A DNA stretch of 64,000 nt, taken from contig JANRJM010000008.1 of NCBI GenBank assembly GCA_033763975.1, positions 1 to 64,000 on the forward strand, read 5' to 3'. Shown in pieces: positions 1-64,000 of the stretch. How positions within the stretch are numbered: the stretch's first letter is position 1; every line of letters begins with the position of its first letter. A program made the position numbers and the translations under genes. The notes beneath the pieces are model-generated. The model did no database searches and was not told the origin of the DNA. It was given only the letters and a program-made list of their open reading frames with translations. This DNA is from Planctomycetota bacterium (GTDB lineage: Bacteria > Planctomycetota > Phycisphaerae > Phycisphaerales > UBA1924).

Positions 1-2319
1 CCCGAAGAAAAGACGATGCCGGGCCTCACCGCCCAGCAGGCGCTCGAGAAGCTCACCTGGGAAGGGGCGGCGCGCCGCTATCCCGAAGGCGTGCCGGACA
101 AGGTGGTGGGCCTCCTCAAGCACGAGCTCGGCCTGATCGAGACTCTGCGCTACGCGCCCTATTTCCTGACGGTGAACGCCATCGTGGCCTTCGCACGATC
201 GAAGGACATTCTCTGTCAAGGCAGGGGCTCCGCCGCCAACTCGGCGGTCTGCTTCGTGCTCGGCATCACCAGCATCGATCCCGACCGCAACAATCTGCTG
301 TTCGAGCGCTTCGTCAGCCAGGAGCGCAAGGAGCCGCCCGACATCGATGTCGACTTCGAGCATGAGCGGCGCGAGATCGTCATGCAGTGGGTCTACGAGA
401 CCTATGGCCGCGATCACAGCGCGCTGTGCTCGACCGTGGTGCGTTATCACACCAAGGGTGCCGTCAGGGACATCGGCAAGGCGCTCGGCCTGCCCGAAGA
501 CGTCACCAAGCTGCTCTCCTCGCAGGTCTGGGGTCACGGCGAGGGCATAGATGAGACCCGCGCCCGCGAGCTCAATCTCAACCTCGCCGACCGGCGGCTC
601 ACACTCACCCTCGAGCTGGCGCGGCAACTAGAAGGCACGCCGCGGCACCTGTCGCAGCATCCGGGCGGATTCGTCCTGACCCATGACCGCCTCGACGAGC
701 TGGTGCCGATCGAGCCTGCGCGCATGGTCGACCGCCAGGTCATCGAATGGGACAAGGACGATATCGACATCCTCAAATTCATGAAGGTCGACGTCCTCGC
801 CCTCGGAATGCTCACCTGCATGAAGCGCAGCTTCGACCTCCTGGCCGAGCACAAGGGCGTCACCCTCGACCTCGCCACCAGCCCGGCCGAGGATCCCGCG
901 ACCTACGCGATGATCCGCAAGGCGGACACGATCGGCGTCTTCCAGATCGAGAGCCGGGCGCAGATGTCGATGCTGCCGCGCCTGAAGCCCCGAACCTTCT
1001 ACGACCTGGTGATCGAGGTGGCGATCGTTCGACCGGGGCCGATCCAGGGCGGGATGGTGCACCCGTACCTGCGCCGGCGGGAAGGGCTGGAGACGGCGCA
1101 CTACCCGGGGCCGGAGATCGAGGAGGTGCTGGGACGGACGCTGGGCGTGCCGCTGTTCCAGGAGCAGGCGATGCAACTGGCGATCGTGGCGGCGAAGTTC
1201 ACGCCCGACCAGGCCGACGGGCTGCGCCGGGCGATGGCGGCGTGGAAGCGTCGGGGCGGGGCGATCTACCGGTACGGGGTGCAGTTGATCGACGGGATGC
1301 TGTCGAACGGGTACACGCGCGAGTTCGCGGAGCGGTGCTTCGAGCAGATCAAGGGGTTCAGCGAGTATGGGTTCCCGGAGTCACACGCGGCGAGCTTCGC
1401 GATTCTGGTGTACGTGTCGTCGTGGCTCAAGTGCCACCATCCCGGGGCGTTCGGGGCGGCGCTGCTGAACAGCCAGCCGATGGGGTTCTACCAGCCGGCG
1501 CAGATCGTCCGCGACCTGCGCGAGCACGGGGTCGAGGTGCGCGAGGTGGACGTGAACCGCAGCGCGTGGGACTGCACGCTGGAGGACGAGGGGCGGGCGG
1601 TGCGGCTGGGGATGCGTCTGGTGCGGGGCCTGGCGCGCCGGGAGGCGGAGAAGATCGCGCAGGCCGCGCGGGCGCGGGGCCCGTTCGGATCGGTCGAGTC
1701 GCTGTGGCGGGCGTCGGGCGTGCGGGTCGGGTCGCTGCGGAGCCTGGCGCGGGCGGACGCGTTTACGTCGATGGGGCTGGACGGGCGGCGGGCGCTGTGG
1801 CAGGTGAAGCCGCTGCGGGACGAGTCGCTCCCGCTGTTCGCGCACCTGGACGCGACGGACGACGCGGGGCTGGAGCACCTGCCGGCGATCGGCGCCAGCG
1901 TGCGCGTGCTGCACGACTACACGGCGACGGGGCTGTCGCTCAAGGCGCACCCGGTGTCGTTCGTGCGCGGGCACCTCGACGCGTGCGGGGCGATCGGAGC
2001 GGGTGATCTGCGGAGCGAGCGCCTGTGCCCGGCGAAGCGGGTGGTGCTGGTCGGGGGCGTGGTGATCTGCCGCCAGCGTCCGAGCACGGCGTCGGGCGTG
2101 ACGTTCATGACGCTCGAGGACGAGACGGGCGTGGCGAACCTCATCTTCTGGCGCGACACGTTCGAGCGGTACAGGCGGGTAGCGCGTCACAGCACGATGC
2201 TGCTCGTGCGCGGGACGGTGGAGCGTCAGGGCGAGGTCGTGCACGTGCACGTGCGCCACGCCGAGTCGCTGGACGAGCACCTGGAAGAACTGCCGTCGCT
2301 GTCGCGCGACTTCCACTGA
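1..2319 (+). CDS. dnaE2: Error-prone DNA polymerase DnaE2, 5'-truncated by the window
   Basis: C-terminal 772 residues of a C-family DNA polymerase of the DnaE2 type, the translesion polymerase that normally works with ImuA/ImuB in SOS mutagenesis. The frame is open at base 1, so the N-terminal PHP domain and start lie outside (family members are about 1,050-1,100 aa). Visible parts are the palm motif PPDIDVDFEHERRE (about residues 111-124, with the catalytic aspartates), the conserved FMKVDVLALGMLT and RPGPIQGGMVHPYLRRR blocks, the finger region QIKGFSEYGFPESHAASFA, and a C-terminal OB-fold segment (about 680-725, TFMTLEDETGVANLIFW). Before about position 1000 glycine codons are nearly all GGC; after it GGG dominates. 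The N-terminal part reads like alphaproteobacterial DnaE2. No imuA/imuB is visible here; they would be expected upstream. Confidence 0.93.
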   Translation, partial: PEEKTMPGLTAQQALEKLTWEGAARRYPEGVPDKVVGLLKHELGLIETLRYAPYFLTVNAIVAFARSKDILCQGRGSAANSAVCFVLGITSIDPDRNNLLFERFVSQERKEPPDIDVDFEHERREIVMQWVYETYGRDHSALCSTVVRYHTKGAVRDIGKALGLPEDVTKLLSSQVWGHGEGIDETRARELNLNLADRRLTLTLELARQLEGTPRHLSQHPGGFVLTHDRLDELVPIEPARMVDRQVIEWDKDDIDILKFMKVDVLALGMLTCMKRSFDLLAEHKGVTLDLATSPAEDPATYAMIRKADTIGVFQIESRAQMSMLPRLKPRTFYDLVIEVAIVRPGPIQGGMVHPYLRRREGLETAHYPGPEIEEVLGRTLGVPLFQEQAMQLAIVAAKFTPDQADGLRRAMAAWKRRGGAIYRYGVQLIDGMLSNGYTREFAERCFEQIKGFSEYGFPESHAASFAILVYVSSWLKCHHPGAFGAALLNSQPMGFYQPAQIVRDLREHGVEVREVDVNRSAWDCTLEDEGRAVRLGMRLVRGLARREAEKIAQAARARGPFGSVESLWRASGVRVGSLRSLARADAFTSMGLDGRRALWQVKPLRDESLPLFAHLDATDDAGLEHLPAIGASVRVLHDYTATGLSLKAHPVSFVRGHLDACGAIGAGDLRSERLCPAKRVVLVGGVVICRQRPSTASGVTFMTLEDETGVANLIFWRDTFERYRRVARHSTMLLVRGTVERQGEVVHVHVRHAESLDEHLEELPSLSRDFH

Positions 2320-2347
2320 CGGTCGCCCGCCGGGGTGGGCGCGATTG

Positions 2348-3085
2348 TCAGTGCGCGGGCGTCCGGACGCGCACGAGCAACTGGCCGAACTTCACGGGAT
2401 CGCCGGGGCGGACGCTGACCTCGGCGATCACGCCGCCCTCGAGCGCGCGGACGGTGCCGACGGTCGGGCGGTCCGACGTCGCCATGAGGTGCGAGACTTC
2501 GAGCTCGACGAGGGGGTCGCGCGCCTTGACGGCGTCGCCGGGCTTGACGAGCACCGCGGTGACCACCCCCGGCACCGGCGAGACGCACTCGCCCGCGCCC
2601 GCGACGGTGAGCCCGTGCCACGGCGGGCGTGCGGGCTCGGCGGGCGGGGCGGGTTCGGCGGGCGCCGGGCGGGGCGAGGTGTGGACCGGCGCGTGGGCAG
2701 GCGCGTGGTTGGCGCGCAGGTGCGAGGCGTCGACGCGAGCGCCCTCGACGCGACTGGCGGCGGAGGCGAACACGCCGGCGTCCCGCACCTCGACCTCGAC
2801 GTCGTACGACTTGCCATCGACCGTGACGCGGAGTTTCATGAATCGGACCTCGGCGGGTTGCACGACGGCCTGCGGCGCGCGGTCGGCGCCCAGCGGGTCG
2901 TGGTTGGTGAACTCGTACTCGGAACGACGCGGCGCGTGGCGCGCCATCGCGACGGCACGCGGAACATCCGCGGGCCGCCCACCCATCAGCGCGACGATCG
3001 CGCCCGCGATGACGGCGGCGTGCGCACCGTGCGAGGCCGGGCCGTCGACGGGCGCGAGAGGCGGGGTTGGCGGGGTCTCGGGCAT
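2348..3085 (-). CDS. Biotin-carrier-like subunit (OadG/BCCP type) without the acceptor lysine
   Basis: 245-aa protein at the 3' end of the methylmalonyl-CoA operon, 39 nt after the carboxyltransferase gene. The N-terminus (AAVIAGAIVALMGG) resembles the small-subunit segment found before biotin-carrier domains of decarboxylase and acyl-CoA carboxylase systems. Then come a beta-rich segment (RVTVDGKSYDVEVEV), an Ala/Pro-rich linker of about 45 residues, and a C-terminal biotinyl/lipoyl-like barrel (SPVPGVVTAVLVKPGDAVK ... GGVIAEVSVRPGDPVKFGQ). The hairpin that should carry EAMKM reads LEVSHLMATSDRP and is longer than usual, so there is no lysine to biotinylate. Gene order makes it the expected carrier partner of the downstream-encoded carboxyltransferase, but as written it cannot carry biotin at the usual site. 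It may be a structural or pseudo-carrier subunit. Confidence 0.72.
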   Translation of the reverse strand: MPETPPTPPLAPVDGPASHGAHAAVIAGAIVALMGGRPADVPRAVAMARHAPRRSEYEFTNHDPLGADRAPQAVVQPAEVRFMKLRVTVDGKSYDVEVEVRDAGVFASAASRVEGARVDASHLRANHAPAHAPVHTSPRPAPAEPAPPAEPARPPWHGLTVAGAGECVSPVPGVVTAVLVKPGDAVKARDPLVELEVSHLMATSDRPTVGTVRALEGGVIAEVSVRPGDPVKFGQLLVRVRTPAH

Positions 3086-3124
3086 GACGGGGAAGGACCG
3101 GGCAACGCGGGGGACAGTGGACGA

Positions 3125-4714
3125 TCAGAGCGGGATGAGGCCGTGCTTCTTGTCGGGACGCAGTTCGTGCTTGCGCTCGTACACGGCGAGCGCGTGCGCG
3201 ATGAAGCGCCGGGTGTCGGCCGGCTCGATGACATCGTCGACCATGCAGCGTCCGGCCGCGACGAGCGGGTTGGAGAAGGTCGAGCGGTACAGGTCGACGA
3301 GTTCGGCGCGCTTGGCGTTCTTGTCGGCGGCGGCGGCGATCTCGGCGCGGAAGATGACCTCGGCGGCGCCCTCGGCGCCCATGACCGCGATCTCGGCGGT
3401 CGGCCAGGCGGCGACGGCGTCGGCCCCGAGCTCCTTGCTGGCCATGGCGACGTACGCGCCGCCGAAGGCCCGGCGGACGACGACGGTGATCTTGGGGACG
3501 GTGGCCGCGGAGTACGAGAACAGCAGCTTCGCGCCGTGCCGGATGATCCCGCCGTACTCCTGCTGCACGCCCGGGAAGTAGCCCGGGGTGTCCACGAGCG
3601 TGACGATGGGGATGTTGAAGGCGTTGCAGAACCGCACGAAGCGGGACGCCTTGTCGGACGAATCGATGTCGAGCGCACCGGCCTTGACCGAGGGGTTGCT
3701 CGCGACGATGCCGACCACGCGCCCCGTGACGCGCCCGAGCCCGACGATGATGCTGCCGGCGAAGCCCGACTGCACCTCGAGGAAGTCGTCGGCGTCGACC
3801 AATCGCCGGATGATCGCGTGCATGTCGTACGTGCGCCGGGCGTCCTCGGGCAGGATGGTGTTGAGCGTCTCGTCGCGCCCGGGCGGGTCGGCGAAGGGCA
3901 CGCGGGGCGGGGCCTCGCGATTGCTGGCGGGGAGGAACGAGAGCAGCCGGCGGCAGATCGCGGCGGCGTGCCGGTCGTCGTCGGCGATGAAGTGGATGTT
4001 GCCCGAGTAGTGCATGTGCGCCTCGGCGCCGCCGAGTTCCTCGGCGCTGATCTGCTCGTGCGTCACCTGCTTGATGACCTGCGGGCCCGTGATGAACATC
4101 TGGGCGCGCCGGGTCTGGATCACGAAGTCGGTCATCGCGGGGCTGTACGCGGCGCCGCCCGCGCACGGGCCGCAGGTCAGCGAGATCTGCGGGACGACGC
4201 CCGAGAGCAGGGTGTTGTAGTAGAACACGCGTCCGTAGGCGGCGAGCGAGTCGATGCCCTCCTGGATGCGGGCGCCGCCGGAGTCGTTGATGAAGACGAA
4301 GGGAGAACTGGTCTTGAGGCTGGCGTCCATCGCCTCGACGATCTTGTCGCCGTGCACCTCGCCGAGCGCGCCGCCCCCGACGGTGAAGTCCTGGCTGGCG
4401 ACGTGGACGACGCGTCCGTCGACGCTGCCCGCGCCGGTGATGACGCCGTCGGACGGGAGGTCCTTGGACGCCATGCCGAAGTGCGTGCAGCGGTGGCGCG
4501 CCAGCGCATAGCGCTCGACGAAGGTGCCGGCGTCGAGCAGCTCGTGGATGCGCTCGCGCGCGGTGAGGTTGCCCGCGGCGTGGTGCTTGGCGATGCGGTC
4601 GGCGCCGCCCCCCAGCGCGACGTGCGCGTGCGCGGCGTGGAGCGCGTCGATGCGCTCGGCCATCGTGCGGGGCGTCGCGGGCGCGGCGGGATGAGGGAGT
4701 GTCGATTCGGTCAT
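3125..4714 (-). CDS. pccB: Acyl-CoA carboxyltransferase (propionyl-CoA carboxylase beta / methylmalonyl-CoA decarboxylase alpha)
   Basis: 529-aa biotin-dependent carboxyltransferase of the PccB/MmdA family, with both crotonase-type halves. The N half has GGGALGEVHGDKIVEAMD and FINDSGGARIQEGIDSLA; the C half has TLVDTPGYFPGVQQEYGGI and RRAFGGAYVAMASKELGAD. It would move CO2 between biotin and propionyl-CoA/methylmalonyl-CoA. The ATG at 4714 overlaps the stop of the epimerase gene (TCAT, 4711-4714) and has an AGGAG about 8 nt upstream, so it is preferred over the longer frame. The mutase-epimerase neighbours fit propionyl-CoA to succinyl-CoA conversion. No biotin carboxylase and no membrane decarboxylase beta subunit is present in the window, so carboxylase and decarboxylase roles cannot be separated from sequence alone. 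Confidence 0.92.
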   Translation of the reverse strand: MTESTLPHPAAPATPRTMAERIDALHAAHAHVALGGGADRIAKHHAAGNLTARERIHELLDAGTFVERYALARHRCTHFGMASKDLPSDGVITGAGSVDGRVVHVASQDFTVGGGALGEVHGDKIVEAMDASLKTSSPFVFINDSGGARIQEGIDSLAAYGRVFYYNTLLSGVVPQISLTCGPCAGGAAYSPAMTDFVIQTRRAQMFITGPQVIKQVTHEQISAEELGGAEAHMHYSGNIHFIADDDRHAAAICRRLLSFLPASNREAPPRVPFADPPGRDETLNTILPEDARRTYDMHAIIRRLVDADDFLEVQSGFAGSIIVGLGRVTGRVVGIVASNPSVKAGALDIDSSDKASRFVRFCNAFNIPIVTLVDTPGYFPGVQQEYGGIIRHGAKLLFSYSAATVPKITVVVRRAFGGAYVAMASKELGADAVAAWPTAEIAVMGAEGAAEVIFRAEIAAAADKNAKRAELVDLYRSTFSNPLVAAGRCMVDDVIEPADTRRFIAHALAVYERKHELRPDKKHGLIPL

Positions 4715-5148
4715 GCATGGGCTCCTGGTTCTGCGTGCTCGCACAACTCCGTCAGCACGCCCAGCGACGCCTTGGGGTGCACGAACGCCACCCGCGCGCC
4801 GCGGGCGCCGACGCGGGGGTGGTCGTCGATCAGTCGTACGCCCGCGGCCTTGAGCTCGGCGAGTCGCGCGGGCAGGTCGGCGACGGTGTACGCGACGTGG
4901 TGCAGCCCCTCGCCCCGCTTCTCGAGGAACGCCGCGATCGGCGATTCGGGCGAGGTGGGCTCGAGCAGCTCGAGGCGCACGGCGTGCGGGCCGTCGCCCA
5001 CGGCGTAGAAGGCGACGCGGACGTGCTGCTCGCCGACCTCCTCGACGCCCTCGAACCGGGCGCCGAGCACGCCCTCGTAGAACGCGCGCTGGGCGTCGAG
5101 CGACCGGACGGCGATGCCGATGTGGTTGACGGCGGCGGCGGGCGTCAT
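4711..5148 (-). CDS. mce: Methylmalonyl-CoA epimerase
   Basis: 145-aa glyoxalase/VOC-fold protein. The [23 protein letters not shown] start and the later [17 protein letters not shown] repeat give the two beta-alpha-beta-beta-beta modules and their metal-binding histidines and glutamates (NHIGIA; ELLEP; LHHVAY). It epimerises (2S)- to (2R)-methylmalonyl-CoA, linking the carboxyltransferase product to the mutase. The ATG at 5148 overlaps the meaB stop by 4 nt, and its own stop overlaps the pccB ATG by 4 nt, so translational coupling in the operon is likely. Its length is normal for the family. Confidence 0.93.
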
Positions 5149-6214
5149 GCGCGGACCTCGTGGTGCGTGGACGCGGGGGCAGGGGAGAGGGCCGGCCGCC
5201 GCGCGTCGGGTGTCGGGGCGGGGCGGGACGCGTCGGACAGGAACGCCTCGATCACCCGGGCCGCCCCGGCGCCGGGAGACTCGGATCCGTCGCGCACGCG
5301 GGGCTCGACGAGCCGGAGCGCGGCGGCGGCGGCGGGAGAATCGTGCACGAGCGCTCGGACGCGGTCGTCGATGACGGCGCGCAGCCAGCGGAGGCGCTGC
5401 TCGCGCCGGCGTCTGTCGAGTTCGCCCCCCGCGCGCCGGGCGTCGACGCAGTCGAGGATCGCCCGCCACACATCGGCGACGCCCTCGCCGGTGCGGGCGC
5501 TGCACGTGAGCACGGCGGCGCGACGCACGCCGTCCGGGTGCAGCACGCTCATGGCGGCGGCGAGATCGCCCGCGGCGCGGGCGGCCTCGCGCGCGAGGTC
5601 GCCGTCGGCCTTGTTGACGGCGATCACGTCCACCGCCTCCAGCAGCCCGCGCTTGATGCCCTGCAGCTCGTCGCCCGAGCCCGGCACCGACAGCGTCAGC
5701 ACGCAGTCCGTCATGTCGGCCACGAGCGACTCGGACTGCCCCACGCCGACCGTTTCGATGAGCACGACATCGAACCCCGCGGCCTCGCACAGCAGCGAGG
5801 CCTCGCGCGTGCGCCGGGCCACGCCCCCCAGCGCGCCCGCGCTCGGCGACGGGCGGATGAACGCACGCTCGTGCGCCGAGAGGCGCGCCATGCGCGTGCG
5901 GTCGCCCAGGATCGAACCCCCGGTGACGACGCTGGAAGGATCGATCGCCAGCACCGCGACGCGGCGGCCTTCGTCGCAGAGCATCAGCCCGAGTCGTTCG
6001 ATGAACGTCGACTTGCCCGCCCCGGGCACGCCCGTGACGCCCACCCGCACCGCGCGACCGGTGTGCGGCAGCAGCGCGTCGAGCAGCGCGTCGGCGTCGC
6101 GGGCGTGGCGCGGATGGCCCGACTCGACCAGCGAGATCGCGCGGGCGAGCGCGCCGCGATCGCCCGCCAGGACGGCGGCGGCGAGCAGTTCGGCGGGCGC
6201 GCGGGGCAGAGTGC

Positions 6215-6218
<4 letters not shown>
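5145..6218 (-). CDS. meaB: Methylmalonyl-CoA mutase-associated GTPase MeaB
   Basis: 357-aa G3E-family GTPase of the MeaB/ArgK type, a chaperone that guards adenosylcobalamin loading and reactivation of methylmalonyl-CoA mutase. Walker A is GVPGAGKS (about residues 59-66), followed by DPSS, the base-recognition motif NKADGD and the family-typical ETVGVGQSE segment; the region after the G domain is the dimerisation arm. The GTG start at 6218 overlaps the mutB stop as GTGA. It sits directly after mutB, as in many bacteria with the two-subunit mutase. Nothing is missing. Confidence 0.95.
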
Positions 6219-8421
<2,203 letters not shown>

Positions 8422-8425
<4 letters not shown>

Positions 8426-10530
8426 GCGTACACCCCTTCCTCGGCCAGCAGCGACGTGAGCACCTCGACCACGTCGCACTTCACGAAGATGAACCGGTCG
8501 ATGCCCGCGTCGCGGTACGCCGCCTCGTGCCCGCCCGGGTTGCCCGCGAGCACGATCCGCCGGGCGCCCGCCCCGCGCAGCACGGGCGCGAATCGCGGGA
8601 TGGCGTTCTGGTAGGCGTCGTCGGGCCCGCACAGCACCGCGATGTGCGCGCCGCTCTCGACGAACTCGACGCCCGCGGCGTCGGGCGAAACGTCGGGCAC
8701 GCTCTCGCGCACGTCGAACCCGCCCGCCTGGAACAGGTGTCGCGCGTACGTCAGTCGCGCCAAATGACGCGGCGCAGTACCCACCGCGACCAGGAACACG
8801 CGCGGACGCCCGCCGCACTGCTGCGCGTAGCGGTCGCACGCGTCGCGCAGGCGCTCGAAGGCCTCGGCGAACGGGTGCACGTGCACGGGCGTGTGGATCG
8901 CCGCCGGCTTGTCGTCCGCGGGGCGGAGCAGGTCGGCGATCTCGCGGACGGACGCGTTGGCGCGGGCGGCCTGGAGAGCGTCGGCGCAGCGGTCGGACCG
9001 ATCGCCCGACGCGGGCGTGCGCGGGGCGGGCGCGCGCCCCGCGAGCCGCGCCCGGGCGGCGCCCACGATGGCATCACGATCGGACGGCGTGACGGCCGGG
9101 CGTGTCTCGTTCGCCAGCGGGAACTCGCTGACCCCCACCACCACGTCCTTGCGTGTGGCGAGGTTGTGGATGCGGGGCAGCATCGCGCCGTCGATCTGGC
9201 GGGCGACCCAGCCGTCGGCGAGCGCCCGCGCCATCCCGCCCCGCGACTCGATCTCCTGGAGCAGCGCCCAGGCCTTGGCGGCGACCTGGTCGGTCAGATG
9301 CTCGATGTACCACGAGCCGCCGGGAACATCGCACACGCGGTGCAGGTGGCACTCGTCGAGCAGAACGTGGTGCGTGTTGCGCGCCACGCGCCGGGCGAGG
9401 GGCGAGGGATCGCCGATCGCGGCGTCGAAGGGCGTGACGCCGATCGCGTCGGCGCCGGCGAGCCCGGCCGCGACCGCGCACGTGGTCGTGCGCAGGATGT
9501 TCACCCAGGGGTCGCGGGTGGTGAGGACGCGCTTGCTGGGGCGGACGTACATGGTCATGGCGCGGGCCGGGTCAGACCCGCCGCAGGCTTCGACGACGCG
9601 GGCCCAGAGCCGCCGGGCCGCTCGGAGCTTGGCGATCGCGAGGAACAGCCCGCACCCGGTGGCGAAGGAGAACAGCACCTGCCCGGCGGCCTGATCGACG
9701 GTGAGGCCGGCGCGGGTCATCGCCCGCAGGTATTCCAGCGCGGTGCCCATCGAGAACGCGAGGTCCTGCGTGGCGGTCGCCCCGGCGTGGTGGTACGGCG
9801 CGGTGCCGACACGGACGGCGCGGACCAGCGGGAGGCGCTGCACGCTCCAGCGGGCCAGTTCGCCGAGGCGCGACATCCCTTCGTCCAGCGAATAGGGCAG
9901 GTGCCCGTCGCGCGCCAGCACCGCGAGCGGGTCGGCCTGGAGACACCCTCGGGCGACCTCGAACGACACGCCCCGCCGCTCCCACAGGGCCGCGAGCATC
10001 GCGGACGCGGGCGTGAACGCGGCGCCGGCCTCGAGCGAGACGGTGATCATCTCGAGGTGCACGCCCTGCAGCACGCGGTCGAGGTCGTCGACGGTGTACG
10101 CGGCGATGCCGTCGCGGGCGGCGAGGTTTCGCCCGACCGGGTCCGCGGGATCGAGCTGGGCGCGCGCGCACGCGTCGAGGCGCAGCACGAGCGAGGTCGC
10201 GCCGCCCTCGAGTTCGTCCAGGCATGCGCGGTTCGCCGCGAGCGGGTCGGCGTCGGCGACTTCCTGGCGGATGTCCCACCCGTGTCGCGACACGCCGAGC
10301 AGGCGAGCGCCGCGCGTCATGGGCATCAGCCCGCTGTGCCCGGAAGGATCGCCGCCCGGGACGGCGTCGTCGCGCGTGTACAGCGGCTTGATGTCGATGC
10401 CCTCGTACGTGTGCGTGACGAGGCGGCGTTCGAACGGGGCGCCCTGCAGGTCGATCTCCACGAGCGCCCGCCACGACGCCTCGCTGACGCGCGGGAACTG
10501 CTGGGCGGTATCGAGCGTCTTCGGCAGCAT
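8422..10530 (-). CDS. mutA: Methylmalonyl-CoA mutase small (non-catalytic) subunit
   Basis: 702-aa partner of MutB with the same two-domain plan. The start [20 protein letters not shown] is typical of MutA, and the barrel keeps [19 protein letters not shown] and [14 protein letters not shown], but the C-terminal domain has no DxHxxG cobalamin motif. That is normal for this subunit and not damage. The ATG at 10530 has GGAGG about 9 nt upstream and is the first gene of the operon. The 162 nt to the divergent CoA-transferase gene must hold the promoter, although no clear -35/-10 pair was seen there. Confidence 0.93.
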
Positions 10531-10692
10531 CGCGGCATGCCTCCGGGAAGTGGTCGCCTGTCCGACGCGAGCGTAGTCCGACGCTTCGCCGGATCGCTTG
10601 GAATTGAAGGCGCTCCGGCGCGTGAGTAGTGTCCGAGGCCCGCGGACCAGCGTCGATCGTTCAGAGTGTGTGAAGCGGGCCGGGGAGGCGCC

Positions 10693-11973
10693 ATGGGACG
10701 TGTCGATACGGCGGCGGAGGCGGTCGCGCATATTCGCAGCGGCATGAACGTGTTCGTGCACGGGAGCGCGGCGACACCGGTCTCGCTGCTCGACGCGCTC
10801 GCCGCGCGTCCCGATGTGCGCGACATCACGCTCTTTCACCTGCACACCGAGGGCACGGCGTCGTTCCTCTCCCCCGAAGTCGGGGATCGAATCCGCTCAT
10901 GCTCGTTCTTTACGGGTGCGGCGGCGCGCCCGGCGGTGCAGGAAGGCCGCGCGGACTTCATCCCGGTGTTTCTCTCGGACATCCCGGGGTTGTTCACGAG
11001 CGGGCGCATCCGGCTGGACGCGGCGCTGCTGCAACTCTCGCCCGCGGATCGGCACGGGATGCACACGCTGGGGACATCGTGCGACGCGGCGCGGGCCGCG
11101 GCCGACAGCGCGGGGCTGGTGATCGCCGAGGTGAACGCGCAGATGCCCCGAACGAACGGGAACACGGTGGTCCCGGGCAAGCGCTTGCACGCGTGGGTGG
11201 AGACCGACCGACCCCTGCCGGCGCACGCGCCGGCGCCGATCGGCCCGGTAGAAGCGCGGATCGGGGAGATCATCGCGGACCTGGTCGAGGACGGCGCGAC
11301 GCTGCAGATGGGGATCGGGGCGATCCCCGACGCGGTGCTTGCGCGCCTGGGCAACAAGCACGAACTGGGCGTGCACACGGAGATGTTCTCCGACGGGCTG
11401 ATCCCGCTCATCGAGGGCGGGGTGGTGACGAACCGGCGCAAGGACGTGCACCCCGGGCGGACGGTCACGAGCTTCTGCAGCGGGTCGACGCGCCTCTTCG
11501 ACTTCGTGCACCAGAACTCGCTCGTGGAGTTTCACGGGTGCGACCGCACGAACGACACGGCGCTGATCCGGCGCAACCCGCGGGTGACGGCCATCAACAG
11601 CGCGCTGCAGATCGACCTCACGGGGCAGGTGTGCGCGGACTCGATCGGGCACAAGATCTACTCGGGGATCGGCGGGCAGCTTGATTTCATCCGGGGGGCG
11701 GCGCTCTCGGAAGGGGGCAAGCCCATCATCGCGCTGCCCTCGACCGCCGCGGGCGGGACGATCTCGCGGATCGCATCGGAACTGACCCTCGGCGCGGGCG
11801 TCGTCACGACGCGCGGGCACGTGCACTGGATCGTGACCGAGCACGGGGCGGTCAACCTGTACGGGCTGAGCCTGCGTCGCCGCGGCGAGGCGCTGATCTC
11901 GATCGCGCACCCGGACTTCCGGGGTGAACTGACGAAGCGTTTGGCGGCGACGCGCCACTACGCGTGCTCGTGA
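10693..11973 (+). CDS. Acetyl-CoA hydrolase / 4-hydroxybutyrate-type CoA-transferase family protein
   Basis: 426-aa class I CoA-transferase of the Cat1/AbfT family. Conserved blocks include GMNVFVHGSAATP near the N-terminus, LQMGIGAIPDAVLARLG, LGVHTEMFSDGLIPLIEGG (which should contain the catalytic glutamate) and the C-terminal GIGGQLDFIRGA and ALPSTAAGGTISRI motifs. It would exchange CoA between short-chain acyl-CoAs and carboxylates. ATG 10693 follows GGGGAGG by about 5 nt; a GTG at 10666 is in frame but poorer. Divergence from the mut operon suggests use of succinyl-CoA or propionyl-CoA, for example as a succinate:propionate CoA-transferase, but the substrate is inference. Confidence 0.88.
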   Translation: MGRVDTAAEAVAHIRSGMNVFVHGSAATPVSLLDALAARPDVRDITLFHLHTEGTASFLSPEVGDRIRSCSFFTGAAARPAVQEGRADFIPVFLSDIPGLFTSGRIRLDAALLQLSPADRHGMHTLGTSCDAARAAADSAGLVIAEVNAQMPRTNGNTVVPGKRLHAWVETDRPLPAHAPAPIGPVEARIGEIIADLVEDGATLQMGIGAIPDAVLARLGNKHELGVHTEMFSDGLIPLIEGGVVTNRRKDVHPGRTVTSFCSGSTRLFDFVHQNSLVEFHGCDRTNDTALIRRNPRVTAINSALQIDLTGQVCADSIGHKIYSGIGGQLDFIRGAALSEGGKPIIALPSTAAGGTISRIASELTLGAGVVTTRGHVHWIVTEHGAVNLYGLSLRRRGEALISIAHPDFRGELTKRLAATRHYACS

Positions 11974-11991
11974 GCGCGGCGGCGCGGCCTG

Positions 11992-13896
11992 CTACGCCCG
12001 CCCGGAGAACCGGCGGGCGACCGCGAGCGCACGCATGACCGAGCGCTTCTTCGCCTGGTGGTCGAGCATGCGGCGCATGACGGTGCCGAGCAGCTCGATA
12101 GCTTCGACGATGAACGGGCCCTTGTTGAGCATGACGCACTCGGCACGCTCGCCCATGGCGGCGTCGGTCACTTCCGCGCGTGACGGGCGTCCTTCCTTGG
12201 CCATGGATTCCAGCACCTGGGTGGCCCAGATGACAGGGACGTGGGCCGCCTCGCACAGCCAGAGGATCTCTTCCTGCACCTCGGCGAGGCGGTCGTAGCC
12301 GACCTCGACCGCGAGATCGCCACGGGCGATCATGACGCCGGCGGCCGGTGCGTGCAGGGCGGCGAGGAGCAGCGCCGGGAGCCGCTCGAAGGCGTGCGAG
12401 GTCTCGATCTTGAGCACGACGCCCACGCCCGGCGCTCCGAGGTCGCGCAGGCGTGCCCGCACGTCGTCCACGTCCGCGGGCTCTCGCACGAACGACAGGC
12501 CGATCATGTCGGCGTGGGCGGCGGCGAGCGGGAGCACCTCGACGTCCTCGGGCGTGAGCCCGCGCACCGGGATGTCGGTATCGGGAAGGTTGATGCCCTT
12601 GTCGGCGCGGATCTTGCTGCCGTCGCGGGCGGCGGTCGTCACGCGGAGTTCGAGGCACCCCACGCCCACGTGCACGATCACGGCGCCGACGCGCCCGTCG
12701 TCGAACCACACCTGCCCACCGGGGCGGCAGCGGGCAAAGGCCTGCGGCAGCGTGCACGTGATGACCGCCGCCCCACCGTCGGACGCGGGACGCCCGGCCG
12801 GCGCGTCGAACGAGACGACCAGCGGATCGCCGGGCCGCACGACAATCGCCTGCTGGGTGGGAGGAAGCGGGCCGACGGTCGCGCGCGGCTCGCGCCCGTC
12901 GGGGGTGCGCAGGCGCAGCACTGTTCCCGTGCGCACGTAGATCGTGCGGGTCGTTCGCGCGCGGACGACGCCCCGCGCCTCGCCCGCGCGCGTCGGAGAG
13001 ACCTCCACCGCGAGCGTGCGGCGGCGGCCGCGCGCGTCGCGCAGCTCGATCACGTCGCCCGTGCGGAGTGCGTGGAGCCAGTCGCCGTCCACGGGCAACG
13101 CGCGGGGTTCCTCGCCCGGGGCGTCGTGCGCGGCGCGGAGGATGACCTCCCCGGGCGACACGACTTGCCCGAGCGCGTCGCGCCCGGGCTTGATGCGCAG
13201 CACGCGCGGGCCGGGCTCGATCGGCCCGGTGCGGATCTTCGGCCCGGCCAGGTCCATCAGGATCCGGCATGCGACGCCCGCCCGCGCGGACTCCGCGCGC
13301 ACCAGGCGGCACATGCGCTCCCACGCGCGCGGGCCATCGTGCGCCGTGTTGATCCGCGCGCACGTCATGCCGGCGTCGAGCATCCGTCGCACCAGCCCGG
13401 CGTCTTCCGCCGCCTCGCCCGGCAGCGTCACCATGATGCGAACGCCCGCACCGGAGTCGCCCGGGGCGCGGCTCGCGCCCAAGAGGCTCTGCGCGCGTCG
13501 CTCGAGGATCTCGCGCCCGTCGCGCAGCGAAACCGGCGCGACCCCTCCCTCCGCCTCCTCTGGCGTGCGCGTCAGGCACTCCAACGCCGCGATCACCCCG
13601 TCCAGGTTCGCGAGCACATGGGCCTCGGCACGCCCGAGCGACGACAGCCCGTGCGCGGCGAGCGGCTCGTGCAGGTCGCGCAGGTCGTCGCTGCGCAGCG
13701 CGAGGTAATGCAGCAGGTTGCGCGCGCTCGCCGCCGCGCCCGCCATCGGGCCCGGCGCGCCCGCCTGCGGCGCGTCCGCCTCGGCCCGGGCCAGTTGGTC
13801 GAGCATGTCGGCGTGCGACCGCTCGGTTTCCAGGCACGACCGGCGCACCGCCCGAAGGCGGGCGAGCAACTCCAGGAGCGGCCGGCGGTCTTTCAT
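11992..13896 (-). CDS. pyk: Pyruvate kinase-like protein with N-terminal extension and no C-terminal regulatory domain
   Basis: 634-aa protein. The first ~150 residues are helical and have no recognised pyruvate kinase counterpart. After that the kinase barrel appears: MVTLPGEAAEDAGLVRRM, CARINTAHD, ILMDLAGPKIRTG, a B-domain-like insert of about 150 residues, KGINLPDTD, VLKIETSHAFERL (metal/catalytic lysine region), MIARGDLAVEVGYDRLAEVQ, WATQVLESMAKEGRPSRAEVTD. The usual substrate/potassium segment LSGETA is changed to MLNKGPF, and the protein ends about 45 residues later, without the allosteric C-domain. It may still make pyruvate and ATP from phosphoenolpyruvate and ADP, but activity and effectors cannot be assumed. 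It converges with the CoA-transferase gene, 18 nt apart. Confidence 0.82.
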   Translation of the reverse strand: MKDRRPLLELLARLRAVRRSCLETERSHADMLDQLARAEADAPQAGAPGPMAGAAASARNLLHYLALRSDDLRDLHEPLAAHGLSSLGRAEAHVLANLDGVIAALECLTRTPEEAEGGVAPVSLRDGREILERRAQSLLGASRAPGDSGAGVRIMVTLPGEAAEDAGLVRRMLDAGMTCARINTAHDGPRAWERMCRLVRAESARAGVACRILMDLAGPKIRTGPIEPGPRVLRIKPGRDALGQVVSPGEVILRAAHDAPGEEPRALPVDGDWLHALRTGDVIELRDARGRRRTLAVEVSPTRAGEARGVVRARTTRTIYVRTGTVLRLRTPDGREPRATVGPLPPTQQAIVVRPGDPLVVSFDAPAGRPASDGGAAVITCTLPQAFARCRPGGQVWFDDGRVGAVIVHVGVGCLELRVTTAARDGSKIRADKGINLPDTDIPVRGLTPEDVEVLPLAAAHADMIGLSFVREPADVDDVRARLRDLGAPGVGVVLKIETSHAFERLPALLLAALHAPAAGVMIARGDLAVEVGYDRLAEVQEEILWLCEAAHVPVIWATQVLESMAKEGRPSRAEVTDAAMGERAECVMLNKGPFIVEAIELLGTVMRRMLDHQAKKRSVMRALAVARRFSGRA

Positions 13897-14033
13897 CGCC
13901 CGGAACTGTACGATCGGGGCTTACCGCGGCGCGGTGCGGCGTGCGTCGCCGCTTGGCACTTTTATCGTGGCGTCATGTTCCCGCCGCATCCTTCCCGTCG
14001 GCCGCACTGTGCGGCGGCCGGAAGGGAGCCCCG

Positions 14034-14606
14034 TTGGCCAGCAACGACGACACGGCGTCCAACTTCTTCGAGAACGGGAAGCAGATCACGGCGTCCGTCA
14101 CGGTGCAGAAGCCGGCGTCGGAGGTGTACCGCCTGCTGTCGGGGATCGTGGGCCTCCCGCAGTTCGTGTCCGAGGTCGGCACGCTCGGCCCGCGGAACGG
14201 GAACCGCATCGAGGGCACCGCGCGGGCGGGCGATGAGTCGTTCTCGTGGGAGGCCGAGATCATCCGCGAGGAGATGGACCGGCTGTTCGCCTGGCGCACG
14301 GTGGGCGACCCGCCCGTGCCGCACGCGGGGTCGGTGTCGTTGCGCGAACTGCCGTTCAAGCGCGGCACTTCGGTGAAGGTGATCGTGGACTACGTGCCGG
14401 GGCAGACCTCGATCGGGCAGTCGTTCGAACGGGAGCTGGGGAAGAACCCCGAGGCGTTCCTTCAGGCGACGCTGTTCCGTTTCCGCGAGCTGCTCGAGGC
14501 GGGAGAGGTGGCGACCACGAAAGGCCAGCCCGCCGGCGCGGATCGCGGGCGCGACGTTGAGGGATCGAAGGACGAGCAGAAGTTCTCGCCGAAGGAGCGT
14601 GCATGA
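14034..14606 (+). CDS. SRPBCC-fold (polyketide cyclase/dehydrase-like) protein
   Basis: 190-aa protein with one START/SRPBCC ligand-binding fold: TASVTVQKPASEVYRLLSGI (first strand and helix), a central sheet (FSWEAEIIREEMDRLFAWRTVG) and a long C-terminal helix (FLQATLFRFRELLEAGE) followed by a charged tail. The TTG at 14034 follows GGAAGGGAG and gives a natural start; an ATG in the same frame at 13941 would add a low-complexity peptide. Its stop overlaps the ATG of the alcohol dehydrogenase gene (ATGA, 14603-14606), so the two are probably coupled. Similar SRPBCC genes accompany stress and envelope genes in many bacteria; the ligand is unknown. Confidence 0.78.
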   Translation: MASNDDTASNFFENGKQITASVTVQKPASEVYRLLSGIVGLPQFVSEVGTLGPRNGNRIEGTARAGDESFSWEAEIIREEMDRLFAWRTVGDPPVPHAGSVSLRELPFKRGTSVKVIVDYVPGQTSIGQSFERELGKNPEAFLQATLFRFRELLEAGEVATTKGQPAGADRGRDVEGSKDEQKFSPKERA

Positions 14607-15808
14607 AGGCCGTGTGCTGGCATGGGGCCGAGGACCTTCGCGTGGAGGACGTGCCCGAGCCGCGGATCACGAATCCGCGGGACATCGTGGTGCGTGTGAC
14701 ATCGACGGCGATCTGCGGGTCGGACCTGCACCTGTACCACAACTACTTCCCGGGCATGTCGAAGGGAGACATCCTTGGGCACGAGTGCATGGGCGAGGTC
14801 GTCGCGCGCGGCTCGGCGGTCACGAACCTGCGCGAGGGCGACCGGGTGGTCATCCCGTGCACGATCGCGTGCGGGTCGTGCTTCTTCTGCAAGCGTAAAG
14901 AGTTCTCTGCGTGCGACAACTCAAACCCGAACGCGGTGGAATCGGCGGGCGTGCTGGGGTACCCGTGCTGCGGGATGCTGGGGTACTCGGCGATCACCGG
15001 CGCCTACGCCGGCGGGCAGGCGGAGTACATCCGCGTGCCGTTCGGCGACGTCGGGCCGATCAAGATCCCCGAGGGCGTGCCCGACGAGAAGGTGCTGTTC
15101 CTGTCCGACATTCTGCCGACCGGGTGGATGGGCGCGCTGAACTGCGGCGTGCAGCCGGGCGATGTCGTCGCGGTCTGGGGCGCCGGCCCCGTGGGCCAGA
15201 TGGCGGCACGCTCGCTCCTTGCGCTGGGGGCGCACCGCGTGATCGTGATCGACCCCGTGCCCGAGCGACTCGCGATCGCGGCCCGCGCCGGCGCGGAGAT
15301 CTTCAACCCCGACGACGGGGGCGACGTCTACGAGCACCTGCTCGACCAGACGGCCGGTCGCGGCCCGGACGCGTGCCTCGACGCGGTGGGCATGGAAGCG
15401 CACGGGCACGGGCTCATGGGCGCGATCGACCGCGTGAAGCAGTCGGTGGGCATCGAGACGGACCGGCCCGCGGTGCTCCGTGAGGCGATGCGCTGCGTGC
15501 GCAAGGCGGGCACCATCTCGCTCCTGGGCGTGTACTCGGGGATGGTCGACACGATCCCCATGGGCGTCGCGTTCAACAAGGGCGTGACGTTCCGCATGGG
15601 GCAGGTCCGCGTCCAGGCGTATCAGCACCAGTTGCTGCACCTGATCCTCGAGGGGCGTCTGCAGCCCGAGGACATCATCACGCACACCCTGCCCCTCACC
15701 GACGCGCCCGACGCCTACCGCATGTTCAACAAGAAGGAGGACAACTGCCTCAAGGTTGTCCTGAAGCCGTCCGCGACCACCGCGGGCGCGGTGAACGGCA
15801 CGGCCTGA
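14603..15808 (+). CDS. Zinc-dependent alcohol/formaldehyde-type dehydrogenase
   Basis: 401-aa medium-chain dehydrogenase. Catalytic zinc ligands lie in CGSDLHLYH (about residue 38) and GHECMGEV; a structural zinc site is formed by the cysteine cluster CGSCFFCKRKEFSACD. The NAD(P)-binding motif is VWGAGPVGQMAARS, and the segment FLSDILPTGWMGALNC is typical of the glutathione-independent formaldehyde dehydrogenase-like branch. It would oxidise an alcohol or aldehyde with NAD(P). It overlaps the SRPBCC gene by 4 nt and precedes a ferritin-like gene by 19 nt, so a three-gene stress operon is likely. Confidence 0.9.
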   Translation: MKAVCWHGAEDLRVEDVPEPRITNPRDIVVRVTSTAICGSDLHLYHNYFPGMSKGDILGHECMGEVVARGSAVTNLREGDRVVIPCTIACGSCFFCKRKEFSACDNSNPNAVESAGVLGYPCCGMLGYSAITGAYAGGQAEYIRVPFGDVGPIKIPEGVPDEKVLFLSDILPTGWMGALNCGVQPGDVVAVWGAGPVGQMAARSLLALGAHRVIVIDPVPERLAIAARAGAEIFNPDDGGDVYEHLLDQTAGRGPDACLDAVGMEAHGHGLMGAIDRVKQSVGIETDRPAVLREAMRCVRKAGTISLLGVYSGMVDTIPMGVAFNKGVTFRMGQVRVQAYQHQLLHLILEGRLQPEDIITHTLPLTDAPDAYRMFNKKEDNCLKVVLKPSATTAGAVNGTA

Positions 15809-15827
15809 GGCGAACCGGAGGACCACG

Positions 15828-16349
15828 ATGCACCTTGATTCACCGCTCCGCCTGCTCGGCGAGGCGATCCAGATCATGTACAACGCCGAGGGCCTGCTCG
15901 TGCTCGCCATGCCGCGCGTCGCGGCCCGGGCGCCGGATGAGTCGCTCCGGCGCGCCCTGGCTCAGCACCTCGACGAGACGCGGGCCCAGGCGATCCGCCT
16001 CGAGCAGGCGGCCACGCTGCTGGGGGTTCCGTGCCAGGGGCGCCGGTCGATGGCGATGGAAGGCCTGCTGTCCGACGGCGAACTGAACCTCGGGTACGCG
16101 GGCGACGACACGCTGGTCTCGCTGGCCATCATCGGAACGTGCAGCGCGGTGGAGCACTACGAACTGTCGATGTACGAGTCGATGCTCATGCTCGCGCACA
16201 TGGCGGGCTCGACCGAAGCGGCCGAGCTCTTCAAGGCGACGCTCGGCGAAGAAGAACGCGCACTGCAGTCGCTGCACGAGGCGTCGTCCGGGCTGCAGCA
16301 GCAGCTCCGATCCGGGGCCGCCGCGGGCAACGGTGGAGGCGTGCGGTAG
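15828..16349 (+). CDS. Ferritin-like DUF892/YciE-YciF family protein
   Basis: 173-aa four-helix protein of the YciE/YciF (DUF892) family, start preceded by CGGAGGA. The pattern is usual for the family: a first helix DSPLRLLGEAIQIMYNAEG, a second with HLDETRAQAIRLEQAATLLG, a third SLAIIGTCSAVEHYELSMYE and a last helix KATLGEEERALQSLHEA. The glutamates and histidines spread over the helices could hold a di-iron site. Family members are stress-induced in several bacteria; the molecular function is not settled. It is probably the last gene of the SRPBCC-dehydrogenase operon. Confidence 0.85.
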   Translation: MHLDSPLRLLGEAIQIMYNAEGLLVLAMPRVAARAPDESLRRALAQHLDETRAQAIRLEQAATLLGVPCQGRRSMAMEGLLSDGELNLGYAGDDTLVSLAIIGTCSAVEHYELSMYESMLMLAHMAGSTEAAELFKATLGEEERALQSLHEASSGLQQQLRSGAAAGNGGGVR

Positions 16350-16634
16350 CGCCCGGCGGACGGCGCGCGCCGGGGGCGCACGAGAGGCGGAGGGCGCATC
16401 GCCGAGAGCCCAGGGCCAACTCCGGATCGACGTCGCCTGCCCGACGCGCTGGGCCTGCTGCTCGGCGGGGCGGGAATCCTCCTGCTCGCGCAGGCTCAGC
16501 CGACGCCCGCGCAGGACGCGCCCCCCGCGCAGCGCGGCACGCGCGGGGATGACGCCGCCGCGCCGCCCGCGGAGGCGGAATCGCAGCGCATCCTGACGGC
16601 GCTGCGGGCCTCACGCTGGTTCAGCGATGCATCG

Positions 16635-17819
16635 GTGCGCGTTGAGAACGCCATCGTGTTCCTCGACGGGGAAGCCCAGACCGAAGAAGCCCGCGCGTGG
16701 GCGAGCGAGGTCGCACGCTCGCGTCCGGGCGTGCTGGGGGTTGTGAACCGCATGGACGTGGCGAGCCCGGACGCGATGGAGGGCCTGCGTCAGCTCCGCC
16801 GCGACGTGCTGCGTGCGCTCCCCACGCTGGGCTTCGCGCTGCTCATCGTCGGCGTCGCGGCGGCGGGCGCGTGGGCCGGAACGCGCGGGGTCCGGCGCCT
16901 GCTGCATCCGCGCATCCGCGCCCCGCTGCTGCGAGACCTCATCGCCCGCGCCGTGGGCGTGCTGATCCTGCTCGCGGGCGTGTACGTCGTGCTTCGGGTG
17001 TCGGGGCTCACGCAGTTGGCGTTGACGGTCGTGGGCGGCACGGGCCTGGTGGGCCTGGCGCTCGGCATCGCGTTCCGCGACATCGTCGAGAACTACTTCG
17101 CCAGCATCCTGCTCAGCGTGCACCGCCCGTTCGAGACCGGCGATCTCATCGAGGTGGCCGGCGTCACGGGCTACGTCCAGCAGCTCAACGTCCGCACCAC
17201 GATGGTGATGACGCTGGACGGCAACTTCGTGCAGCTTCCCAACTCCGTGGTCTACAAGAGCACGCTCAGCAACTTCACGGCGAACCGCAACCGGCGCGAG
17301 AGCTTCGTCGTGGGCATCGGCTACGACGATCCCATCGACCGCGCGCAGGAGGTCGCGCTGCGCGTGCTGAACGACCATCCCGCGGTGCTCGATGATCCGG
17401 AGCCCTGGGTGCTCGCCGACAACCTGGGCGCCGCGACCGTCAACATCCGCGTGTACTTCTGGCTCAACGGGCACGAGCACAGTTGGCTGAAGGTGCGCTC
17501 GTCGGTCATCCGTCTCGTCAAGCGGGCGTTTCAGGAGCAGGGCATCTCGATGCCCGACGAGGCGCGCGAGGTGGTGTTCCCGCACGGCGTGCCGGTCGTG
17601 CTGCACGACGATCGCCGCACGACAGACGCGGACGACCTCGCGCCGTCCGGGCCTGCCGCCGGGCGCTCGCGCGCCACGAGCGCGGATACCGCGTCGACGC
17701 GGGCCGAGGGCGGGCTCACGAGCGAGGCGGCGGTGCTGGGCGAGCAGGCGCGCCAGGCCAAGCCGCTCCACGACTCGACCGACCTGCTCTCGCCCCACGC
17801 GGGCGGCCCGCCGGCGTAG
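16635..17819 (+). CDS. MscS-family mechanosensitive channel with N-terminal BON-like domain
   Basis: Inner-membrane small-conductance mechanosensitive channel. From the GTG at 16635 it has 394 residues: a BON-like segment (VRVENAIVFLDGEAQTEEARAW), two to three membrane helices (about 68-92 and 112-150), the pore helix and MscS motif GGTGLVGLALGIAFRDIVENY, and the cytoplasmic beta/alpha-beta domain (PFETGDLIEVAGVTGYVQQ; GNFVQLPNS). The C-terminal ~60 residues are low complexity. The same frame is open back to 16350 and encodes a convincing signal peptide (LPDALGLLLGGAGILLLA) followed by a Pro-rich linker and the start of the BON fold, but that stretch has no ATG, GTG or TTG. The true start may be a rare codon (ATC 16398 after GGAGGG, or CTG 16437), or the sequence has an error. 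Confidence 0.88.
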   Translation: MRVENAIVFLDGEAQTEEARAWASEVARSRPGVLGVVNRMDVASPDAMEGLRQLRRDVLRALPTLGFALLIVGVAAAGAWAGTRGVRRLLHPRIRAPLLRDLIARAVGVLILLAGVYVVLRVSGLTQLALTVVGGTGLVGLALGIAFRDIVENYFASILLSVHRPFETGDLIEVAGVTGYVQQLNVRTTMVMTLDGNFVQLPNSVVYKSTLSNFTANRNRRESFVVGIGYDDPIDRAQEVALRVLNDHPAVLDDPEPWVLADNLGAATVNIRVYFWLNGHEHSWLKVRSSVIRLVKRAFQEQGISMPDEAREVVFPHGVPVVLHDDRRTTDADDLAPSGPAAGRSRATSADTASTRAEGGLTSEAAVLGEQARQAKPLHDSTDLLSPHAGGPPA

Positions 17820-17865
17820 GCGGGCGGGCCGGGTGCACCGGGCGGGCGCGACCGCGCGCGGGCCA

Positions 17866-18231
17866 TCAGGGGCGTGCGACGGCCCGGACGTAGCGGGGCT
17901 GCGTGCGCGTCGCGACCGCAACGGTGACTTCGACGACGCCGACGAGGACGTGAGGGATCCACACGATGTCGGCGTAGCCGAGCAGCCAGGGCGACGCCGC
18001 GAGGAACGCGCCGCCGATGCCGTCGAGCCACAGGTGCGGCACCATCTTGATGATCGGCGCGAGGCCCAGCTCGTACGCCGTCATCAGGCTGTAGACGATG
18101 ATGCTGATGCCCAGCACCACGGGCACCCAGGTGCCCGGGCCGTTGTACGCGAAGCCGAACAACCACGGGGCCGCGATGAGCGCAAGCCCCACGATGTAGT
18201 CGAGAACGCCGTGCACACGGGTCGGGATCAT
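17866..18231 (-). CDS. SPW-repeat membrane protein
   Basis: 121-aa integral membrane protein with four predicted helices. It carries the duplicated S/A-PW signature: LALIAAPWLFGF in the first half and FLAASPWLLGYAD in the second, each followed by another hydrophobic helix. SPW-repeat proteins are small membrane proteins of unknown function, often near stress genes. The ATG at 18231 follows AGAGG. It converges with the MscS gene, 46 nt apart. The 268 nt upstream, to the next gene, contain no ORF worth calling. Confidence 0.85.
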   Translation of the reverse strand: MIPTRVHGVLDYIVGLALIAAPWLFGFAYNGPGTWVPVVLGISIIVYSLMTAYELGLAPIIKMVPHLWLDGIGGAFLAASPWLLGYADIVWIPHVLVGVVEVTVAVATRTQPRYVRAVARP

Positions 18232-18499
18232 GCGTGACCTCTTTCTGGCAGGCCCATGCGGCGGGCGCGGCCACCGCAAGCGTGCACGGCGCGCGTGAAC
18301 GCAGCGGCGCGCGGGCGGTAAGCGACCGCTCACGACGCCTTCCTCGCGGGGATTAGCGGTCAGTCCCGCACACCGGCACGGGAGGCGGGTTCGCAGAACA
18401 CCGGCCGCGATTCGGCGTGCACGGGCTGGGTGCACCGCGGGCGCACGGATACCCCGCAAGGAGCAGTTCGGCCTGCGCTGTACGTCTAGACAGCGTGCT

Positions 18500-19198
18500 T
18501 CAGGAGGCTCGGCGGCGACGGCGGACCGCGAGCAGACCCAGGCACGCGCCCGCCATGGCGGCGGCGCCGGGCAGCGGCACGACTTCAACGCCCTGCGAGA
18601 AGTCGAGGAACCCGAGACCGGTGTTCTGGATGGGGGTGAAGTTGAGGTTGGTGGGTCCGCCCTTCACAAATGCGTTGACGTTGTTGAGGGGCGATCCCAC
18701 GCCGTTGGTCCCGCTCGTCGACGACAGATAGACCTCGAACGACTGATTCGTCGTGATGAGCGGGCGGATGTTCAGGTGGTACGTGCCGGCGGCGAGGAAG
18801 AAGTTCGCCACGTCGGCGCGGAGCGTGTACTCGGTCAGGCCGAACGCGGAACGCCCTGTGGCGACCCAGGTGAAGCCGGTGGTGGCGGTGCCCGACGCCA
18901 CGATCGTGCCGCCGTTCCCGCTGCTGACGCCCGAGCGGATCTCGAAGGCGTAGCCGGTGGGCGTGCGGTTCGACAGGAAGTTGCCGAAGAGCGCCTCGAC
19001 GCTCGTGGACGTGGGCATGGCGAAGTCGTCGAAGACGCGCTGATCGGCGGTCACGGTTCCGGAGTTGTTCGACACCGTGTAGTTGCCGACGGCGTTGCGC
19101 CGGTCGAAATCGCCGCCGTAGAACACGATCGGGCCGGCCAGGGCGGCCGAAGCGACCGTCCAGCCGAGTGCCGCCGCCGTGATAGTGTGCACGCGCAT
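18500..19198 (-). CDS. Secreted protein with VPLPG-type C-terminal sorting signal (PEP-CTERM-like)
   Basis: 232-aa exported protein. Signal peptide at residues 1-21 (ITAAALGWTVASAALA), then a beta-rich body with many Asn, Thr and Gly residues and no recognised catalytic motif. The last ~27 residues form a sorting tail: VVPLPGAAAMAGACLGLLAV, a single hydrophobic helix, then RRRRRAS. This is the VPLPA variant of PEP-CTERM, normally processed by an exosortase/archaeosortase and common in planctomycetes; no sortase gene is in the window. It is transcribed alone from the promoter at 19226-19254. The body may be a lectin-like or structural exoprotein, but nothing specific is visible. Confidence 0.83.
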   Translation of the reverse strand: MRVHTITAAALGWTVASAALAGPIVFYGGDFDRRNAVGNYTVSNNSGTVTADQRVFDDFAMPTSTSVEALFGNFLSNRTPTGYAFEIRSGVSSGNGGTIVASGTATTGFTWVATGRSAFGLTEYTLRADVANFFLAAGTYHLNIRPLITTNQSFEVYLSSTSGTNGVGSPLNNVNAFVKGGPTNLNFTPIQNTGLGFLDFSQGVEVVPLPGAAAMAGACLGLLAVRRRRRAS

Positions 19199-19225
19199 CG
19201 TCTATGTCCCCGAAGTTGCCCGAGG

Positions 19226-19254
19226 AGAATACCAGAACAGGGGAGACAAGGCAA
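19226..19254 (-). promoter_or_regulatory. Putative sigma70-type promoter for the VPLPG-tailed protein
   Basis: Read on the minus strand: TTGCCT, 17-nt spacer, TATTCT, about 30 nt before the ATG at 19198. Four of six bases match the consensus in each box and the spacing is ideal. Confidence 0.45.
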
Positions 19255-19373
19255 GCGGGTTCACAGGACATTGACACTCGCCCGCCTCACTCGACGGGTC
19301 CGCACGCGTGCGAGTACCATCCGCCCGCGCCGGACGACTCCCACGATCGCGCCGGACACCGGGGGGTTTCGAG

Positions 19374-20402
19374 ATGGTCGTGAACTGGAGCCTTGTGGCC
19401 GCGTGTGCGCTCGCGGTCGGGATGATGTCGCCGACGGGCACTCCGCAGGCCGCGGAATCGGCCGCGACCGTCCGTCGCGTGGCGATCATCGGCTGCCACC
19501 AGCAGCCCCGCCCCGCGCCGGCGCTGGAGCGGTACGTCGAGGCGAAGCCGGACGTGGTGCTGTGGGTCGGCGACAACGTGTACGCCGACACCAAGGACGA
19601 TCCCACGCACATCGAACGCTGCTACGCGGTGCTCGAGAGCAAGCCGGGCTTCGCGGCCCTGCGCGAGCGGTCGATCTTCATGGCGACGTGGGACGACCAC
19701 GACTACGGCATGAACGACGACGGGAAGAACTACGCGCTGAAGCGACAAAGCCACGCGATCTTCCGCAAGTTCTGGCGGCACGAGGACCGCATCCCCGCGG
19801 ACCGGCCGGGGGTCTTTCACGCCGACATCTTCGGGGCGCCCGGCTCACGCCTGCAGGTCATCATGCTCGACGGACGCTTCAACCGCGATGATCCGGGCGA
19901 CACGGCCGACACGCTGGGCGAGCCCCAGTGGGCGTGGCTGGCGGAGGAACTCAAGAAGCCCGCGGACCTGCGCCTCGTCGTCTCGGGCTACCAGGTGCTG
20001 CTCGACCGGGACACGAAGTTCGAGACCTGGGCCAAGTTCCCGGGCGCGCGCGATCGCCTGTTCCGGCTCATCCGCGAGACGAAGGCGAACGGCGTGGTCT
20101 TCATCGCGGGCGACCAGCACTACGGCGAAGTGAGCCGCATCCGCGGGGCGCTCGGCTACGACGCGATCGAACTGATGTTCGCCGGCATCAACCAGGAAGA
20201 GCCGTGGGTGTTCAACTCCGCGCGGGTCTCGCCGGTGGCGAACTCGCTGCACTCGTACGCGCACATCGACATCCAGTGGGAGGCGACGTCGGGCGATTAC
20301 GCCGACAAGCCCCACCTGCTGTTCCGGTGCTTCGACGCCGAGACCAACGCGCTCGAACTGACGTACCGCGTCAACCTCGACGAACTGCGCCCGCCGCAGT
20401 AG
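19374..20402 (+). CDS. PhoD-like (alkaline phosphatase D family) exported phosphatase
   Basis: 342-aa metallophosphatase of the PhoD-like type. Signal peptide at about residues 1-28 (SLVAACALAVGMMSPTGTPQAAE). Metal-binding blocks: VVLWVGDNVYADT, FMATWDDHDYGMND, VVFIAGDQHYGE. Such enzymes hydrolyse phosphodiesters or phosphomonoesters outside the inner membrane with an Fe/Ca centre. Start ATG 19374 is chosen because it begins the signal peptide; the frame extends upstream to 19308 with no signal. It lies divergent to the VPLPG-tailed protein. A sequence resembling TTGACA at 19271 has no good -10 partner. Confidence 0.88.
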   Translation: MVVNWSLVAACALAVGMMSPTGTPQAAESAATVRRVAIIGCHQQPRPAPALERYVEAKPDVVLWVGDNVYADTKDDPTHIERCYAVLESKPGFAALRERSIFMATWDDHDYGMNDDGKNYALKRQSHAIFRKFWRHEDRIPADRPGVFHADIFGAPGSRLQVIMLDGRFNRDDPGDTADTLGEPQWAWLAEELKKPADLRLVVSGYQVLLDRDTKFETWAKFPGARDRLFRLIRETKANGVVFIAGDQHYGEVSRIRGALGYDAIELMFAGINQEEPWVFNSARVSPVANSLHSYAHIDIQWEATSGDYADKPHLLFRCFDAETNALELTYRVNLDELRPPQ

Positions 20403-20417
20403 CGGGCGCTCTCCGGG

Positions 20418-21140
20418 CTATCTCGTCTTGAGGCGGGACAGCCCGGCGTCTACCCCGACGACCTGCCCGGTGATCCAGTCGCTCTGCGGGTGCAGCAGGA
20501 ACGCGATGACGCGCGCAACGTCGGCCGGGCGGCCGATGCGCCCCAGCGGGTGCATCGCGACCGACGCCTTCAGGGCCCCCTCGTTGTCGGTGATCCGCCG
20601 GGCCATGGGCGTCGCGACGAGCCCGGGCGCTACGGCGTTGAAGCGGACGCCCGCCCCGGCGTACGTCGCCGCCGCCGCTCGCACCAGACCCTCGACGCCC
20701 GCCTTCGACGCGGCGATGGCCTCGTGGTTCGCCAGCCCGATGCCCGCGGCGCACGACGACAGCAGGACCACGCTCCCGCCCGCGCCCTTCATGTGCCTGC
20801 CCGCGGCTCGCGCGAGCGCGAACGCCGTGCGCAGGTTGAGGCCCACGGTCTCGTCGAACTCCTGCGCCGACGTCAAGTGCGCGGGCTTGAGCAGGATCGA
20901 CCCCGCCAGGTTCACGGCGCCGGAGATCCCCGGGTGCGCCTGGAAGACGGCGTCCACCGCGTCGAAGTCTCGCGCGTCCACGCACGCGACCTGCCCGTCG
21001 CACGTCGCGGCGGTCTCCTCGAGCGCCGAAGGAGTTCTGCCGGCGAGCACGATCGACCAGCCGTCGCGGTGCAGCATGCCCACGAGTTCGCGCCCGATGC
21101 CGCCCGCCGCGCCGATGACGAGGCATGTTCGTTGTGCCAT
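20418..21140 (-). CDS. Short-chain dehydrogenase/reductase-like protein lacking the catalytic tyrosine
   Basis: 240-aa Rossmann-fold SDR. The nucleotide-binding motif is GAAGGIG (about residues 10-16), there is NLAGS for the NAG motif, the catalytic serine in VVLLSSCAAG, and the C-terminal APGLVATPMARRI. The YxxxK motif reads IAASK: the lysine is kept but the tyrosine position is isoleucine (20711-20733 region, read on the minus strand). This may be a divergent SDR branch with other chemistry or a binding protein. It starts 9 nt after the stop of the membrane-protein gene at 21149, so the three minus-strand genes 22533 to 20418 look like one operon. Confidence 0.85.
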   Translation of the reverse strand: MAQRTCLVIGAAGGIGRELVGMLHRDGWSIVLAGRTPSALEETAATCDGQVACVDARDFDAVDAVFQAHPGISGAVNLAGSILLKPAHLTSAQEFDETVGLNLRTAFALARAAGRHMKGAGGSVVLLSSCAAGIGLANHEAIAASKAGVEGLVRAAAATYAGAGVRFNAVAPGLVATPMARRITDNEGALKASVAMHPLGRIGRPADVARVIAFLLHPQSDWITGQVVGVDAGLSRLKTR

Positions 21141-21148
21141 AGCCGTGC

Positions 21149-21589
21149 TTACTCCATCAGCCCGAGGGCGATGACGCCCCGGGACGTCCACGCGATCGTG
21201 CGTACCCAGTTGGTGAACACGAGCCGGCGCCACGCGCGCGGGTCAAAGCCGGACGCGAGCCGCGCGTGCAGCGGCACCTGCACCGCGAAGGTCGAGGCCC
21301 AGATCACCGCGAGGTGGACCAGCCCGATCCACGAGAGCAGCTCGCGATCGTCCGCGCCGCCCGCCGCCCAGAGCAGCAATAGCGCCGAACCGGCCTCGAT
21401 CAACATCAGCGGGCCGACCACCAACGTCGTGCGCCGCTGGTGGGCCCTGGCGTACTCGGGAACCGCGTCGGCGGGGATGTGCCCGAGCAGCGGGTAGTGC
21501 ACGATCTGGACGAACCAGATCAGCCCCACCATGAACCACGTCGCGCCGGCGTGCACGGCCGGGACCAGTGTCGTCAGCCCACCGGGCAC
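21149..21589 (-). CDS. Four-helix integral membrane protein of unknown function
   Basis: 146-aa protein with four predicted membrane helices: AGATWFMVGLIWFVQIVHYP, TLVVGPLMLIEAGSALLLLW, LLSWIGLVHLAVIWASTFAV and the weaker WTSRGVIALGLM at the end. Conserved-looking features are HYPLL, QVPLHARLASGFD and the TNWVRT motif between helices three and four. The GTG at 21589 overlaps the 3' end of the upstream gene by 16 nt, so coupling is likely. I do not recognise a function; proteins of this appearance are often encoded near photolyases, as here. Confidence 0.72.
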   Translation of the reverse strand: MPGGLTTLVPAVHAGATWFMVGLIWFVQIVHYPLLGHIPADAVPEYARAHQRRTTLVVGPLMLIEAGSALLLLWAAGGADDRELLSWIGLVHLAVIWASTFAVQVPLHARLASGFDPRAWRRLVFTNWVRTIAWTSRGVIALGLME

Positions 21590-22533
21590 GCGAACTCCTT
21601 GAGGTCGGGGCGGTCGCCCGCCGTCGCGTGCCGGTACGACCGCACGACCTGCCCGCGATGGATCACGAACGCCCCGGGCATCTGGAAGCCGTCGCCCTCG
21701 AGGCGGCCCACGCCGTGCCCGCGGAGGGCGGCCAGCACGCCGGCCAGCCAGACGCGCGGGCCGAAGAGTTGCAGGAACGACCCGCGCCCGAGTTCCAGGG
21801 CGCGGTACAGCAACCGGTCCGGGTCGGCGAACCAGGCCGCCGAGGTCAACCCGTGACGCAGCCCGACCGCGCGCAGGTCGTCCGAGGATGGGGCCATGCC
21901 GACGACCGCGAGGCCGATGCCGGCCTTCTCGATGTCGGCGTGCCAGCGCGCCAGGTCCGCGAGCGTCTGCTTGCAGAACGTGCACCCCGAGTGACGCAGG
22001 AGCACCACGAGCGTCGGACGATCGTTGGTGTGGGCACGCAGCGTGCGGCCCTGTTCATCACGCAGCGCGTCCAGCGCGGCGTCCAGGGGAACGGCTCCCT
22101 CGGGCGGCGCCGGCTGGGCCACTCGCGCCGCGTGCCAGAGAATCATGGCGAAGGGAATCCACCACAGCAGGTCGTTGGTGAGGATGGTGACGCCCATGGA
22201 CCAGGGGAGCAGGCCTCGCGCCGCCGCGTCGACGAAGCCGATGGGGCCGAGGATCTTGCCGATCAGCCCGACGAGCACGATGGGCCAGTGGCGCGCGGGG
22301 TCTCTCGCCGCGAGCAGGTAGCCGAGCCCGTAGACGCCGACGATCATGCCGATGCACGCCCACAACTGGGGCCACAACTCGCGGCTTTGGGGCGCGGCGC
22401 CCAGCAGCCCGAGCGTCCACACGGGGGCGAGCGCCATGGCGCTTCCCCAGACGATGTTGTACGCGCCCGCACCGATCAGCCACCCACGCATCCAGCGCGG
22501 GGTCGTTGTCGTTCGCAGGGAGTCAGCGGGCAC
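21574..22533 (-). CDS. Membrane protein fused to a CxxC peroxiredoxin-like (AhpC/TSA) domain
   Basis: 319-aa two-part protein. Residues 1-145 form four membrane helices (WLIGAGAYNIVWGSAMALAP, LWACIGMIVGVYGLGYLLAA, IVLVGLIGKILGPIGF, ILTNDLLWWIPFAMILW). Residues ~150-319 form a thioredoxin-like domain of the AhpC/TSA type with the active site HSGCTFC (Cys about 184 and 187) after TLVVLLR, then FADPDRLLYRALELGRGSF and PGAFVIHRGQVVRSYRH. It probably reduces a peroxide or disulfide close to the membrane. The start is GTG 22533. It is divergent to the photolyase gene (111 nt). The fusion itself is the unusual point. Confidence 0.82.
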   Translation of the reverse strand: MPADSLRTTTTPRWMRGWLIGAGAYNIVWGSAMALAPVWTLGLLGAAPQSRELWPQLWACIGMIVGVYGLGYLLAARDPARHWPIVLVGLIGKILGPIGFVDAAARGLLPWSMGVTILTNDLLWWIPFAMILWHAARVAQPAPPEGAVPLDAALDALRDEQGRTLRAHTNDRPTLVVLLRHSGCTFCKQTLADLARWHADIEKAGIGLAVVGMAPSSDDLRAVGLRHGLTSAAWFADPDRLLYRALELGRGSFLQLFGPRVWLAGVLAALRGHGVGRLEGDGFQMPGAFVIHRGQVVRSYRHATAGDRPDLKEFACPVG

Positions 22534-22644
22534 GGGAGGTCCTCACGACCGGCACAATCGCGGGCCGGCACCGAAGAAGATCGACACGACGCGGCCCTGC
22601 GGTGAATGAATGCGTAGTCTCACTCCTTCGTACCATGCACGCCC

Positions 22645-24267
22645 ATGGCCCGCGACTCGGCCACATCCGCACGCCGACCGGGGCGCCCGACGACCACGGG
22701 CCGGCTCGTCATTGTCTTCGGCGACCAGCTCGATCTGGATGCCCCGCTGCTGCGGTCGCTCGAACCCCGCGACACGCTGCTGATGATGGAGGTGGCGGGC
22801 GAGTCGCGCCATGTCCCCAGCCATGCGGCGCGGACCGCGCTGTTCCTGTCGGCGATGCGCCATTTCGCGGCGGAGGCTGGGCACCGGGGGATCCGTGTGC
22901 GGTACGTCGCGCTGGACGACCCGGAGAACACCGGCACATTAGAAGGGGAGATCGCCCGGGCCATCGACGTCCTCCGGCCGTCCGAGATCGCGTGCACGCA
23001 CCCCGGCGAGTGGCGTGTGCTGTCGATGCTCCAACGCGTGTGCGACGGCGCCGCGATCCCGCTGCGCGTGCTGCCCGACGAGCACTTCCTGACGACGCCC
23101 GAGGAGTTCGCCTCGTGGGCGGCCGGTCGCGCCTCGCTCACCATGGAGTTCTTCTACCGCGTGCAACGGCGCAAGACGGGTTACCTGATGGAGGGATCCG
23201 GCGCGGGCGCCACGCCCGCGGGTGGCGTGTGGAACTTCGATTCCGAGAACCGTCTGCCGTTCGGCCCGCGGGGCCCCTCCCCGCGCCCGCCTCCGCCGCG
23301 CCGCTTCACGCCCGACGAGACGACGCGCGCCGTCTTCAAGTGCATCGCGCGGGTGCTCCCCGACCTGCCCGGCTCGGTCGAGTCCTTCGCCTGGCCCGTC
23401 ACGCGCGCGCAGGCGCTCGAAGCCCTCGACGACTTCATCACGCACCGCCTCGCCCTGTTCGGCCCGTTCGAGGACGCGATGTGGGCGAGCGAGCCCACCC
23501 TTTACCACTCGACCCTGTCGTGCTCGCTCAACCTCAAGCTGCTGCACCCGCGCGAGTGCTGCGACCGCGCCGTCGCGGCCTATCACGCCGGACTCGCGCC
23601 GTTGCAGTCCGTCGAGGCGTTCGTACGCCAGATCATCGGCTGGCGCGAGTTCATCCGGGGCGTCTACTGGCTCGAGGGCCCCGCGTACGCCCAACGCAAC
23701 GCGCTCGACCAGCACCAGCGCCTCCCCGCGTTCTACTGGACCGGCGACACCGACATGGCGTGCATGAAGGCCTGCATCGGCCAGGTGCTCGACACCGGCT
23801 ACGGGCACCACATCCAGCGCCTCATGGTCACCGGCAACTTCGCGCTCATCAGCGGGGTGCACCCGCGGGCCGTCAGCGACTGGTACCTGGGAATGTTCGT
23901 CGACGGGGTCGACTGGGTCACCCTGCCCAACGCGCTGGGCATGGTGATGCACGCCGATCGGCGTGCGGACGCCGGCCCGGGCGTGACGGGGCTCGTCGGC
24001 ACCAAGCCGTACGCCGCGGGAGGTCGGTACATCGATCGCATGAGCAACTACTGCGCCTCGTGCCCTTACGACCCCGAGGCACGGAGCGGTCCGTCGGCGT
24101 GTCCGTTCACCCTTTTCTACTGGGACTTCCTGATCCGGACGCGCGAGCGGCTGGCGAAGAACCAGCGCATGGCGATGATGCTCAAGAACGTGGACCGCAT
24201 GACCCCGCAGGTCCGCACGCAGATCACGATCGACGCCGATCTGCTCCGTCGGCGGCTCTGGAAGTAG
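22645..24267 (+). CDS. Iron-sulfur bacterial (6-4) photolyase / cryptochrome (FeS-BCP type)
   Basis: 540-aa member of the bacterial photolyase class with a [4Fe-4S] cluster (PhrB-like), which uses light and FAD to repair (6-4) photoproducts. The N-terminal alpha/beta domain begins RLVIVFGDQLDLDAPLL. The FAD-binding helical part has FVRQIIGWREFIRGVYW, GYGHHIQRLMVTGNFALI and DWVTLPNALGM. Four cluster cysteines are in place: one in DTDMACM and three in NYCASCPYDPEARSGPSACPF (C-x2-C-x12-C). The length is slightly above average because of an N-terminal Ala/Arg/Pro-rich leader and a Pro-rich loop near residue 210. It stands alone, divergent to the redox membrane protein; both could serve light or oxidative stress. 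Confidence 0.93.
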   Translation: MARDSATSARRPGRPTTTGRLVIVFGDQLDLDAPLLRSLEPRDTLLMMEVAGESRHVPSHAARTALFLSAMRHFAAEAGHRGIRVRYVALDDPENTGTLEGEIARAIDVLRPSEIACTHPGEWRVLSMLQRVCDGAAIPLRVLPDEHFLTTPEEFASWAAGRASLTMEFFYRVQRRKTGYLMEGSGAGATPAGGVWNFDSENRLPFGPRGPSPRPPPPRRFTPDETTRAVFKCIARVLPDLPGSVESFAWPVTRAQALEALDDFITHRLALFGPFEDAMWASEPTLYHSTLSCSLNLKLLHPRECCDRAVAAYHAGLAPLQSVEAFVRQIIGWREFIRGVYWLEGPAYAQRNALDQHQRLPAFYWTGDTDMACMKACIGQVLDTGYGHHIQRLMVTGNFALISGVHPRAVSDWYLGMFVDGVDWVTLPNALGMVMHADRRADAGPGVTGLVGTKPYAAGGRYIDRMSNYCASCPYDPEARSGPSACPFTLFYWDFLIRTRERLAKNQRMAMMLKNVDRMTPQVRTQITIDADLLRRRLWK

Positions 24268-24327
24268 CCTGCACCCGGTGCGCGGCAAGGACGCTCCGCA
24301 CGCGATTCGTGCACCGATCGGCGGCGG

Positions 24328-25074
24328 CTACTCCGCCGTGCGCAGCCATCGGGCGAGGTCCACGGTCCCGACCCGCGCGACGCCGCGGGGGACGAGCGTG
24401 CGGACCTGCGCGTGAGCGCCGAAGTACCCGGCCTGTTCATCGACCACGACGCGCCGCGGGTCCGCCTTCGCGGCGAGGCGTCGCTCGATCAGCACGGCCA
24501 TCGGCAGGGCTTCGGGCCCGGCGATCTCGACCACGCCGTTCTGCGGACGTCCGACAACGACCTCCGCCAGCTGGGCGGCGACGTCGTCCGCCGCGATCGG
24601 CTGCATCTGGATGGCCGGCACGCGGATCTCCCCGTTGCGAGTCGCCGCGTCCGCCACCGCCGCGAGGAACTCGAAGAACTGCGTCGATCGGACGATCGTG
24701 AACGGCACGCCGCCCGCGCGGACAAGGTTCTCCTGCACCACCTTCGCACGCATGTATCCGCTGTCGGGCAGGTCGTCCGCGCCGACGATCGAGAGCGCGA
24801 CGTAATGCCGAACGCCCGCGGCGGCCGCCGCCCTGATCAGATTGCCGGTCGATGCGCGGAAGAACGCCATGACCGCGTCGTCGGCGAAGGACGGCGAGTT
24901 TGTGACGTCCACGATGCACTCCGCCCCGCGCACCGCCTCGGCAACGCCCGTGCCCGTCACGGTGTCGACGCCTGTCGAGGGCGACACGGGCGTGACCGCG
25001 CAGCCCCGCTCGCGCAGTCGCCGGGTCAGCTTGGTTCCGATGAGCCCGCTGCCCCCGACAATCACAACGTTCAT
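24328..25074 (-). CDS. NmrA/SDR-a-like NAD(P)-binding protein
   Basis: 248-aa Rossmann-fold protein of the atypical SDR (NmrA/NAD(P)H-binding) type. The start MNVVIVGGSGLIGTKLTRRL carries GGSGLIG; VRHYVALSIVGAD and FTIVRSTQFFEFL are typical of the subfamily. There is no YxxxK motif in the usual place (SGYMRAKVVQE has YMRAK, which may serve). ATG 25074 follows GGAGG. The gene lies 94 nt downstream of the Tat-exported hydrolase in the same direction and may be co-transcribed with it. The substrate is unknown; the family includes redox-sensing regulators and reductases. Confidence 0.87.
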   Translation of the reverse strand: MNVVIVGGSGLIGTKLTRRLRERGCAVTPVSPSTGVDTVTGTGVAEAVRGAECIVDVTNSPSFADDAVMAFFRASTGNLIRAAAAAGVRHYVALSIVGADDLPDSGYMRAKVVQENLVRAGGVPFTIVRSTQFFEFLAAVADAATRNGEIRVPAIQMQPIAADDVAAQLAEVVVGRPQNGVVEIAGPEALPMAVLIERRLAAKADPRRVVVDEQAGYFGAHAQVRTLVPRGVARVGTVDLARWLRTAE

Positions 25075-25168
25075 CACACACCTCCGGCGAGCGTCGCGGC
25101 GTCGAACACGCGCGGCGGCCCGGCATCGAGCGACAACCACGATCCGTCTGAGCCACGCGCTGCCCGGA

Positions 25169-26149
25169 TCAGCCCGTGATGAACGCGAGCAGGTCCGGGT
25201 TGACGACGTCCGCGTGCGTCGTGCACATCCCGTGCGGGAGCTTCTCGTAGACCTTGAGTGTGCCGCGCTTGAGGAGCTTCGACGACAGCATCGCGGACGC
25301 CGCGATGGGCACGATCTGGTCGTCGTCGCCGTGCATGACAAGGGTCGGCACATCGATGGACTTCAGGTCGCTGGTGAAATCGGTCTCGCTGAACGCCTTG
25401 ATGCCGTCGTAGTGGGCCTTCGCGCCGCCCATCATGCCCTGGCGCCACCAGTTCTGGATGATCGCCTCGGACGGCGCGGCGCCCGGGCGGTTGAATCCGT
25501 AGAACGGCCCGCTCGCGATGTCGAGATAGAACTGGGATCGGTTCGCGGCGAGCTGCTGACGCAGCCCGTCGAAGACCTCGAGAGGCAGGCCGCCGGGGTA
25601 GGCGGGGGTCTTCACCATGATCGGCGGGACCGCCCCGATGAGGACGAGCTTGGCAACGCGCCCGGCGCCGTGACGGGCGACGTAGCGGGTCGCCTGCCCG
25701 CCGCCGGTGGAGTGCCCGACGTGCACGGCGTTGCGCAGGTCGAGGTGCTCGACGACCGCCGCGGCGTCGGCGGCGTAGTGGTCCATGTCGTGCCCGTCGC
25801 TGACCTGGCTCGAGCGGCCGTGCCCGCGACGGTCATGAGCGACCACCCGGTAGCCCTTCTGCAGGAAGTACAGCATCTGGGCGTCCCAGTCGTCGGCGCT
25901 GAGGGGCCAGCCGTGATGGAACATGATCGGCTGCGCCCCCTTGGGCCCCCAGTCCTTGAAATAGATCTGGACGCCGTCCTGAGTCGTGACGTGCTGCATG
26001 GGCGAGGTTCCTTGTTTCAAGGGTTCGGTTGCTTCGACACGCCCCGCGCCCGCCCGCGCGGAGGCGGCGAACGCGGTGGCGGCGACGCCCGCACCAACGG
26101 CGAGCACATTGCGGCGACTGAGCGGGCTTGCATCGATGAACTGGGACAT
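25169..26149 (-). CDS. Tat-exported alpha/beta hydrolase (non-haem chloroperoxidase-like)
   Basis: 326-aa hydrolase. A twin-arginine signal ([25 protein letters not shown]) occupies about residues 9-33, so it is exported folded. The alpha/beta-hydrolase triad is complete: nucleophile serine in [10 protein letters not shown], acid in [11 protein letters not shown], histidine in LPHGMCTTH; the oxyanion loop is FHHGWPL. It resembles non-haem chloroperoxidases/esterases. It diverges from the ECF sigma gene. A 25-nt motif shared with the other hydrolase of this region lies 39-63 nt upstream (26188-26212), pointing into this gene, so control by that regulatory pair is plausible. Confidence 0.9.
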
Positions 26150-26187
26150 GGCGGTCTCCTTGTGGTCGTAAGCGAGATCGGGGCCGC

Positions 26188-26212
26188 CTTACTAAGCGTG
26201 GGGCATGGACAC
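26188..26212 (-). promoter_or_regulatory. 25-nt motif upstream of the Tat hydrolase, shared with 29210-29234
   Basis: On the minus strand the site begins GTGTCC and has CCACGCTTAG at positions 12-21. It matches 19 of 25 bases of the site at 29210-29234, which sits in the same orientation relative to the second exported hydrolase. It may be an ECF promoter or an operator; the two conserved blocks are closer together than a normal -35/-10 pair. Confidence 0.5.
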
Positions 26213-26253
26213 CCCGCGCACCCAGATTCACCTGCGCGGTACGATCCGCCACG

Positions 26254-26886
26254 ATGGACGCGACCCACACCACGGCGGCCATCCAGGCGTACCTGGATCA
26301 ACTCGCAGCGACCACCGGGAACGATCCCCCGCCCGACGCCGTCGTCCGCGCCCTCATGGCGAGGTCCGTGGAGCGCCTGCACGTGCTGTGCAGCGCCATG
26401 CTCTTTCAGAGTTACGAACGGCTGACCCGACCACCGACCAACCTGCGCCCCGACGAACTGCTCGGCGCGGTGGTGGAACGCCTGCTCAAGGCGATGAAAA
26501 CCGTCCGCCCGGGGAATGTCCGCCAGTTCTTCGCGATCGTCAACCAGCACCTGCGATGGGAGCTGAATGACCTGGCCCGACGCTTGGATGAGCAGACGCG
26601 TGCGCTGCCGATCCGCGAGGACCTCGTCCCGGCGCCCGAGACCTCCGGATCGGTGCTCTCCTTCAAGGCGCTGCGGATGCTCGCCGCGATCGACGCGCTG
26701 CCGGACGAGGAGCGTGAGGTGTTCGAACTCATCCGGATCCAGGGCATGACACACCCGGAGGTCGCGGCGTTGACCGGCGTCTCCACCAAGACGGTGCAGC
26801 GCCGGCTCAACCAGGCGCTCCTCCTGCTCGCCGACGAGCTGGACGACCTGCGCCCGGGCTCGCCCGTTGAACGGCGCACCGTATGA
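26254..26886 (+). CDS. ECF-type RNA polymerase sigma factor (kinase-linked)
   Basis: 210-aa sigma factor. Region 2 lies in the first half (DELLGAVVERLLKAMKTV, RQFFAIVNQHLRWELNDLARR), and region 4 is clear: AIDALPDEEREVFELIRIQG then the helix-turn-helix THPEVAALTGVSTKTVQRRL. No anti-sigma gene follows; instead the stop overlaps the kinase ATG (ATGA, 26883-26886). This is the arrangement known for planctomycete ECF-STK groups, where a serine/threonine kinase is thought to control the sigma factor by phosphorylation. A likely target is the 25-nt motif found at both ends of the locus. Confidence 0.9.
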   Translation: MDATHTTAAIQAYLDQLAATTGNDPPPDAVVRALMARSVERLHVLCSAMLFQSYERLTRPPTNLRPDELLGAVVERLLKAMKTVRPGNVRQFFAIVNQHLRWELNDLARRLDEQTRALPIREDLVPAPETSGSVLSFKALRMLAAIDALPDEEREVFELIRIQGMTHPEVAALTGVSTKTVQRRLNQALLLLADELDDLRPGSPVERRTV

Positions 26887-29171
26887 ACGACGACGAACGC
26901 GTTCGCTCGCTCTTGGCGGCGATGCTGGACTCTGGCCTGCCCGCCGAGCAGGTCTGCGCCGAACACCCGGATCTCCTGCCGATCGTCTCTGGCCGCTGGC
27001 AGCGGATGCAGTCGATCAGCAAGGACCTCGACGCCCTGTTCCCTTCCGGCGGGCGCGCACAGCGCGCCTCGCCGCTCACCGACGCCCCGCGCCTGCCCGG
27101 GTACGAGCAGATCGAGTTCGTCGGTCGCGGCGGCATGGGGGTGGTCTACCGGGCGCTGCACACCGCGCTCCACCGGGTGGTGGCCGTCAAGATGCTCCTG
27201 CCCGGCATGCACGACGCGCCCCACGAGACCGAAGCGCTGCTGCGAGAAGCGTCGGCCGTCGCGGCGATCCAGCACCCCAACATCGTGCAGGTCTTCGACG
27301 TTGCCGCCATCGACGCACGCCCGTACTTCACGATGGAGTTCCTCGAGGGCGGTTCGCTCGCCCAGCGGATGGGCGGGGCCCCGCAGCCGCCGCGCCAGGC
27401 GGCGGAACTCACCGCGCTGCTGGCGACGGCCGTCCAGGTCGCGCACGAGCGTGGCGTCGTGCACCGCGACCTCAAACCCGGCAACATCCTGTTCACGCTG
27501 GACGGCAGCCCGAAGATCGCCGACTTCGGCCTCGCCCGCCTCATGGCCTGTGACCCGTCGGCGACGCTCGGCCAGGCCGGCTTCGGCACGCCGAGCTACA
27601 TGGCGCCCGAACAGGCCCTCGGCGCGCCGGGACGCAACGAACCCGCCGTCGATGTCTACGCCCTGGGCGCGATACTCTACGACCTGCTCACCGGGCGCCC
27701 GCCGTTCCGCGCCGACTCGCCGCTCGAGACCCAGCGCCAGGTGATCGAGCAGGAACCCGCGCCGCCATCCAGGCTCAACGCCCGCGTGCCGCGCGACCTG
27801 GAAACCGTCTGCCTGGCGTGCCTCAGCAAGGACCCCGCGCGCCGCTACGCCAGCGCCGGGGCGCTGGCCGACGACCTGCGCCGGTTTCTCCGGGGCGAGC
27901 CCATCGCCGCGCGGCCTATCGGGCCCGCCGAGAGGCTCCGCAAGTGGGTGCGCCGCCATCCGACCCGCACGGCCGCCTGGCTCGGCGCGATCCTCTGCCT
28001 CACCATGATCTTCAGCGCGGTGCTCTGGACGGCCTCGCAGCGGGCCGCCTTCGAGCGGGCGGTCGCGACGGACTTCACCGAGATCGTTCGTCTGCAGCGC
28101 GCCGGCGACTGGAGCGGCGCGCGGAACATGCTCGAGCGCGCCAAGACCCGCATCGGCTTGGGCTACGGCTCGGACGAGTCGGCGCGCCGCGCCGCGGAGA
28201 TCGCGCGAGAACTCGACTTCGTCGACCGTCTCGCGGCGATGCGGCTCGAGCGGGCCTCGTCGCGCGAGATCGCGTTCGACCGGCGCAAGTGGTGGAACAC
28301 CTACCGCGACGAGTTCCGCAAGGCGGGGCTGCTGGTCGAGGGCGACGATCCCGGAGCCTTCGCCGCACGCGTCGCCTCCTCGAACGCCAGGGTCGCGCTG
28401 ATCGACGCGATGGACGACTGGGCGATCTGCGCTGCCGACAAGGGCGAGGTCCAGTGGCTGCTCATCGCGACGCGGACCGCCGACCCGGATCCCGCCTGGC
28501 GCGACCGCGCCCGCTCCGTCATGACGTGGCAGGATCAGAACCAACTCGAGGCGCTCGCGCGGGAGGCCCGCCTCGAAGACCAGCCCGTGCCGCTCATGCT
28601 CATCGTCGCCGGGCTGCTCATGGAGCAGCGGTCGGAGGAAGGCTTGCCGTTCCTCCGGCGCATCCAGGCGGCCCACCCGTCCGATTTCTGGGCGTGCTTC
28701 GCCCTCGCCGAGTCGCTCGCGCCGACAGACCCGGACGTGATCTCGTTCTACCGGGCGGCCGTCGCGCTGCGGCCTCAGGCCGCCGCGGCGCACGTCAACC
28801 TCGGGAACGCGCTGTCGACGCAGAACCGCGTGCCCGAGGCCATCGAGTGCATGCAGCGGGCCCTGTCGCTCGACGCGCACAACCACGTGGCGCAGTTCAA
28901 CATCGCCATCTGGCTGCTGCAGGAAGAGCGCTACGACGAGTGCGCCGCGCACGCCCGGCAGGCGACCTCCCTAAACCCGTCCGACCCCCTGGGGCACGGC
29001 GTGCTCGGGAGTGCGCTCCTCCAGATCGGCCAGCCGGCCGAAGCGGCCGAGTCGTTCCGACGCGCCATCTCGCTGCTGCCCGAGGGCCACCCGCGCCGCG
29101 CGTCGTTCGAGCGGGCGCTGGAACGCTGCGCGGCGATGCTCGCTCCCCCCGCGCCGGCCCGCGCTCCGTAG
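26883..29171 (+). CDS. Transmembrane serine/threonine protein kinase with C-terminal TPR domain
   Basis: 762-aa Hanks-type kinase. Order: a short N-terminal helical segment; kinase domain about residues 75-337 with GRGGMGVVYRA, VAVKMLLPG, HRDLKPGNI, IADFGLA and SYMAPEQ (all catalytic residues present); one membrane helix about 366-384 (LGAILCLTMIFSAVLWT); an extracytoplasmic helical region; and TPR-like repeats about 560-755 (AHVNLGNALSTQNRVPEAI; AQFNIAIWLLQEERYDEC; GHGVLGSALLQIGQPAEAA). The TPR part would face outside and could sense ligands or proteins. It overlaps the sigma gene by 4 nt, so the pair should be made together. Confidence 0.93.
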   Translation: MNDDERVRSLLAAMLDSGLPAEQVCAEHPDLLPIVSGRWQRMQSISKDLDALFPSGGRAQRASPLTDAPRLPGYEQIEFVGRGGMGVVYRALHTALHRVVAVKMLLPGMHDAPHETEALLREASAVAAIQHPNIVQVFDVAAIDARPYFTMEFLEGGSLAQRMGGAPQPPRQAAELTALLATAVQVAHERGVVHRDLKPGNILFTLDGSPKIADFGLARLMACDPSATLGQAGFGTPSYMAPEQALGAPGRNEPAVDVYALGAILYDLLTGRPPFRADSPLETQRQVIEQEPAPPSRLNARVPRDLETVCLACLSKDPARRYASAGALADDLRRFLRGEPIAARPIGPAERLRKWVRRHPTRTAAWLGAILCLTMIFSAVLWTASQRAAFERAVATDFTEIVRLQRAGDWSGARNMLERAKTRIGLGYGSDESARRAAEIARELDFVDRLAAMRLERASSREIAFDRRKWWNTYRDEFRKAGLLVEGDDPGAFAARVASSNARVALIDAMDDWAICAADKGEVQWLLIATRTADPDPAWRDRARSVMTWQDQNQLEALAREARLEDQPVPLMLIVAGLLMEQRSEEGLPFLRRIQAAHPSDFWACFALAESLAPTDPDVISFYRAAVALRPQAAAAHVNLGNALSTQNRVPEAIECMQRALSLDAHNHVAQFNIAIWLLQEERYDECAAHARQATSLNPSDPLGHGVLGSALLQIGQPAEAAESFRRAISLLPEGHPRRASFERALERCAAMLAPPAPARAP

Positions 29172-29209
29172 GTGCGCTGACCGCCAGCCACCTTCGCTGT
29201 CTCAATCGC

Positions 29210-29234
29210 GTGTCCGTCCTCCACGCTTAGGAGT
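29210..29234 (+). promoter_or_regulatory. 25-nt motif upstream of the second exported hydrolase, shared with 26188-26212
   Basis: GTGTCC at positions 1-6 and CCACGCTTAG at 12-21 are identical to the site upstream of the Tat hydrolase (19 of 25 bases overall). It lies 38 nt after the kinase stop and 119 nt before the hydrolase ATG, in the direction of the hydrolase. Confidence 0.5.
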
Positions 29235-29353
29235 ATGGCCGATGCACGCTCGCCCCTCGCCGCACTCGTGTGCGGATGCACCGGGGCCAGCGACGGATGG
29301 TCCGACCACCCCCGCTGCGTCCATCGCGGCACACCGCACCAAGGAGACCGCCC

Positions 29354-30379
29354 ATGCCCTTCCCCGCTCGCACGATCATCGTCCTGTCCGCGGGCATCGC
29401 CGCCATCGGCCTCGCCGCCGCCGCCGGGCTCTCGGGCGCTGCGGCCCCGGCCGCGACGCTGCCTGCCCCCGCGGAACACGCCGCCCCGACCGCGCCGGGC
29501 CACGCCGCCCGCGTGCTCCACAAGACCGTGCGGATCGGCGACGTCGACGTCTTCTACCGCGAAGCGGGCCGCGCCGACGCGCCGACGATCCTGCTGCTCC
29601 ACGGCTTTCCCACGAGCTCGCAGATGTTCCGCGACCTGATCCCCAGGCTGGCGGACCGCTTCCACGTGATCGCGCCCGACTACCCCGGCTACGGGCACAG
29701 CTCGATGCCCTCGCACGACACGTTCTCGTACACCTTCGACAACCTCGCGAGCGTCATGGATCAGTTCACCGTGAAGCTCGGGCTCAAGAAGTACGCCATC
29801 TACGTGCAGGACTATGGCGCGCCCGTCGGCTACCGCCTGGCGGCCGCCCACCCCGAGCGGATCTCCGCCATCGTCGTGCAGAACGGCAACGCCTACGACG
29901 AGGGCCTCGACAACGACTTCTGGAAGCCGGTCAAGGCGTACTGGGCCGACCCGACCAGCACCGAGAAGCGCAACGCGCTGCGCGGGCTCCTCACCTACGA
30001 CGCGACCCGCTGGCAGTACACGGAAGGCGCGCCCGAGCCCGAGCTTGTCAGCCCCGACGGCCCCGCGCACGACCAGTTCCTCCTCGACCGCGCGGGCAAC
30101 GCCGAGATCCAGCTCGACATGTTCCTCAGCTACGGCAGCAACCCGCCGCTCTACCCGAAGTGGCAGCAGTACTTCCGCACGCACCAGCCGCCCATGCTCA
30201 TCGTCTGGGGCAAGAACGACAAGATCTTTCCCCCCGCCGGCGCCGAGCCCTACAAGCGCGACCTCAAGACCCTCGAGTACCACATCCTGGATGCCGGGCA
30301 CTTCGCGCTCGAGACCAGCGGCGAGGAGATCGCCTCGCTCATGAATGACTTCCTGGGCAGGCACGTCTCGCGCCGCTAG
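29354..30379 (+). CDS. Exported alpha/beta hydrolase with aspartate nucleophile (haloalkane dehalogenase/epoxide hydrolase-like)
   Basis: 341-aa hydrolase; ATG 29354 follows AAGGAG. Signal peptide or anchor at about residues 5-30 ([22 protein letters not shown]), then an Ala/Pro linker. Catalytic elements: oxyanion HGFPTSS, nucleophile in [10 protein letters not shown] (Asp, not Ser), acid in WGKNDKIFP, histidine in LDAGHFALE. An aspartate nucleophile is typical of epoxide hydrolases and haloalkane dehalogenases; related proteins are often annotated simply as alpha/beta hydrolases. It is followed 99 nt later by an exported isochorismatase-fold enzyme in the same direction. The upstream shared motif suggests joint control with the Tat hydrolase. 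Confidence 0.88.
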
Positions 30380-30478
30380 CCCCGCCTCCCCGCCCGACCC
30401 CACCCGGCGGCACATCCGTCCGTATCCGCCCCCGCGTCACCCCGCTTCACCCAAACCCCCTGCGCAAGGAGAACCACC

Positions 30479-31276
30479 ATGCATCCCATCGCGTCCCGAG
30501 TGACTGTTCTTGCCACGTGCGTCACCGCGCTCGGCCTCGCCATCGCCGCCGGCGTCTCGGGCGAATCCGCCCGCGAGTCCCAGCCCTCGACCCGGACGAG
30601 CGCCCCGATCGCCGGCATCACGCGCCAGCCCTCGCCCGCCGCTCGCGCCGTGCTTTTGGACCCCAACGACACGGTCGTCCTGCTGCTCGACCATCAGACC
30701 GGCCTCTTCCAGACCGTCAAGGACGTGCCGCTCGCCGAACTCCGCAGCAACACCGTGGCCCTCGCCAACATCGCCCGCCTCGGCAAGGCGCCCGTCATCT
30801 ACACGGCCTCGGAGCCCGACGGCCCCAACGGCCCCATCATGCAAGAACTCGATTCGTTCAAGGACTACGCCACATACGTCCCGCGCAAGGGCGAGATCAG
30901 CGCCTGGGACAACGCCGACTTCGTCAAGGCCGTCGAAGCCACCGGCCGCAAGACGCTCGTCATCGCCGGCGTCTGGACGAGCGTCTGCGTCGCCTTCCCG
31001 GCGCTGCAGGCGCACGCCGACGGGTACAAGGTCTACTTCGTCACCGATGCCTCGGGCGACCCGAGCGTGCTGGCGTCGCAGACGACGATCGCCCGTCTGT
31101 CCGCCGCCGGCATCACGCCCGTCAGCACCAACGCCGTGCTCTGCGAGTTCCAGCGCACCTGGAACCGCCCCGACGCCGGCGCGTGGGGCGCGATCTACAC
31201 CCAGGTCGTCCCGCACTACAAGGCGGCGATGGAGAGCTACATGCGCGCCCAGGACGCCGCACGCAAGGCCAAGTGA
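30479..31276 (+). CDS. Exported isochorismatase-family cysteine hydrolase (YcaC-like)
   Basis: 265-aa protein with a signal peptide (ATCVTALGLAIAAGVSG, ending near residue 30) and a full isochorismatase fold. The triad appears as Asp in VVLLLDHQTG, a lysine in TYVPRKGEISAW and the cysteine in VWTSVCVAFPAL; the cis-peptide motif precedes the cysteine (IAGVWTS). YcaC-like members of this fold are mostly cytoplasmic and of uncertain substrate, so export is notable. ATG 30479 follows AAGGAG. It probably shares a transcript with the preceding hydrolase. No terminator is obvious after it on the plus strand. Confidence 0.88.
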   Translation: MHPIASRVTVLATCVTALGLAIAAGVSGESARESQPSTRTSAPIAGITRQPSPAARAVLLDPNDTVVLLLDHQTGLFQTVKDVPLAELRSNTVALANIARLGKAPVIYTASEPDGPNGPIMQELDSFKDYATYVPRKGEISAWDNADFVKAVEATGRKTLVIAGVWTSVCVAFPALQAHADGYKVYFVTDASGDPSVLASQTTIARLSAAGITPVSTNAVLCEFQRTWNRPDAGAWGAIYTQVVPHYKAAMESYMRAQDAARKAK

Positions 31277-31574
31277 GCAGGCCCTGGTTCGTCGTGAGCC
31301 CCGCGCCCTCCAGACGCTCCCGATGCTGCTCGAGCGACTCGGTCCCGAGCGCCGCCGTGCCCCAACGCGCACCATCGAGCCGGCCGAAAGCCGTCCCCAT
31401 GATGCGCGTCACGCCACCACCTCCGATCGCCGTCAAGTCGATCGCGGACTTCCTTCCTGTCGCGGTGCGGAGGCGACGGCAACCGCCGACAGCTCGGCAA
31501 AAGGACACCAGAGCCGCGGTATCACCGAAGAGCGGACGCTCCGCCGAACTCGATCTGCCCCGGTACGCTCTCCA
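31277..31574. other. Gene-free stretch between the isochorismatase gene and tRNA-Asp
   Basis: About 300 nt without a supported gene. The open frames here on either strand lack recognisable domains, and one runs through the tRNA. No promoter or stable structure was found apart from the tRNA terminator that follows. Confidence 0.6.
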
Positions 31575-31605
31575 AAAGCAAACAACCCCCGCCGAAGCAG
31601 GGGTT
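31575..31605 (-). terminator. Rho-independent terminator of tRNA-Asp
   Basis: On the minus strand, 6 nt after the tRNA: a stem AACCCC-GC with a TTCG loop and its complement, followed by a T-rich run (GTTTGCTTTT). Confidence 0.75.
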
Positions 31606-31611
31606 ATCAAG

Positions 31612-31685
<74 letters not shown>

Positions 31686-31942
31686 AAGCTGTCCCGATCA
31701 CGCGACGCTGTCGAGGCGTCGCGGGTCACTACCGTAGACTTTATCCCGCCCGGGTCAAGCGGCGTGGCCTTCGCAGCCGCGGCCACCCGCCCGTCGTTCC
31801 TCCCTTCTCGCCCGGCCCGACGCCGGCTTCGCGGGGCCGTCCATCGGCCGCCGGGCCCGGGAACCACGCGGCGCTGATGCGCCGAGCGAGGCACCCGCGG
31901 CGTGCGAACCCGCCGCACGGCCGAGCGCGGGCACGCCGCCGA

Positions 31943-32140
31943 TCACTTCAGATCGATCTGGCCCTTCTGCTGCAGCCCGAAGGGGCTGCCCCCCTTGCCG
32001 ACCTTGCCCCCGGCCTGGAACATCACGACCAGGGCCGCGACGAGGAACACGCACGCGACGACCATCAGCGCGGTGTAGACATCGGGCGAGTTCCCTCGCC
32101 GCACGCGTCCACCGGCCATCTGCATCCCGAACTGGCTCAT
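31943..32140 (-). CDS. Small single-pass membrane protein, conserved-looking
   Basis: 65-aa protein, start ATG 32140 preceded by AAAGGA. A polar N-terminus (MSQFGMQMAGG), then one membrane helix at about residues 22-42 (YTALMVVACVFLVAALVVMF) and a Gly/Lys-rich cytoplasmic-type tail ending GQIDLK. It lies 23 nt after the stop of the coiled-coil gene and is very probably co-transcribed with it from the promoter at 33117-33146. The function is unknown; the gene pair suggests an envelope complex. Confidence 0.75.
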   Translation of the reverse strand: MSQFGMQMAGGRVRRGNSPDVYTALMVVACVFLVAALVVMFQAGGKVGKGGSPFGLQQKGQIDLK

Positions 32141-32163
32141 GGCGAGTCCTTTCCCGGTGGGGC

Positions 32164-33018
32164 TCAGTCGACGCGGCTGACGATCAGGTCGCCCGGCTGC
32201 ACGCTCACGTCCTTGCCCAGCGTCTCCACGCGGCCGACCGACCACCGCATGTCGGGCTGCGTGATGACGAGGTTGCACAGGAAGGCGTCGCCCCGGATCA
32301 CGGCGAACTTCATGTTCTTCGCGACGCGATCGTTCGTGCCGACGTTCACCCGCGCGAACTGGTTCCCGCTCTCGTTCTGCACTTCCTCGACCCGCCCGCT
32401 GATGCGGGGGCCCGAGTACGAGTAGGGCTGATCGATGGAGCCGGCGCTGGCGGCGCCGACGCGCGCGCCGCCCTCGGCCGTGCGCTTGAGTTCCGTGAAC
32501 TGCTCCATGATCGCGCGGTACCGCTGGTCGAGCACCTCGCGCTGGCTCTCGAGGTCGGCCAGGCGGGCTTCCATCTCGAGCGCCCGCTGGCGATACGAGA
32601 GCTCGTTGGTCCGCAGGGTGCTGTTCTCACCCCGGTAACTGTCGATGATCGCCGCCTGCGTCTTGGTCGTCTCGCCCAGTTCCTTGATCTGGTTCTCGGT
32701 GGCCTGACGCGCCGCCTCGGCCCGCATCTTGTCGGTGCGGAGCGTCGCGATCTCGGCCTCCATGCGGCGGATCGTGTTGTCCTTCTCCTCGAGCGCGGTC
32801 GAGAGCGTGCGGTTCTCGGCGCTAAGCCGCGTACGCACGGCCTCGGCCTGCGTGTTCGCGTCCGTCGCACGCGCCTGCGCCGAATCCGCCAGCAGCTTCG
32901 CCTGCCGGTAGTCCGTCGCGATCTGGTCCGTGTTCACCGCGTACGCGATGACCAGGGCCGACAACGCGATGCTGAGCACCGCGGCAAGAACGACAAACGC
33001 TTTGGTAAGAACGTGCAC
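32164..33018 (-). CDS. Membrane-anchored coiled-coil protein
   Basis: 284-aa protein. One N-terminal membrane helix (about 7-30, FVVLAAVLSIALSALVIAYAV) is followed by a long coiled coil (about 35-180; heptads such as LSAENRTLSTALEEKDNTIRR and RALEMEARLADLESQREVLD). The C-terminal ~85 residues form a small beta domain (ISGRVEEVQNESGNQFARVNV; KFAVIRGDAFLCNLVI; GDLIVSRVD). It resembles periplasmic or adaptor coiled-coil proteins. Start is GTG 33018 with CAGGAG upstream. It has its own strong promoter. The beta domain ends in residues that could pack against the next gene product, but no known family is certain. Confidence 0.8.
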   Translation of the reverse strand: MHVLTKAFVVLAAVLSIALSALVIAYAVNTDQIATDYRQAKLLADSAQARATDANTQAEAVRTRLSAENRTLSTALEEKDNTIRRMEAEIATLRTDKMRAEAARQATENQIKELGETTKTQAAIIDSYRGENSTLRTNELSYRQRALEMEARLADLESQREVLDQRYRAIMEQFTELKRTAEGGARVGAASAGSIDQPYSYSGPRISGRVEEVQNESGNQFARVNVGTNDRVAKNMKFAVIRGDAFLCNLVITQPDMRWSVGRVETLGKDVSVQPGDLIVSRVD

Positions 33019-33116
33019 GGGCGACTCCTGTGGAACCGGCGCCGAAATCCCTCGGCATGCGCAGACGCCGATCGTCCGCGAGGACGACGACCTCCACGCT
33101 TCCTTCCGGAACCCTA

Positions 33117-33146
33117 GTGATACACAAACTCGGGGGGCAATGTCAA
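33117..33146 (-). promoter_or_regulatory. Strong sigma70-like promoter for the coiled-coil gene
   Basis: On the minus strand a perfect TTGACA, 18-nt spacer and TATCAC, about 99 nt before the GTG at 33018. It lies in the gap after the HEAT-repeat gene. Confidence 0.6.
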
Positions 33147-33192
33147 ACCGCCCTCCCGGGAAAACTCGTTCAGCCTTTGGTCGGTCCTGGCC

Positions 33193-34269
33193 TCACCGCC
33201 TCGCCGACCGCAGCACGCTCGCCGCCGCCGCCACCCGCACCCGCGGATCCGCGTCGTTCATCAGTTCGTCGAGCCTGCCCCAACTCGCCCGGTCGGCGAT
33301 CTCCCCGTAGACGAACGCCGCCTGCGCACGCAGCACCGGGTTCTCGCTCGCCACGTACTCATCCGCCACGTACCCACCCCGCGGCAGGCCCATGCCCGCC
33401 AGCGCCGCCGCGATGCCCAGACGCACCTCCGCGGGGTACTGCTGCCCGGCGCGGTCCTTGAACTCCACCAGTTGGATCAGCGGGTCGATCGACTCGCGAT
33501 CCCGCACCTGCCCGATGATCTGCACCGCCAGCGCGGTCCCCTCCAGTTCCTCCGGGCGCGACGGGTACAGCGCCGCCCGCAACACCTGCAGCGCATCGGC
33601 ATCCCCCAGCTTCACCATCGCCTCGGCGATCTGCAGGTGCAGCGCCTTTTCCTGGTCGGGCGTCAGCGACGACCCCGCCGCACCCGCCCGCAGCAGCGGG
33701 ATCGCGCTCGGATCCCCCAGTTCGCCCAGCACGAACGCCGTGTGCCGCCGAACCCACGCCGACGGGTCCTCGAGCAGGAACCGCGCGAGCGGCGAGCGGT
33801 CGACGTCCACGCCGCACTTCGCCAGGGCGAAGATCGCCGACGCCCGCACCGTCGGGCTCGGGTCGGCCATCAATGGCGTGACCTGCGGCGCGAGATCCTT
33901 CATCGCCGTGCGACCGACGGCCATGGCCGCCACGGACCGCACCCCGGGCGATGCGTCTCGCAGCCCCCGAGCGATCACGTCCGACAGGCGTGCCGGCACG
34001 TACGACGCCGCCTCGACCGCGTTCGCGCGCGTCTGCGCGTCGGTGCTCTTGGCGAGCGTCTCGACCGCTTCGATGGCGCGCTCGCGCAGCGCAGACTGCC
34101 CGATCGGATTCGGCTTCGCCGGCTGCCCTTCAGGGCCGGTCACCGCGGCGCTCGCGGCCGGCCTGCCACCGCCGGGGCCCGGCGCCCGCCCCGCGCTCTC
34201 GCACCCCGATACCCCGGCGCCCAACACGCACGCGCCGGCGAGCCACGAAGCTACAAGTCCGTCCCGCAT
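33193..34269 (-). CDS. HEAT-repeat lipoprotein
   Basis: 358-aa exported protein. A lipoprotein signal (LVASWLAGACVLGAGVSGC) puts the lipidated cysteine near residue 23. After a Gly/Pro/Ala linker come about seven HEAT/PBS-type helical repeats, for example RANAVEAASYVPARLSDVIA, VRSVAAMAVGRTAMKDLAP, VRASAIFALAKCGVDVDRSP and VRRHTAFVLGELGDPSAIPL, each with the VRxxAAxALG core. Such repeats bind proteins. ATG 34269 begins the signal; the longer frame to 34332 is unlikely. It follows lnt by 62 nt in the same direction, which fits: Lnt finishes lipoprotein maturation. Confidence 0.87.
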   Translation of the reverse strand: MRDGLVASWLAGACVLGAGVSGCESAGRAPGPGGGRPAASAAVTGPEGQPAKPNPIGQSALRERAIEAVETLAKSTDAQTRANAVEAASYVPARLSDVIARGLRDASPGVRSVAAMAVGRTAMKDLAPQVTPLMADPSPTVRASAIFALAKCGVDVDRSPLARFLLEDPSAWVRRHTAFVLGELGDPSAIPLLRAGAAGSSLTPDQEKALHLQIAEAMVKLGDADALQVLRAALYPSRPEELEGTALAVQIIGQVRDRESIDPLIQLVEFKDRAGQQYPAEVRLGIAAALAGMGLPRGGYVADEYVASENPVLRAQAAFVYGEIADRASWGRLDELMNDADPRVRVAAAASVLRSARR

Positions 34270-34331
34270 AGCCGTCCCCTTCTGCGTTGCATCGGATATC
34301 GGCCGTCGCCCCCGTGCCGCCGCACTCCCCA

Positions 34332-36101
34332 CTACCGCGCGACCGCCTTCGCGGTTCGCTTCGCGCGTCGGGCCCGCACCACCACCACGACCATGAGCGC
34401 CGCCGCGCCGCCGAACGTCGCAAGCCCCGTCAGGTTGCCCACGATGGCGTACAGGCTGTCGCCGGGCCCGACCTCCAGCGTGCCCACCACGATGCCTTCG
34501 GAATCAAAGGGCGACGCCCGCGTATCGACCGCCGGGCGCACGATCTGCCCGCGGGCGTCGATGAGCGCTGAGACTCCCGTGTTCGCCGCGCGCAGCATCG
34601 GGGTGCGCAGTTCGGCGCACCGCCAGCGGGCGAGGTCCAAGTGCTGCGCCCGCGCCGCCTTGCTCGCTCCGAACCAGCCGTCGTTCGTCACGTTCACGAT
34701 GAGGTCCGCGTCGCGAGACGATCCCTCTAAGCTCACCATCTGCAAGCACAGCCGCGCGTCCGAGACCTCGAAGCAGATCGGCGTCACCACCCGCACGTTC
34801 CCGTCGCGCACCGGCACCGTGAACACCGTCCGCTCTCGCCCCGCGTCGAGATCAAACCGCATTCCCCGCGCGCCGAAATCCAGCACCGCCTGCTGCAGTC
34901 CCGGCCAGCGGTGCACCACCGGCATCACCTCGCCGAACGGCGTCAGGTGGATCTTGTCGTACCGCGTCGCGCTGATCTCGCCACCCTCCAGCAGGTACAC
35001 GCTGTTGAACCGCTTCGCCTGCGTCATCTCGACGCGCCCCGTCGCGCCCTCGCCCACCCGGAACCCAACCCGGGCCTCTTCGCCGATGAGCAGCGGCACG
35101 CCCACCTCGCGGCTCAGTTCCAACGCCGCATACGCGAACCCCCACGCCTCCACGTCCGTCCCCGTCTCCTCGTCGCGGAACGCCAGCCCCGCCCGGCGCA
35201 TCTCGCGCAGCGCCTCGGGCTCGAGCGTGATCCCCGGCATCATCGTCTCGGGCCACGCGATCAACTCCGCCCCGTGCGCCGCGGCCTCGCGCGTCAACGC
35301 CGCGAACCGCGCCATGTCCCGCGCTTCCTCGCCGATCGTCCAGTCCATCTTGATCGACTGGCGAACGTTGGTCTGCACCGCCGCCACCCGCACCGATCGA
35401 TCTGCCTGTGGTGCGTAAGCGAAGATCGCGGCAAGACCCGCAGTGCACACGCCGAGCGGCCCGCCGACAAATGCGACTTCACGAACGAACCGCTTCCGCG
35501 CATCCGCTCGCACATGAATAAGGTCCACCACGAACCCCGCCATCGCCGCCACCAGCAGCGACACCAGGTACACGCCCCCCACCGACGCGATCTCCGGCAC
35601 CAGCGGCGCATCGACCAACGGGTGCACCACAAACCCCCACGCGTACCCGCCGACGATGATCTCGCCCCGCACGTACTCCAGCCCCGTCCACAGCAAGGGC
35701 CCCGCCACGACGCACGGCACCCGCGGCAGCACCCGCTTCTCCCACGACAGCAGCACGACGAACAGCCCAACCAGCAGCGACAGCAGGGCGGCCATCGGGT
35801 AATACCCGAACTCCGAGATCTCGCGCACCCACGCCTGCGTGATGAACCAGTAGGGCGTCGCCCCCACCGCCGCCAGCAGCCCGTCGCGCACCGGCCGGGC
35901 CCCGGGCCTGCACGCGCACCACGCCAGCGGCAGGATCGCGACAAGCGACAGGCCCCACCACGACAGCGGCGCCGACGCCCCCACCATCGCCGCGCCGTAC
36001 CCCAGCCCGCACAGCAGGGGCACGCCCGCCGACCGAGCCCACCGCCCGAGACTGGCCCGCCCGAGACCTTCCCGCCCGAGATTGGCGCCCGATGCCTTCA
36101 T
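34332..36101 (-). CDS. lnt: Apolipoprotein N-acyltransferase
   Basis: 589-aa Lnt. About eight membrane helices occupy residues 15-255 (for example GLSLVAILPLAWCACRPGARP, MAALLSLLVGLFVVLLSWEKR and VYLVSLLVAAMAGFVVDLIHV as partial descriptions of three), then a periplasmic nitrilase-fold domain. The Glu-Lys-Cys triad is present: WPETMMPG (about Glu283), YDKIHLTPFGE (about Lys383) and TPICFEVSD (about Cys442), plus NVTNDGWFG. A last helix near the C-terminus (LATFGGAAALMVVVVV) anchors the end. It transfers the third acyl chain to lipoproteins. ATG 36101 is 50 nt from the divergent aminotransferase ATG, so the promoters are back to back. Confidence 0.94.
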   Translation of the reverse strand: MKASGANLGREGLGRASLGRWARSAGVPLLCGLGYGAAMVGASAPLSWWGLSLVAILPLAWCACRPGARPVRDGLLAAVGATPYWFITQAWVREISEFGYYPMAALLSLLVGLFVVLLSWEKRVLPRVPCVVAGPLLWTGLEYVRGEIIVGGYAWGFVVHPLVDAPLVPEIASVGGVYLVSLLVAAMAGFVVDLIHVRADARKRFVREVAFVGGPLGVCTAGLAAIFAYAPQADRSVRVAAVQTNVRQSIKMDWTIGEEARDMARFAALTREAAAHGAELIAWPETMMPGITLEPEALREMRRAGLAFRDEETGTDVEAWGFAYAALELSREVGVPLLIGEEARVGFRVGEGATGRVEMTQAKRFNSVYLLEGGEISATRYDKIHLTPFGEVMPVVHRWPGLQQAVLDFGARGMRFDLDAGRERTVFTVPVRDGNVRVVTPICFEVSDARLCLQMVSLEGSSRDADLIVNVTNDGWFGASKAARAQHLDLARWRCAELRTPMLRAANTGVSALIDARGQIVRPAVDTRASPFDSEGIVVGTLEVGPGDSLYAIVGNLTGLATFGGAAALMVVVVVRARRAKRTAKAVAR

Positions 36102-36151
36102 CGCGTGCGCGAGCGTAGTCCCTCGTTCCGCCGCCGTATCCTGCGCGTGCC

Positions 36152-37420
36152 ATGCCCACATCGCTCGACATCTCTCGCCGCGTCAAGTCGCTGAAGCCCT
36201 CGGTCACGGTCGCGTTCATGAACCGTGCAAAGACCATGCAGCGCCAGGGGCTCGACGTGCTGTCGTTCGCCGCCGGCGAGCCCGACTTCGACACGCCCGA
36301 CGTGATCAAGGACGCCGCCATCGCCGCCCTGCGCGCCGGGCAGACCAAGTACATGCCGACGCTGGGCGACCCCGAAAGCCGCGCCGCGATCGCCGAAAAG
36401 TTCACGCGTGAGAACGCGATCCCCCACTGCACGGCTGACCACGTCGCGATCGGCGCCGGGGGCAAGCACCAGCTCTTCGTTGCGCTGCACTGCCTGCTCG
36501 ACGAGCCCCGCCCGGGCGACGCCCCGCAGGACGTCCTGCTGCCCGTGCCCGCGTGGGTGAGCTACGCGCCCATCGCCGAACTCGCCGGCGGGCGCGTCGT
36601 CGAGATCCCCACCACGCCCGCGACCGACTTCCTCGCCTCGCCCGAGCAGATCAAGGCCGCCATCACGCCCAACGCCCGCGTCCTCATCCTCAACTCGCCC
36701 AGCAACCCGTGCGGCACGATGTACCCGCCCGACCACCTCCGCGCCATCGCGCGTGTCGTCGCCGACGCCGCCCGCACCATCGCCCCCAACCTCGTCGTGC
36801 TCAGCGACGAGATCTACGAGAAAATCGCGTACGCCGGCGTCCCGCACTTCTCCATCGGCAGCGTCCCCGACATCGCCGAGCGCACCGTCACGCTCAACGG
36901 GCTCTCCAAGGCGTACGCCATGACCGGCTGGCGCATCGGCTACACCGGCACGTCGGGCGACTTCGGCAAGCGCCTCATCCAGGCCATGGCGACCCTGCAG
37001 GGCCAGATCTCCACCAACAACACCAGTTTCACGTACCCCGCCATCCCCGTGGCCCTCCGCCGCTGCGAGGCCGACGCCGCCCGCATGCGCGACGCCTTCG
37101 CCGCACGCGCCGCCCTCATCAACCGGCGCCTCTCGGCGCTCCCGGGCATCCGCACCACGCCCGCCACCGGCGCGTTCTACGCCTTCCCCGATGTCTCCGC
37201 CCACTTCGGCAAGGCCTCCAAGGCGGGCCGCCCCATCCGCTGCGCGATGGACATGGCCGAGGCGCTGCTCGAAGAATCGCTCCTCGCGTTCGTCCCGGGC
37301 GAGGACTTCGGCGGCTGCGGCAAGAACCACCTCCGAATCTCCTTCGCCTGCTCCGAACAGCAGATCGAACAGGGCATGAACCGCTTCGCCGAGTTCCTCG
37401 GCGCCTTGCGATCGGGCTGA
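36152..37420 (+). CDS. Pyridoxal-phosphate aminotransferase class I (aspartate aminotransferase-like)
   Basis: 422-aa fold-type I aminotransferase of the bacterial AspB subgroup. FAAGEPDFDTPDVIKDAA near the N-terminus, KYMPTLGDPESRAAIAEKF, LILNSPSNPCGTMY, VVLSDEIYEKIAY (PLP-contacting Asp and Tyr), the Schiff-base lysine in LNGLSKAYAMTGWRIGY (about residue 253) and the substrate arginine in NHLRISFACSEQQIEQG. It should transfer amino groups between aspartate (or related acids) and 2-oxoglutarate. The TSUP gene starts 3 nt after its stop, so the two are co-transcribed. Confidence 0.92.
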   Translation: MPTSLDISRRVKSLKPSVTVAFMNRAKTMQRQGLDVLSFAAGEPDFDTPDVIKDAAIAALRAGQTKYMPTLGDPESRAAIAEKFTRENAIPHCTADHVAIGAGGKHQLFVALHCLLDEPRPGDAPQDVLLPVPAWVSYAPIAELAGGRVVEIPTTPATDFLASPEQIKAAITPNARVLILNSPSNPCGTMYPPDHLRAIARVVADAARTIAPNLVVLSDEIYEKIAYAGVPHFSIGSVPDIAERTVTLNGLSKAYAMTGWRIGYTGTSGDFGKRLIQAMATLQGQISTNNTSFTYPAIPVALRRCEADAARMRDAFAARAALINRRLSALPGIRTTPATGAFYAFPDVSAHFGKASKAGRPIRCAMDMAEALLEESLLAFVPGEDFGGCGKNHLRISFACSEQQIEQGMNRFAEFLGALRSG

Positions 37421-37422
37421 GC

Positions 37423-38211
37423 GTGGCCTACCTCCTCGTCTGCTCGGTCGCGCTCGTCGCCTCCTCGCTCACGTTCTTCAGCGGGTTCGGGCTCGGCACG
37501 CTCCTGCTCCCCGCGTTCGCGTTCTTTTTTCCCGTCGAGGCCGCCGTCGCCGCCACCGCCGCCGTCCACCTCGCCAACAACCTCTTCAAGCTCGCCATCG
37601 TCGGCAGGCACGCCGACCGGCGCGTGCTGCTGCGATTCGCCCTCCCCGCCATCCTCGCGGCGTTCGGCGGCGCGCTCCTCCTCACCACCCTCGCTGATAC
37701 CCCCCCGCTCGCGTCGTGGCGCATCGACGCACGCACGTTCGACATCTCCGCGGTCAAGCTCGCCGTCGCCTCCGTCATGCTCGCCTTCGCCGTCGTCGAG
37801 CTCGCCCCGTCCTTCGACCGCCTCGCCTTCCCGCCCCGACTCCTCCCGCTCGGCGGCGCCGTCTCGGGGTTCTTCGGCGGGCTCTCCGGGCACCAGGGCG
37901 CGCTGCGCTCGGCCTTCCTCATCCGCTGCGGGCTTTCCAAGCAGGCCTTCATCGGCACCGGCGTCGCCAGCGCCTGCCTCGTCGACGTCGCCCGCCTCGC
38001 GGTCTACGCCTCGGACCCCGCCGGCGGGCACGCGCGGGCCATCGTGCACGCAGATCGCTGGCCGCTCGTCGTCGCGGCGTGCGTCGCCGCCTTTGCCGGC
38101 TCGCTGCTGGGCGCCCGCCTGCTGCACAAGGTGACCATCCGCGCGCTGCGCGTCACCGTCGGCGTCATGCTCGGCGTGATCGCCCTGCTGCTGGGCGCCG
38201 GCATCATCTGA
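37423..38211 (+). CDS. TSUP (TauE/SafE) family membrane transporter
   Basis: 262-aa polytopic protein with about eight predicted helices. It has the two repeated TSUP halves: FSGFGLGTLLLPAFAFFFP in the first and VSGFFGGLSGHQGALRSAF in the second, the latter being the family signature GxxSGxxG. TSUP proteins move sulfite, sulfonates or other small anions. The start is GTG 37423, directly after the aminotransferase stop. The substrate cannot be inferred from its neighbour. The helices begin at the first residues, so no longer N-terminus is needed. Confidence 0.85.
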   Translation: MAYLLVCSVALVASSLTFFSGFGLGTLLLPAFAFFFPVEAAVAATAAVHLANNLFKLAIVGRHADRRVLLRFALPAILAAFGGALLLTTLADTPPLASWRIDARTFDISAVKLAVASVMLAFAVVELAPSFDRLAFPPRLLPLGGAVSGFFGGLSGHQGALRSAFLIRCGLSKQAFIGTGVASACLVDVARLAVYASDPAGGHARAIVHADRWPLVVAACVAAFAGSLLGARLLHKVTIRALRVTVGVMLGVIALLLGAGII

Positions 38212-38246
38212 ACTCGCCGACCGTCCGCGCCGCGCCCCTGTTCCGG

Positions 38247-39125
38247 CTACCGCCCGGCTTCCTTCAGCTCCGTCCGCACGTCCCACAACTCCGGGAACAG
38301 CCGATCATCGATCATCTGGCGCAGGTACCCGACCCCCGCCGTCCCGCCGGTCCCTCGCTTGCTCCCGATCACGCGCTCCACGACCTTCAGGTGCCGGTAC
38401 CGCCACATCGCGTGCGCCTCGTCGATGTCCACCAGCTTCTCGGCCATCTCGTACGCGTCCCACGCCTGCTCGGGCCGCTCGTAGATCCGGCGGAACACCT
38501 CCACCACGCCCGCGTGCGCCGCGTGGGGCGTCGTGACATCCCGCTCCACCACCTCGCGCGGCACGTCCATCCCCCGGCGCGACAGGTACCGCAGGAACTC
38601 GTCGTACAGGCTCGGCGCCTCCAGCGCCGCCTTCACCTGCGCGTACACCGCCGGCGCGTGCTGGAACACCGCCATCATCCGGGCGTCCTTGCGCCCGAAG
38701 ATGAACTCGATGATCCGGTTCTGATAGCTCTGCACGCCGCTCGCCGGGCCCAGCACGTGGCGGAACTGCACGTACTCGCTGGGCGTCAGCGTCGCCAGCA
38801 CGCTCCACTGGTTCAGCAACTGGCTCTGGATGTGCTTCACCCGCGCCAGGATCTTGAACGTCGAGTCCAGCCGGTCGGCGCGGATCAGCCCCAGCGCGCT
38901 CCGCAGCTCGTGGATCATCAGCTTGAACCACAGCTCCGTGGTCTGGTGCTGGATGATGAACAGCAGCTCGTCGTGGTGCTCGGGCGTCGACAGCGGGCGC
39001 TGCGCGCTCAGCACCTGCTCGAGGTTCAGGTACGTCCCGTAGTCCAGCTTCCCGTGCAGGTCCGTCAGCAGCCCGCTGTCCGCCCCGCCCGTCGAACGCT
39101 CATGCGGCACGCGTGGTTCGCTCAT
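38247..39125 (-). CDS. kynA: Tryptophan 2,3-dioxygenase
   Basis: 292-aa haem enzyme that opens the indole ring of tryptophan to N-formylkynurenine. The diagnostic block [21 protein letters not shown] is at about residues 53-73, with the substrate-binding histidine just before (EHHDE); then [21 protein letters not shown] and the C-terminal [21 protein letters not shown] contain the haem-ligand histidine and the GT-rich loop ([11 protein letters not shown]). Normal length. No kynureninase or formamidase is in the window, so the rest of the pathway must lie elsewhere. It converges with the TSUP gene. Confidence 0.94.
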
Positions 39126-39170
39126 ACCACCAGCGTACGAACCCCGCCCGCCCCGCGCACCGCGCCCGGG

Positions 39171-39410
39171 CTACTCCGCGTTTGTCCCCACCCAGGCGAA
39201 CGCGCGATCCTGCGACAACGCGGGCCACATCGCCAGACGCTGCGTCCCGTCGCCGGGCTCCCCGCGAACCACGTCCACCCGCGCCATCTGGTACCGCTCG
39301 CGCGCTCCCGAAGTCACGCACCCGCCGCTCGCCAGCACCCCCGCCGCAAGAAGCCCGCGCGACACAAGCCGCACACAGCGCCCCTTCGACCAGTTCGCGA
39401 CGTTCAGCAT
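39171..39410 (-). CDS. Small lipoprotein of unknown function
   Basis: 79-aa protein with a good lipoprotein signal: basic start (NWSKGRCVRLVSR), hydrophobic LLAAGVLASGGC with the lipobox cysteine near residue 31. The mature part (about 49 residues) is polar and has no known domain. ATG 39410 is the start that begins the signal. It lies 45 nt upstream of kynA in the same direction; a link is not evident. Confidence 0.6.
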   Translation of the reverse strand: MLNVANWSKGRCVRLVSRGLLAAGVLASGGCVTSGARERYQMARVDVVRGEPGDGTQRLAMWPALSQDRAFAWVGTNAE

Positions 39411-39712
39411 GTCCCGACCCCTCGCCACGCGGCCTCCTGCCGCTGTTCTCTTCGACCGGGCCCCGCCCGATCCTCCACGCCGCACGCTGTGTTTTCGGCT
39501 CGTGCGCCCCGCCGCGCCGCGCCTGACGCGTGCGCAGGCAGCGCACGCCATTCGGCCGCGACAAGCAGGTTCGACACGCTCCCATCGGTACGGTTCCCGG
39601 ACCGCCCGCCGCCCCCGGGCGTTGACCCCGCGCCCCGCCCCGGTAGCATCCGTACCGCGCCCGTATCCTTCTGCCGCGTTTGCCCCGCTCGCCCCTCCCG
39701 CCCGGATACCCC
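39411..39712. other. Gene-free divergent region, about 300 nt
   Basis: No gene is supported between the small lipoprotein (minus) and the sugar isomerase-like gene (plus). It contains the putative promoter at 39622-39649 and otherwise G+C-rich sequence without clear structure. Confidence 0.55.
39622..39649 (+). promoter_or_regulatory. Putative promoter for the sugar isomerase-like gene
   Basis: TTGACC, 16-nt spacer, TAGCAT, about 64 nt before ATG 39713. Five of six bases fit the -35 consensus; the -10 is weaker. Confidence 0.35.
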
Positions 39713-40561
39713 ATGAAGCCAGCCTTCAGCACCGTCGCCCTCCCCGCCTGGACGCTCCCGCGCATCGCCGAGCGCGCCGACGCCTGGGGGTTCCTTGGCG
39801 TTGAGTTCCGCACCTTCGGGCACGGCTCCTCCGCCATCGCCGGCGACCCCGCCCTCACCTCGCCCGCCAAGGTCCGGTCGCTCTTCGCCAAGAGCGGCGT
39901 GCGCTTCGTCTCCCTCGCCACCTCCATCCGCTACGACGAGCCCATCACGCCCCCGCTGCTCGGGCAGCTCTTCGACACCGAACGCTCCGTCCGCGAGACC
40001 ACCGGCGCGGTCGACCTCGCCGTCCAACTCGAGTGCCCCCTCGTCCGCGTCTTCGCCTTCGAGGTCATCGGCAACGAGTCTCGCACCAACGCCCTCGGGC
40101 GCATCACCCGACGACTCGCCAAGGCCATCGACCACTGCGACAAGAGCGGCGTGCGCCTCGTGCTCGAGAACGGCGGCTCGTTCAACCGCGCCGCCGACCT
40201 CGCCGAGATCATCGACCTCGTCGACAGCCCGCTCCTCGGCGTCGCGTACAACCTCGCCGTCGGCGTCCGCGCGGGCGATGTTCCCGCCGACGCCGTCAAC
40301 GTCCTGGGCGACCGCCTCCTCACCGTCAAGGTGCGCGACTTCAAGGACGGCGTGCCCTGCGCCCTAGGCGAGGGCGACCTCGACTGCCGTCGCCACGTCG
40401 CCGACCTGGCCCGCGCCGGGTACACCGGCTGGCTCGTGCACGAGTACGACGGCGCCTGGTTCCCCGGCTCGCCCGATGCCGACGCCGTCCTCGCACGATC
40501 GGCCCGCACGCTCTTCGAGTGGGCGTCCCCCGCATCGCGCCCGGCGACGTCGGCGCGGTAA
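39713..40561 (+). CDS. Sugar phosphate isomerase/epimerase-like TIM-barrel protein
   Basis: 282-aa protein of the xylose isomerase-like TIM-barrel superfamily. Barrel strands and metal-ligand positions are visible: FSTVALPAWTLPRIAERADAW at the start, VRVFAFEVIGNES, RLVLENGGSFN (ligand Glu), LLGVAYNLAVG (the usual Asp/His position is altered), LLTVKVRDFKDG and WLVHEYDGAWFPG (ligand Glu). Such proteins isomerise or epimerise sugars or inositols with a divalent metal. ATG 39713 is the first start in good context. It is not in an operon. The specific substrate is unknown. Confidence 0.82.
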   Translation: MKPAFSTVALPAWTLPRIAERADAWGFLGVEFRTFGHGSSAIAGDPALTSPAKVRSLFAKSGVRFVSLATSIRYDEPITPPLLGQLFDTERSVRETTGAVDLAVQLECPLVRVFAFEVIGNESRTNALGRITRRLAKAIDHCDKSGVRLVLENGGSFNRAADLAEIIDLVDSPLLGVAYNLAVGVRAGDVPADAVNVLGDRLLTVKVRDFKDGVPCALGEGDLDCRRHVADLARAGYTGWLVHEYDGAWFPGSPDADAVLARSARTLFEWASPASRPATSAR

Positions 40562-40571
40562 CTCGCTCTTC

Positions 40572-40697
40572 GCCGCAACGCGGCTGGGTTGGTCCCACTC
40601 TTCGCCGCCACGCGGCGGTGTTTAGTAGCCGGGGGTCGCCGCGAAGCGGCACCCCCGGGTCACGCGCCGACCCCCAGTCGCACCGCGAAGCGGTGCG
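40572..40697. repeat. Array of four GC-rich hairpins with three-base loops
   Basis: Four inverted repeats sit in 126 nt between convergent genes: 40572-40584 (GCCGC-AAC-GCGGC), 40603-40617 (CGCCGC-CAC-GCGGCG), 40629-40658 (outer stem CCGGGGGT/ACCCCCGG around GCCGC-GAA-GCGGC) and 40679-40697 (CGCACCGC-GAA-GCGGTGCG). The first two share flanking CTCTTC. The last two contain GCGAAGC, known as an unusually stable DNA mini-hairpin. None has a T-run, so simple intrinsic termination is doubtful. Confidence 0.75.
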
Positions 40698-40706
40698 GGC
40701 ACCGCA

Positions 40707-41309
40707 TCACTCCGCCTGCTTCCCCACCACGAGCCGCTCGATCAGGCCCTGCACGTGCCCGCCGCGGGGGTCGGTGCCCTGGCCTTCGACACCCAGGGCC
40801 TCGAGCACGCCGTAGCCCAGCCCCACGTGGATGAGCGTCCACGCGATGAGCTCGGGCGAGAACGCCTTGAGGCTCTTGCGATCCTCCTGCGCCCGCTTCA
40901 GTTCCTTCGCGAGAAATCCGTGCAGGTTTTGAAAGTGATTCGTCACCGCCTTGCGGATCTCGGGGTCGTCCACCTCGGTGATCGCCTGCAGCAGCACCCG
41001 GTACGGCGCGCGCCCTTCCTCGCTCACCATCGGGTTCTCGGCCAGCACCCGGCGCAGCCGCTCCGCCGGGTCGGTCGCATCGCTCAGCCGCTGCTGCCAG
41101 TGCTTCAGCGTCTGCTTCGCCGTCCGTTCGATCAGCGCCACGTACAGGTCGCGCTTGCTCTTGAAATGGCGGTAGATGATCGGCTCGGTCACGCCCGCGG
41201 CCTTCGCCAGCTGCGCCGTCGTCGCGCGCGCGTACCCACGGTTCGCGAACAGGTCCGCCGCGCAGTCGAGCAACTGCTCGCGTCGTTTGTCCGCCGGCAA
41301 CCGTCCCAT
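40707..41309 (-). CDS. TetR/AcrR-family transcriptional regulator
   Basis: 200-aa one-component repressor. The N-terminal helix-turn-helix is classical: REQLLDCAADLFANRGYARAT, TAQLAKAAGVTEPIIYRHFKSKRDLYVALIER. The C-terminal helical domain (about 60-190) binds an unknown ligand. ATG 41309 begins the DNA-binding domain; the upstream in-frame extension is not needed. The 98 nt between this gene and yidD hold a small palindrome (CGTACG) that could be part of an operator. No obvious target transporter is adjacent. It faces the hairpin array. Confidence 0.88.
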   Translation of the reverse strand: MGRLPADKRREQLLDCAADLFANRGYARATTAQLAKAAGVTEPIIYRHFKSKRDLYVALIERTAKQTLKHWQQRLSDATDPAERLRRVLAENPMVSEEGRAPYRVLLQAITEVDDPEIRKAVTNHFQNLHGFLAKELKRAQEDRKSLKAFSPELIAWTLIHVGLGYGVLEALGVEGQGTDPRGGHVQGLIERLVVGKQAE

Positions 41310-41407
41310 CCGCGTCTCCTGTGCCGCCCCGGCCCCGCGTCCGCCGCACACACCTGCGGAACCTAGATTAGCCGTACGTGCCCGCGGGGGCCCCGGTTGT
41401 CGCGGCG

Positions 41408-41695
41408 TTACGGATCGCGCCGAATGTCCGCCCCGACTCGCCGCGAGGCTCCGCCGTCACGCTCCGGCACCGGCACCGGGTCATACCCATGCCCGCCCAG
41501 CGGATGACACCGACCGATCCGGCGCGCCGTCAGCCACGTGCCCCGCGCCACGCCGTGCACGCGGTACGCCTCGAGCGCGTAGTTCGAGCACGAGGGATAG
41601 AAGCGGCATTGCCCGCCGAACAGCCATCCGAGCGTCCACTGGTACAGCCGGATGCCCGCGACGAACGGCGCGATCATCCACCCGCGCGCCGTCAC
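41408..41695 (-). CDS. yidD: Membrane protein insertion efficiency factor YidD
   Basis: 95-aa YidD-family protein. The core IRLYQWTLGWLFGGQCRFYPSCSNYALEAYRVHG holds the invariant cysteines of the family (CRFYPSCS), followed by RIGRCHPLGGHGYDPVP. It helps membrane protein insertion together with YidC. The GTG at 41695 overlaps the rnpA stop as GTGA, matching the coupled rnpA-yidD arrangement seen in many bacteria; an ATG at 41677 would give 89 residues. yidC is not in the window. Confidence 0.9.
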   Translation of the reverse strand: MTARGWMIAPFVAGIRLYQWTLGWLFGGQCRFYPSCSNYALEAYRVHGVARGTWLTARRIGRCHPLGGHGYDPVPVPERDGGASRRVGADIRRDP

Positions 41696-42135
41696 GTGCC
41701 GTCTCCCGCGCCCGGCGCGTTCGCCTTCGCCTCGCGTCGCGCCCACTGCCGATCTAGCCCGCGCGCCAACTCGAGCACCGCGTCGATGTACGCCCGCAAC
41801 TCCATCGCCTTGTGCGCCCGCGCGCCCAGCACCACGTCGTACCCGCCGCCGTCCGCACGCCGCGGCAGGTCGTGCTGCCCGAGCCGAAACGCCTCGCGCA
41901 GCATCCGCTTCACGCGGTGGCGCTCCACGGCGTTGCCCACGCCCCGCCCCACCGCGATGCCCAGCCGCCAGAACGTCAGCCCGTTCGGCGCCGCGGCCGC
42001 CGTGATGGGCCCGCGCGACGCCCGGGCCTTGCCGTCGTACACGCGTTGGTATTGGCGCGCGTGGCGCAGCCGCATCCGCGGCGTCAGCCGGAAGTTCTCC
42101 CCCGCACCCGCCTGCACATCCATGGCGCGCGTCAC
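41692..42135 (-). CDS. rnpA: Ribonuclease P protein component
   Basis: 147-aa RnpA, the protein subunit that helps the RNase P RNA trim tRNA 5' ends. The RNR motif is plain: GNAVERHRVKRMLREAFR (about residues 66-83), with FRLTPRMRLRHARQYQRVY near the start and LGIAVGRGVGNAV before it. GTG 42135 or ATG 42123 could start; neither has a strong RBS. No rpmH (ribosomal protein L34) precedes it, although rpmH-rnpA is the common order; a small membrane protein gene is there instead. Confidence 0.9.
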   Translation of the reverse strand: MTRAMDVQAGAGENFRLTPRMRLRHARQYQRVYDGKARASRGPITAAAAPNGLTFWRLGIAVGRGVGNAVERHRVKRMLREAFRLGQHDLPRRADGGGYDVVLGARAHKAMELRAYIDAVLELARGLDRQWARREAKANAPGAGDGT

Positions 42136-42197
42136 GATCTGAGCCTACGCCGCACCGGCCGCGCATCCCACCACAGGACATGCCCCGATGCGGGCGC

Positions 42198-42710
42198 TCA
42201 CGTCGCGGGCCGCCCCGCCACGTCCACACGCCCGCGGCTCGGCGGCATGAGCCCCACCAGCACGCACACGCCCCCCGCCAGCACGAGCAGCATCCGCCCG
42301 CGCGGGCTCGCCGTCCACCGCGACAGGTACGACTCGCTCGGCCGGTACTCCGGTAACTGCAAGGGCGGGGGCTCCAGCCCGCGGAACATCGACAGGTCCT
42401 GGTCCGCACGCGTGCCCGACATCCCGGGGATGGGCTCGCGCCCCTCGGGGATCTGGTTGAGTTGGCGCTCGGCCAGGGCGACGACCAGCGAGGGCTCGCC
42501 ATTCTCGAGTTCGGCCAGGAACTTCTCGTACCGCGCCAGCCGGTCGAGCCGGTGCTGCTCCGCCGCCAGGGCGCGGTCGCGCTGCACCCGGGCGCGCCCG
42601 AGATCCTCCGCCGCGGGAATGAGCACCGTGGCGCCGAGGAGCCCCAGGCCGGCCACGAGGAACAGCCAGCCGGGGTCGACACGTCGTTCGCGTACAGGGG
42701 TTTCCGTCAC
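42198..42710 (-). CDS. Two-helix membrane protein with coiled-coil middle, unknown function
   Basis: 170-aa protein. Helix one at about residues 13-33 (GWLFLVAGLGLLGATVLIPA), a charged coiled-coil stretch (DRALAAEQHRLDRLARYEKFL), a linker with PxPG motifs, and helix two near the C-terminus (RMLLVLAGGVCVLVGLMPP). The plan recalls septum-initiator-type proteins (FtsB/FtsL-like), but the similarity is only topological. The start is GTG 42710 with GGGGG upstream; an in-frame TTG at 42785 is less likely. It precedes rnpA by 62 nt. Confidence 0.68.
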   Translation of the reverse strand: MTETPVRERRVDPGWLFLVAGLGLLGATVLIPAAEDLGRARVQRDRALAAEQHRLDRLARYEKFLAELENGEPSLVVALAERQLNQIPEGREPIPGMSGTRADQDLSMFRGLEPPPLQLPEYRPSESYLSRWTASPRGRMLLVLAGGVCVLVGLMPPSRGRVDVAGRPAT

Positions 42711-42812
42711 GCCCCCATTATCGGCTCGGGCGGGCGGATGACCCATACAGTCCAGGATCCGACCACAGCGCAAGTTTCGCGTCAAGATGGACCCGGTTCG
42801 CCGACCGAATCG

Positions 42813-42840
42813 TTGACTCGGCAGCCCCGACTCGTATTGT
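42813..42840 (+). promoter_or_regulatory. Putative sigma70-type promoter for the lamin-tail/dockerin protein
   Basis: TTGACT, 16-nt spacer, TATTGT, about 172 nt before ATG 43013. Five of six bases match at -35 and four of six at -10. The long leader has no clear riboswitch. Confidence 0.45.
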
Positions 42841-43012
42841 TAAGGCGGAGGAGGCTACGCGCCCGTCGGTTTCACCAGGACATCGGCCACGGCAGGCCAC
42901 GCTTCTGTCGGGATGTTCGTGCGCGTACCGCCGCTTGCGCACCCCGCGCCTCGGGGAGTGTCCCCGGTCGGCGCGGGGGTTCGATCGAACCCCACGCAGA
43001 GAGGATCATGTC

Positions 43013-44905
43013 ATGAAGAAGACGGTCATGGGTCTGCTCGCACTCGTCTGTTGCGCCGGCTCCGCCAGCGCGCAGGTGCTGATCAGCCAGGTCTACGGCG
43101 GCGGCGGCAACACAGGCGCCCCGTTCAACCAGGACTTCGTCGAACTGCGCAACACCGCGTCGGTTCCGGTCACCGTCCCCGCCGGCGGCTGGTCGCTCCA
43201 GTACGCCTCGGCCGGCGGCAACTGGGCCAGCAGCTCGGCCACGCTGCTCGTCATCCCCGCGGGCACCGTGATCCCCGCCAACGGCTTCTTCCTCATCGGT
43301 GGCGCCACGGGCACCGCCGGCTCGCCCCTGCCCACCACGCCCGATCTCAATCCCTCCTCCGCCGGCAGCTTCAACATGAGCGGCACGGCCGGCAAGGTCG
43401 CCCTGGTCTCGATCGCCACCTCGCTGAACGTGAACGACTGCACCCGCCCCGAGATCATCAACTTCGTCACCTGGGGCAACCCCGGCAGCGTGCCCTCCTG
43501 CAACGACGGCTCGTACGCCCTGCTCCCTTCCGGCACCGGCGCCACGACCTCCATCGTCCGCCTCTCCGCGGAGCGCTGCCAGGAGACCGGCAGCGACGCC
43601 GCCGACTTCACGACCGCGGGCGTCGGCTCGGTCCCGATCTACAACTCGCAGTCTCCGGGCATCGCCTGCCCGACCTGCATCGACTGCAACGGCAACCAGG
43701 TCTGCGACAACGTCGAGATCGACGCCGCGGGCGGCTCCGGCGGCGTGGGCGGCACCCTCGACTGCAACTCGGACGGTCTGATCGACTCCTGCCAGATCGC
43801 CGGGAACCCCGCCCTCGACTGCGACGTCAATGGCACGCTCGACGCCTGCCAGATCGCCGCCAATCCCGCGCTCGACTGCGACAGCAGCGGCACGCTCGAC
43901 TCCTGCCAGATCGCCAGCACCCCCTACCTCGATTCCTGCAACAGCAACGGGCTGCTCGACTCCTGCGAGACCCCCGGCGCCGGCCAGGACTGCAACGCCA
44001 ACAACGTCCTCGACTGCTATGAAATCAAGACCGGCATCGCCACCGACGCCGACTTCAACGGCACGATCGATCAGTGCGAGGGCGGCTTCGCCCTCGAGAC
44101 CATCGAGAACGCCACCGTGCAGCCCACCGGCATCCGCGGCGGAGGCAACGGCAACAACTTCTGGAACATCGAGGGCTCGGGCCTGGGCAACTTCGCCTCG
44201 TACGGCGCCGTTCGCTTCGACCTCGCCCCGCTCTTCGCGCAGCTCGACGCCGCCTTCCCGGGCGGCTGGACCGTCAACCGCGTGTACTTCTACCTCCAGC
44301 AGGCCAACGCCGCCTTCACGTTCTCCAGCCTGAACGACTCGATGCAGCTCTACTACACCGACCTCGACGCGCTCGACATCACGGTGCAGAGCTCCGTCAA
44401 CCCCGCCCGCCTGTACGCCAACTTCGAGACCGACTGGACCGACCGTGACCTCGTCACGAACTACACCTTCACCCAGGACATCGGCACCGGCCCGGACGGC
44501 ATCGGCTCGGGCAAGATCGAGTCGTACCTCATGTTCAACAGCACCGCCATGAACAACAGCGCCATGCTCGCGGTCGGCGCCGAGGCCAACCAGGGCGACA
44601 CCACCCTGACCCTCCTGGTCAACACCAACGACGCCATCGCCGCCGCCACCTACGCCGGCCGCACCAACAACACCTGGCGCGGGCCCTCGCTCGTCGTCTT
44701 CGCCGAGTCGACCGGCGCGCCCTGCGACCCCGACTTCAACCAGGACGGCAACTCCGACCAGGACGACATCGCCTGCCTCGCGCAGGTCGTCGCGGGTGAT
44801 CCCACCTGCTCCTCGGTCGACCCCGACTTCAACCGCGACGGCAACGTCGATCAGGACGACATCGCGGCCCTCGAGCAGGTCGTCGCCGGCGCGCCCTGCC
44901 CGTAA
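43013..44905 (+). CDS. Secreted lamin-tail-domain protein with Cys/Asp repeats and GC-type dockerin module
   Basis: 630-aa exported protein; ATG 43013 with GAGAGG upstream. Signal peptide 1-21 (MGLLALVCCAGSASA). Residues ~22-210 form a lamin-tail-like beta domain (VLISQVYGGGGNTGAPFNQD, FVELRNTASVPV, GWSLQY). About 225-360 contain six or so calcium-loop-like repeats of about 22 residues with D-C-N/D-x-x-G-x-x-D-x-C and the spacer QIAxNPALD. About 365-560 is a further beta domain. The end is a dockerin-like pair, DPDFNQDGNSDQDD and DPDFNRDGNVDQDD, closing in GAPCP. Such modules are thought to mediate calcium-dependent protein attachment on the cell surface. The binding partner is not visible. 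A perfect terminator follows. Confidence 0.88.
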   Translation: MKKTVMGLLALVCCAGSASAQVLISQVYGGGGNTGAPFNQDFVELRNTASVPVTVPAGGWSLQYASAGGNWASSSATLLVIPAGTVIPANGFFLIGGATGTAGSPLPTTPDLNPSSAGSFNMSGTAGKVALVSIATSLNVNDCTRPEIINFVTWGNPGSVPSCNDGSYALLPSGTGATTSIVRLSAERCQETGSDAADFTTAGVGSVPIYNSQSPGIACPTCIDCNGNQVCDNVEIDAAGGSGGVGGTLDCNSDGLIDSCQIAGNPALDCDVNGTLDACQIAANPALDCDSSGTLDSCQIASTPYLDSCNSNGLLDSCETPGAGQDCNANNVLDCYEIKTGIATDADFNGTIDQCEGGFALETIENATVQPTGIRGGGNGNNFWNIEGSGLGNFASYGAVRFDLAPLFAQLDAAFPGGWTVNRVYFYLQQANAAFTFSSLNDSMQLYYTDLDALDITVQSSVNPARLYANFETDWTDRDLVTNYTFTQDIGTGPDGIGSGKIESYLMFNSTAMNNSAMLAVGAEANQGDTTLTLLVNTNDAIAAATYAGRTNNTWRGPSLVVFAESTGAPCDPDFNQDGNSDQDDIACLAQVVAGDPTCSSVDPDFNRDGNVDQDDIAALEQVVAGAPCP

Positions 44906-44977
44906 GATCGCATCGCTCGACGAGCCCGACGCACCCGCGCCGGCCTCGCCCGAATCTTTCACATGACGGATCGCACG

Positions 44978-45013
44978 AACGCCCCGGGCCCCGAGCCCGG
45001 GGCGTTTTCTTTG
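44978..45013 (+). terminator. Rho-independent terminator after the lamin-tail/dockerin gene
   Basis: Perfect 12-bp stem (AACGCCCCGGGC with its complement), 5-nt loop, then GTTTTCTTT. It lies about 70 nt after the stop codon. Confidence 0.88.
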
Positions 45014-45217
45014 ACCCGGTCGCCCGGTCCAAAAGCACAGACAGCAGCCCCTCTCTCCGTGGGCTGCTGTCTAGGACTGCAACGGCAACGCCGCGAGTCG
45101 GTGCGAGCGGAAACCTGCTCGTAGCCTACTGATCCGCGCGCCCGCGCCTACCCCTTTTCACGATTTTTCCGCGTTGATCCGGCGCACGGCCCGGCTGGCG
45201 GATCTCGTTCCGCACGC
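45014..45217. other. Gene-free region with a second inverted repeat
   Basis: No gene is supported between the terminator and the glycosyltransferase stop. It holds the inverted repeat at 45039-45072; otherwise nothing was recognised. Confidence 0.55.
45039..45072 (-). terminator. Perfect 12-bp inverted repeat, probable terminator for the glycosyltransferase gene
   Basis: AGACAGCAGCCC and its exact complement are separated by 10 nt. Read on the minus strand it is followed by GTGCTTTTGG, a weak T-run, about 145 nt after the gene's stop. Confidence 0.5.
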
Positions 45218-46768
45218 TTACCGAACGGGGCCCCGAAGCTCGTACTCGAACTTGTGCACCGCCCCCCGGTGCTCTACCGGGCGGTCTTGGATATCTCTCC
45301 TGCCGGCAACAACTTCCATCTCCGGCGGACGGTTGAGCCGCGGCAGCGCGTCGCATCGCAGCAGCACGTACGCGTGCGCCGGCACCGCGTTCGGGGGCAG
45401 GCCCGGCACCCACGCGATGTCCAGCCGTCCCCCGCGGTGCTCTTTCTCCCGGCTCGCGTACCAGAGCATCTCCGGGCGGGTGTCGAGGAGCTCGTCGGCC
45501 ACCACGCTCGCGCCGTCCGGAAGGACGTCGGCGAGCGCCACGGCCGCGGATCGGCCGCTGTGGCGCACCTGGCGCCAATGCTCGTACCACTGGCAGTAGA
45601 AGACGCCAACCAAGGTCATGAAGCCGAGCGGGACGAGGGGGCGTCCGAGGAGGAGCCTGCGCCCCCAGGCGTGCTCGGCGCCGCGGGAGGCGGCGTGCCG
45701 CCGGATCGCCGCCCCGTACACGAGCGGGACGAGCACCACGCTCGGCATGGCGTAGCGGGGGTTGTCCACGCCGAGGATCGCGTAGCACGCCAGGCCCGCG
45801 ATCGCGCCCGCGCTCACGCTCAGGGCGGCACGATCCGCGGGCGAGCCCGTGCCGCGGCGCAGCGCGAAGGGCAGCGCGATCGCCCACGGGAGCGCCCCCG
45901 CCAGCGCCGCCGGCACCAGGAGTGCCACGTCCAGTTCCTTGCCTGCACGCCAGAGAAAATCGGCGTCCTCCAGGACCGGCGGCACGGGCAGGCGCTCCAT
46001 CCGCTCGCGCATCGCGACGGTCCACCAGGCGAACACGCCCGCGCCCAAGGCGAGCCCCGCCCACGCGTCCCAGGCGCGCAGCGGGCGCACGCCCCGTCCG
46101 GCGATGCACGCCCCCACGACCAGCCCCGCGAGCGCGGGGAACCCGGCGGGCCCTTTGGTGAGCAGCATCCCCGCGCTCGCCAGGGCGAGCCCGCCCGCGA
46201 CGAGCGCGCGCCCGCGCCAGGCGACCGCGTCGCGGAACGCGAGCCGATCGACGATCAGGACCGCCGCGCTCAGGACCAGCAGGTTGTGCAGCGCTTCGAT
46301 CTCCGCGCTGCGCGCGGGCATCCACACGACCGGCACCACGCCCATCGCCAGCCCCGCCGCCACGCCCGGCACCGGCCCGAACCAACGCGTGCCGGCGCCC
46401 CAGACCAGCAGGCAGGCGAGCGTCGCGGCGATCGCGGACGGCAGGCGCGCGGCGACCTCCGTCTCACCCAGCACCGCGCTCGACGACGCGATCGCCCACA
46501 CGATGCCCGGCGGCTTGCGCAGATAGGGCGTGCCGAAGAGCGTGGTCACCGACCAGTCGCCCGAGCGCAGCATCTCCCACGCGGGGATCGCCCGGAAGCC
46601 CTCGCTGCCCGACAGCCCGGACCGCCCCATCCCCACGAAGAACAGCAGCACGCACACAGCAACGACAATCCCCGCTCGCACGGGCGGCGGCGTCGAGGCA
46701 GCGCGCGTGAGCAGTCCCCATGGCACGGGTCGATCGTACCCGGCGCCCGCGAAGCCCACGACGCCCAT
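45218..46768 (-). CDS. Glycosyltransferase family 39 (ArnT-like) membrane protein
   Basis: 516-aa polytopic protein of the GT-C type. N-terminal helix at about residues 27-45, then the first periplasmic loop with the acidic/LRKPPG signature: EGFRAIPAWEMLRSGDW and TPYLRKPPGIVWAIA. That is the hallmark of ArnT/PMT-like transferases using polyprenyl-phosphate sugars. About ten more helices follow, and the C-terminal ~110 residues form a soluble domain (ADELLDTRPEMLWYASREKEH). It would glycosylate lipid or protein outside the membrane. The ATG at 46768 is 10 nt from the divergent recR ATG; an in-frame GTG at 46726 is an alternative. The acceptor is unknown. Confidence 0.83.
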   Translation of the reverse strand: MGVVGFAGAGYDRPVPWGLLTRAASTPPPVRAGIVVAVCVLLFFVGMGRSGLSGSEGFRAIPAWEMLRSGDWSVTTLFGTPYLRKPPGIVWAIASSSAVLGETEVAARLPSAIAATLACLLVWGAGTRWFGPVPGVAAGLAMGVVPVVWMPARSAEIEALHNLLVLSAAVLIVDRLAFRDAVAWRGRALVAGGLALASAGMLLTKGPAGFPALAGLVVGACIAGRGVRPLRAWDAWAGLALGAGVFAWWTVAMRERMERLPVPPVLEDADFLWRAGKELDVALLVPAALAGALPWAIALPFALRRGTGSPADRAALSVSAGAIAGLACYAILGVDNPRYAMPSVVLVPLVYGAAIRRHAASRGAEHAWGRRLLLGRPLVPLGFMTLVGVFYCQWYEHWRQVRHSGRSAAVALADVLPDGASVVADELLDTRPEMLWYASREKEHRGGRLDIAWVPGLPPNAVPAHAYVLLRCDALPRLNRPPEMEVVAGRRDIQDRPVEHRGAVHKFEYELRGPVR

Positions 46769-46778
46769 AGGATCGCGC

Positions 46779-47456
46779 ATGGGCGACCCCGCTTCTCGGC
46801 GATCGACCGGCTCGGCGCCCCGCGCCGGGTCGAACGCGGCGTACCCCAAGGCGGTGGACGACCTCGTCGCCCACTTCGCCCGCCTGCCGGGCATCGGCCG
46901 ACGCACGGCGGAGCGCCTGGCGTTCCACGTGCTGAAGTCGGACGAGGCGGCGGCGCACGCGCTGGCGCGCGCCATCGACGCGGTGAAGTCCGACGTCCGC
47001 CATTGCGACGTGTGCTGGCATCTGTCCGACGCGTCTCGCTGCGCGATCTGCGGGGACGAACGGCGCGACCGCACGCGCGTGCTGGTGGTGGAGCAGCCCA
47101 AGGACCTCATCGCGCTGGAGCAGTCGGGGATGTACCGCGGGCTGTACCATGTGCTCATGGGACGCCTCAGCCCGCTCGAGGACATCGGCCCGGACGAGCT
47201 CTCCATCCCGTCGCTGCTGGAGCGCCTCGATCACCCGGAGCGCAACCCCGGCGGCGTCGCGGTCCGGGAGGTCATCCTGGGGCTCAACCCGACGCTGGAA
47301 GGTGACGGCACCACGCTGTACCTCGCCGACGCGCTGCGGGCGCGCGGGGTGGCGGTGACGCGCCTGGCCCGCGGGCTGCCCAGCGGACAGTCGCTCGAGA
47401 CCGCGAACAAGGCCGTGCTCGCCGACGCCATCACCGGACGCCAGAACGTCCTCTAG
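46779..47456 (+). CDS. recR: Recombination mediator protein RecR
   Basis: 225-aa RecR. A helix-hairpin-helix region (DLVAHFARLPGIGRRTAERLA), a C4 zinc finger (C-x2-C-x8-C-x2-C around CDVC and CAIC), and a Toprim domain beginning RVLVVEQPKDLIALEQSGMY and including YHVLMGRLSPLEDIGPDEL. It acts with RecO/RecF to load RecA at gaps. The ATG at 46779 follows AGGATC. The N-terminal ~22 residues before the HhH are Ser/Ala-rich and slightly longer than usual. rpoN starts 7 nt after the stop, so the two are one transcript. Confidence 0.95.
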   Translation: MGDPASRRSTGSAPRAGSNAAYPKAVDDLVAHFARLPGIGRRTAERLAFHVLKSDEAAAHALARAIDAVKSDVRHCDVCWHLSDASRCAICGDERRDRTRVLVVEQPKDLIALEQSGMYRGLYHVLMGRLSPLEDIGPDELSIPSLLERLDHPERNPGGVAVREVILGLNPTLEGDGTTLYLADALRARGVAVTRLARGLPSGQSLETANKAVLADAITGRQNVL

Positions 47457-47463
47457 GGGCCGC

Positions 47464-49014
47464 ATGCGCTTCGAGACCTCCCAGAGCCTGCGGATGGGCC
47501 AGCAGATGAAGCTGGCGCCGCGGATGATCCAGTCGATGGAGATCCTGCAGATGTCGCAGGCCGAGCTCGAGGCCCGCATCCAGCAGGAACTGGAGAGCAA
47601 CCCGACGCTCGAAGTGGCCGAGGGCGGGAGCGACGCGCCGTCCGACGCCCCGCCCGACGAGGGGCGCCCCGAAGGATCCGACGACGGGCCCCTGCAGATC
47701 ACGGGCGAATCGAACGCGGCGGAGTTCGAGCGCCTCGACGCGTACGAGCAGTCGCACCCGGACGCCGTCGAGAACGAGTACGTGCAGGACCTGACCCGCG
47801 CGGACGCGCCCGACGTGGGCTCGCTGCCCAGCGACATGGGCCCGCGCACGCGGTCGTCGTCCGACGAGCCGGACGCGCGGGCGCTGGCCATCGCCGGGGC
47901 GCCGGCGCGCTCGCTCTCGCTGCACGACCACCTGCGCCGGCAGTGGGCGCTCGTGGACGTCTCGCCCGAGCTGCGCGTGCTGGGGGACGCGATCATCTCG
48001 ACCCTGGAGGAAGACGGGTACCTGCGCACGCCGCTCGAGGTGGTCGCGCAGAGCGTCGGCGCCACGCTCGCCCAGGGCGAGCGGGCGCTGGGCGCGGTGC
48101 AGTTGCTGCTCGAGCCGGCGGGGGTGGGCGCGCGCACCCCCGCGGAGTGCCTGCTGCTGCAGCTGGACGCCCTCGAGGAATCCGACGAGCACGGCTGGCC
48201 GGCGGGTGCATTCTCGAACGCGCGCCGCATCGTCGAGCATCACCTGGACGACATCTCGCACAACCGCCTCCCGCGCATCGCCGAGAAGACCGGCCTGCCC
48301 CTCGAGAGCGTCAAGGACACGATCGCGCTCCTCCGGCGCCTCAGCCTGTCGCCCGCGCGCCGCCTGGTCGACGACTCGCCGCCCCCCATCACGCCCGACG
48401 CCATCGTCGAGTACGACGAGGTGCAGGACCGCTACCTCGCCTACCTGAACGACGCGCGCGTGCCGAACCTGCGGATCAACCAGGAGTACGCCCGCCTCGC
48501 GAAGGACCGCGGCGCCGACAAGCGCGACCGCGAGTTCCTCCGCACCAACCTGTCGAACGCCCAGTGGCTGCTCGACGCCGTCGGCCAGCGCCGGCACACG
48601 CTGCTCCGCGTGGTGCGCGCGGTGGTCGACGCGCAGCGCGAGTTCTTCGACTTCGGCATGCACGCCCTGCGCCCGCTGCCCATGACGCTGCTGGCCGAAC
48701 AACTGGGCATCCACGTCGCGACGGTGAGCCGCGCCGTCGCCGACAAGTACATCGCGACCCCGCGGGGCGTGCTCCCGCTGCGCAAGTTCTTCTCGGGCGG
48801 CGTCACGACCGACGCGGGCGCGGAGGTCGCCTGGGACGCCATCAAGGAGGCCCTGCGCGACGTCATCAGCGCCGAGGACCGACGCAAGCCCTTCAGCGAC
48901 GAGCAGCTCGTCGCCGAACTCAAGAAACGCGGCATCGAGATCGCGCGGCGCACGATCGCCAAGTACCGCGAGCAGCTCAACATCCCGTCCGCCCGCCTGC
49001 GCCGGGCGTTCTAG
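47464..49014 (+). CDS. rpoN: RNA polymerase sigma-54 factor
   Basis: 516-aa RpoN. Region I is Gln/Leu-rich (QSLRMGQQMKLAPRMIQSMEI, QMSQAELEARIQQELESN), the acidic region II is long, the core-binding region has DLTRADAPDVGSLP and SLHDHLRRQW, then the HTH ALRPLPMTLLAEQLGIHVAT, and the RpoN box ARRTIAKYREQLNIPSARLRR (one base of change allowed) at the C-terminus. It needs an AAA+ activator to open promoters; none is in the window. One TGGCAC near 13954 was tested and rejected as a target. The gene converges with the large repetitive protein. Confidence 0.96.
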   Translation: MRFETSQSLRMGQQMKLAPRMIQSMEILQMSQAELEARIQQELESNPTLEVAEGGSDAPSDAPPDEGRPEGSDDGPLQITGESNAAEFERLDAYEQSHPDAVENEYVQDLTRADAPDVGSLPSDMGPRTRSSSDEPDARALAIAGAPARSLSLHDHLRRQWALVDVSPELRVLGDAIISTLEEDGYLRTPLEVVAQSVGATLAQGERALGAVQLLLEPAGVGARTPAECLLLQLDALEESDEHGWPAGAFSNARRIVEHHLDDISHNRLPRIAEKTGLPLESVKDTIALLRRLSLSPARRLVDDSPPPITPDAIVEYDEVQDRYLAYLNDARVPNLRINQEYARLAKDRGADKRDREFLRTNLSNAQWLLDAVGQRRHTLLRVVRAVVDAQREFFDFGMHALRPLPMTLLAEQLGIHVATVSRAVADKYIATPRGVLPLRKFFSGGVTTDAGAEVAWDAIKEALRDVISAEDRRKPFSDEQLVAELKKRGIEIARRTIAKYREQLNIPSARLRRAF

Positions 49015-49041
49015 GCCCGGCGCAGGGCGTCGTCGTCCGAC

Positions 49042-52000
49042 CTAGAGCGGGCACTGCCCGCCGGCGACCACCACCGTCAGGGCCTCGATGTCATCCTGGT
49101 CCACGTTCCCGTCGCGGTTGAAGTCCGGGTCGGCGCCCGAGCAGCCGGTGTCGCCCGCGACGGCCTGCACGAGGCAGTCGATGTCGTCCTGGTCCACGTT
49201 CCCGTCCTGGTTGAAGTCCGGGTCGCACTGCGGGGCGATGTACGTCAGCCGCACGAACGTGTTGAAGTAGTCGACCTGGAAGCCCGGCGCGTCGACCATC
49301 GCGAACGTGCCGTTCCGCGACGCCATCGTCATGATGTCGTACGTGTTGCCGGGCGAGGGCTGGTGCGCGAACACCAGCCGCACCCGCAGCGTGCCCCCGA
49401 GCGCGGCGGCCCCGCTCACGCTCAGCACGTCGAACGCGCCCGCCTGCGCCCCGCCGATCTGCACCTCCAGCGTGCCCCCAGCGCCCTGCGTGTAGGTGCC
49501 CTGGATCGCGAGCGTGCCCGGCGCCACGTCGTCGCCGGGCGAGACGACCCCGCCGTTGTTCGTCGTGTTGCTGTCGAGCACGCCGGTGCCCTCGACCCGT
49601 CCGCCGTTGATCGTGCAGACATCGCTATCGACCTCGAGCTCGCCGTACACCCGGGTGACGCCGGCGGTCTGGAGATACGCGTCCGACGTGCGGTCCAACT
49701 TGCGGAGCGCATCGACGAGGACCGTGCCCCGGTTCTCGAACGGCCCGGCGACGACCTGGATCCCCCCCGCGCCCTGCACGCGGAGCGTCCCGCCGGTGTC
49801 GTTCAGGAACCCGCCGCTCGCGCCGGGCGGGTCGATGACGATCGCGTTCGTCGCATCGGCGATGATCGATCCGCGATTGACAACCGCGAGCGTGTTCGCC
49901 CCGATCTGCCCGGCGCCGCGGACCGTCTGATTCTGCACGACGAGCGTGTTCCCCAGAACCTGGGCATCGACGAGGTTGACCGCCGAGTTCGAGAGCTGGA
50001 GCGTGCCGCCCCCGATGAGCGTGACGACCGGGGTGTCGATCCGCAGGTACGTCCCGGCGCCGATGCTGGAGAGCGAGAGCGTGCCCCGGTTGTCGATGGT
50101 CCCGCGGGCGAACACGAGGTTGCCGTTGGTGATCGAGTGCGAGCCCTCGAGCGTGAGACCGCTCATGGCGGAGCTCCCCGTCCACGACCACACGCCCGAG
50201 CCGATCGCGCGGACCACGCCGCCGGTCATGGTGGCGGCGGTCAGAAGCCCGGACCCGCCGGCCTCGACGACGAACAGCCCGTCGGCGTTGTCGAACGCGC
50301 CGTTGGTGAGCGTGAGCGAGGAGCCGGAGAGCGCGCGCACGGTGCTGTTGTTCTCCATGCCGCCGCTGGGCGGATCGAGAACCATGCCGGCGGATCCCTG
50401 CGCTTCGATGAGCGAGTTGTTGACGATGACGAGCGAGTTGTCGCCGACGCGTCCCGAGCCGCGGATGGTCTGGTTGTTGAGCACGAGCCGGTTGTTCACC
50501 ACCTGCGCGTCGATGATGTTCACGCTCGAGTTGCTGAGCTGCACGACCCCGCCGCCGGTCATGATCACCTCGGGCGCGCCGACCCGCAGGTACGTCCCCG
50601 CGCCGATGGACGAGAGCCCGTACGTGCCCTCGTTCACGATGGGCCCGGTGAAGAAGTTGAGGTTCCCGTTGACGGTGTTGATGGTCCCCTGGAACGTCAC
50701 GCCCCCGAACGAGCTGGAGCCGCCGAGCACCCACACGCCCGAGCCCAGCGACCGCACGATGCCGCCCGTCACGGTGCATGCCGTCACGGTGCCCGACGCG
50801 CCGGCTTGGACCTCGAGCAGCCCGCCGGCGTTGTCGAACGATCCACTCACCAGGGAGAGCAACGAACCCGTGAGCGCGCGCACGGTGGAGGTGTTCGTGA
50901 AGCCACCGGACGGCGGGTCGATCGTCAACCCCGCGCTGCCCTGCGCCTCGATGAGGCCCGTGGAGTTGACGAGCGCCAGCGAGTTGTCGCACAGGCGTCC
51001 GGACCCGCGGATCGTGCTGGCGTTCGTGAGGACCAGGTTGGAGACCTGCGCGTCGATGATGTTCGGCGAGCTGTTCGAGAGCGACAGGACGCCGCTCCCG
51101 CTGAGCGTCATGTTCTCAAGCACGCGCAGGTACGTGCCCGCGCCGATGGAGTTGAGGCTGATCGTGCCGTGGTTCGTCAGCCCTCCGCTCGCGTGCGCGA
51201 GGTTGCCGTTGTTGATGTTGACCGATGTCGTCGCGCTCGTGCTCACGCCCTGGAGCGTGCACGTCTGGAGGGTCACGCTGCCGGTCGGCCCGGCGGTGTT
51301 GAGGGTCCCGCCCACGACCGTGCACGCGTTCAGCACCACCGTGCTGTTGGGCTGCGCCTCGATGAAGTGATTCGTGTTCGTGTACGTCCCCGGGTTGAGC
51401 GTGAGGGTCGAGCCCGTCAGCGCCCGCAGCGTGCCGTTGTTCACCAGCGTCGCGGCCGGATCTATCGCCAGCCCCGCCGAGCCCGCCGCGCTGATCGTCG
51501 TGTTGTTCACGAAGTTCAGCGTGTTCTGGCCGAGCTGCCCGGCCATCTCGATGCCCTGGGCGATGGAGTTCGTCAGCGTGAGCCCGACGACCTGCCCGTC
51601 GACGATGTTCGCCGCCGAGTTCGTCGACGTGAACGCCATGTTCGTGCCGATCTCGACGTTGTTGAGCAGGCGGATGTACGTTCCGGCGCCGATGGATTCC
51701 AGGCGGCACGACCCCGAGTTCGCGTGCAGCGCGTTCTCGAGGTACATGATGTTGCCGTTCGGGACGATCACGCGCCCCTCGATCGTGAAGTCGCGGAACA
51801 CGGCGCCACGCACTTCCATCCGCTCGGTGCCGTTGGGCCCGCTGAAGAACCGCCCCCCGATGATCGTCGCACCACCGTTCGCCATCACCACGCCCGACCC
51901 GCCCACCACCCCGATCTCGCCGGGCGAGGTCTGCGTGTACGTCCCGGCGTTGAGCGAGAGCGTTCCCCCTTCCGCCGTCATGCTCCCCGTGTTCAGGAAC

Positions 52001-52602
52001 GTGGACGCCGGATCAATGGTCAGGGTTTCGCCTGCCCGCGTCGCGCGCACGAACCCCGAGTTCTCGATGTTCAGCAGGTTCGCGCCGAACGACCCCGATC
52101 CCCGGATGGTGCCCTGATTAACGAGCGTCACGCCGCTCGAGCTCGCATCGATGACCGCCGCCGGCCCGTTCATCTCGATGACCGCGTCCGACGGGCCGTG
52201 CACCGCGTACGTCCCCGGCGCGCCGGACAGCCGCACGTACGTCCCGGCGCCGATGGTGTTGAGCGCGATCGTCCGTCCGGAGAAGATCCCCGTCGTGCCC
52301 GTGCCGTCCGACTGCGTGACGACGCCGAGCAGCGCCCCGTTGTTCACGTTGATGCGCGAGCCCGGCGAGCCCCCGACCTTGTCGACCGTCACGAAGGTGT
52401 CGAGCGTAACAATCGCCCCGCCCGGGATCAGCGGCACCTCGGTGGCGACGTTCGGCACGCCGTTGTCCCAGTTCACCACGCTCGACCACAGCCCGTTGTT
52501 TGGGCCGATGTAGTTCGAGAACGTCTGCTGGCCCGCCGCCCGCCCCGCCAGCGCACACAACAACCCAACGCACGACGTGCGCGCCATCGATCCGAATTGC
52601 AT
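49042..52602 (-). CDS. Large secreted beta-repeat protein with GC-type dockerin module
   Basis: 1186-aa exported protein; ATG 52602 has a strong GGAGGAG. Signal peptide to about residue 24 (CVGLLCALAGRAAG). The body is a long beta-helix-like repeat region rich in Asn, Thr, Gly and Ser. Five copies of a unit of about 150-190 residues can be marked by SIGAGTY(L/I)R (the first as TIGAGTYVR), followed by L-S-N-S-x-x-N-I-I-D-A-Q-V, then G-S-G-R-x-x-D-N-S-L, I-E-A-Q-G-S-A-G and S-T-V-R-A-L. The C-terminal part has an autotransporter-like segment (GTYTQGAGGTLEVQIGG) and ends with the dockerin pair DPDFNQDGNVDQDD and DPDFNRDGNVDQDD, closing GGQCPL. It is probably a surface adhesin or structural protein. 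No outer-membrane barrel is present. Confidence 0.88.
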   Translation of the reverse strand: MQFGSMARTSCVGLLCALAGRAAGQQTFSNYIGPNNGLWSSVVNWDNGVPNVATEVPLIPGGAIVTLDTFVTVDKVGGSPGSRINVNNGALLGVVTQSDGTGTTGIFSGRTIALNTIGAGTYVRLSGAPGTYAVHGPSDAVIEMNGPAAVIDASSSGVTLVNQGTIRGSGSFGANLLNIENSGFVRATRAGETLTIDPASTFLNTGSMTAEGGTLSLNAGTYTQTSPGEIGVVGGSGVVMANGGATIIGGRFFSGPNGTERMEVRGAVFRDFTIEGRVIVPNGNIMYLENALHANSGSCRLESIGAGTYIRLLNNVEIGTNMAFTSTNSAANIVDGQVVGLTLTNSIAQGIEMAGQLGQNTLNFVNNTTISAAGSAGLAIDPAATLVNNGTLRALTGSTLTLNPGTYTNTNHFIEAQPNSTVVLNACTVVGGTLNTAGPTGSVTLQTCTLQGVSTSATTSVNINNGNLAHASGGLTNHGTISLNSIGAGTYLRVLENMTLSGSGVLSLSNSSPNIIDAQVSNLVLTNASTIRGSGRLCDNSLALVNSTGLIEAQGSAGLTIDPPSGGFTNTSTVRALTGSLLSLVSGSFDNAGGLLEVQAGASGTVTACTVTGGIVRSLGSGVWVLGGSSSFGGVTFQGTINTVNGNLNFFTGPIVNEGTYGLSSIGAGTYLRVGAPEVIMTGGGVVQLSNSSVNIIDAQVVNNRLVLNNQTIRGSGRVGDNSLVIVNNSLIEAQGSAGMVLDPPSGGMENNSTVRALSGSSLTLTNGAFDNADGLFVVEAGGSGLLTAATMTGGVVRAIGSGVWSWTGSSAMSGLTLEGSHSITNGNLVFARGTIDNRGTLSLSSIGAGTYLRIDTPVVTLIGGGTLQLSNSAVNLVDAQVLGNTLVVQNQTVRGAGQIGANTLAVVNRGSIIADATNAIVIDPPGASGGFLNDTGGTLRVQGAGGIQVVAGPFENRGTVLVDALRKLDRTSDAYLQTAGVTRVYGELEVDSDVCTINGGRVEGTGVLDSNTTNNGGVVSPGDDVAPGTLAIQGTYTQGAGGTLEVQIGGAQAGAFDVLSVSGAAALGGTLRVRLVFAHQPSPGNTYDIMTMASRNGTFAMVDAPGFQVDYFNTFVRLTYIAPQCDPDFNQDGNVDQDDIDCLVQAVAGDTGCSGADPDFNRDGNVDQDDIEALTVVVAGGQCPL

Positions 52603-52765
52603 CGCAACTCCTCCGACCAGGGCCGGGTTTCTCCCCCCGACGGCCGGGAGTTTCGCCCACGCAGCCGAAAAATGCAACCGCAAGTTTCGCAGCAGGTTGC
52701 CGCGCGCGAGCCGAACGCCGGGGCGTCCAGGCCGCCCCGCCGTCCGAACGCGTCGCGCCAAACGC

Positions 52766-53617
52766 CTACTTCCCGGCGTAGTCGATCAGCCGCGCGATCT
52801 CGCTCCGCAAGTTCGCCCGCGCTACCACCCGGTCCACCAGCCCGCTCTTGTGCAGGAACTCGCTCCGCTGGAAACCCTCGGGCAGTTCCTGGCGGATCGT
52901 CTGCTGGATCACCCGCGGCCCGGCGAACCCGATCAGCGCCCCCGGCTCGGCCAAAATCACATCGCCCAGCATCGCGAAGCTCGCCGTCACGCCGCCCGTC
53001 GTCGGGTCGGTCAGCACGCTGATGAACAGCCCGCCCGCGTCGTCGTGCCGCGCCAGAGCCGCGCTCGTCTTGGCCATCTGCATGAGCGACAGCCCGGACT
53101 CCTGCATCCGAGCGCCACCCGAACAACTGACGATCACCAGCGGCAGGTTCTCCCGCGTCGCATGCTCAATGCTCCGCGTCACGATCTCACCCACCACCGA
53201 GCCCATCGACCCCATCATGAACGTGAGGTCGAGGCAGCACAGCATCGCCTCGCGGCCCTTGATGAAGCACGTCCCCGCCTTCGCCGCGTCCGTGTTCCCG
53301 GTCTTGATCTGCTCCGCCAGCAGGCGGTCCTTGTACGTCTTGAGGTCGCGGAACCCCAGCGGATCGCACGACGTCAGCCCCGCGAACCGCTCCTGGAACG
53401 AGCCGGGATCGGCCAACTGCCGCACCCGCTCGGCCGCCGAGATCCGATTGTGCAGCCCGCATTCCGGGCACACGTGCAGGTTGGCCTCCAGGTGCCGGCG
53501 GTACACCATCTTGGCGCACCCCGCGCACCGCAGCCAGAGACCTTCGGGAATCGACGCCCGTCGCTGCGGGCGAACCTCGCTCCACGTCCGTGTCGTCGCG
53601 TCGGCGCCCTTCGCCAT
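52766..53617 (-). CDS. accD: Acetyl-CoA carboxylase carboxyltransferase subunit beta
   Basis: 283-aa AccD. The N-terminal zinc ribbon is C-x2-C-x15-C-x2-C (CAGC ... CPEC), then the crotonase-like core with VVSCSGGARMQESGLSL-type sequence (IVSCSGGARMQESGLSLMQM) and SVLTDPTTGGVTASFAMLGD, GALIGFAGPRVIQQT. With AccA, AccB and AccC it makes malonyl-CoA for fatty acids. ATG 53617 starts the zinc-ribbon protein; the longer frame to 53764 is not needed. It follows the tRNA-Arg gene on the same strand, 228 nt away. The other acc genes are not in the window. Confidence 0.95.
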   Translation of the reverse strand: MAKGADATTRTWSEVRPQRRASIPEGLWLRCAGCAKMVYRRHLEANLHVCPECGLHNRISAAERVRQLADPGSFQERFAGLTSCDPLGFRDLKTYKDRLLAEQIKTGNTDAAKAGTCFIKGREAMLCCLDLTFMMGSMGSVVGEIVTRSIEHATRENLPLVIVSCSGGARMQESGLSLMQMAKTSAALARHDDAGGLFISVLTDPTTGGVTASFAMLGDVILAEPGALIGFAGPRVIQQTIRQELPEGFQRSEFLHKSGLVDRVVARANLRSEIARLIDYAGK

Positions 53618-53845
53618 GCATGCTCCCCAAGGCCGTCTCTCTCGCCCGGGTCTCGCCCCCGCGGGGCGGCCCCTGATCGCCCGCGGCTCCGTCGCGGGCA
53701 AGCGGGAGTTTATCACCATCCACGGTGCCGCGCGCGACAGGACCGTACATAGGGCGAACGTCAAGGACCTCGCTCGCGCCGCGTCGGATGTCGCCAGTCC
53801 GCACCGGAAACAACCGTCGCGCGAACGCCGACGCCCGACTCAACA

Positions 53846-53919
53846 CGTCCCGGGTGCGATTCGAACGCACGACCTGCCGCTTAGAAGGCGGCTGCTCTAT
53901 CCACCTGAGCTACCGGGAC
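53846..53919 (-). tRNA. tRNA-Arg (TCT)
   Basis: 74-nt cloverleaf on the minus strand. Acceptor GTCCCGG/CCGGGAC, discriminator G; D arm GCTC/GAGC with loop AGGTGGATA; anticodon stem GCCGC/GCGGC with loop CTTCTAA, anticodon TCT; T arm GTGCG/CGCAC with TTCGAAT. CCA is not encoded. Confidence 0.96.
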
Positions 53920-53983
53920 CTCGCACAAACTCTAGCGGCACGGGCACCACCCCCGCGTCCAGCCCCCCGTGATACCTTCCCCG

Positions 53984-54886
53984 GTGACCCCGATCCCCTT
54001 CGAGAAAGTGCACGGCCTGGGGAACGACTTCGTCCTCATCGACGCTCTCGCCGACGCCGCGCTCAGCGCGGTCGACTGGGCCGCTCTCGCCCCCGCGGCG
54101 TGCGACCGGCACACGGGCATCGGGGCCGACGGCGTGCTGGTGCTCTTGCCGCCCGATCGCCCGGGATCGCACGCCCGCATGCGCATCGTGAACGCCGACG
54201 GCGGGGACGGCGGGATGTGCGGCAACGGGATCCGCTGTGCCGCCCGTCACCTCGTCGAAGCCCACGCCGCCGCGTTACGCCCCGCCGGTGTTGCCCATCC
54301 GCTTCGCCTGACGATCGACGTCGGCGACCGCACGTACGCGATCGACGTCGAGACGCGCGACGGGCGCTTCCTCGGCGCGACGGTCGACATGGGTGCTCCC
54401 GCTCTGCCCGCGGGCGGCCCAGAGCCGATCCCGCTGCACCTGCTCGGCAGGGCCGATGTCGCTGCGTCCGGCTGGGCCGACGCGTGCGACCTGCGCGAGG
54501 GCTTCGTCCGCGTCGACATGCCCAACCCGCACGCCGTGTTCTTCGTCGGCGATGTCACGCGCGTGGCGCTGGAGCGCGTCGGCCCGGTGATCGAGCACCA
54601 CCCGATGTTCCCGCTCCGCACGAACGTGCAGTTCGTGCAGGTGCTCTCGACCGAGCATCTGCGCGTGCGCACTTGGGAGCGCGGCGCGGGCGCGACGCTC
54701 GCCTGCGGCACCGGCGCGTGCGCGGCGGTCGTCGCCGGCTCGATCTCCGGGCGCTGCACCCGCCAGGCCACCGTCTCGCTGCCGGGCGGCGATCTCCGCG
54801 TGTCGTGGGACGGCGCGAGCGGGCACGTCTTCATGACCGGCCCGGCGGAACGCGTGTTCGCGGGCCAGTGGCGCGGGCCGCGCTAG
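53984..54886 (+). CDS. dapF: Diaminopimelate epimerase
   Basis: 300-aa DapF converting LL- to meso-diaminopimelate for lysine and peptidoglycan. FEKVHGLGNDFVLID at the start; first catalytic cysteine in GGMCGNGIRCAARH (about residue 80), second in LACGTGACAAVVAG (about residue 240); substrate contacts in DMPNPHAVFFV and TWERGAGAT. GTG 53984 gives the usual short N-terminus; GTG 53969 is in frame and adds five residues. Its stop codon shares the palindrome CTAG (54883-54886) with the stop of the convergent lipoprotein gene, so the two coding regions overlap by 4 nt. Confidence 0.95.
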   Translation: MTPIPFEKVHGLGNDFVLIDALADAALSAVDWAALAPAACDRHTGIGADGVLVLLPPDRPGSHARMRIVNADGGDGGMCGNGIRCAARHLVEAHAAALRPAGVAHPLRLTIDVGDRTYAIDVETRDGRFLGATVDMGAPALPAGGPEPIPLHLLGRADVAASGWADACDLREGFVRVDMPNPHAVFFVGDVTRVALERVGPVIEHHPMFPLRTNVQFVQVLSTEHLRVRTWERGAGATLACGTGACAAVVAGSISGRCTRQATVSLPGGDLRVSWDGASGHVFMTGPAERVFAGQWRGPR

Positions 54887-56097
54887 CGAGGCTCGTCGCG
54901 CGCGATGCGCGAGTCGCCGGCGGCCCTGGTTGCCCCCGCTGCGCCCGTCACCGGGTTCTCTCGCACGAACCCGCCGTCGTCGAACCGCACCATGTAGTCC
55001 GGATTGATCTTGCGATCGGGGATGGGGTAGTCGGTGGTGATGACCTGCGCCCCGCAGGCCTTGGCGGCCTCGAACCGCTCGCGCGTGCCCGCCCGCGCCT
55101 CGCGCGTGTCGGCGTCGGCCCGCGTCCGCACGACGTACCCCTTCGACACCAGGTCGCGGATGCGCGCCTGGTCCTTCACCGGGTCGTTGATGATCAGGAT
55201 CGCCGCCTCGGGCGTGCCGGGGTCCGAGGTCGTGAAGAACACGCGCCCGCGCAGCGACGGATGCCCGCGCACGTAGCGCTCGCGCTTCACGCCGCCCTCG
55301 TCGAGCACGAAGATGAATCGCCCGCGCAGTTCACGGATCGTCGGCCACCCGCGCGAGAGGATCGCGCCCTCCAACGTCTCCGCGCCGCCCCGCACGAGGT
55401 CGGGCGTGCACAGGTGCGCCTCGCCCAGGTGCTCGCGCACCGTCGCGTCGAGCTGCTCGAACGCGGGCTCGGTGAAGTCCGCGCAGTCGACGCCCCCCGG
55501 GAACCGCGACTTGCCGGTCTTGCAGTTCATCGTGACGATCACCGGCTCGTGACGCGGGTTCTTCGCCGACCACGCGCGCATCTCGGCCAGGTACCCGCGG
55601 AAATCGTGGTGGTGCGAGCGGAAGTCAAAGTCGGTGTCGTGGATCACCTTGAACCCGGGCGTGTCGAGCGAGCCGTCGGCGTTGAAGGGCTTGGGCGTCG
55701 CGCCGCTCGCCGCGAGGAGCTTGTTGCCCAGGGGCGTCGCGTACCGCCCGCCGTCGGGGTCGTAGCAGATGTCGATCTCGAGGTTCCGAAGCCCCAAAGC
55801 GAGCTGGTCGGCGACGCGCAGGTGCGTGTAGTCGATCGCCTGCGCCTGATTGCGGCTCGTGGTCTCGATGATGGCCAGCAGCGCCGGCTCCGGCGCGATC
55901 TTGTACGAGTTGTGGCTGCCGATCACCTGCACCTGGTTTAGTCGGAGATCGCCGAACGGCTCGGCGAACGCCGCGGCATGCGGTGCGCCGCCCGATGCAC
56001 CGCCCGACGCCCGGGCGCCCTCACGCGCGGCGCACGCGCCGAGCAGGGAGGCGAGCACGACCAGCATCGTCCAGACGGCGGTACACGGCGTGTGCAT
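54883..56097 (-). CDS. Calcium-dependent phosphatidylinositol-specific phospholipase C-like lipoprotein
   Basis: 404-aa exported protein. The lipoprotein signal VWTMLVVLASLLGAC puts the lipidated cysteine near residue 22. The mature part is a PLC-like TIM barrel: VQVIGSHNSYKIAPEP with the first catalytic histidine, LEIDICYDPDGG (metal-binding acids), VIHDTDFDFRSHHHDF with the second histidine, PVIVTMNCKTGK and FIFVLDEGG. It matches the family described as Ca2+-dependent phosphoinositide phospholipase C; in bacteria the true substrate is unknown and may be another glycerophosphodiester. ATG 56097 lies 9 nt after GAAGGG; ATG 56103 and 56127 are in frame too. It converges with dapF, sharing CTAG at the stops. 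Confidence 0.85.
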   Translation of the reverse strand: MHTPCTAVWTMLVVLASLLGACAAREGARASGGASGGAPHAAAFAEPFGDLRLNQVQVIGSHNSYKIAPEPALLAIIETTSRNQAQAIDYTHLRVADQLALGLRNLEIDICYDPDGGRYATPLGNKLLAASGATPKPFNADGSLDTPGFKVIHDTDFDFRSHHHDFRGYLAEMRAWSAKNPRHEPVIVTMNCKTGKSRFPGGVDCADFTEPAFEQLDATVREHLGEAHLCTPDLVRGGAETLEGAILSRGWPTIRELRGRFIFVLDEGGVKRERYVRGHPSLRGRVFFTTSDPGTPEAAILIINDPVKDQARIRDLVSKGYVVRTRADADTREARAGTRERFEAAKACGAQVITTDYPIPDRKINPDYMVRFDDGGFVRENPVTGAAGATRAAGDSRIARDEPR

Positions 56098-56304
56098 GGC
56101 CATTTTCCCTTCAGACGGAACGGGCATCCGGATCTGGAATGACGATCGGGTGACGCTCGTACAAACTAGGCCCGCAAAGCCGGAGCCGCAGAGTCCTCAC
56201 GGCATCTTCATCCGAAATCGGTAGGGACGGAATGAGATTCTCGGTGCGAGCGACCGCCGATAGTGGTAGAGTCCGATTCCACGCCGAACCCTGAGGAGAC
56301 GTCC

Positions 56305-56349
56305 ATGCCGCTCGCCGCTCGCCGCTCGCCGCTCGCCGCTCGCCGCTGA
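56305..56349 (+). promoter_or_regulatory. RBS and ATG of a short leader frame that would become the metalloprotease start after repeat change
   Basis: TGAGGAG at 56292-56298 lies 6 nt before ATG 56305. In the present sequence this frame encodes 14 residues (MPLAARRSPLAARR) and stops at TGA 56347. Adding one 7-nt repeat unit, or removing two, would run it in frame into the metalloprotease gene with no stop in between. Confidence 0.6.
56311..56345 (+). repeat. Heptanucleotide tandem repeat (CTCGCCG x5)
   Basis: Five exact copies of CTCGCCG, with GCCG before and CT after, about 5.9 units in total. It sits between a good ribosome-binding site/ATG and the open frame of the metalloprotease gene, where a change of one unit shifts the frame. 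Confidence 0.9.
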
Positions 56350-56372
56350 CGCTTAGCGCAGGGCACCTGCAC

Positions 56373-57875
56373 ATGCTCCTCGCAGCCCTCATGTTCTGGT
56401 GGATCGCCGTCGTGCCACCTCCGGCGAGTGCGCAATGGACCCTGACCTACGTTGTCGGTGAACAGAACGCGACGGCCGCCCTGGGACGGGATCGCGTCAT
56501 GCCGATGCGAATGTCGCTGGATCGGGCGCGACTTAAGCTGGAGTCGATCCTTTCGGGAAGCACCGGCAACGCTCGATTCGTGGTGCTCTGGGAGAATCCT
56601 TCGAGCCCGACCGCAGTTGCGAACGCGACTGTGTCCATGTTCCACACGGCTACTGTTGCGATCGCCAAAGACAAGCTCACGAACCAGGCGACGGCCGACA
56701 ATGAACCCGCGAGCGAGGTGCTGTTGTACGAATCGCTACCCGCGAGCAGCATTCCGTTTCGCTTCGATACCGCCACCACGCTATTTGCCACGCAAGTGGC
56801 CATTCCAAATGCCCTCAATAAGCATCTCGCCTTCCAGCCCACGACCGAACAGACAGACGGCACCATCCGGTTCCGTCCGCCTTCGCCGACACTCAAGTGG
56901 CAGTTCTGGCCAAAACGAGACGGCCCCGTTCTCCCTGAATACGAGCTTTTCGAGGCGGTGGCAATTCATGAGTCGCTCCACCTGCTGGGCTTCGACTCGG
57001 TCGCGGAGGCGAGCACCACGCCGAGCACGCTGGACTCGTGGGATTTGTTCCGGTTTGCCGACACCAGTGTCCCGATCGACGCGATAGAGTTCGAGACGCT
57101 GCCCCGCGAGCTGCGGCCGACTGTCGACGCCACGGCGATCACCCTGCTCGGGAGCACGACGAAGGCGTACAAGCTGTCGCGCGGGAGACGAACCGGCGGG
57201 GACGGGTTTCAGGCAGCTCACTGGCGAAGCCTAAGTCTCCTCACTCCGCCGACCGCGATCGGTGTTATGGACCCGGGTGGTAGCTTTCCCATGTACTCGT
57301 CACTGGGCAAACGTTTGTACACTCGTGCGGATGTCGAGGCGCTAGATGTCATGGGATGGAACGTGAACCCAGACGCTGTCCAATACACGGCGGCAGATCC
57401 CGTGAATCTCGTCGCGCCCGCGGCGACCGCACAGTTCACGACCGGCGAAGCGATTACATTCTCATGGCAACCAGGACCGTTCAACGACTGGAGCGTGTTC
57501 ATCACCCGGGTCGAGGAGATTGGCAACGACAACCCGATCAAAGTCTTTTACCAACTCCCGCCGGAGACGACGTCCGTCATTCTTGAGGCGGCCGAATCGC
57601 TCCCGCCCGGCGAGTATGTCTGGTCCGTTGTCGGCGCTACGGCGGCGGGATATGCGGACTCGGAGGATCGGAGCCTGACAATCCTCCCCGCGTGCGACCC
57701 CGACATCAACTGCGACGGAAACATCGATCAGGACGATATTGTCTGCATCGTCAGCGCCGTCGGGGGCGACCCGACCTGCGCCTGCGGCGATCCGGACTTC
57801 AACCAGGATGGCAATCTCGATCAGGAGGACGTCGCCCGCCTCACGGAAGTCGTCGCCGGCGGCCCGTGTCCGTAA
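56373..57875 (+). CDS. Secreted zinc metalloprotease-like protein with GC-type dockerin module
   Basis: 500 residues from ATG 56373. A hydrophobic N-terminus (LLAALMFWWIAVVPPPASA) acts as signal peptide. The zinc site is HESLHLLGFDS (His199-Glu200, His203), a metzincin-like HExxHxxGxD, followed by a probable Met-turn GVMDPGG (about Met299). Residues ~365-430 look like an Ig/fibronectin-type domain (ITFSWQPGPFNDWSVFITRV). The end has two loops, DPDINCDGNIDQDD and DPDFNQDGNLDQED, closing GGPCP. Third positions carry more A/T than in neighbouring genes. ATG 56373 has only a weak AGGG upstream; the better RBS belongs to ATG 56305, out of frame by one repeat unit (see findings). The open frame continues upstream through the repeat to 56295 without a start codon. 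Confidence 0.87.
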   Translation: MLLAALMFWWIAVVPPPASAQWTLTYVVGEQNATAALGRDRVMPMRMSLDRARLKLESILSGSTGNARFVVLWENPSSPTAVANATVSMFHTATVAIAKDKLTNQATADNEPASEVLLYESLPASSIPFRFDTATTLFATQVAIPNALNKHLAFQPTTEQTDGTIRFRPPSPTLKWQFWPKRDGPVLPEYELFEAVAIHESLHLLGFDSVAEASTTPSTLDSWDLFRFADTSVPIDAIEFETLPRELRPTVDATAITLLGSTTKAYKLSRGRRTGGDGFQAAHWRSLSLLTPPTAIGVMDPGGSFPMYSSLGKRLYTRADVEALDVMGWNVNPDAVQYTAADPVNLVAPAATAQFTTGEAITFSWQPGPFNDWSVFITRVEEIGNDNPIKVFYQLPPETTSVILEAAESLPPGEYVWSVVGATAAGYADSEDRSLTILPACDPDINCDGNIDQDDIVCIVSAVGGDPTCACGDPDFNQDGNLDQEDVARLTEVVAGGPCP

Positions 57876-57906
57876 CACTGTCTTCGCGTCCAACCACTCG
57901 CAACCG

Positions 57907-59790
<1,884 letters not shown>

Positions 59791-59887
59791 GCCCGCAGTG
59801 TAGGGATCGACCCAAAAAGATCGAGACGATCGTCCCCGACCGCCTCCCGAATCCGGCGCTGGGCGGGCCGGCGTGTAGGATCGGGCG

Positions 59888-62365
59888 ATGCACCCCGACG
59901 CCGCAACGTCCCGCCGCCCACCGCTGCTCGCGCTCGCCGGGCTGGGCGTCCTGCTGCTCGCGGCCGGGCTGCAGAAAGTCTGGTCCATCGACGTCTGGTG
60001 GCAACTCCGCAACGGGCAGTGGATCGTCGAGCACCTCGACGTGCCCCGCAGCGAGATGTACTCGTGGACGAACGCCGGGGCACCGCTGCGCGAGATGCGC
60101 TGGTTGTACTGCGCGGCCTTGTACCTGCTGTACGCCCGCGTGGGCGATTGGTCGATGACGCTGCTGCAGGCCGCGGCGGTGTGGTCCGCGTGGGCCATCA
60201 CGATCTGGCCGTTCCGGCGCATGCTGCGCCATCCGCTTGTGCCGTGGATCATCGGGCTGGGCGTCGCCGCGGGGCTCGGCCGCTGGGTGATGCGCCCGGA
60301 ACTCGCGACCTACGTCGGCGTGGCGCTCTCGCTCGCGCTGCTGTCGCGCCTGCGCGGGCGCGACGAACCGGGCGATGGCCACGGTGCCCCCACCGCGCAC
60401 GTGCCTGCCGACGCCTTCGCGAGCGCCCGCGCGCACGGCGCTCGCCCGCGGCCCTTCCCGTACCTCACGGTCGGCTCGCTCGTCCTGATGCAGGTCCTCT
60501 GGACCAACCTTCACACGCTCTTTTTCTTTGGCCCGCTCCTCGCCTGGTGCTTTGTCGCGGGCGAAGGCGTGCAGCGCGCCATCGATCGCGCCCGCGGCGC
60601 GCCCCGGCGCCCGCTTGTCAGCCTGCCCCTGCTCGCCGGCGCTGTCGGCTCGACGCTCGCCTGCTGGGCCAACCCGTACTTCCACGACGGGGCGATGTAC
60701 GTCGTGCAGATGTTCCGCGAGACGCGGGCCGGGCACGCCACCAACCAGTTCATCGGCGAGATGCGCAGCCCCACCGAGATGCCGCTCGCCGACTGGACGT
60801 GGGACCTCGTCGCCGGGGCGATCCTCGCGTGCGTGGGCGTGACGATCGCCGCGCTGAACATCCGGCGCTTCGACGTCGTGCGTCTGGGCATCCTCGCGCT
60901 CGGCGTGATTCTCTTCATTCAGTTGCAGCGCAACGCGCCGATGCTCGCGCTCATGGCGGCGTGGGCCGCCCTGGGCGAACTGCGATCGCTCGCCGCCGCG
61001 AGACGCTCCTCGCCGCACGCCGGCTCGCCCCGCGCCCCGTCCGCCGCGTCCGTTCTCGCGCGGCGCGCGTCGCCCGTGGCGTTCCTCGTCGCCTGCCTGC
61101 TGGCGGCATGGTTCATCGCGTCGGACCGCGTCGGACCGCGCCTCAACCAGCCGCGTGAGTCGGGCTTCGGCGTCGTGGAATGGACCCTGCCCGCGGGCGG
61201 GGTCGCGTTCCTCGCCGAGAACCCGCCCTCCGGACGCCTCTTCAACACCATCCGCGACGGCGCGTACCTCATCTGGCGCGCCCACTCCATCCCGGTGTTC
61301 ATCGACGGACGGACCGACGCCTACGGCCCGCAACTTCTGACCGAAGTCTCCACCATCTCCGGCGCCGATTGGGACGCCTTCGCCAACGCCCGCGCCATCG
61401 ACGCCGCGATCCTCCCCACCGTCGGCTACGACGATCTCATCAGCACGATGGCCCGCTCGCCACAGTGGGCTCCCGTCTTCGTCGATCATCGCAGCGTGGT
61501 GTTCTACCGCCGCACGCCCGCGCACGCGACCGTGATCGCCGCGGCGTCGCCGGGCCTCATCGCGCCGCCCCCGCCCGAGACCTTCCCGCCCGACACCCCG
61601 CCCGCGTGGAAGCGCGGCGTCGGTGCGCCCACGCGCGCCTGGCGGGCCGAGGGGTTCGCGTCCGCGTGGTTCGCGCTCGGACGACCGGAACTTGCGCGCG
61701 CGTGGATCACGCGGGGGCTCGCGGCCGAGCCGCGGAACCTCAACCTGCGCGCGTTCGACGCGACCGCCCGCCTGGGCGCCGCCGACGACCCGGAGGGCTG
61801 GGCCTCGCTCCGCGCGCTTCCGCGCGAACGCCGCTCGGGCGTGCTGCGCGAGGCCTCGCGCGCCCTCCTCAGCGCCCCGCGATTCGACCTTGCCGAGCGC
61901 GTGCTCGCCGAGGCGATCGCGCTCGAGCCCGACGCCCGCGACCTGCACGTGGCGCGCGGCGACGCGCTGTTCCAGGGCGGCAGGCCCCGGGACGCCCTGC
62001 CGTGTTATGTAAAGGCGCAGGACCTCGGCCCCGCCCACGCCAACGAGTGGAACAAGATCGCGACCATCGAAGACGCGCTCGGCAACCCCGCCAACGCCGA
62101 GCGCGCCGCCGAGGCGTCCTTGAACCTCGACCCCAACCAGGCGCTCGTGTGGAGCATGCTCGGCACGTACAAGGGCCGCCGGGGTGAACTCCGCGGCGCG
62201 ATCACCTGCTTCGAGAACGCGCTCAAGATCGACCCGGCGCAAACCCGCGCCGCCGAGAACCTCGCGCGCGCCAAGGCCTACCTCCAGCAGGCGGCTCCCA
62301 AGGCCACCACACCGCCGACCACCCCCACGGCCCCCACCACGCCCATTCCCCCGCCGCCTCGGTGA
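59888..62365 (+). CDS. Polytopic membrane protein with periplasmic domain and TPR repeats (GT-C-like)
   Basis: 825-aa protein. About ten membrane helices cover residues 13-400 (for example [20 protein letters not shown], then loop [17 protein letters not shown] with conserved-looking acidic and aromatic residues, as in oligosaccharyltransferase-like GT-C enzymes). About 400-560 form a soluble domain ([34 protein letters not shown]). From ~570 TPR-like repeats follow ([47 protein letters not shown]-type repeats near 755), and the tail is Thr/Pro-rich. Proteins of this plan are frequent in planctomycetes and other bacteria; a glycan-transfer role is only suggested by topology. It is divergent to the mutase gene. 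Confidence 0.78.
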
Positions 62366-62382
62366 CGCGCGCGGCCCGCGCC

Positions 62383-64000
62383 TCAGCCCGGGGGCTGGTT
62401 GTCGGGATCCTCCGCATCGGGCGAGATCGGCAGCGGCTCACGCGGCGTGGGCAGCACACGGTCTCCCGGCTGGCGATGGATCAGATAGTCCAGCCCCGCG
62501 ATCGAACCGGGCACGAGCACACTGGGCCCAGCGGCCGGATCGAACACGCCTCCGTCGTCCACGCCGTCCGCCGCCGCGCTGTACAGCACGTACCCGCCGC
62601 CCTCGCGCCGATACCCGAGCGTCTTGCCCGACCATGGGTCGCGGAGCGTGTCGGCGTCGAGCCCGTCGAGTTCGGCGAGCGTCGCCGGGTACGCGCCCGT
62701 CGCGAGCCGGCTGCGTTCCAACGCCAGCATGATGCGCGTGGCGCGACGATGGAGCGCCGCCATCGTCGATGGCGCGATCAAGCGGTCGGGCGTCGGCGCC
62801 AGCAACGCCATCAGCAAGAGATTGGTCTCATCCGCGGGCGCGAGCGCAGTCCGCTCGTGCGGCTCCGTCTCGATCTTCCCGCGAAGCACCGCGAAGCGAA
62901 GATCCATCGCGCGAAGGTTGGACCGGTACGTCCCCAGACGCCCGCTCGGCAGATGGGACCCGAACGAGATCGCCTTGAGCGGTCTCGACCAGCGTTCGAG
63001 CCGCACGCGCGATGGATCCTCGAACACCCAGGCGATCGTGTCCTGTTGCACGAGACGTTCGCCCTCGATCATGCTGCTCGAGGGCAGGTGCGACTGCTGG
63101 CGCACGAACGCGCCTTCCGCCGCCTGCACCGTCCCCGCATCAGGCCGTGACGCGACGAAGTCCTTCAGCCGCTCGAACGCCAGGGCCTCGATCGCGAACG
63201 CGACCAGCCAATCCAACAGCAAGATCTGCGACTTCAGAATGCGCGACATCGCCAGCGAAGACTCGTACGCAGACACCCACTCGCGCTCGTCCTCGTCGGC
63301 GAGCGCGAGCGTCATCCGCCCGGCGTTGATCCGCGCGAACTCACGCGCCACGCCCAGTTCGGGCAGCAGCATCCCGAGACTGGGCGCTCCGGGAGGGAGT
63401 GTGATCGGCCGCACCGCGAACGGGCGCGTCGCCATCTCGTCCAGTTTGTCGAACACGCCCGCCGCGCGATACTGCCCGAGCAGGTCGATCGCCAGCACGC
63501 GCCCGCGCTCGTTGCGCTCGTCGACGTGTGCCTGGCCCGACACCGACCGGTCGTAGAGCGCGCCGAACGACGGATACACGCCGTCGGCCCCGGCCATCGC
63601 GGCCGCCGCGCGCCAGGTGTTCGCGTCGGTCTGTTCCTTCCGCATGCGGGCCTGGTCGAACGAATCCCACGCGTTGGGGTCGCCTTCCTTCGTGCCCGGG
63701 GGTTGCTGCGACAGCACAAACTCAACGAGGCCCGGCGCGCCCGGGCGCTCGCGCGCCGCCACCCCGGCCTGCCAGCGGATGAACACCTCGTACCCCAGCG
63801 CGAGCACCAGCAGCAGCACGACCGGCGTCGCCAAGGCCCACGTGATGCGCGTGCGCAGACGCCGGCGCTCCTCGGGCGTGCGCACGCGTCCGCCGGCCTT
63901 GGTCATCTCGGGCGAGGGCATGAACAGCCGCACGCCCGCCTCGTTCACCTGCACCTCGCCGAGCGATTCGTCGGGCGTCGCGTGGAACCCGCACTCGGGG
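62383..64000 (-). CDS. Membrane-anchored protein of unknown function, 5'-truncated by the window
   Basis: The frame is open to the right edge of the window, reading PECGFHATPDESLGEVQVNE at its start; with the base at 64000 the first codon would fit Cys, giving CPECGF, the end of a zinc ribbon common at the N-terminus of planctomycete membrane proteins. A membrane helix lies after ERRRLRTRITWALATPVVLL. The remaining ~440 residues are mostly helical, without recognised domains (for example LLLDWLVAFAIEALAFERLK; the end has LRDPWSGKTLGYRREGGGYV, a segment resembling those of pseudopilin-like or secreted-processing proteins). GTG 63954, ATG 63921 or ATG 63906 could be internal starts if the gene begins later. 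Its stop lies 17 nt after the convergent TPR-protein stop. Confidence 0.7.
   Translation of the reverse strand, partial: PECGFHATPDESLGEVQVNEAGVRLFMPSPEMTKAGGRVRTPEERRRLRTRITWALATPVVLLLVLALGYEVFIRWQAGVAARERPGAPGLVEFVLSQQPPGTKEGDPNAWDSFDQARMRKEQTDANTWRAAAAMAGADGVYPSFGALYDRSVSGQAHVDERNERGRVLAIDLLGQYRAAGVFDKLDEMATRPFAVRPITLPPGAPSLGMLLPELGVAREFARINAGRMTLALADEDEREWVSAYESSLAMSRILKSQILLLDWLVAFAIEALAFERLKDFVASRPDAGTVQAAEGAFVRQQSHLPSSSMIEGERLVQQDTIAWVFEDPSRVRLERWSRPLKAISFGSHLPSGRLGTYRSNLRAMDLRFAVLRGKIETEPHERTALAPADETNLLLMALLAPTPDRLIAPSTMAALHRRATRIMLALERSRLATGAYPATLAELDGLDADTLRDPWSGKTLGYRREGGGYVLYSAAADGVDDGGVFDPAAGPSVLVPGSIAGLDYLIHRQPGDRVLPTPREPLPISPDAEDPDNQPPG

Follow-up and report, generated by a model that had tools for sequence, protein, structure and literature searches.

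The locus and its hairpin array

The window, a stretch of 64,000 nt from a Planctomycetota genome, contains two convergent genes whose stop codons are separated by a compact cluster of hairpins. The following features are used below, where R1 is a covariance model of the repeat unit.

39680..40561, + strand: flanking gene, xylose-isomerase-like TIM barrel (PF01261)
40562..40706, no strand: putative inserted stretch of 145 nt between the two convergent genes (stop-to-stop gap; three congeners with the same gene order have 4, 0 and 0 nt)
40566..40584, + strand: CTCTTC plus hairpin, outside the conserved unit and the R1 match (same degenerate pattern as 40598-40616, exact)
40600..40698, + strand: composite repeat unit, A-tag-core-B (R1, 99.5 bits, the best of 10 in the genome)
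40603..40617, + strand: hairpin A, 6 bp with a 3-nt loop (stem scan; one pair turns from C-G to G-C in 3 of the 7 copies)
40625..40628, + strand: GTAG tag at the foot of the core hairpin (GTAG in 2, ATAG in 4 and GAAG in 1 of 7 copies)
40629..40658, + strand: core hairpin, 13 bp with one bulged C and the loop GAA
40679..40697, + strand: hairpin B, 8 bp with the loop GAA
40707..41351, - strand: flanking gene, TetR-type regulator (PF00440)

A scan of 40561-40706 for perfect stems (5 bp or longer, 3-nt loops) returns 40572-40584, 40603-40617, 40638-40650 and 40679-40697, and a fifth stem (40694-40706) overlaps the end of the last of these. The stem at 40638-40650 extends to the 13-bp core hairpin. 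Four such stems were never reproduced in 5000 dinucleotide shuffles of the same interval. In the window and 20 further stretches of 20 kb (464 kb of the genome in total), four of them fall within 135 nt at three places, the present array included. The four compact hairpins of the initial annotation are real. Of the two other places, C8:104545 shows no obvious repeat and C6:170425 is another hairpin in a tandem array. The CTCTTC that the annotation saw in two of the hairpins is likewise present. Since CTCTTC plus hairpin recurs 32 nt downstream, the hairpin at 40572-40584 is probably a duplicated hairpin A. The array is one three-part unit with a probable duplicate of hairpin A, an inserted copy of a dispersed repeat of about 100 nt, and the description of four like units does not hold.

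An Rfam search gave nothing above threshold and one weak sub-threshold match, which lies outside the array. Two further repeats in the window are a perfect 7-mer array (GCCGCTC x 5.9, 56307-56347) and a 57-nt tandem repeat (x 3.3, 43782-43970), which forms a Cys/Asp-rich repeated segment inside a + strand reading frame at 42935-44905.

A dispersed repeat family

A BLAST search of 40555-40715 against its own genome (3.27 Mb, 19 contigs) returns six further matches, each some 100 nt long and 73-83% identical (E from 1e-14 to 1e-21), as well as short partial copies. Hairpin A, the tag, the 13-bp core with one bulge, a spacer and hairpin B are common to all seven aligned full copies. R1, which was built from these seven with the window copy among them, recovers ten places in the genome (seven full and three weaker), and the window scores best. 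At 73-83% identity, the copies give no sign of recent activity here. By a crude codon-usage gene caller, all ten copies lie between called genes, and in five of them, including the window copy, hairpin B is within 21 nt of a stop codon. The gene arrangement at some copies is other than convergent.

Short motifs do not identify the family. The GCGAAGC-type core that was proposed as a search motif misses it: CCGCGAAGCGG has 16 genome matches and its reversed control has 29, so it was rejected as a marker. CTCTTCGCCGCNNNGCGGC, allowing up to two mismatches, was also discarded (45 matches against 29 for the control; the only exact matches are the window's own two). It is the complete unit of about 100 nt that recurs.

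Short tandem arrays with periods of 5-16 nt lie within 80 nt of the A side of seven of the ten units and of the B side of one, compared with 134 of 10,500 random anchors, which fall mostly in coding DNA. In the seven units with an A-side array, the periods run from 7 to 16. At loci L052, L053, L054, L055, L056 and L059, the arrays stop near hairpin A; they include CTCCACCA x 20.8 and AGAGTGGC x 17.5, and the repeated sequence differs at nearly every place. We rejected these arrays as part of the mechanism because they accompany the A side of only 2 of 25 units in relatives and none of 31 at the named transposase loci. The reading is weakened further by the fact that three of the ten units share a single locus on contig C1.

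Empty sites in relatives

The proteins encoded on either side of the array were sought on 12 loci, with the source genome included. The TIM barrel is present on all 12 and the TetR protein on four, one of them in the source genome itself. In all three congeners that have both flanking genes on the locus (G006, G002 and G005, of the same genus as the source), the site is empty: the convergent genes end with stop codons separated by 4, 0 and 0 nt, respectively, with no hairpins between them. Compared with the 145 nt found here, this spacing indicates that the window array is an insertion. Parallel deletions in the congeners are possible but less likely.

Transposase genes associated with the unit

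This genome has three matches to PF01797 (Y1 transposase). One of them, a gene on contig C1, is flanked by copies of the unit.

C1:51652-51767, + strand: unit copy flanking the transposase gene (R1)
C1:51775-52215, - strand: IS200/IS605-type HUH/Y1 transposase gene, 147 aa (PF01797)
C1:52229-52328, - strand: unit copy flanking the transposase gene on the other side (R1)
C1:52395-52486, - strand: further unit copy near the gene (R1)
C6:104309-104752, - strand: second IS200-like Y1 transposase gene (PF01797)

The two nearest copies on C1 form an inverted pair with hairpin B towards the gene, 8 and 14 nt away. Together with the six other full copies and the three empty sites, this arrangement supports the earlier suggestion of a mobile palindromic repeat family. 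We expected the partner to be a canonical RAYT, but the C1 protein scores as an IS200/IS605 transposase instead (NCBIfam NF033573, 57.7 bits, cut-off 55) and has no match to the RAYT model NF047646. A sequence search of the PDB gave the ISHp608 transposase as its best match, which is not significant (E = 0.09). There are no near-identical further copies of the gene in the genome, and the next homologue is about 41-42% identical.

The C6 gene has GTAG-tagged A-core-B units on both sides (C6:104153-104865, read by eye) whose sequence is unlike that of the C1-type unit, and a solo copy of this second unit occurs at C9:74562-74692 (78%). Because its flanking units differ and have a solo copy of their own, the two transposases are each paired with a distinct unit.

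The RAYT-type match in this genome is at another place, within the leuS reading frame (L049:334-3174, contig C5). An in-frame insert there scores 86.6 bits with NF047646 (cut-off 80, residues 353-483), with the Y1_Tnp match at C5:1613-1786. The insert precedes the editing-domain match. GC-rich hairpin repeats, themselves read through in frame, lie on both sides of it, and the whole is apparently a REPtron lodged inside an essential gene with the frame unbroken. The hairpin CCGCACNCCGTGCGG, upstream of this insert, occurs 10 times in the genome against once for the reversed control. Four copies stand in tandem, 39 nt apart, at C6:170419-170550 (L236:10419-10550), and the others are at six other places. 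This hairpin is probably the REP of the third, leuS, system.

All 20 aligned homologues of the C1 transposase keep HVH, WQ and Y---Q--HH unchanged, and the expression DH[IV]H, WQ, Y---Q--HH matches 75 of 80 homologues (the best 80 of 400). All 20 aligned proteins match NF033573, and 10 of them also match NF047646 (best E 1.6e-5). The available text of Quentin et al. 2018 (PMC6006769) gives HVH, WQ and Y---Q--HH as key motifs of TnpA subclass 1.2, and the motifs and length of the C1 protein fit this subclass.

Homologous loci in other bacteria

One scan of genome contigs yielded 400 confirmed transposase loci, and the best 80 of these 400 form the homologue set behind all the counts in this paragraph. 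Flanks were analysed for the 74 loci with at least 200 nt on both sides. Inverted similarity between the flanks exceeds the 99% level of 400 cross-locus controls at 38 of the 74, and direct similarity exceeds the same level at 15. An A-core-B detector, written after examples had been seen, fires upstream of 36 of the 74 genes, downstream of 31 and on both sides of 18, compared with 6 of 862 distant windows, which are mostly coding DNA. At the 49 loci that had not been inspected before, it fires upstream of 21, downstream of 21 and on at least one side of 30. The detector is weakly directional, given that the reversed pattern is found upstream of 21 and downstream of 16 of the 74 genes. We count against a link with the transposase the 25 of 74 loci at which this detector finds no A-core-B in the expected orientation on either side.

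The A-core-B order appears in 18 inspected loci, including Granulicella, Terriglobus, Haloferula, Fimbriiglobus, Verrucomicrobia and Armatimonadetes, where the feet include GTAG, ATAG, CCAG and TCAG. Homologous genes in Phycisphaerales, Verrucomicrobia, Acidobacteria and Armatimonadetes thus often have inverted A-core-B flanks. Orientation was counted for the R1 unit (E <= 1e-3) nearest to the gene within 700 nt. Hairpin B faces the gene on 21 of 24 gene sides in the named loci, with 3 contrary, and on 12 of 18 sides in a second set of relatives, with 6 contrary; the latter set overlaps with the named loci through G004 and probably G031.

Base pairing is preserved across these units. Their alignment holds 39 distinct units, drawn as 49 rows from 29 chosen sources. 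Of its cells, 97.6% are paired, against 39-50% with slid partners, and both partners have changed at 22 of the 26 pairs. The first figure leans upward because the alignment was fitted to the model. Across 61 genomes, R1 hits (E <= 1e-3) occur in 23 and the transposase homologue (E <= 1e-10) also in 23. Both are present in 17, units only in 6, the gene only in 6 and neither in 32 (Fisher p = 8e-6, not corrected for relatedness). The two groups of six single-sided genomes also weigh against the link.

Alternative explanations

The array could instead be a bidirectional terminator, or an mRNA 3'-end stabiliser, that is kept between convergent genes for its RNA structure, much like the transcription barrier considered at the outset. 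Its place between convergent stop codons fits this role, both of its strands are predicted to fold more stably than shuffled sequence (z = -3.64 and -2.45), and the nearness of hairpin B to a stop codon in half of the ten copies would also suit it. However, no T-run is conserved among the copies. The initial annotation's statement that the array lacks one is essentially right, with the exception of one weak site at 40602-40618 (tail TGTTTAGTAG), which is among the seven terminator-type sites found in 15 kb where 4.3 +/- 2.0 are expected. Beyond this weak tail, which the other copies do not keep, the array has no GC stem followed by a T-run as an intrinsic terminator would have. The same convergent genes also manage without hairpins in the congeners, some copies lie in other gene arrangements, and a role in transcription leaves the inverted copies around transposase genes unexplained. 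We consider this explanation unlikely, and any effect of the unit on transcription would be secondary.

A more closely related alternative is an ordinary IS200/IS605-like insertion sequence that has the units as its ends; the window copy would then be a decayed remnant of one, left by internal deletion, and not a unit that spreads on its own. Inverted units do abut the C1 gene on both sides at 8 and 14 nt, and its protein passes the IS200/IS605 cut-off. Yet only one pair of the seven full units flanks this gene; the other five are single, the genes called at their loci include no remnant of a transposase, and the second Y1 gene, at about 41-42% identity, is no copy of the first. The ends of IS200/IS605 elements are not known to be inverted repeats, which also counts against a decayed remnant. 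We regard this reading as quite improbable. Chance clustering of hairpins in GC-rich DNA draws on how common such stems are (1177 with at least 5 bp and 3-nt loops in 464 kb) and on the lack of enrichment of CCGCGAAGCGG alone. Its probability is negligible: no shuffle reproduces the array, homologous copies of about 100 nt exist, base pairs covary, and the copies and empty sites already refute it.

Proposed origin of the array

A repeat family, a conserved paired structure, empty sites and linkage to a transposase are all observed for this unit. With good confidence, we interpret the array as an inserted non-autonomous composite REP-like element that would have been moved by the C1 IS200/IS605-type transposase. 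The unit would fold in single-stranded DNA, probably on the lagging strand, where the transposase could bind the core hairpin with the tag as a guide. Its tyrosine would then cut beside the unit, which might be rejoined elsewhere, often just past the stop codon of a gene. The protein-binding array of the initial annotation would hold only in this sense, with the transposase as the likely ligand. The cut-and-rejoin scheme is modelled on TnpAREP proteins, which cut single-stranded REP DNA in a reaction in which GTAG plays a role, as described in the available text of PMC8266576. We found no target duplication or cut site at the unit and saw no movement. The proposed origin would also account for a type of GC-rich hairpin cluster that is readily mistaken for a terminator.

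Comparison with known systems

Like GTAG REPs and REPtrons, the unit carries a GTAG-type tag 5' of a palindrome, is scattered between genes and occurs as inverted copies on either side of a Y1 transposase gene. The ATAG of four of seven copies departs from the usual GT[AG]G. A REP is a single palindrome of 20-40 bp, whereas this unit has three hairpins in about 100 nt, of which the core alone would fit. REPtron partners belong to class 2 (Y---NP), and the C1 transposase has the class 1 motif Y---Q--HH. The abstract of PMC2817692 gives more than 100 REPs per genome, compared with about 10 unit copies here. Di Nocera et al. 2013 (PMC3733652) describe GTAG repeats from PVC bacteria, R. baltica and O. 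terrae among them, and the unit may belong to one of the families in that paper. A composite design in the same text is that of the P. putida and P. fluorescens 'TIRs', which consist of a REP and a stem-loop, are inverted around a Y1 transposase gene and are dispersed in hundreds of copies. The unit shares with them the combination of stem-loops and the inverted arrangement. The 'TIRs' differ in pairing a degenerate REP with one unrelated stem-loop (PMC3733652), and their transposases are assigned to subclass 2.5 in the text of PMC6006769.

Class 3 TnpAY1 proteins, as presented in that text, recall the present system in their occurrence in Planctomycetes and Acidobacteria and in gene-flanking hairpins that are found elsewhere in the genome too, but their motif is Y----Q and their foot CnGA, compared with Y---Q--HH and GTAG/ATAG here (PMC6006769). 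The likeness to IS200/IS605 elements consists of an HUH/Y1 transposase above the NCBIfam cut-off and hairpins near both gene ends. Unlike them, the flanking units are inverted with three hairpins each, and the gene lacks near-identical copies in the genome.

The transposase itself agrees with subclass 1.2 in the motifs DHVH, WQ and Y---Q--HH, a length of 147 aa against a listed median of 148 and a low copy number (PMC6006769). The accessible text of that study lists the subclass with 'REP: no', generally without IS200 end structures and in low copy number, mainly in Cyanobacteria and Bacteroidetes. In the present case, the gene has hairpin units on its flanks, and the hosts are PVC bacteria, Acidobacteria and Armatimonadetes. 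A literature search of open running text returned no account that pairs such hairpin units with transposases of subclass 1.2. We favor, with somewhat less assurance than the origin of the array, the view that subclass 1.2 is a REPtron class of its own. Its private three-hairpin unit (A, a tag ending in AG, core, B) would be inverted at the gene and would spread as solo copies in PVC bacteria, Acidobacteria and Armatimonadetes, and perhaps further. Because its orientation is mostly fixed, its stems covary and its empty sites are clean, the unit is a concrete candidate substrate for subclass 1.2 TnpA, for which the text of PMC6006769 gives no known DNA substrate. Unit and transposase together would be intermediate between IS200 insertion sequences and REP/RAYT systems.

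Follow-up and report, generated by a model that had tools for sequence, protein, structure and literature searches.

Most known cases of phase variation driven by repeats come from pathogens adapted to a host. In slipped-strand loci of Haemophilus, Neisseria and Campylobacter, a repeat unit whose length is not divisible by three lies near the start of a gene for an exposed protein (PMC11868660, PMC2651432). The closest described mechanism is that of neuO, carried into E. coli K1 as cargo of phage CUS-3, in which copy numbers of the repeat AAGACTC that are divisible by three lead to full-length protein (PMC13001214). Copy numbers of 3-53 are found in genomes, 20 being the commonest, and neuO is out of frame in 42 of 64 genomes (65.6%) (PMC13001214). 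Heptamer arrays are also common long repeats of mostly intergenic DNA in cyanobacteria and, with the unit TAACTGA, in Beggiatoaceae (PMC4679880), and intergenic heptamer repeats of the GGGAATC type occur in Xanthomonas and Nostoc (PMC4692102). In the portion of the literature on phase variation, heptanucleotide repeats or tandem repeats together with planctomycetes that was available to us, no locus like the present one is described.

The locus described here lies in a 64-kb stretch of DNA, the whole of which we call the window, and belongs to an uncultured member of the Phycisphaerales. It resembles neuO in having a heptanucleotide array from which a full-length product would arise only in one copy-number class of three; however, neuO is a capsule O-acetyltransferase gene described with the single unit AAGACTC, whereas the window array codes for the n-region of a protease signal peptide, has few copies, and has counterparts in relatives whose units are species-specific and 7 or 8 nt long. 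Its likeness to the loci of Haemophilus, Neisseria and Campylobacter is in the indivisible unit and its early place in the gene of an exposed protein, but those loci are described for host-associated pathogens, and here the units are long, GC-rich and unconserved between orthologues. With the intergenic heptamer families it shares the heptanucleotide tandem array as such, but those families place one or a few units at many sites, while the unit of the window array occupies one site, within a coding region. Indeed, a run of three CTCGCCG units occurs in the window's 3.27-Mb genome only at this array, which is therefore not a member of a dispersed STRR-like intergenic family, and copying of the unit from intergenic arrays of its own genome found no support.

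The array is a perfect heptanucleotide repeat of 41 nt (unit GCCGCTC, period 7, 5.9 copies, 100% match), found by TRF and by direct reading, and is the only period-7 array that TRF reported in the window. The earlier note had described a GAGGAG, an ATG at 56305, five CTCGCCG units and a TGA at 56347; all of these are present, the five exact units (56311-56345) lying inside a slightly longer perfect array (Table 1). The region reads CCCTGAGGAGACGTCC ATG CCGCTCGCCG..., and the frame of ATG 56305 runs through the array to TGA 56347. The frame of the gene lies open from 56295, following TGA 56292, and, as had been claimed, has no ATG, GTG or TTG before ATG 56373. The further claim that one unit more or two units fewer would bring ATG 56305 into frame held in simulation, the products being exported proteins of 525 aa (+1 unit) and 518 aa (-2 units), the latter with MPLAARRSPLTLSAGHLHMLLAALMFWWIAVVPPPASA/Q..., which on inspection makes a plausible signal peptide, and all out-of-frame unit counts that were tested stopped within 21 codons.

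Table 1. Coordinates of the features in the window and of three further genes with start arrays.
Feature	Position	Strand	Basis or remark
Shine-Dalgarno (SD) sequence GAGGAG of the upstream start	56293..56298	+	Direct reading; anti-SD duplex -8.6 kcal/mol
Start codon ATG directly before the array; the perfect period begins with its G	56305..56307	+	SD and ATG before the array in 6/6 orthologues
Heptanucleotide tandem array GCCGCTC (CTCGCCG) x5.86, perfect	56307..56347	+	TRF
Present out-of-frame ORF, MPLAARRSPLAARR-stop	56305..56349	+	Frame translation
In-frame ATG beyond the array, SD weak; may serve for reinitiation or low-level starts	56373..56375	+	-3.1 kcal/mol
Signal-peptide hydrophobic core and probable cleavage region (MLLAALMFWWIAVVPPPASA/Q)	56373..56432	+	By inspection
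Metalloprotease ORF, 500 aa from ATG 56373; an extra unit would make it 525 aa, counted from the upstream ATG	56373..57875	+	NCBIfam NF038122
HExxHxLGFxS zinc-protease motif	56967..56999	+	H, E, H, G and S unchanged across the six orthologues
C-terminal dockerin-like repeat region	57702..57845	+	Pfam Dockerin_1 E=0.14, below cut-off
G004:C5 gene, 800-aa exported protein, family unknown	L221:6376-8841 (about 26376-28841)	-	TCGTCGC-type array x5.4 behind ATG
G107:C6 gene, exported protein	L261 (about 138667-139655)	-	CTCGTCG x5.1 directly behind SD-ATG
G004:C12 gene, prepilin-like protein	L056:1487-2524 (about 133022-134059)		Pfam N_methyl; array in frame

By profile score (NCBIfam NF038122, metallo_LGF; E=7e-26, 91.8 bits against a curated cut-off of 80) and by its HExxH motif (HESLHLLGFDS), the window product is an NF038122-type metalloprotease, the activity of which is predicted. 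It is like other members of that family in the HExxHxLGFxS motif and in scoring above the cut-off, but differs from the distant members that we checked, which have no array. A Pfam search of the protease returned no domain besides the weak dockerin match, and the dockerin-like C-terminal region also ends many other proteins of the same genome. An AlphaFold model (mean pLDDT 51) was too weak for use. The gene is flanked by a divergent upstream neighbour that codes for a PI-PLC-C1 domain protein and by a convergent downstream neighbour, methylmalonyl-CoA mutase. Elsewhere in the window, TRF reported a 57-nt tandem repeat (x3.3, 43782-43970), the unit of which is a multiple of three and likely a coding repeat.

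We consider it likely that the array is a slipped-strand translational phase-variation (contingency) switch with a conserved position but a repeat sequence that gets replaced; this reading is comparative and draws on frame differences between species with intact ORFs, on conserved placement and on non-conserved sequence. From ATG 56305, which has a strong SD before it, translation would proceed through the array, which would form the n-region of the signal peptide, and slipped-strand mispairing would add or remove a 7-nt unit and thereby shift the frame behind the array. One copy-number class in three would give the full-length exported NF038122-type metalloprotease, and the other two would stop within a few codons. 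The assembled 5.9-unit allele is out of frame and would be off, or low should ATG 56373 serve as a start; since some product could come from that ATG, 'off' may mean 'low'. Selection would retain at the site an unstable array with a unit length not divisible by three, but not its sequence, and units and even the period (7 or 8) would thereby be replaced between species. We infer that the mutations arise by slippage, that the out-of-frame state lacks the protein, and that switching within populations is reversible and beneficial. Because the arrays are short (4-8 units) next to those of neuO, switching may be slow, and could matter on population rather than colony time scales.

A three-row profile searched against 163 genomes of the family gave six strong matches, the window's own genome (G000) included, and 400 genomes drawn from the order and 397 from the class contained no further orthologue, with weaker matches at most. 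The five relatives are Phycisphaerae bacterium HBSAPP03 (G004), Phycisphaerales D1_Bin_30 (G003), Phycisphaerales SJ514 (G085), G098 and G182, and the orthologous proteins are 33-58% identical to the window protein. All six genes have a perfect array of period 7 (four genes) or period 8 (two genes) that begins 0-16 nt from an SD-preceded ATG. The repeat is CTCGCCG x5.9 in G000 (out of frame; +1 unit gives >500 aa), TCCGTCG x5.7 in G004 (in frame), CGACTCT x4.3 in G003 (in frame), ACGGCTC x5.6 in G098 (out of frame; -1 unit gives >500 aa), the octamer CCGCAGCC x3.9 in G085 (out of frame; -1 unit gives >500 aa) and the octamer CCAGCAGC x7.8 in G182 (in frame). Thus six orthologues have six different repeat units, and neither period is divisible by three. 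The homologue comparison went in favour of the earlier note, since the array is present in 6/6 orthologues with differing units and copy numbers and not with five units throughout. Three of the six alleles are in frame and three out, in a comparison between species with one genome for each, and every out-of-frame allele is one unit away from a product of 500 or more aa, the downstream ORF being intact and without a stop. Codon position 3 changes most, as in constrained genes, and does so also between the out-of-frame alleles of G000, G098 and G085.

The mutual similarity of the heptamer units is within chance for GC-rich heptamers (minimum Hamming distance 2-4). The octamers of G085 and G182 share GCAGCCCN and differ by one base, and an ATG closely preceding an octamer run of GCAGCCCN was found among the 163 genomes only in these two orthologues. 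Moreover, two different octamer sub-arrays adjoin in G182, CCAGCAGC x7.8 and CCAGCCCA x2.9, which looks like unit replacement under way. Because units and period differ among the orthologues, one inherited array is an inadequate explanation. In the tree, the array-bearing proteases cluster, on one side of a branch in 70% of bootstrap trees, and the in- and out-of-frame states and the periods 7 and 8 are scattered across this group. The stretches examined of wider-family members (matches down to E=1e-41) contained no such array, and in L254, a relative that belongs to the same genus as G182, the signal peptide is an ordinary one and no array is present. What is conserved is the position of the array and not the Arg-rich leader that the earlier note had expected: the leaders of G182 and G085 are rich in Pro, Gln, Ala and Ser, and we therefore rejected the Arg-rich leader as a selected feature.

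Similar start arrays were found in three exported-protein genes of the family that are unrelated to the protease, two out of frame and one in frame (Table 1). Runs of four CTCGYCG units occur in 5 of the 163 genomes (G000, G004:C5, G107:C6, G132 and G133), those of G132 and G133 having no evident gene start at the site. The G004:C5 gene is out of frame and is restored to 818 or 825 aa by a change of -1 or +2 units; its SD is weak by duplex score (-3.0 kcal/mol). Its paralogues and homologues (in G000, in G006 and elsewhere in G004) have no array, so start arrays also appear or vanish in single lineages, and the gene was ruled out as a second conserved contingency locus. The G107:C6 gene, from a different genus and with two homologues found, is likewise out of frame, and removal of one unit restores full length. 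The leader of the prepilin-like G004:C12 gene, MPHAARRSPLAAR, is coded by an array with the window's unit. The arrays at the starts of the G004:C5 and G107:C6 genes indicate that the design is not confined to the protease.

The locus thus has the marks by which contingency loci are recognised: the array unit is not divisible by three and lies at or inside the coding start; a change of one or two units toggles between full-length and truncated product in simulations of the six orthologues and the three other genes; and in- and out-of-frame alleles with intact ORFs coexist, in our data between species only. Further, we put forward tentatively, at somewhat less than an even chance, that a whole planctomycete family carries a set of exported-protein genes that are phase-variable. 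Immediately after the start codon of these genes, short arrays of 7- or 8-nt units would arise and be replaced again and again, and selection would favour having an unstable array that breaks the frame, whatever its sequence. If this is true, the switch is conserved even though the DNA that forms it changes.

The best-surviving alternative, which we regard as unlikely, is a neutral microsatellite: the n-region of a signal peptide would tolerate junk, arrays would grow by slippage without benefit, and out-of-frame alleles would be recent loss-of-function mutations. Intergenic 7- and 8-mer arrays are indeed a general habit of these genomes; most such arrays lie between genes, many-unit ones such as CCCAATC included, and the birth of an array therefore requires no selection in itself. 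The array-less relatives of the G004:C5 gene also agree with a neutral origin, since start arrays can hence arise in one lineage only. However, the array is present in all six orthologues despite their divergence, with the unit replaced every time, where a neutral frame-breaking array would be expected to have been lost in some; and all three out-of-frame alleles retain a stop-free ORF of 500 aa. As a chance sample we took 2.44 Mb of stretches from genomes of the family, some of them selected for holding arrays. Perfect arrays of at least 28 nt with a period not divisible by three numbered 28 in this sample, four of the orthologue arrays included; this is about 1e-5 per base and hence about 3e-4 over the 30 bases that follow any one start, in a sample that is partly array-selected. 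A Markov shuffle, one per sampled genome, gave zero period-7 arrays of at least 21 nt. Arrays in five further orthologues are far outside this chance rate, though owing to shared descent the orthologues are not fully independent and do not amount to five independent draws.

A second alternative, improbable in our judgement, is that the array belongs to the 5' untranslated region and that translation starts beyond it (in the window at ATG 56373), so that its length and frame would be irrelevant, with an effect perhaps on mRNA structure or ribosome access. An in-frame ATG past the array, before or within the hydrophobic core, exists in G000, G085, G004, G003, G182 and G107, and in G000 and G085 it could allow some product. 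The in-frame share is also compatible with this reading, 3/6 among orthologues and 4/9 with the other genes being indistinguishable from the 1/3 expected if the frame is irrelevant; this share alone cannot tell a switch from an irrelevant frame, and the distinction comes from the SD data and from those genes that have no second start. The SD duplex at the upstream ATG is strong in 6/6 orthologues (-7.2 to -12.3 kcal/mol), and at the in-frame starts beyond the array it is weak (-3.1 to +1.9 kcal/mol); the earlier note had called the ribosome site of ATG 56373 poor, and the duplex energies there (-3.1 against -8.6 kcal/mol at the upstream ATG) agree. In G003, G004 and G098 the downstream start candidates fall within the hydrophobic core, the sole one in G098 being a GTG, and in the G004:C5 and G004:C12 genes no start codon separates the array from the hydrophobic core. 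With no usable start beyond it in G098 and G004:C5, the array there is inside the coding region.

Very improbable is an assembly or consensus error, by which the copy number would be wrong and the gene truly in frame: the named relatives are metagenome assemblies and tandem repeats can be miscounted, but a 41-nt array fits in one ordinary short read, the frame is broken in 3/6 separate assemblies and likewise in two other genes, and an error would leave the arrays of 6/6 orthologues unexplained. Programmed ribosomal frameshifting inside the array, by which protein would be made from out-of-frame mRNA, is scarcely credible: a ribosome could change frame within a heptamer array with the leader unaltered, since 7 and 3 share no factor and all three frames code for the same heptapeptide, but nothing positive speaks for it, the units vary between species and half of the species are in frame anyway.

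The likely reading as a phase-variation switch has several implications. A conserved case in an uncultured Phycisphaerales lineage would extend repeat-driven phase variation to the planctomycetes and would give a rare view of a contingency locus that persists while its repeat gets replaced. It would also suggest that secreted proteases in this lineage can sometimes be a cost, or a target for phage, grazers or cheaters. In addition, it carries a warning: in metagenome assemblies, annotation pipelines will place the start codons of such genes wrongly.

When examining repeats elsewhere in these genomes, we observed several further arrays. An intergenic region of the window's genome (G000:C14, L088:10540-10826 and 16156-16293) contains TCGGCAT x12, followed by several different octamer arrays, and other relatives have intergenic 7- and 8-mers that resemble those of L088, some as inverted pairs. 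The highest-copy octamer array in the samples is TCCGGCGT x14 in G004:C9 (L097:5331-5442). In G098:C3 (L202, about 9185-9290), GGGCAAA x3 lies just upstream of the start of a putative lipoprotein, the signal peptide of which is encoded in degenerate repeats of TTTGCC(A/C); these are the reverse complement of the upstream GGGCAAA.
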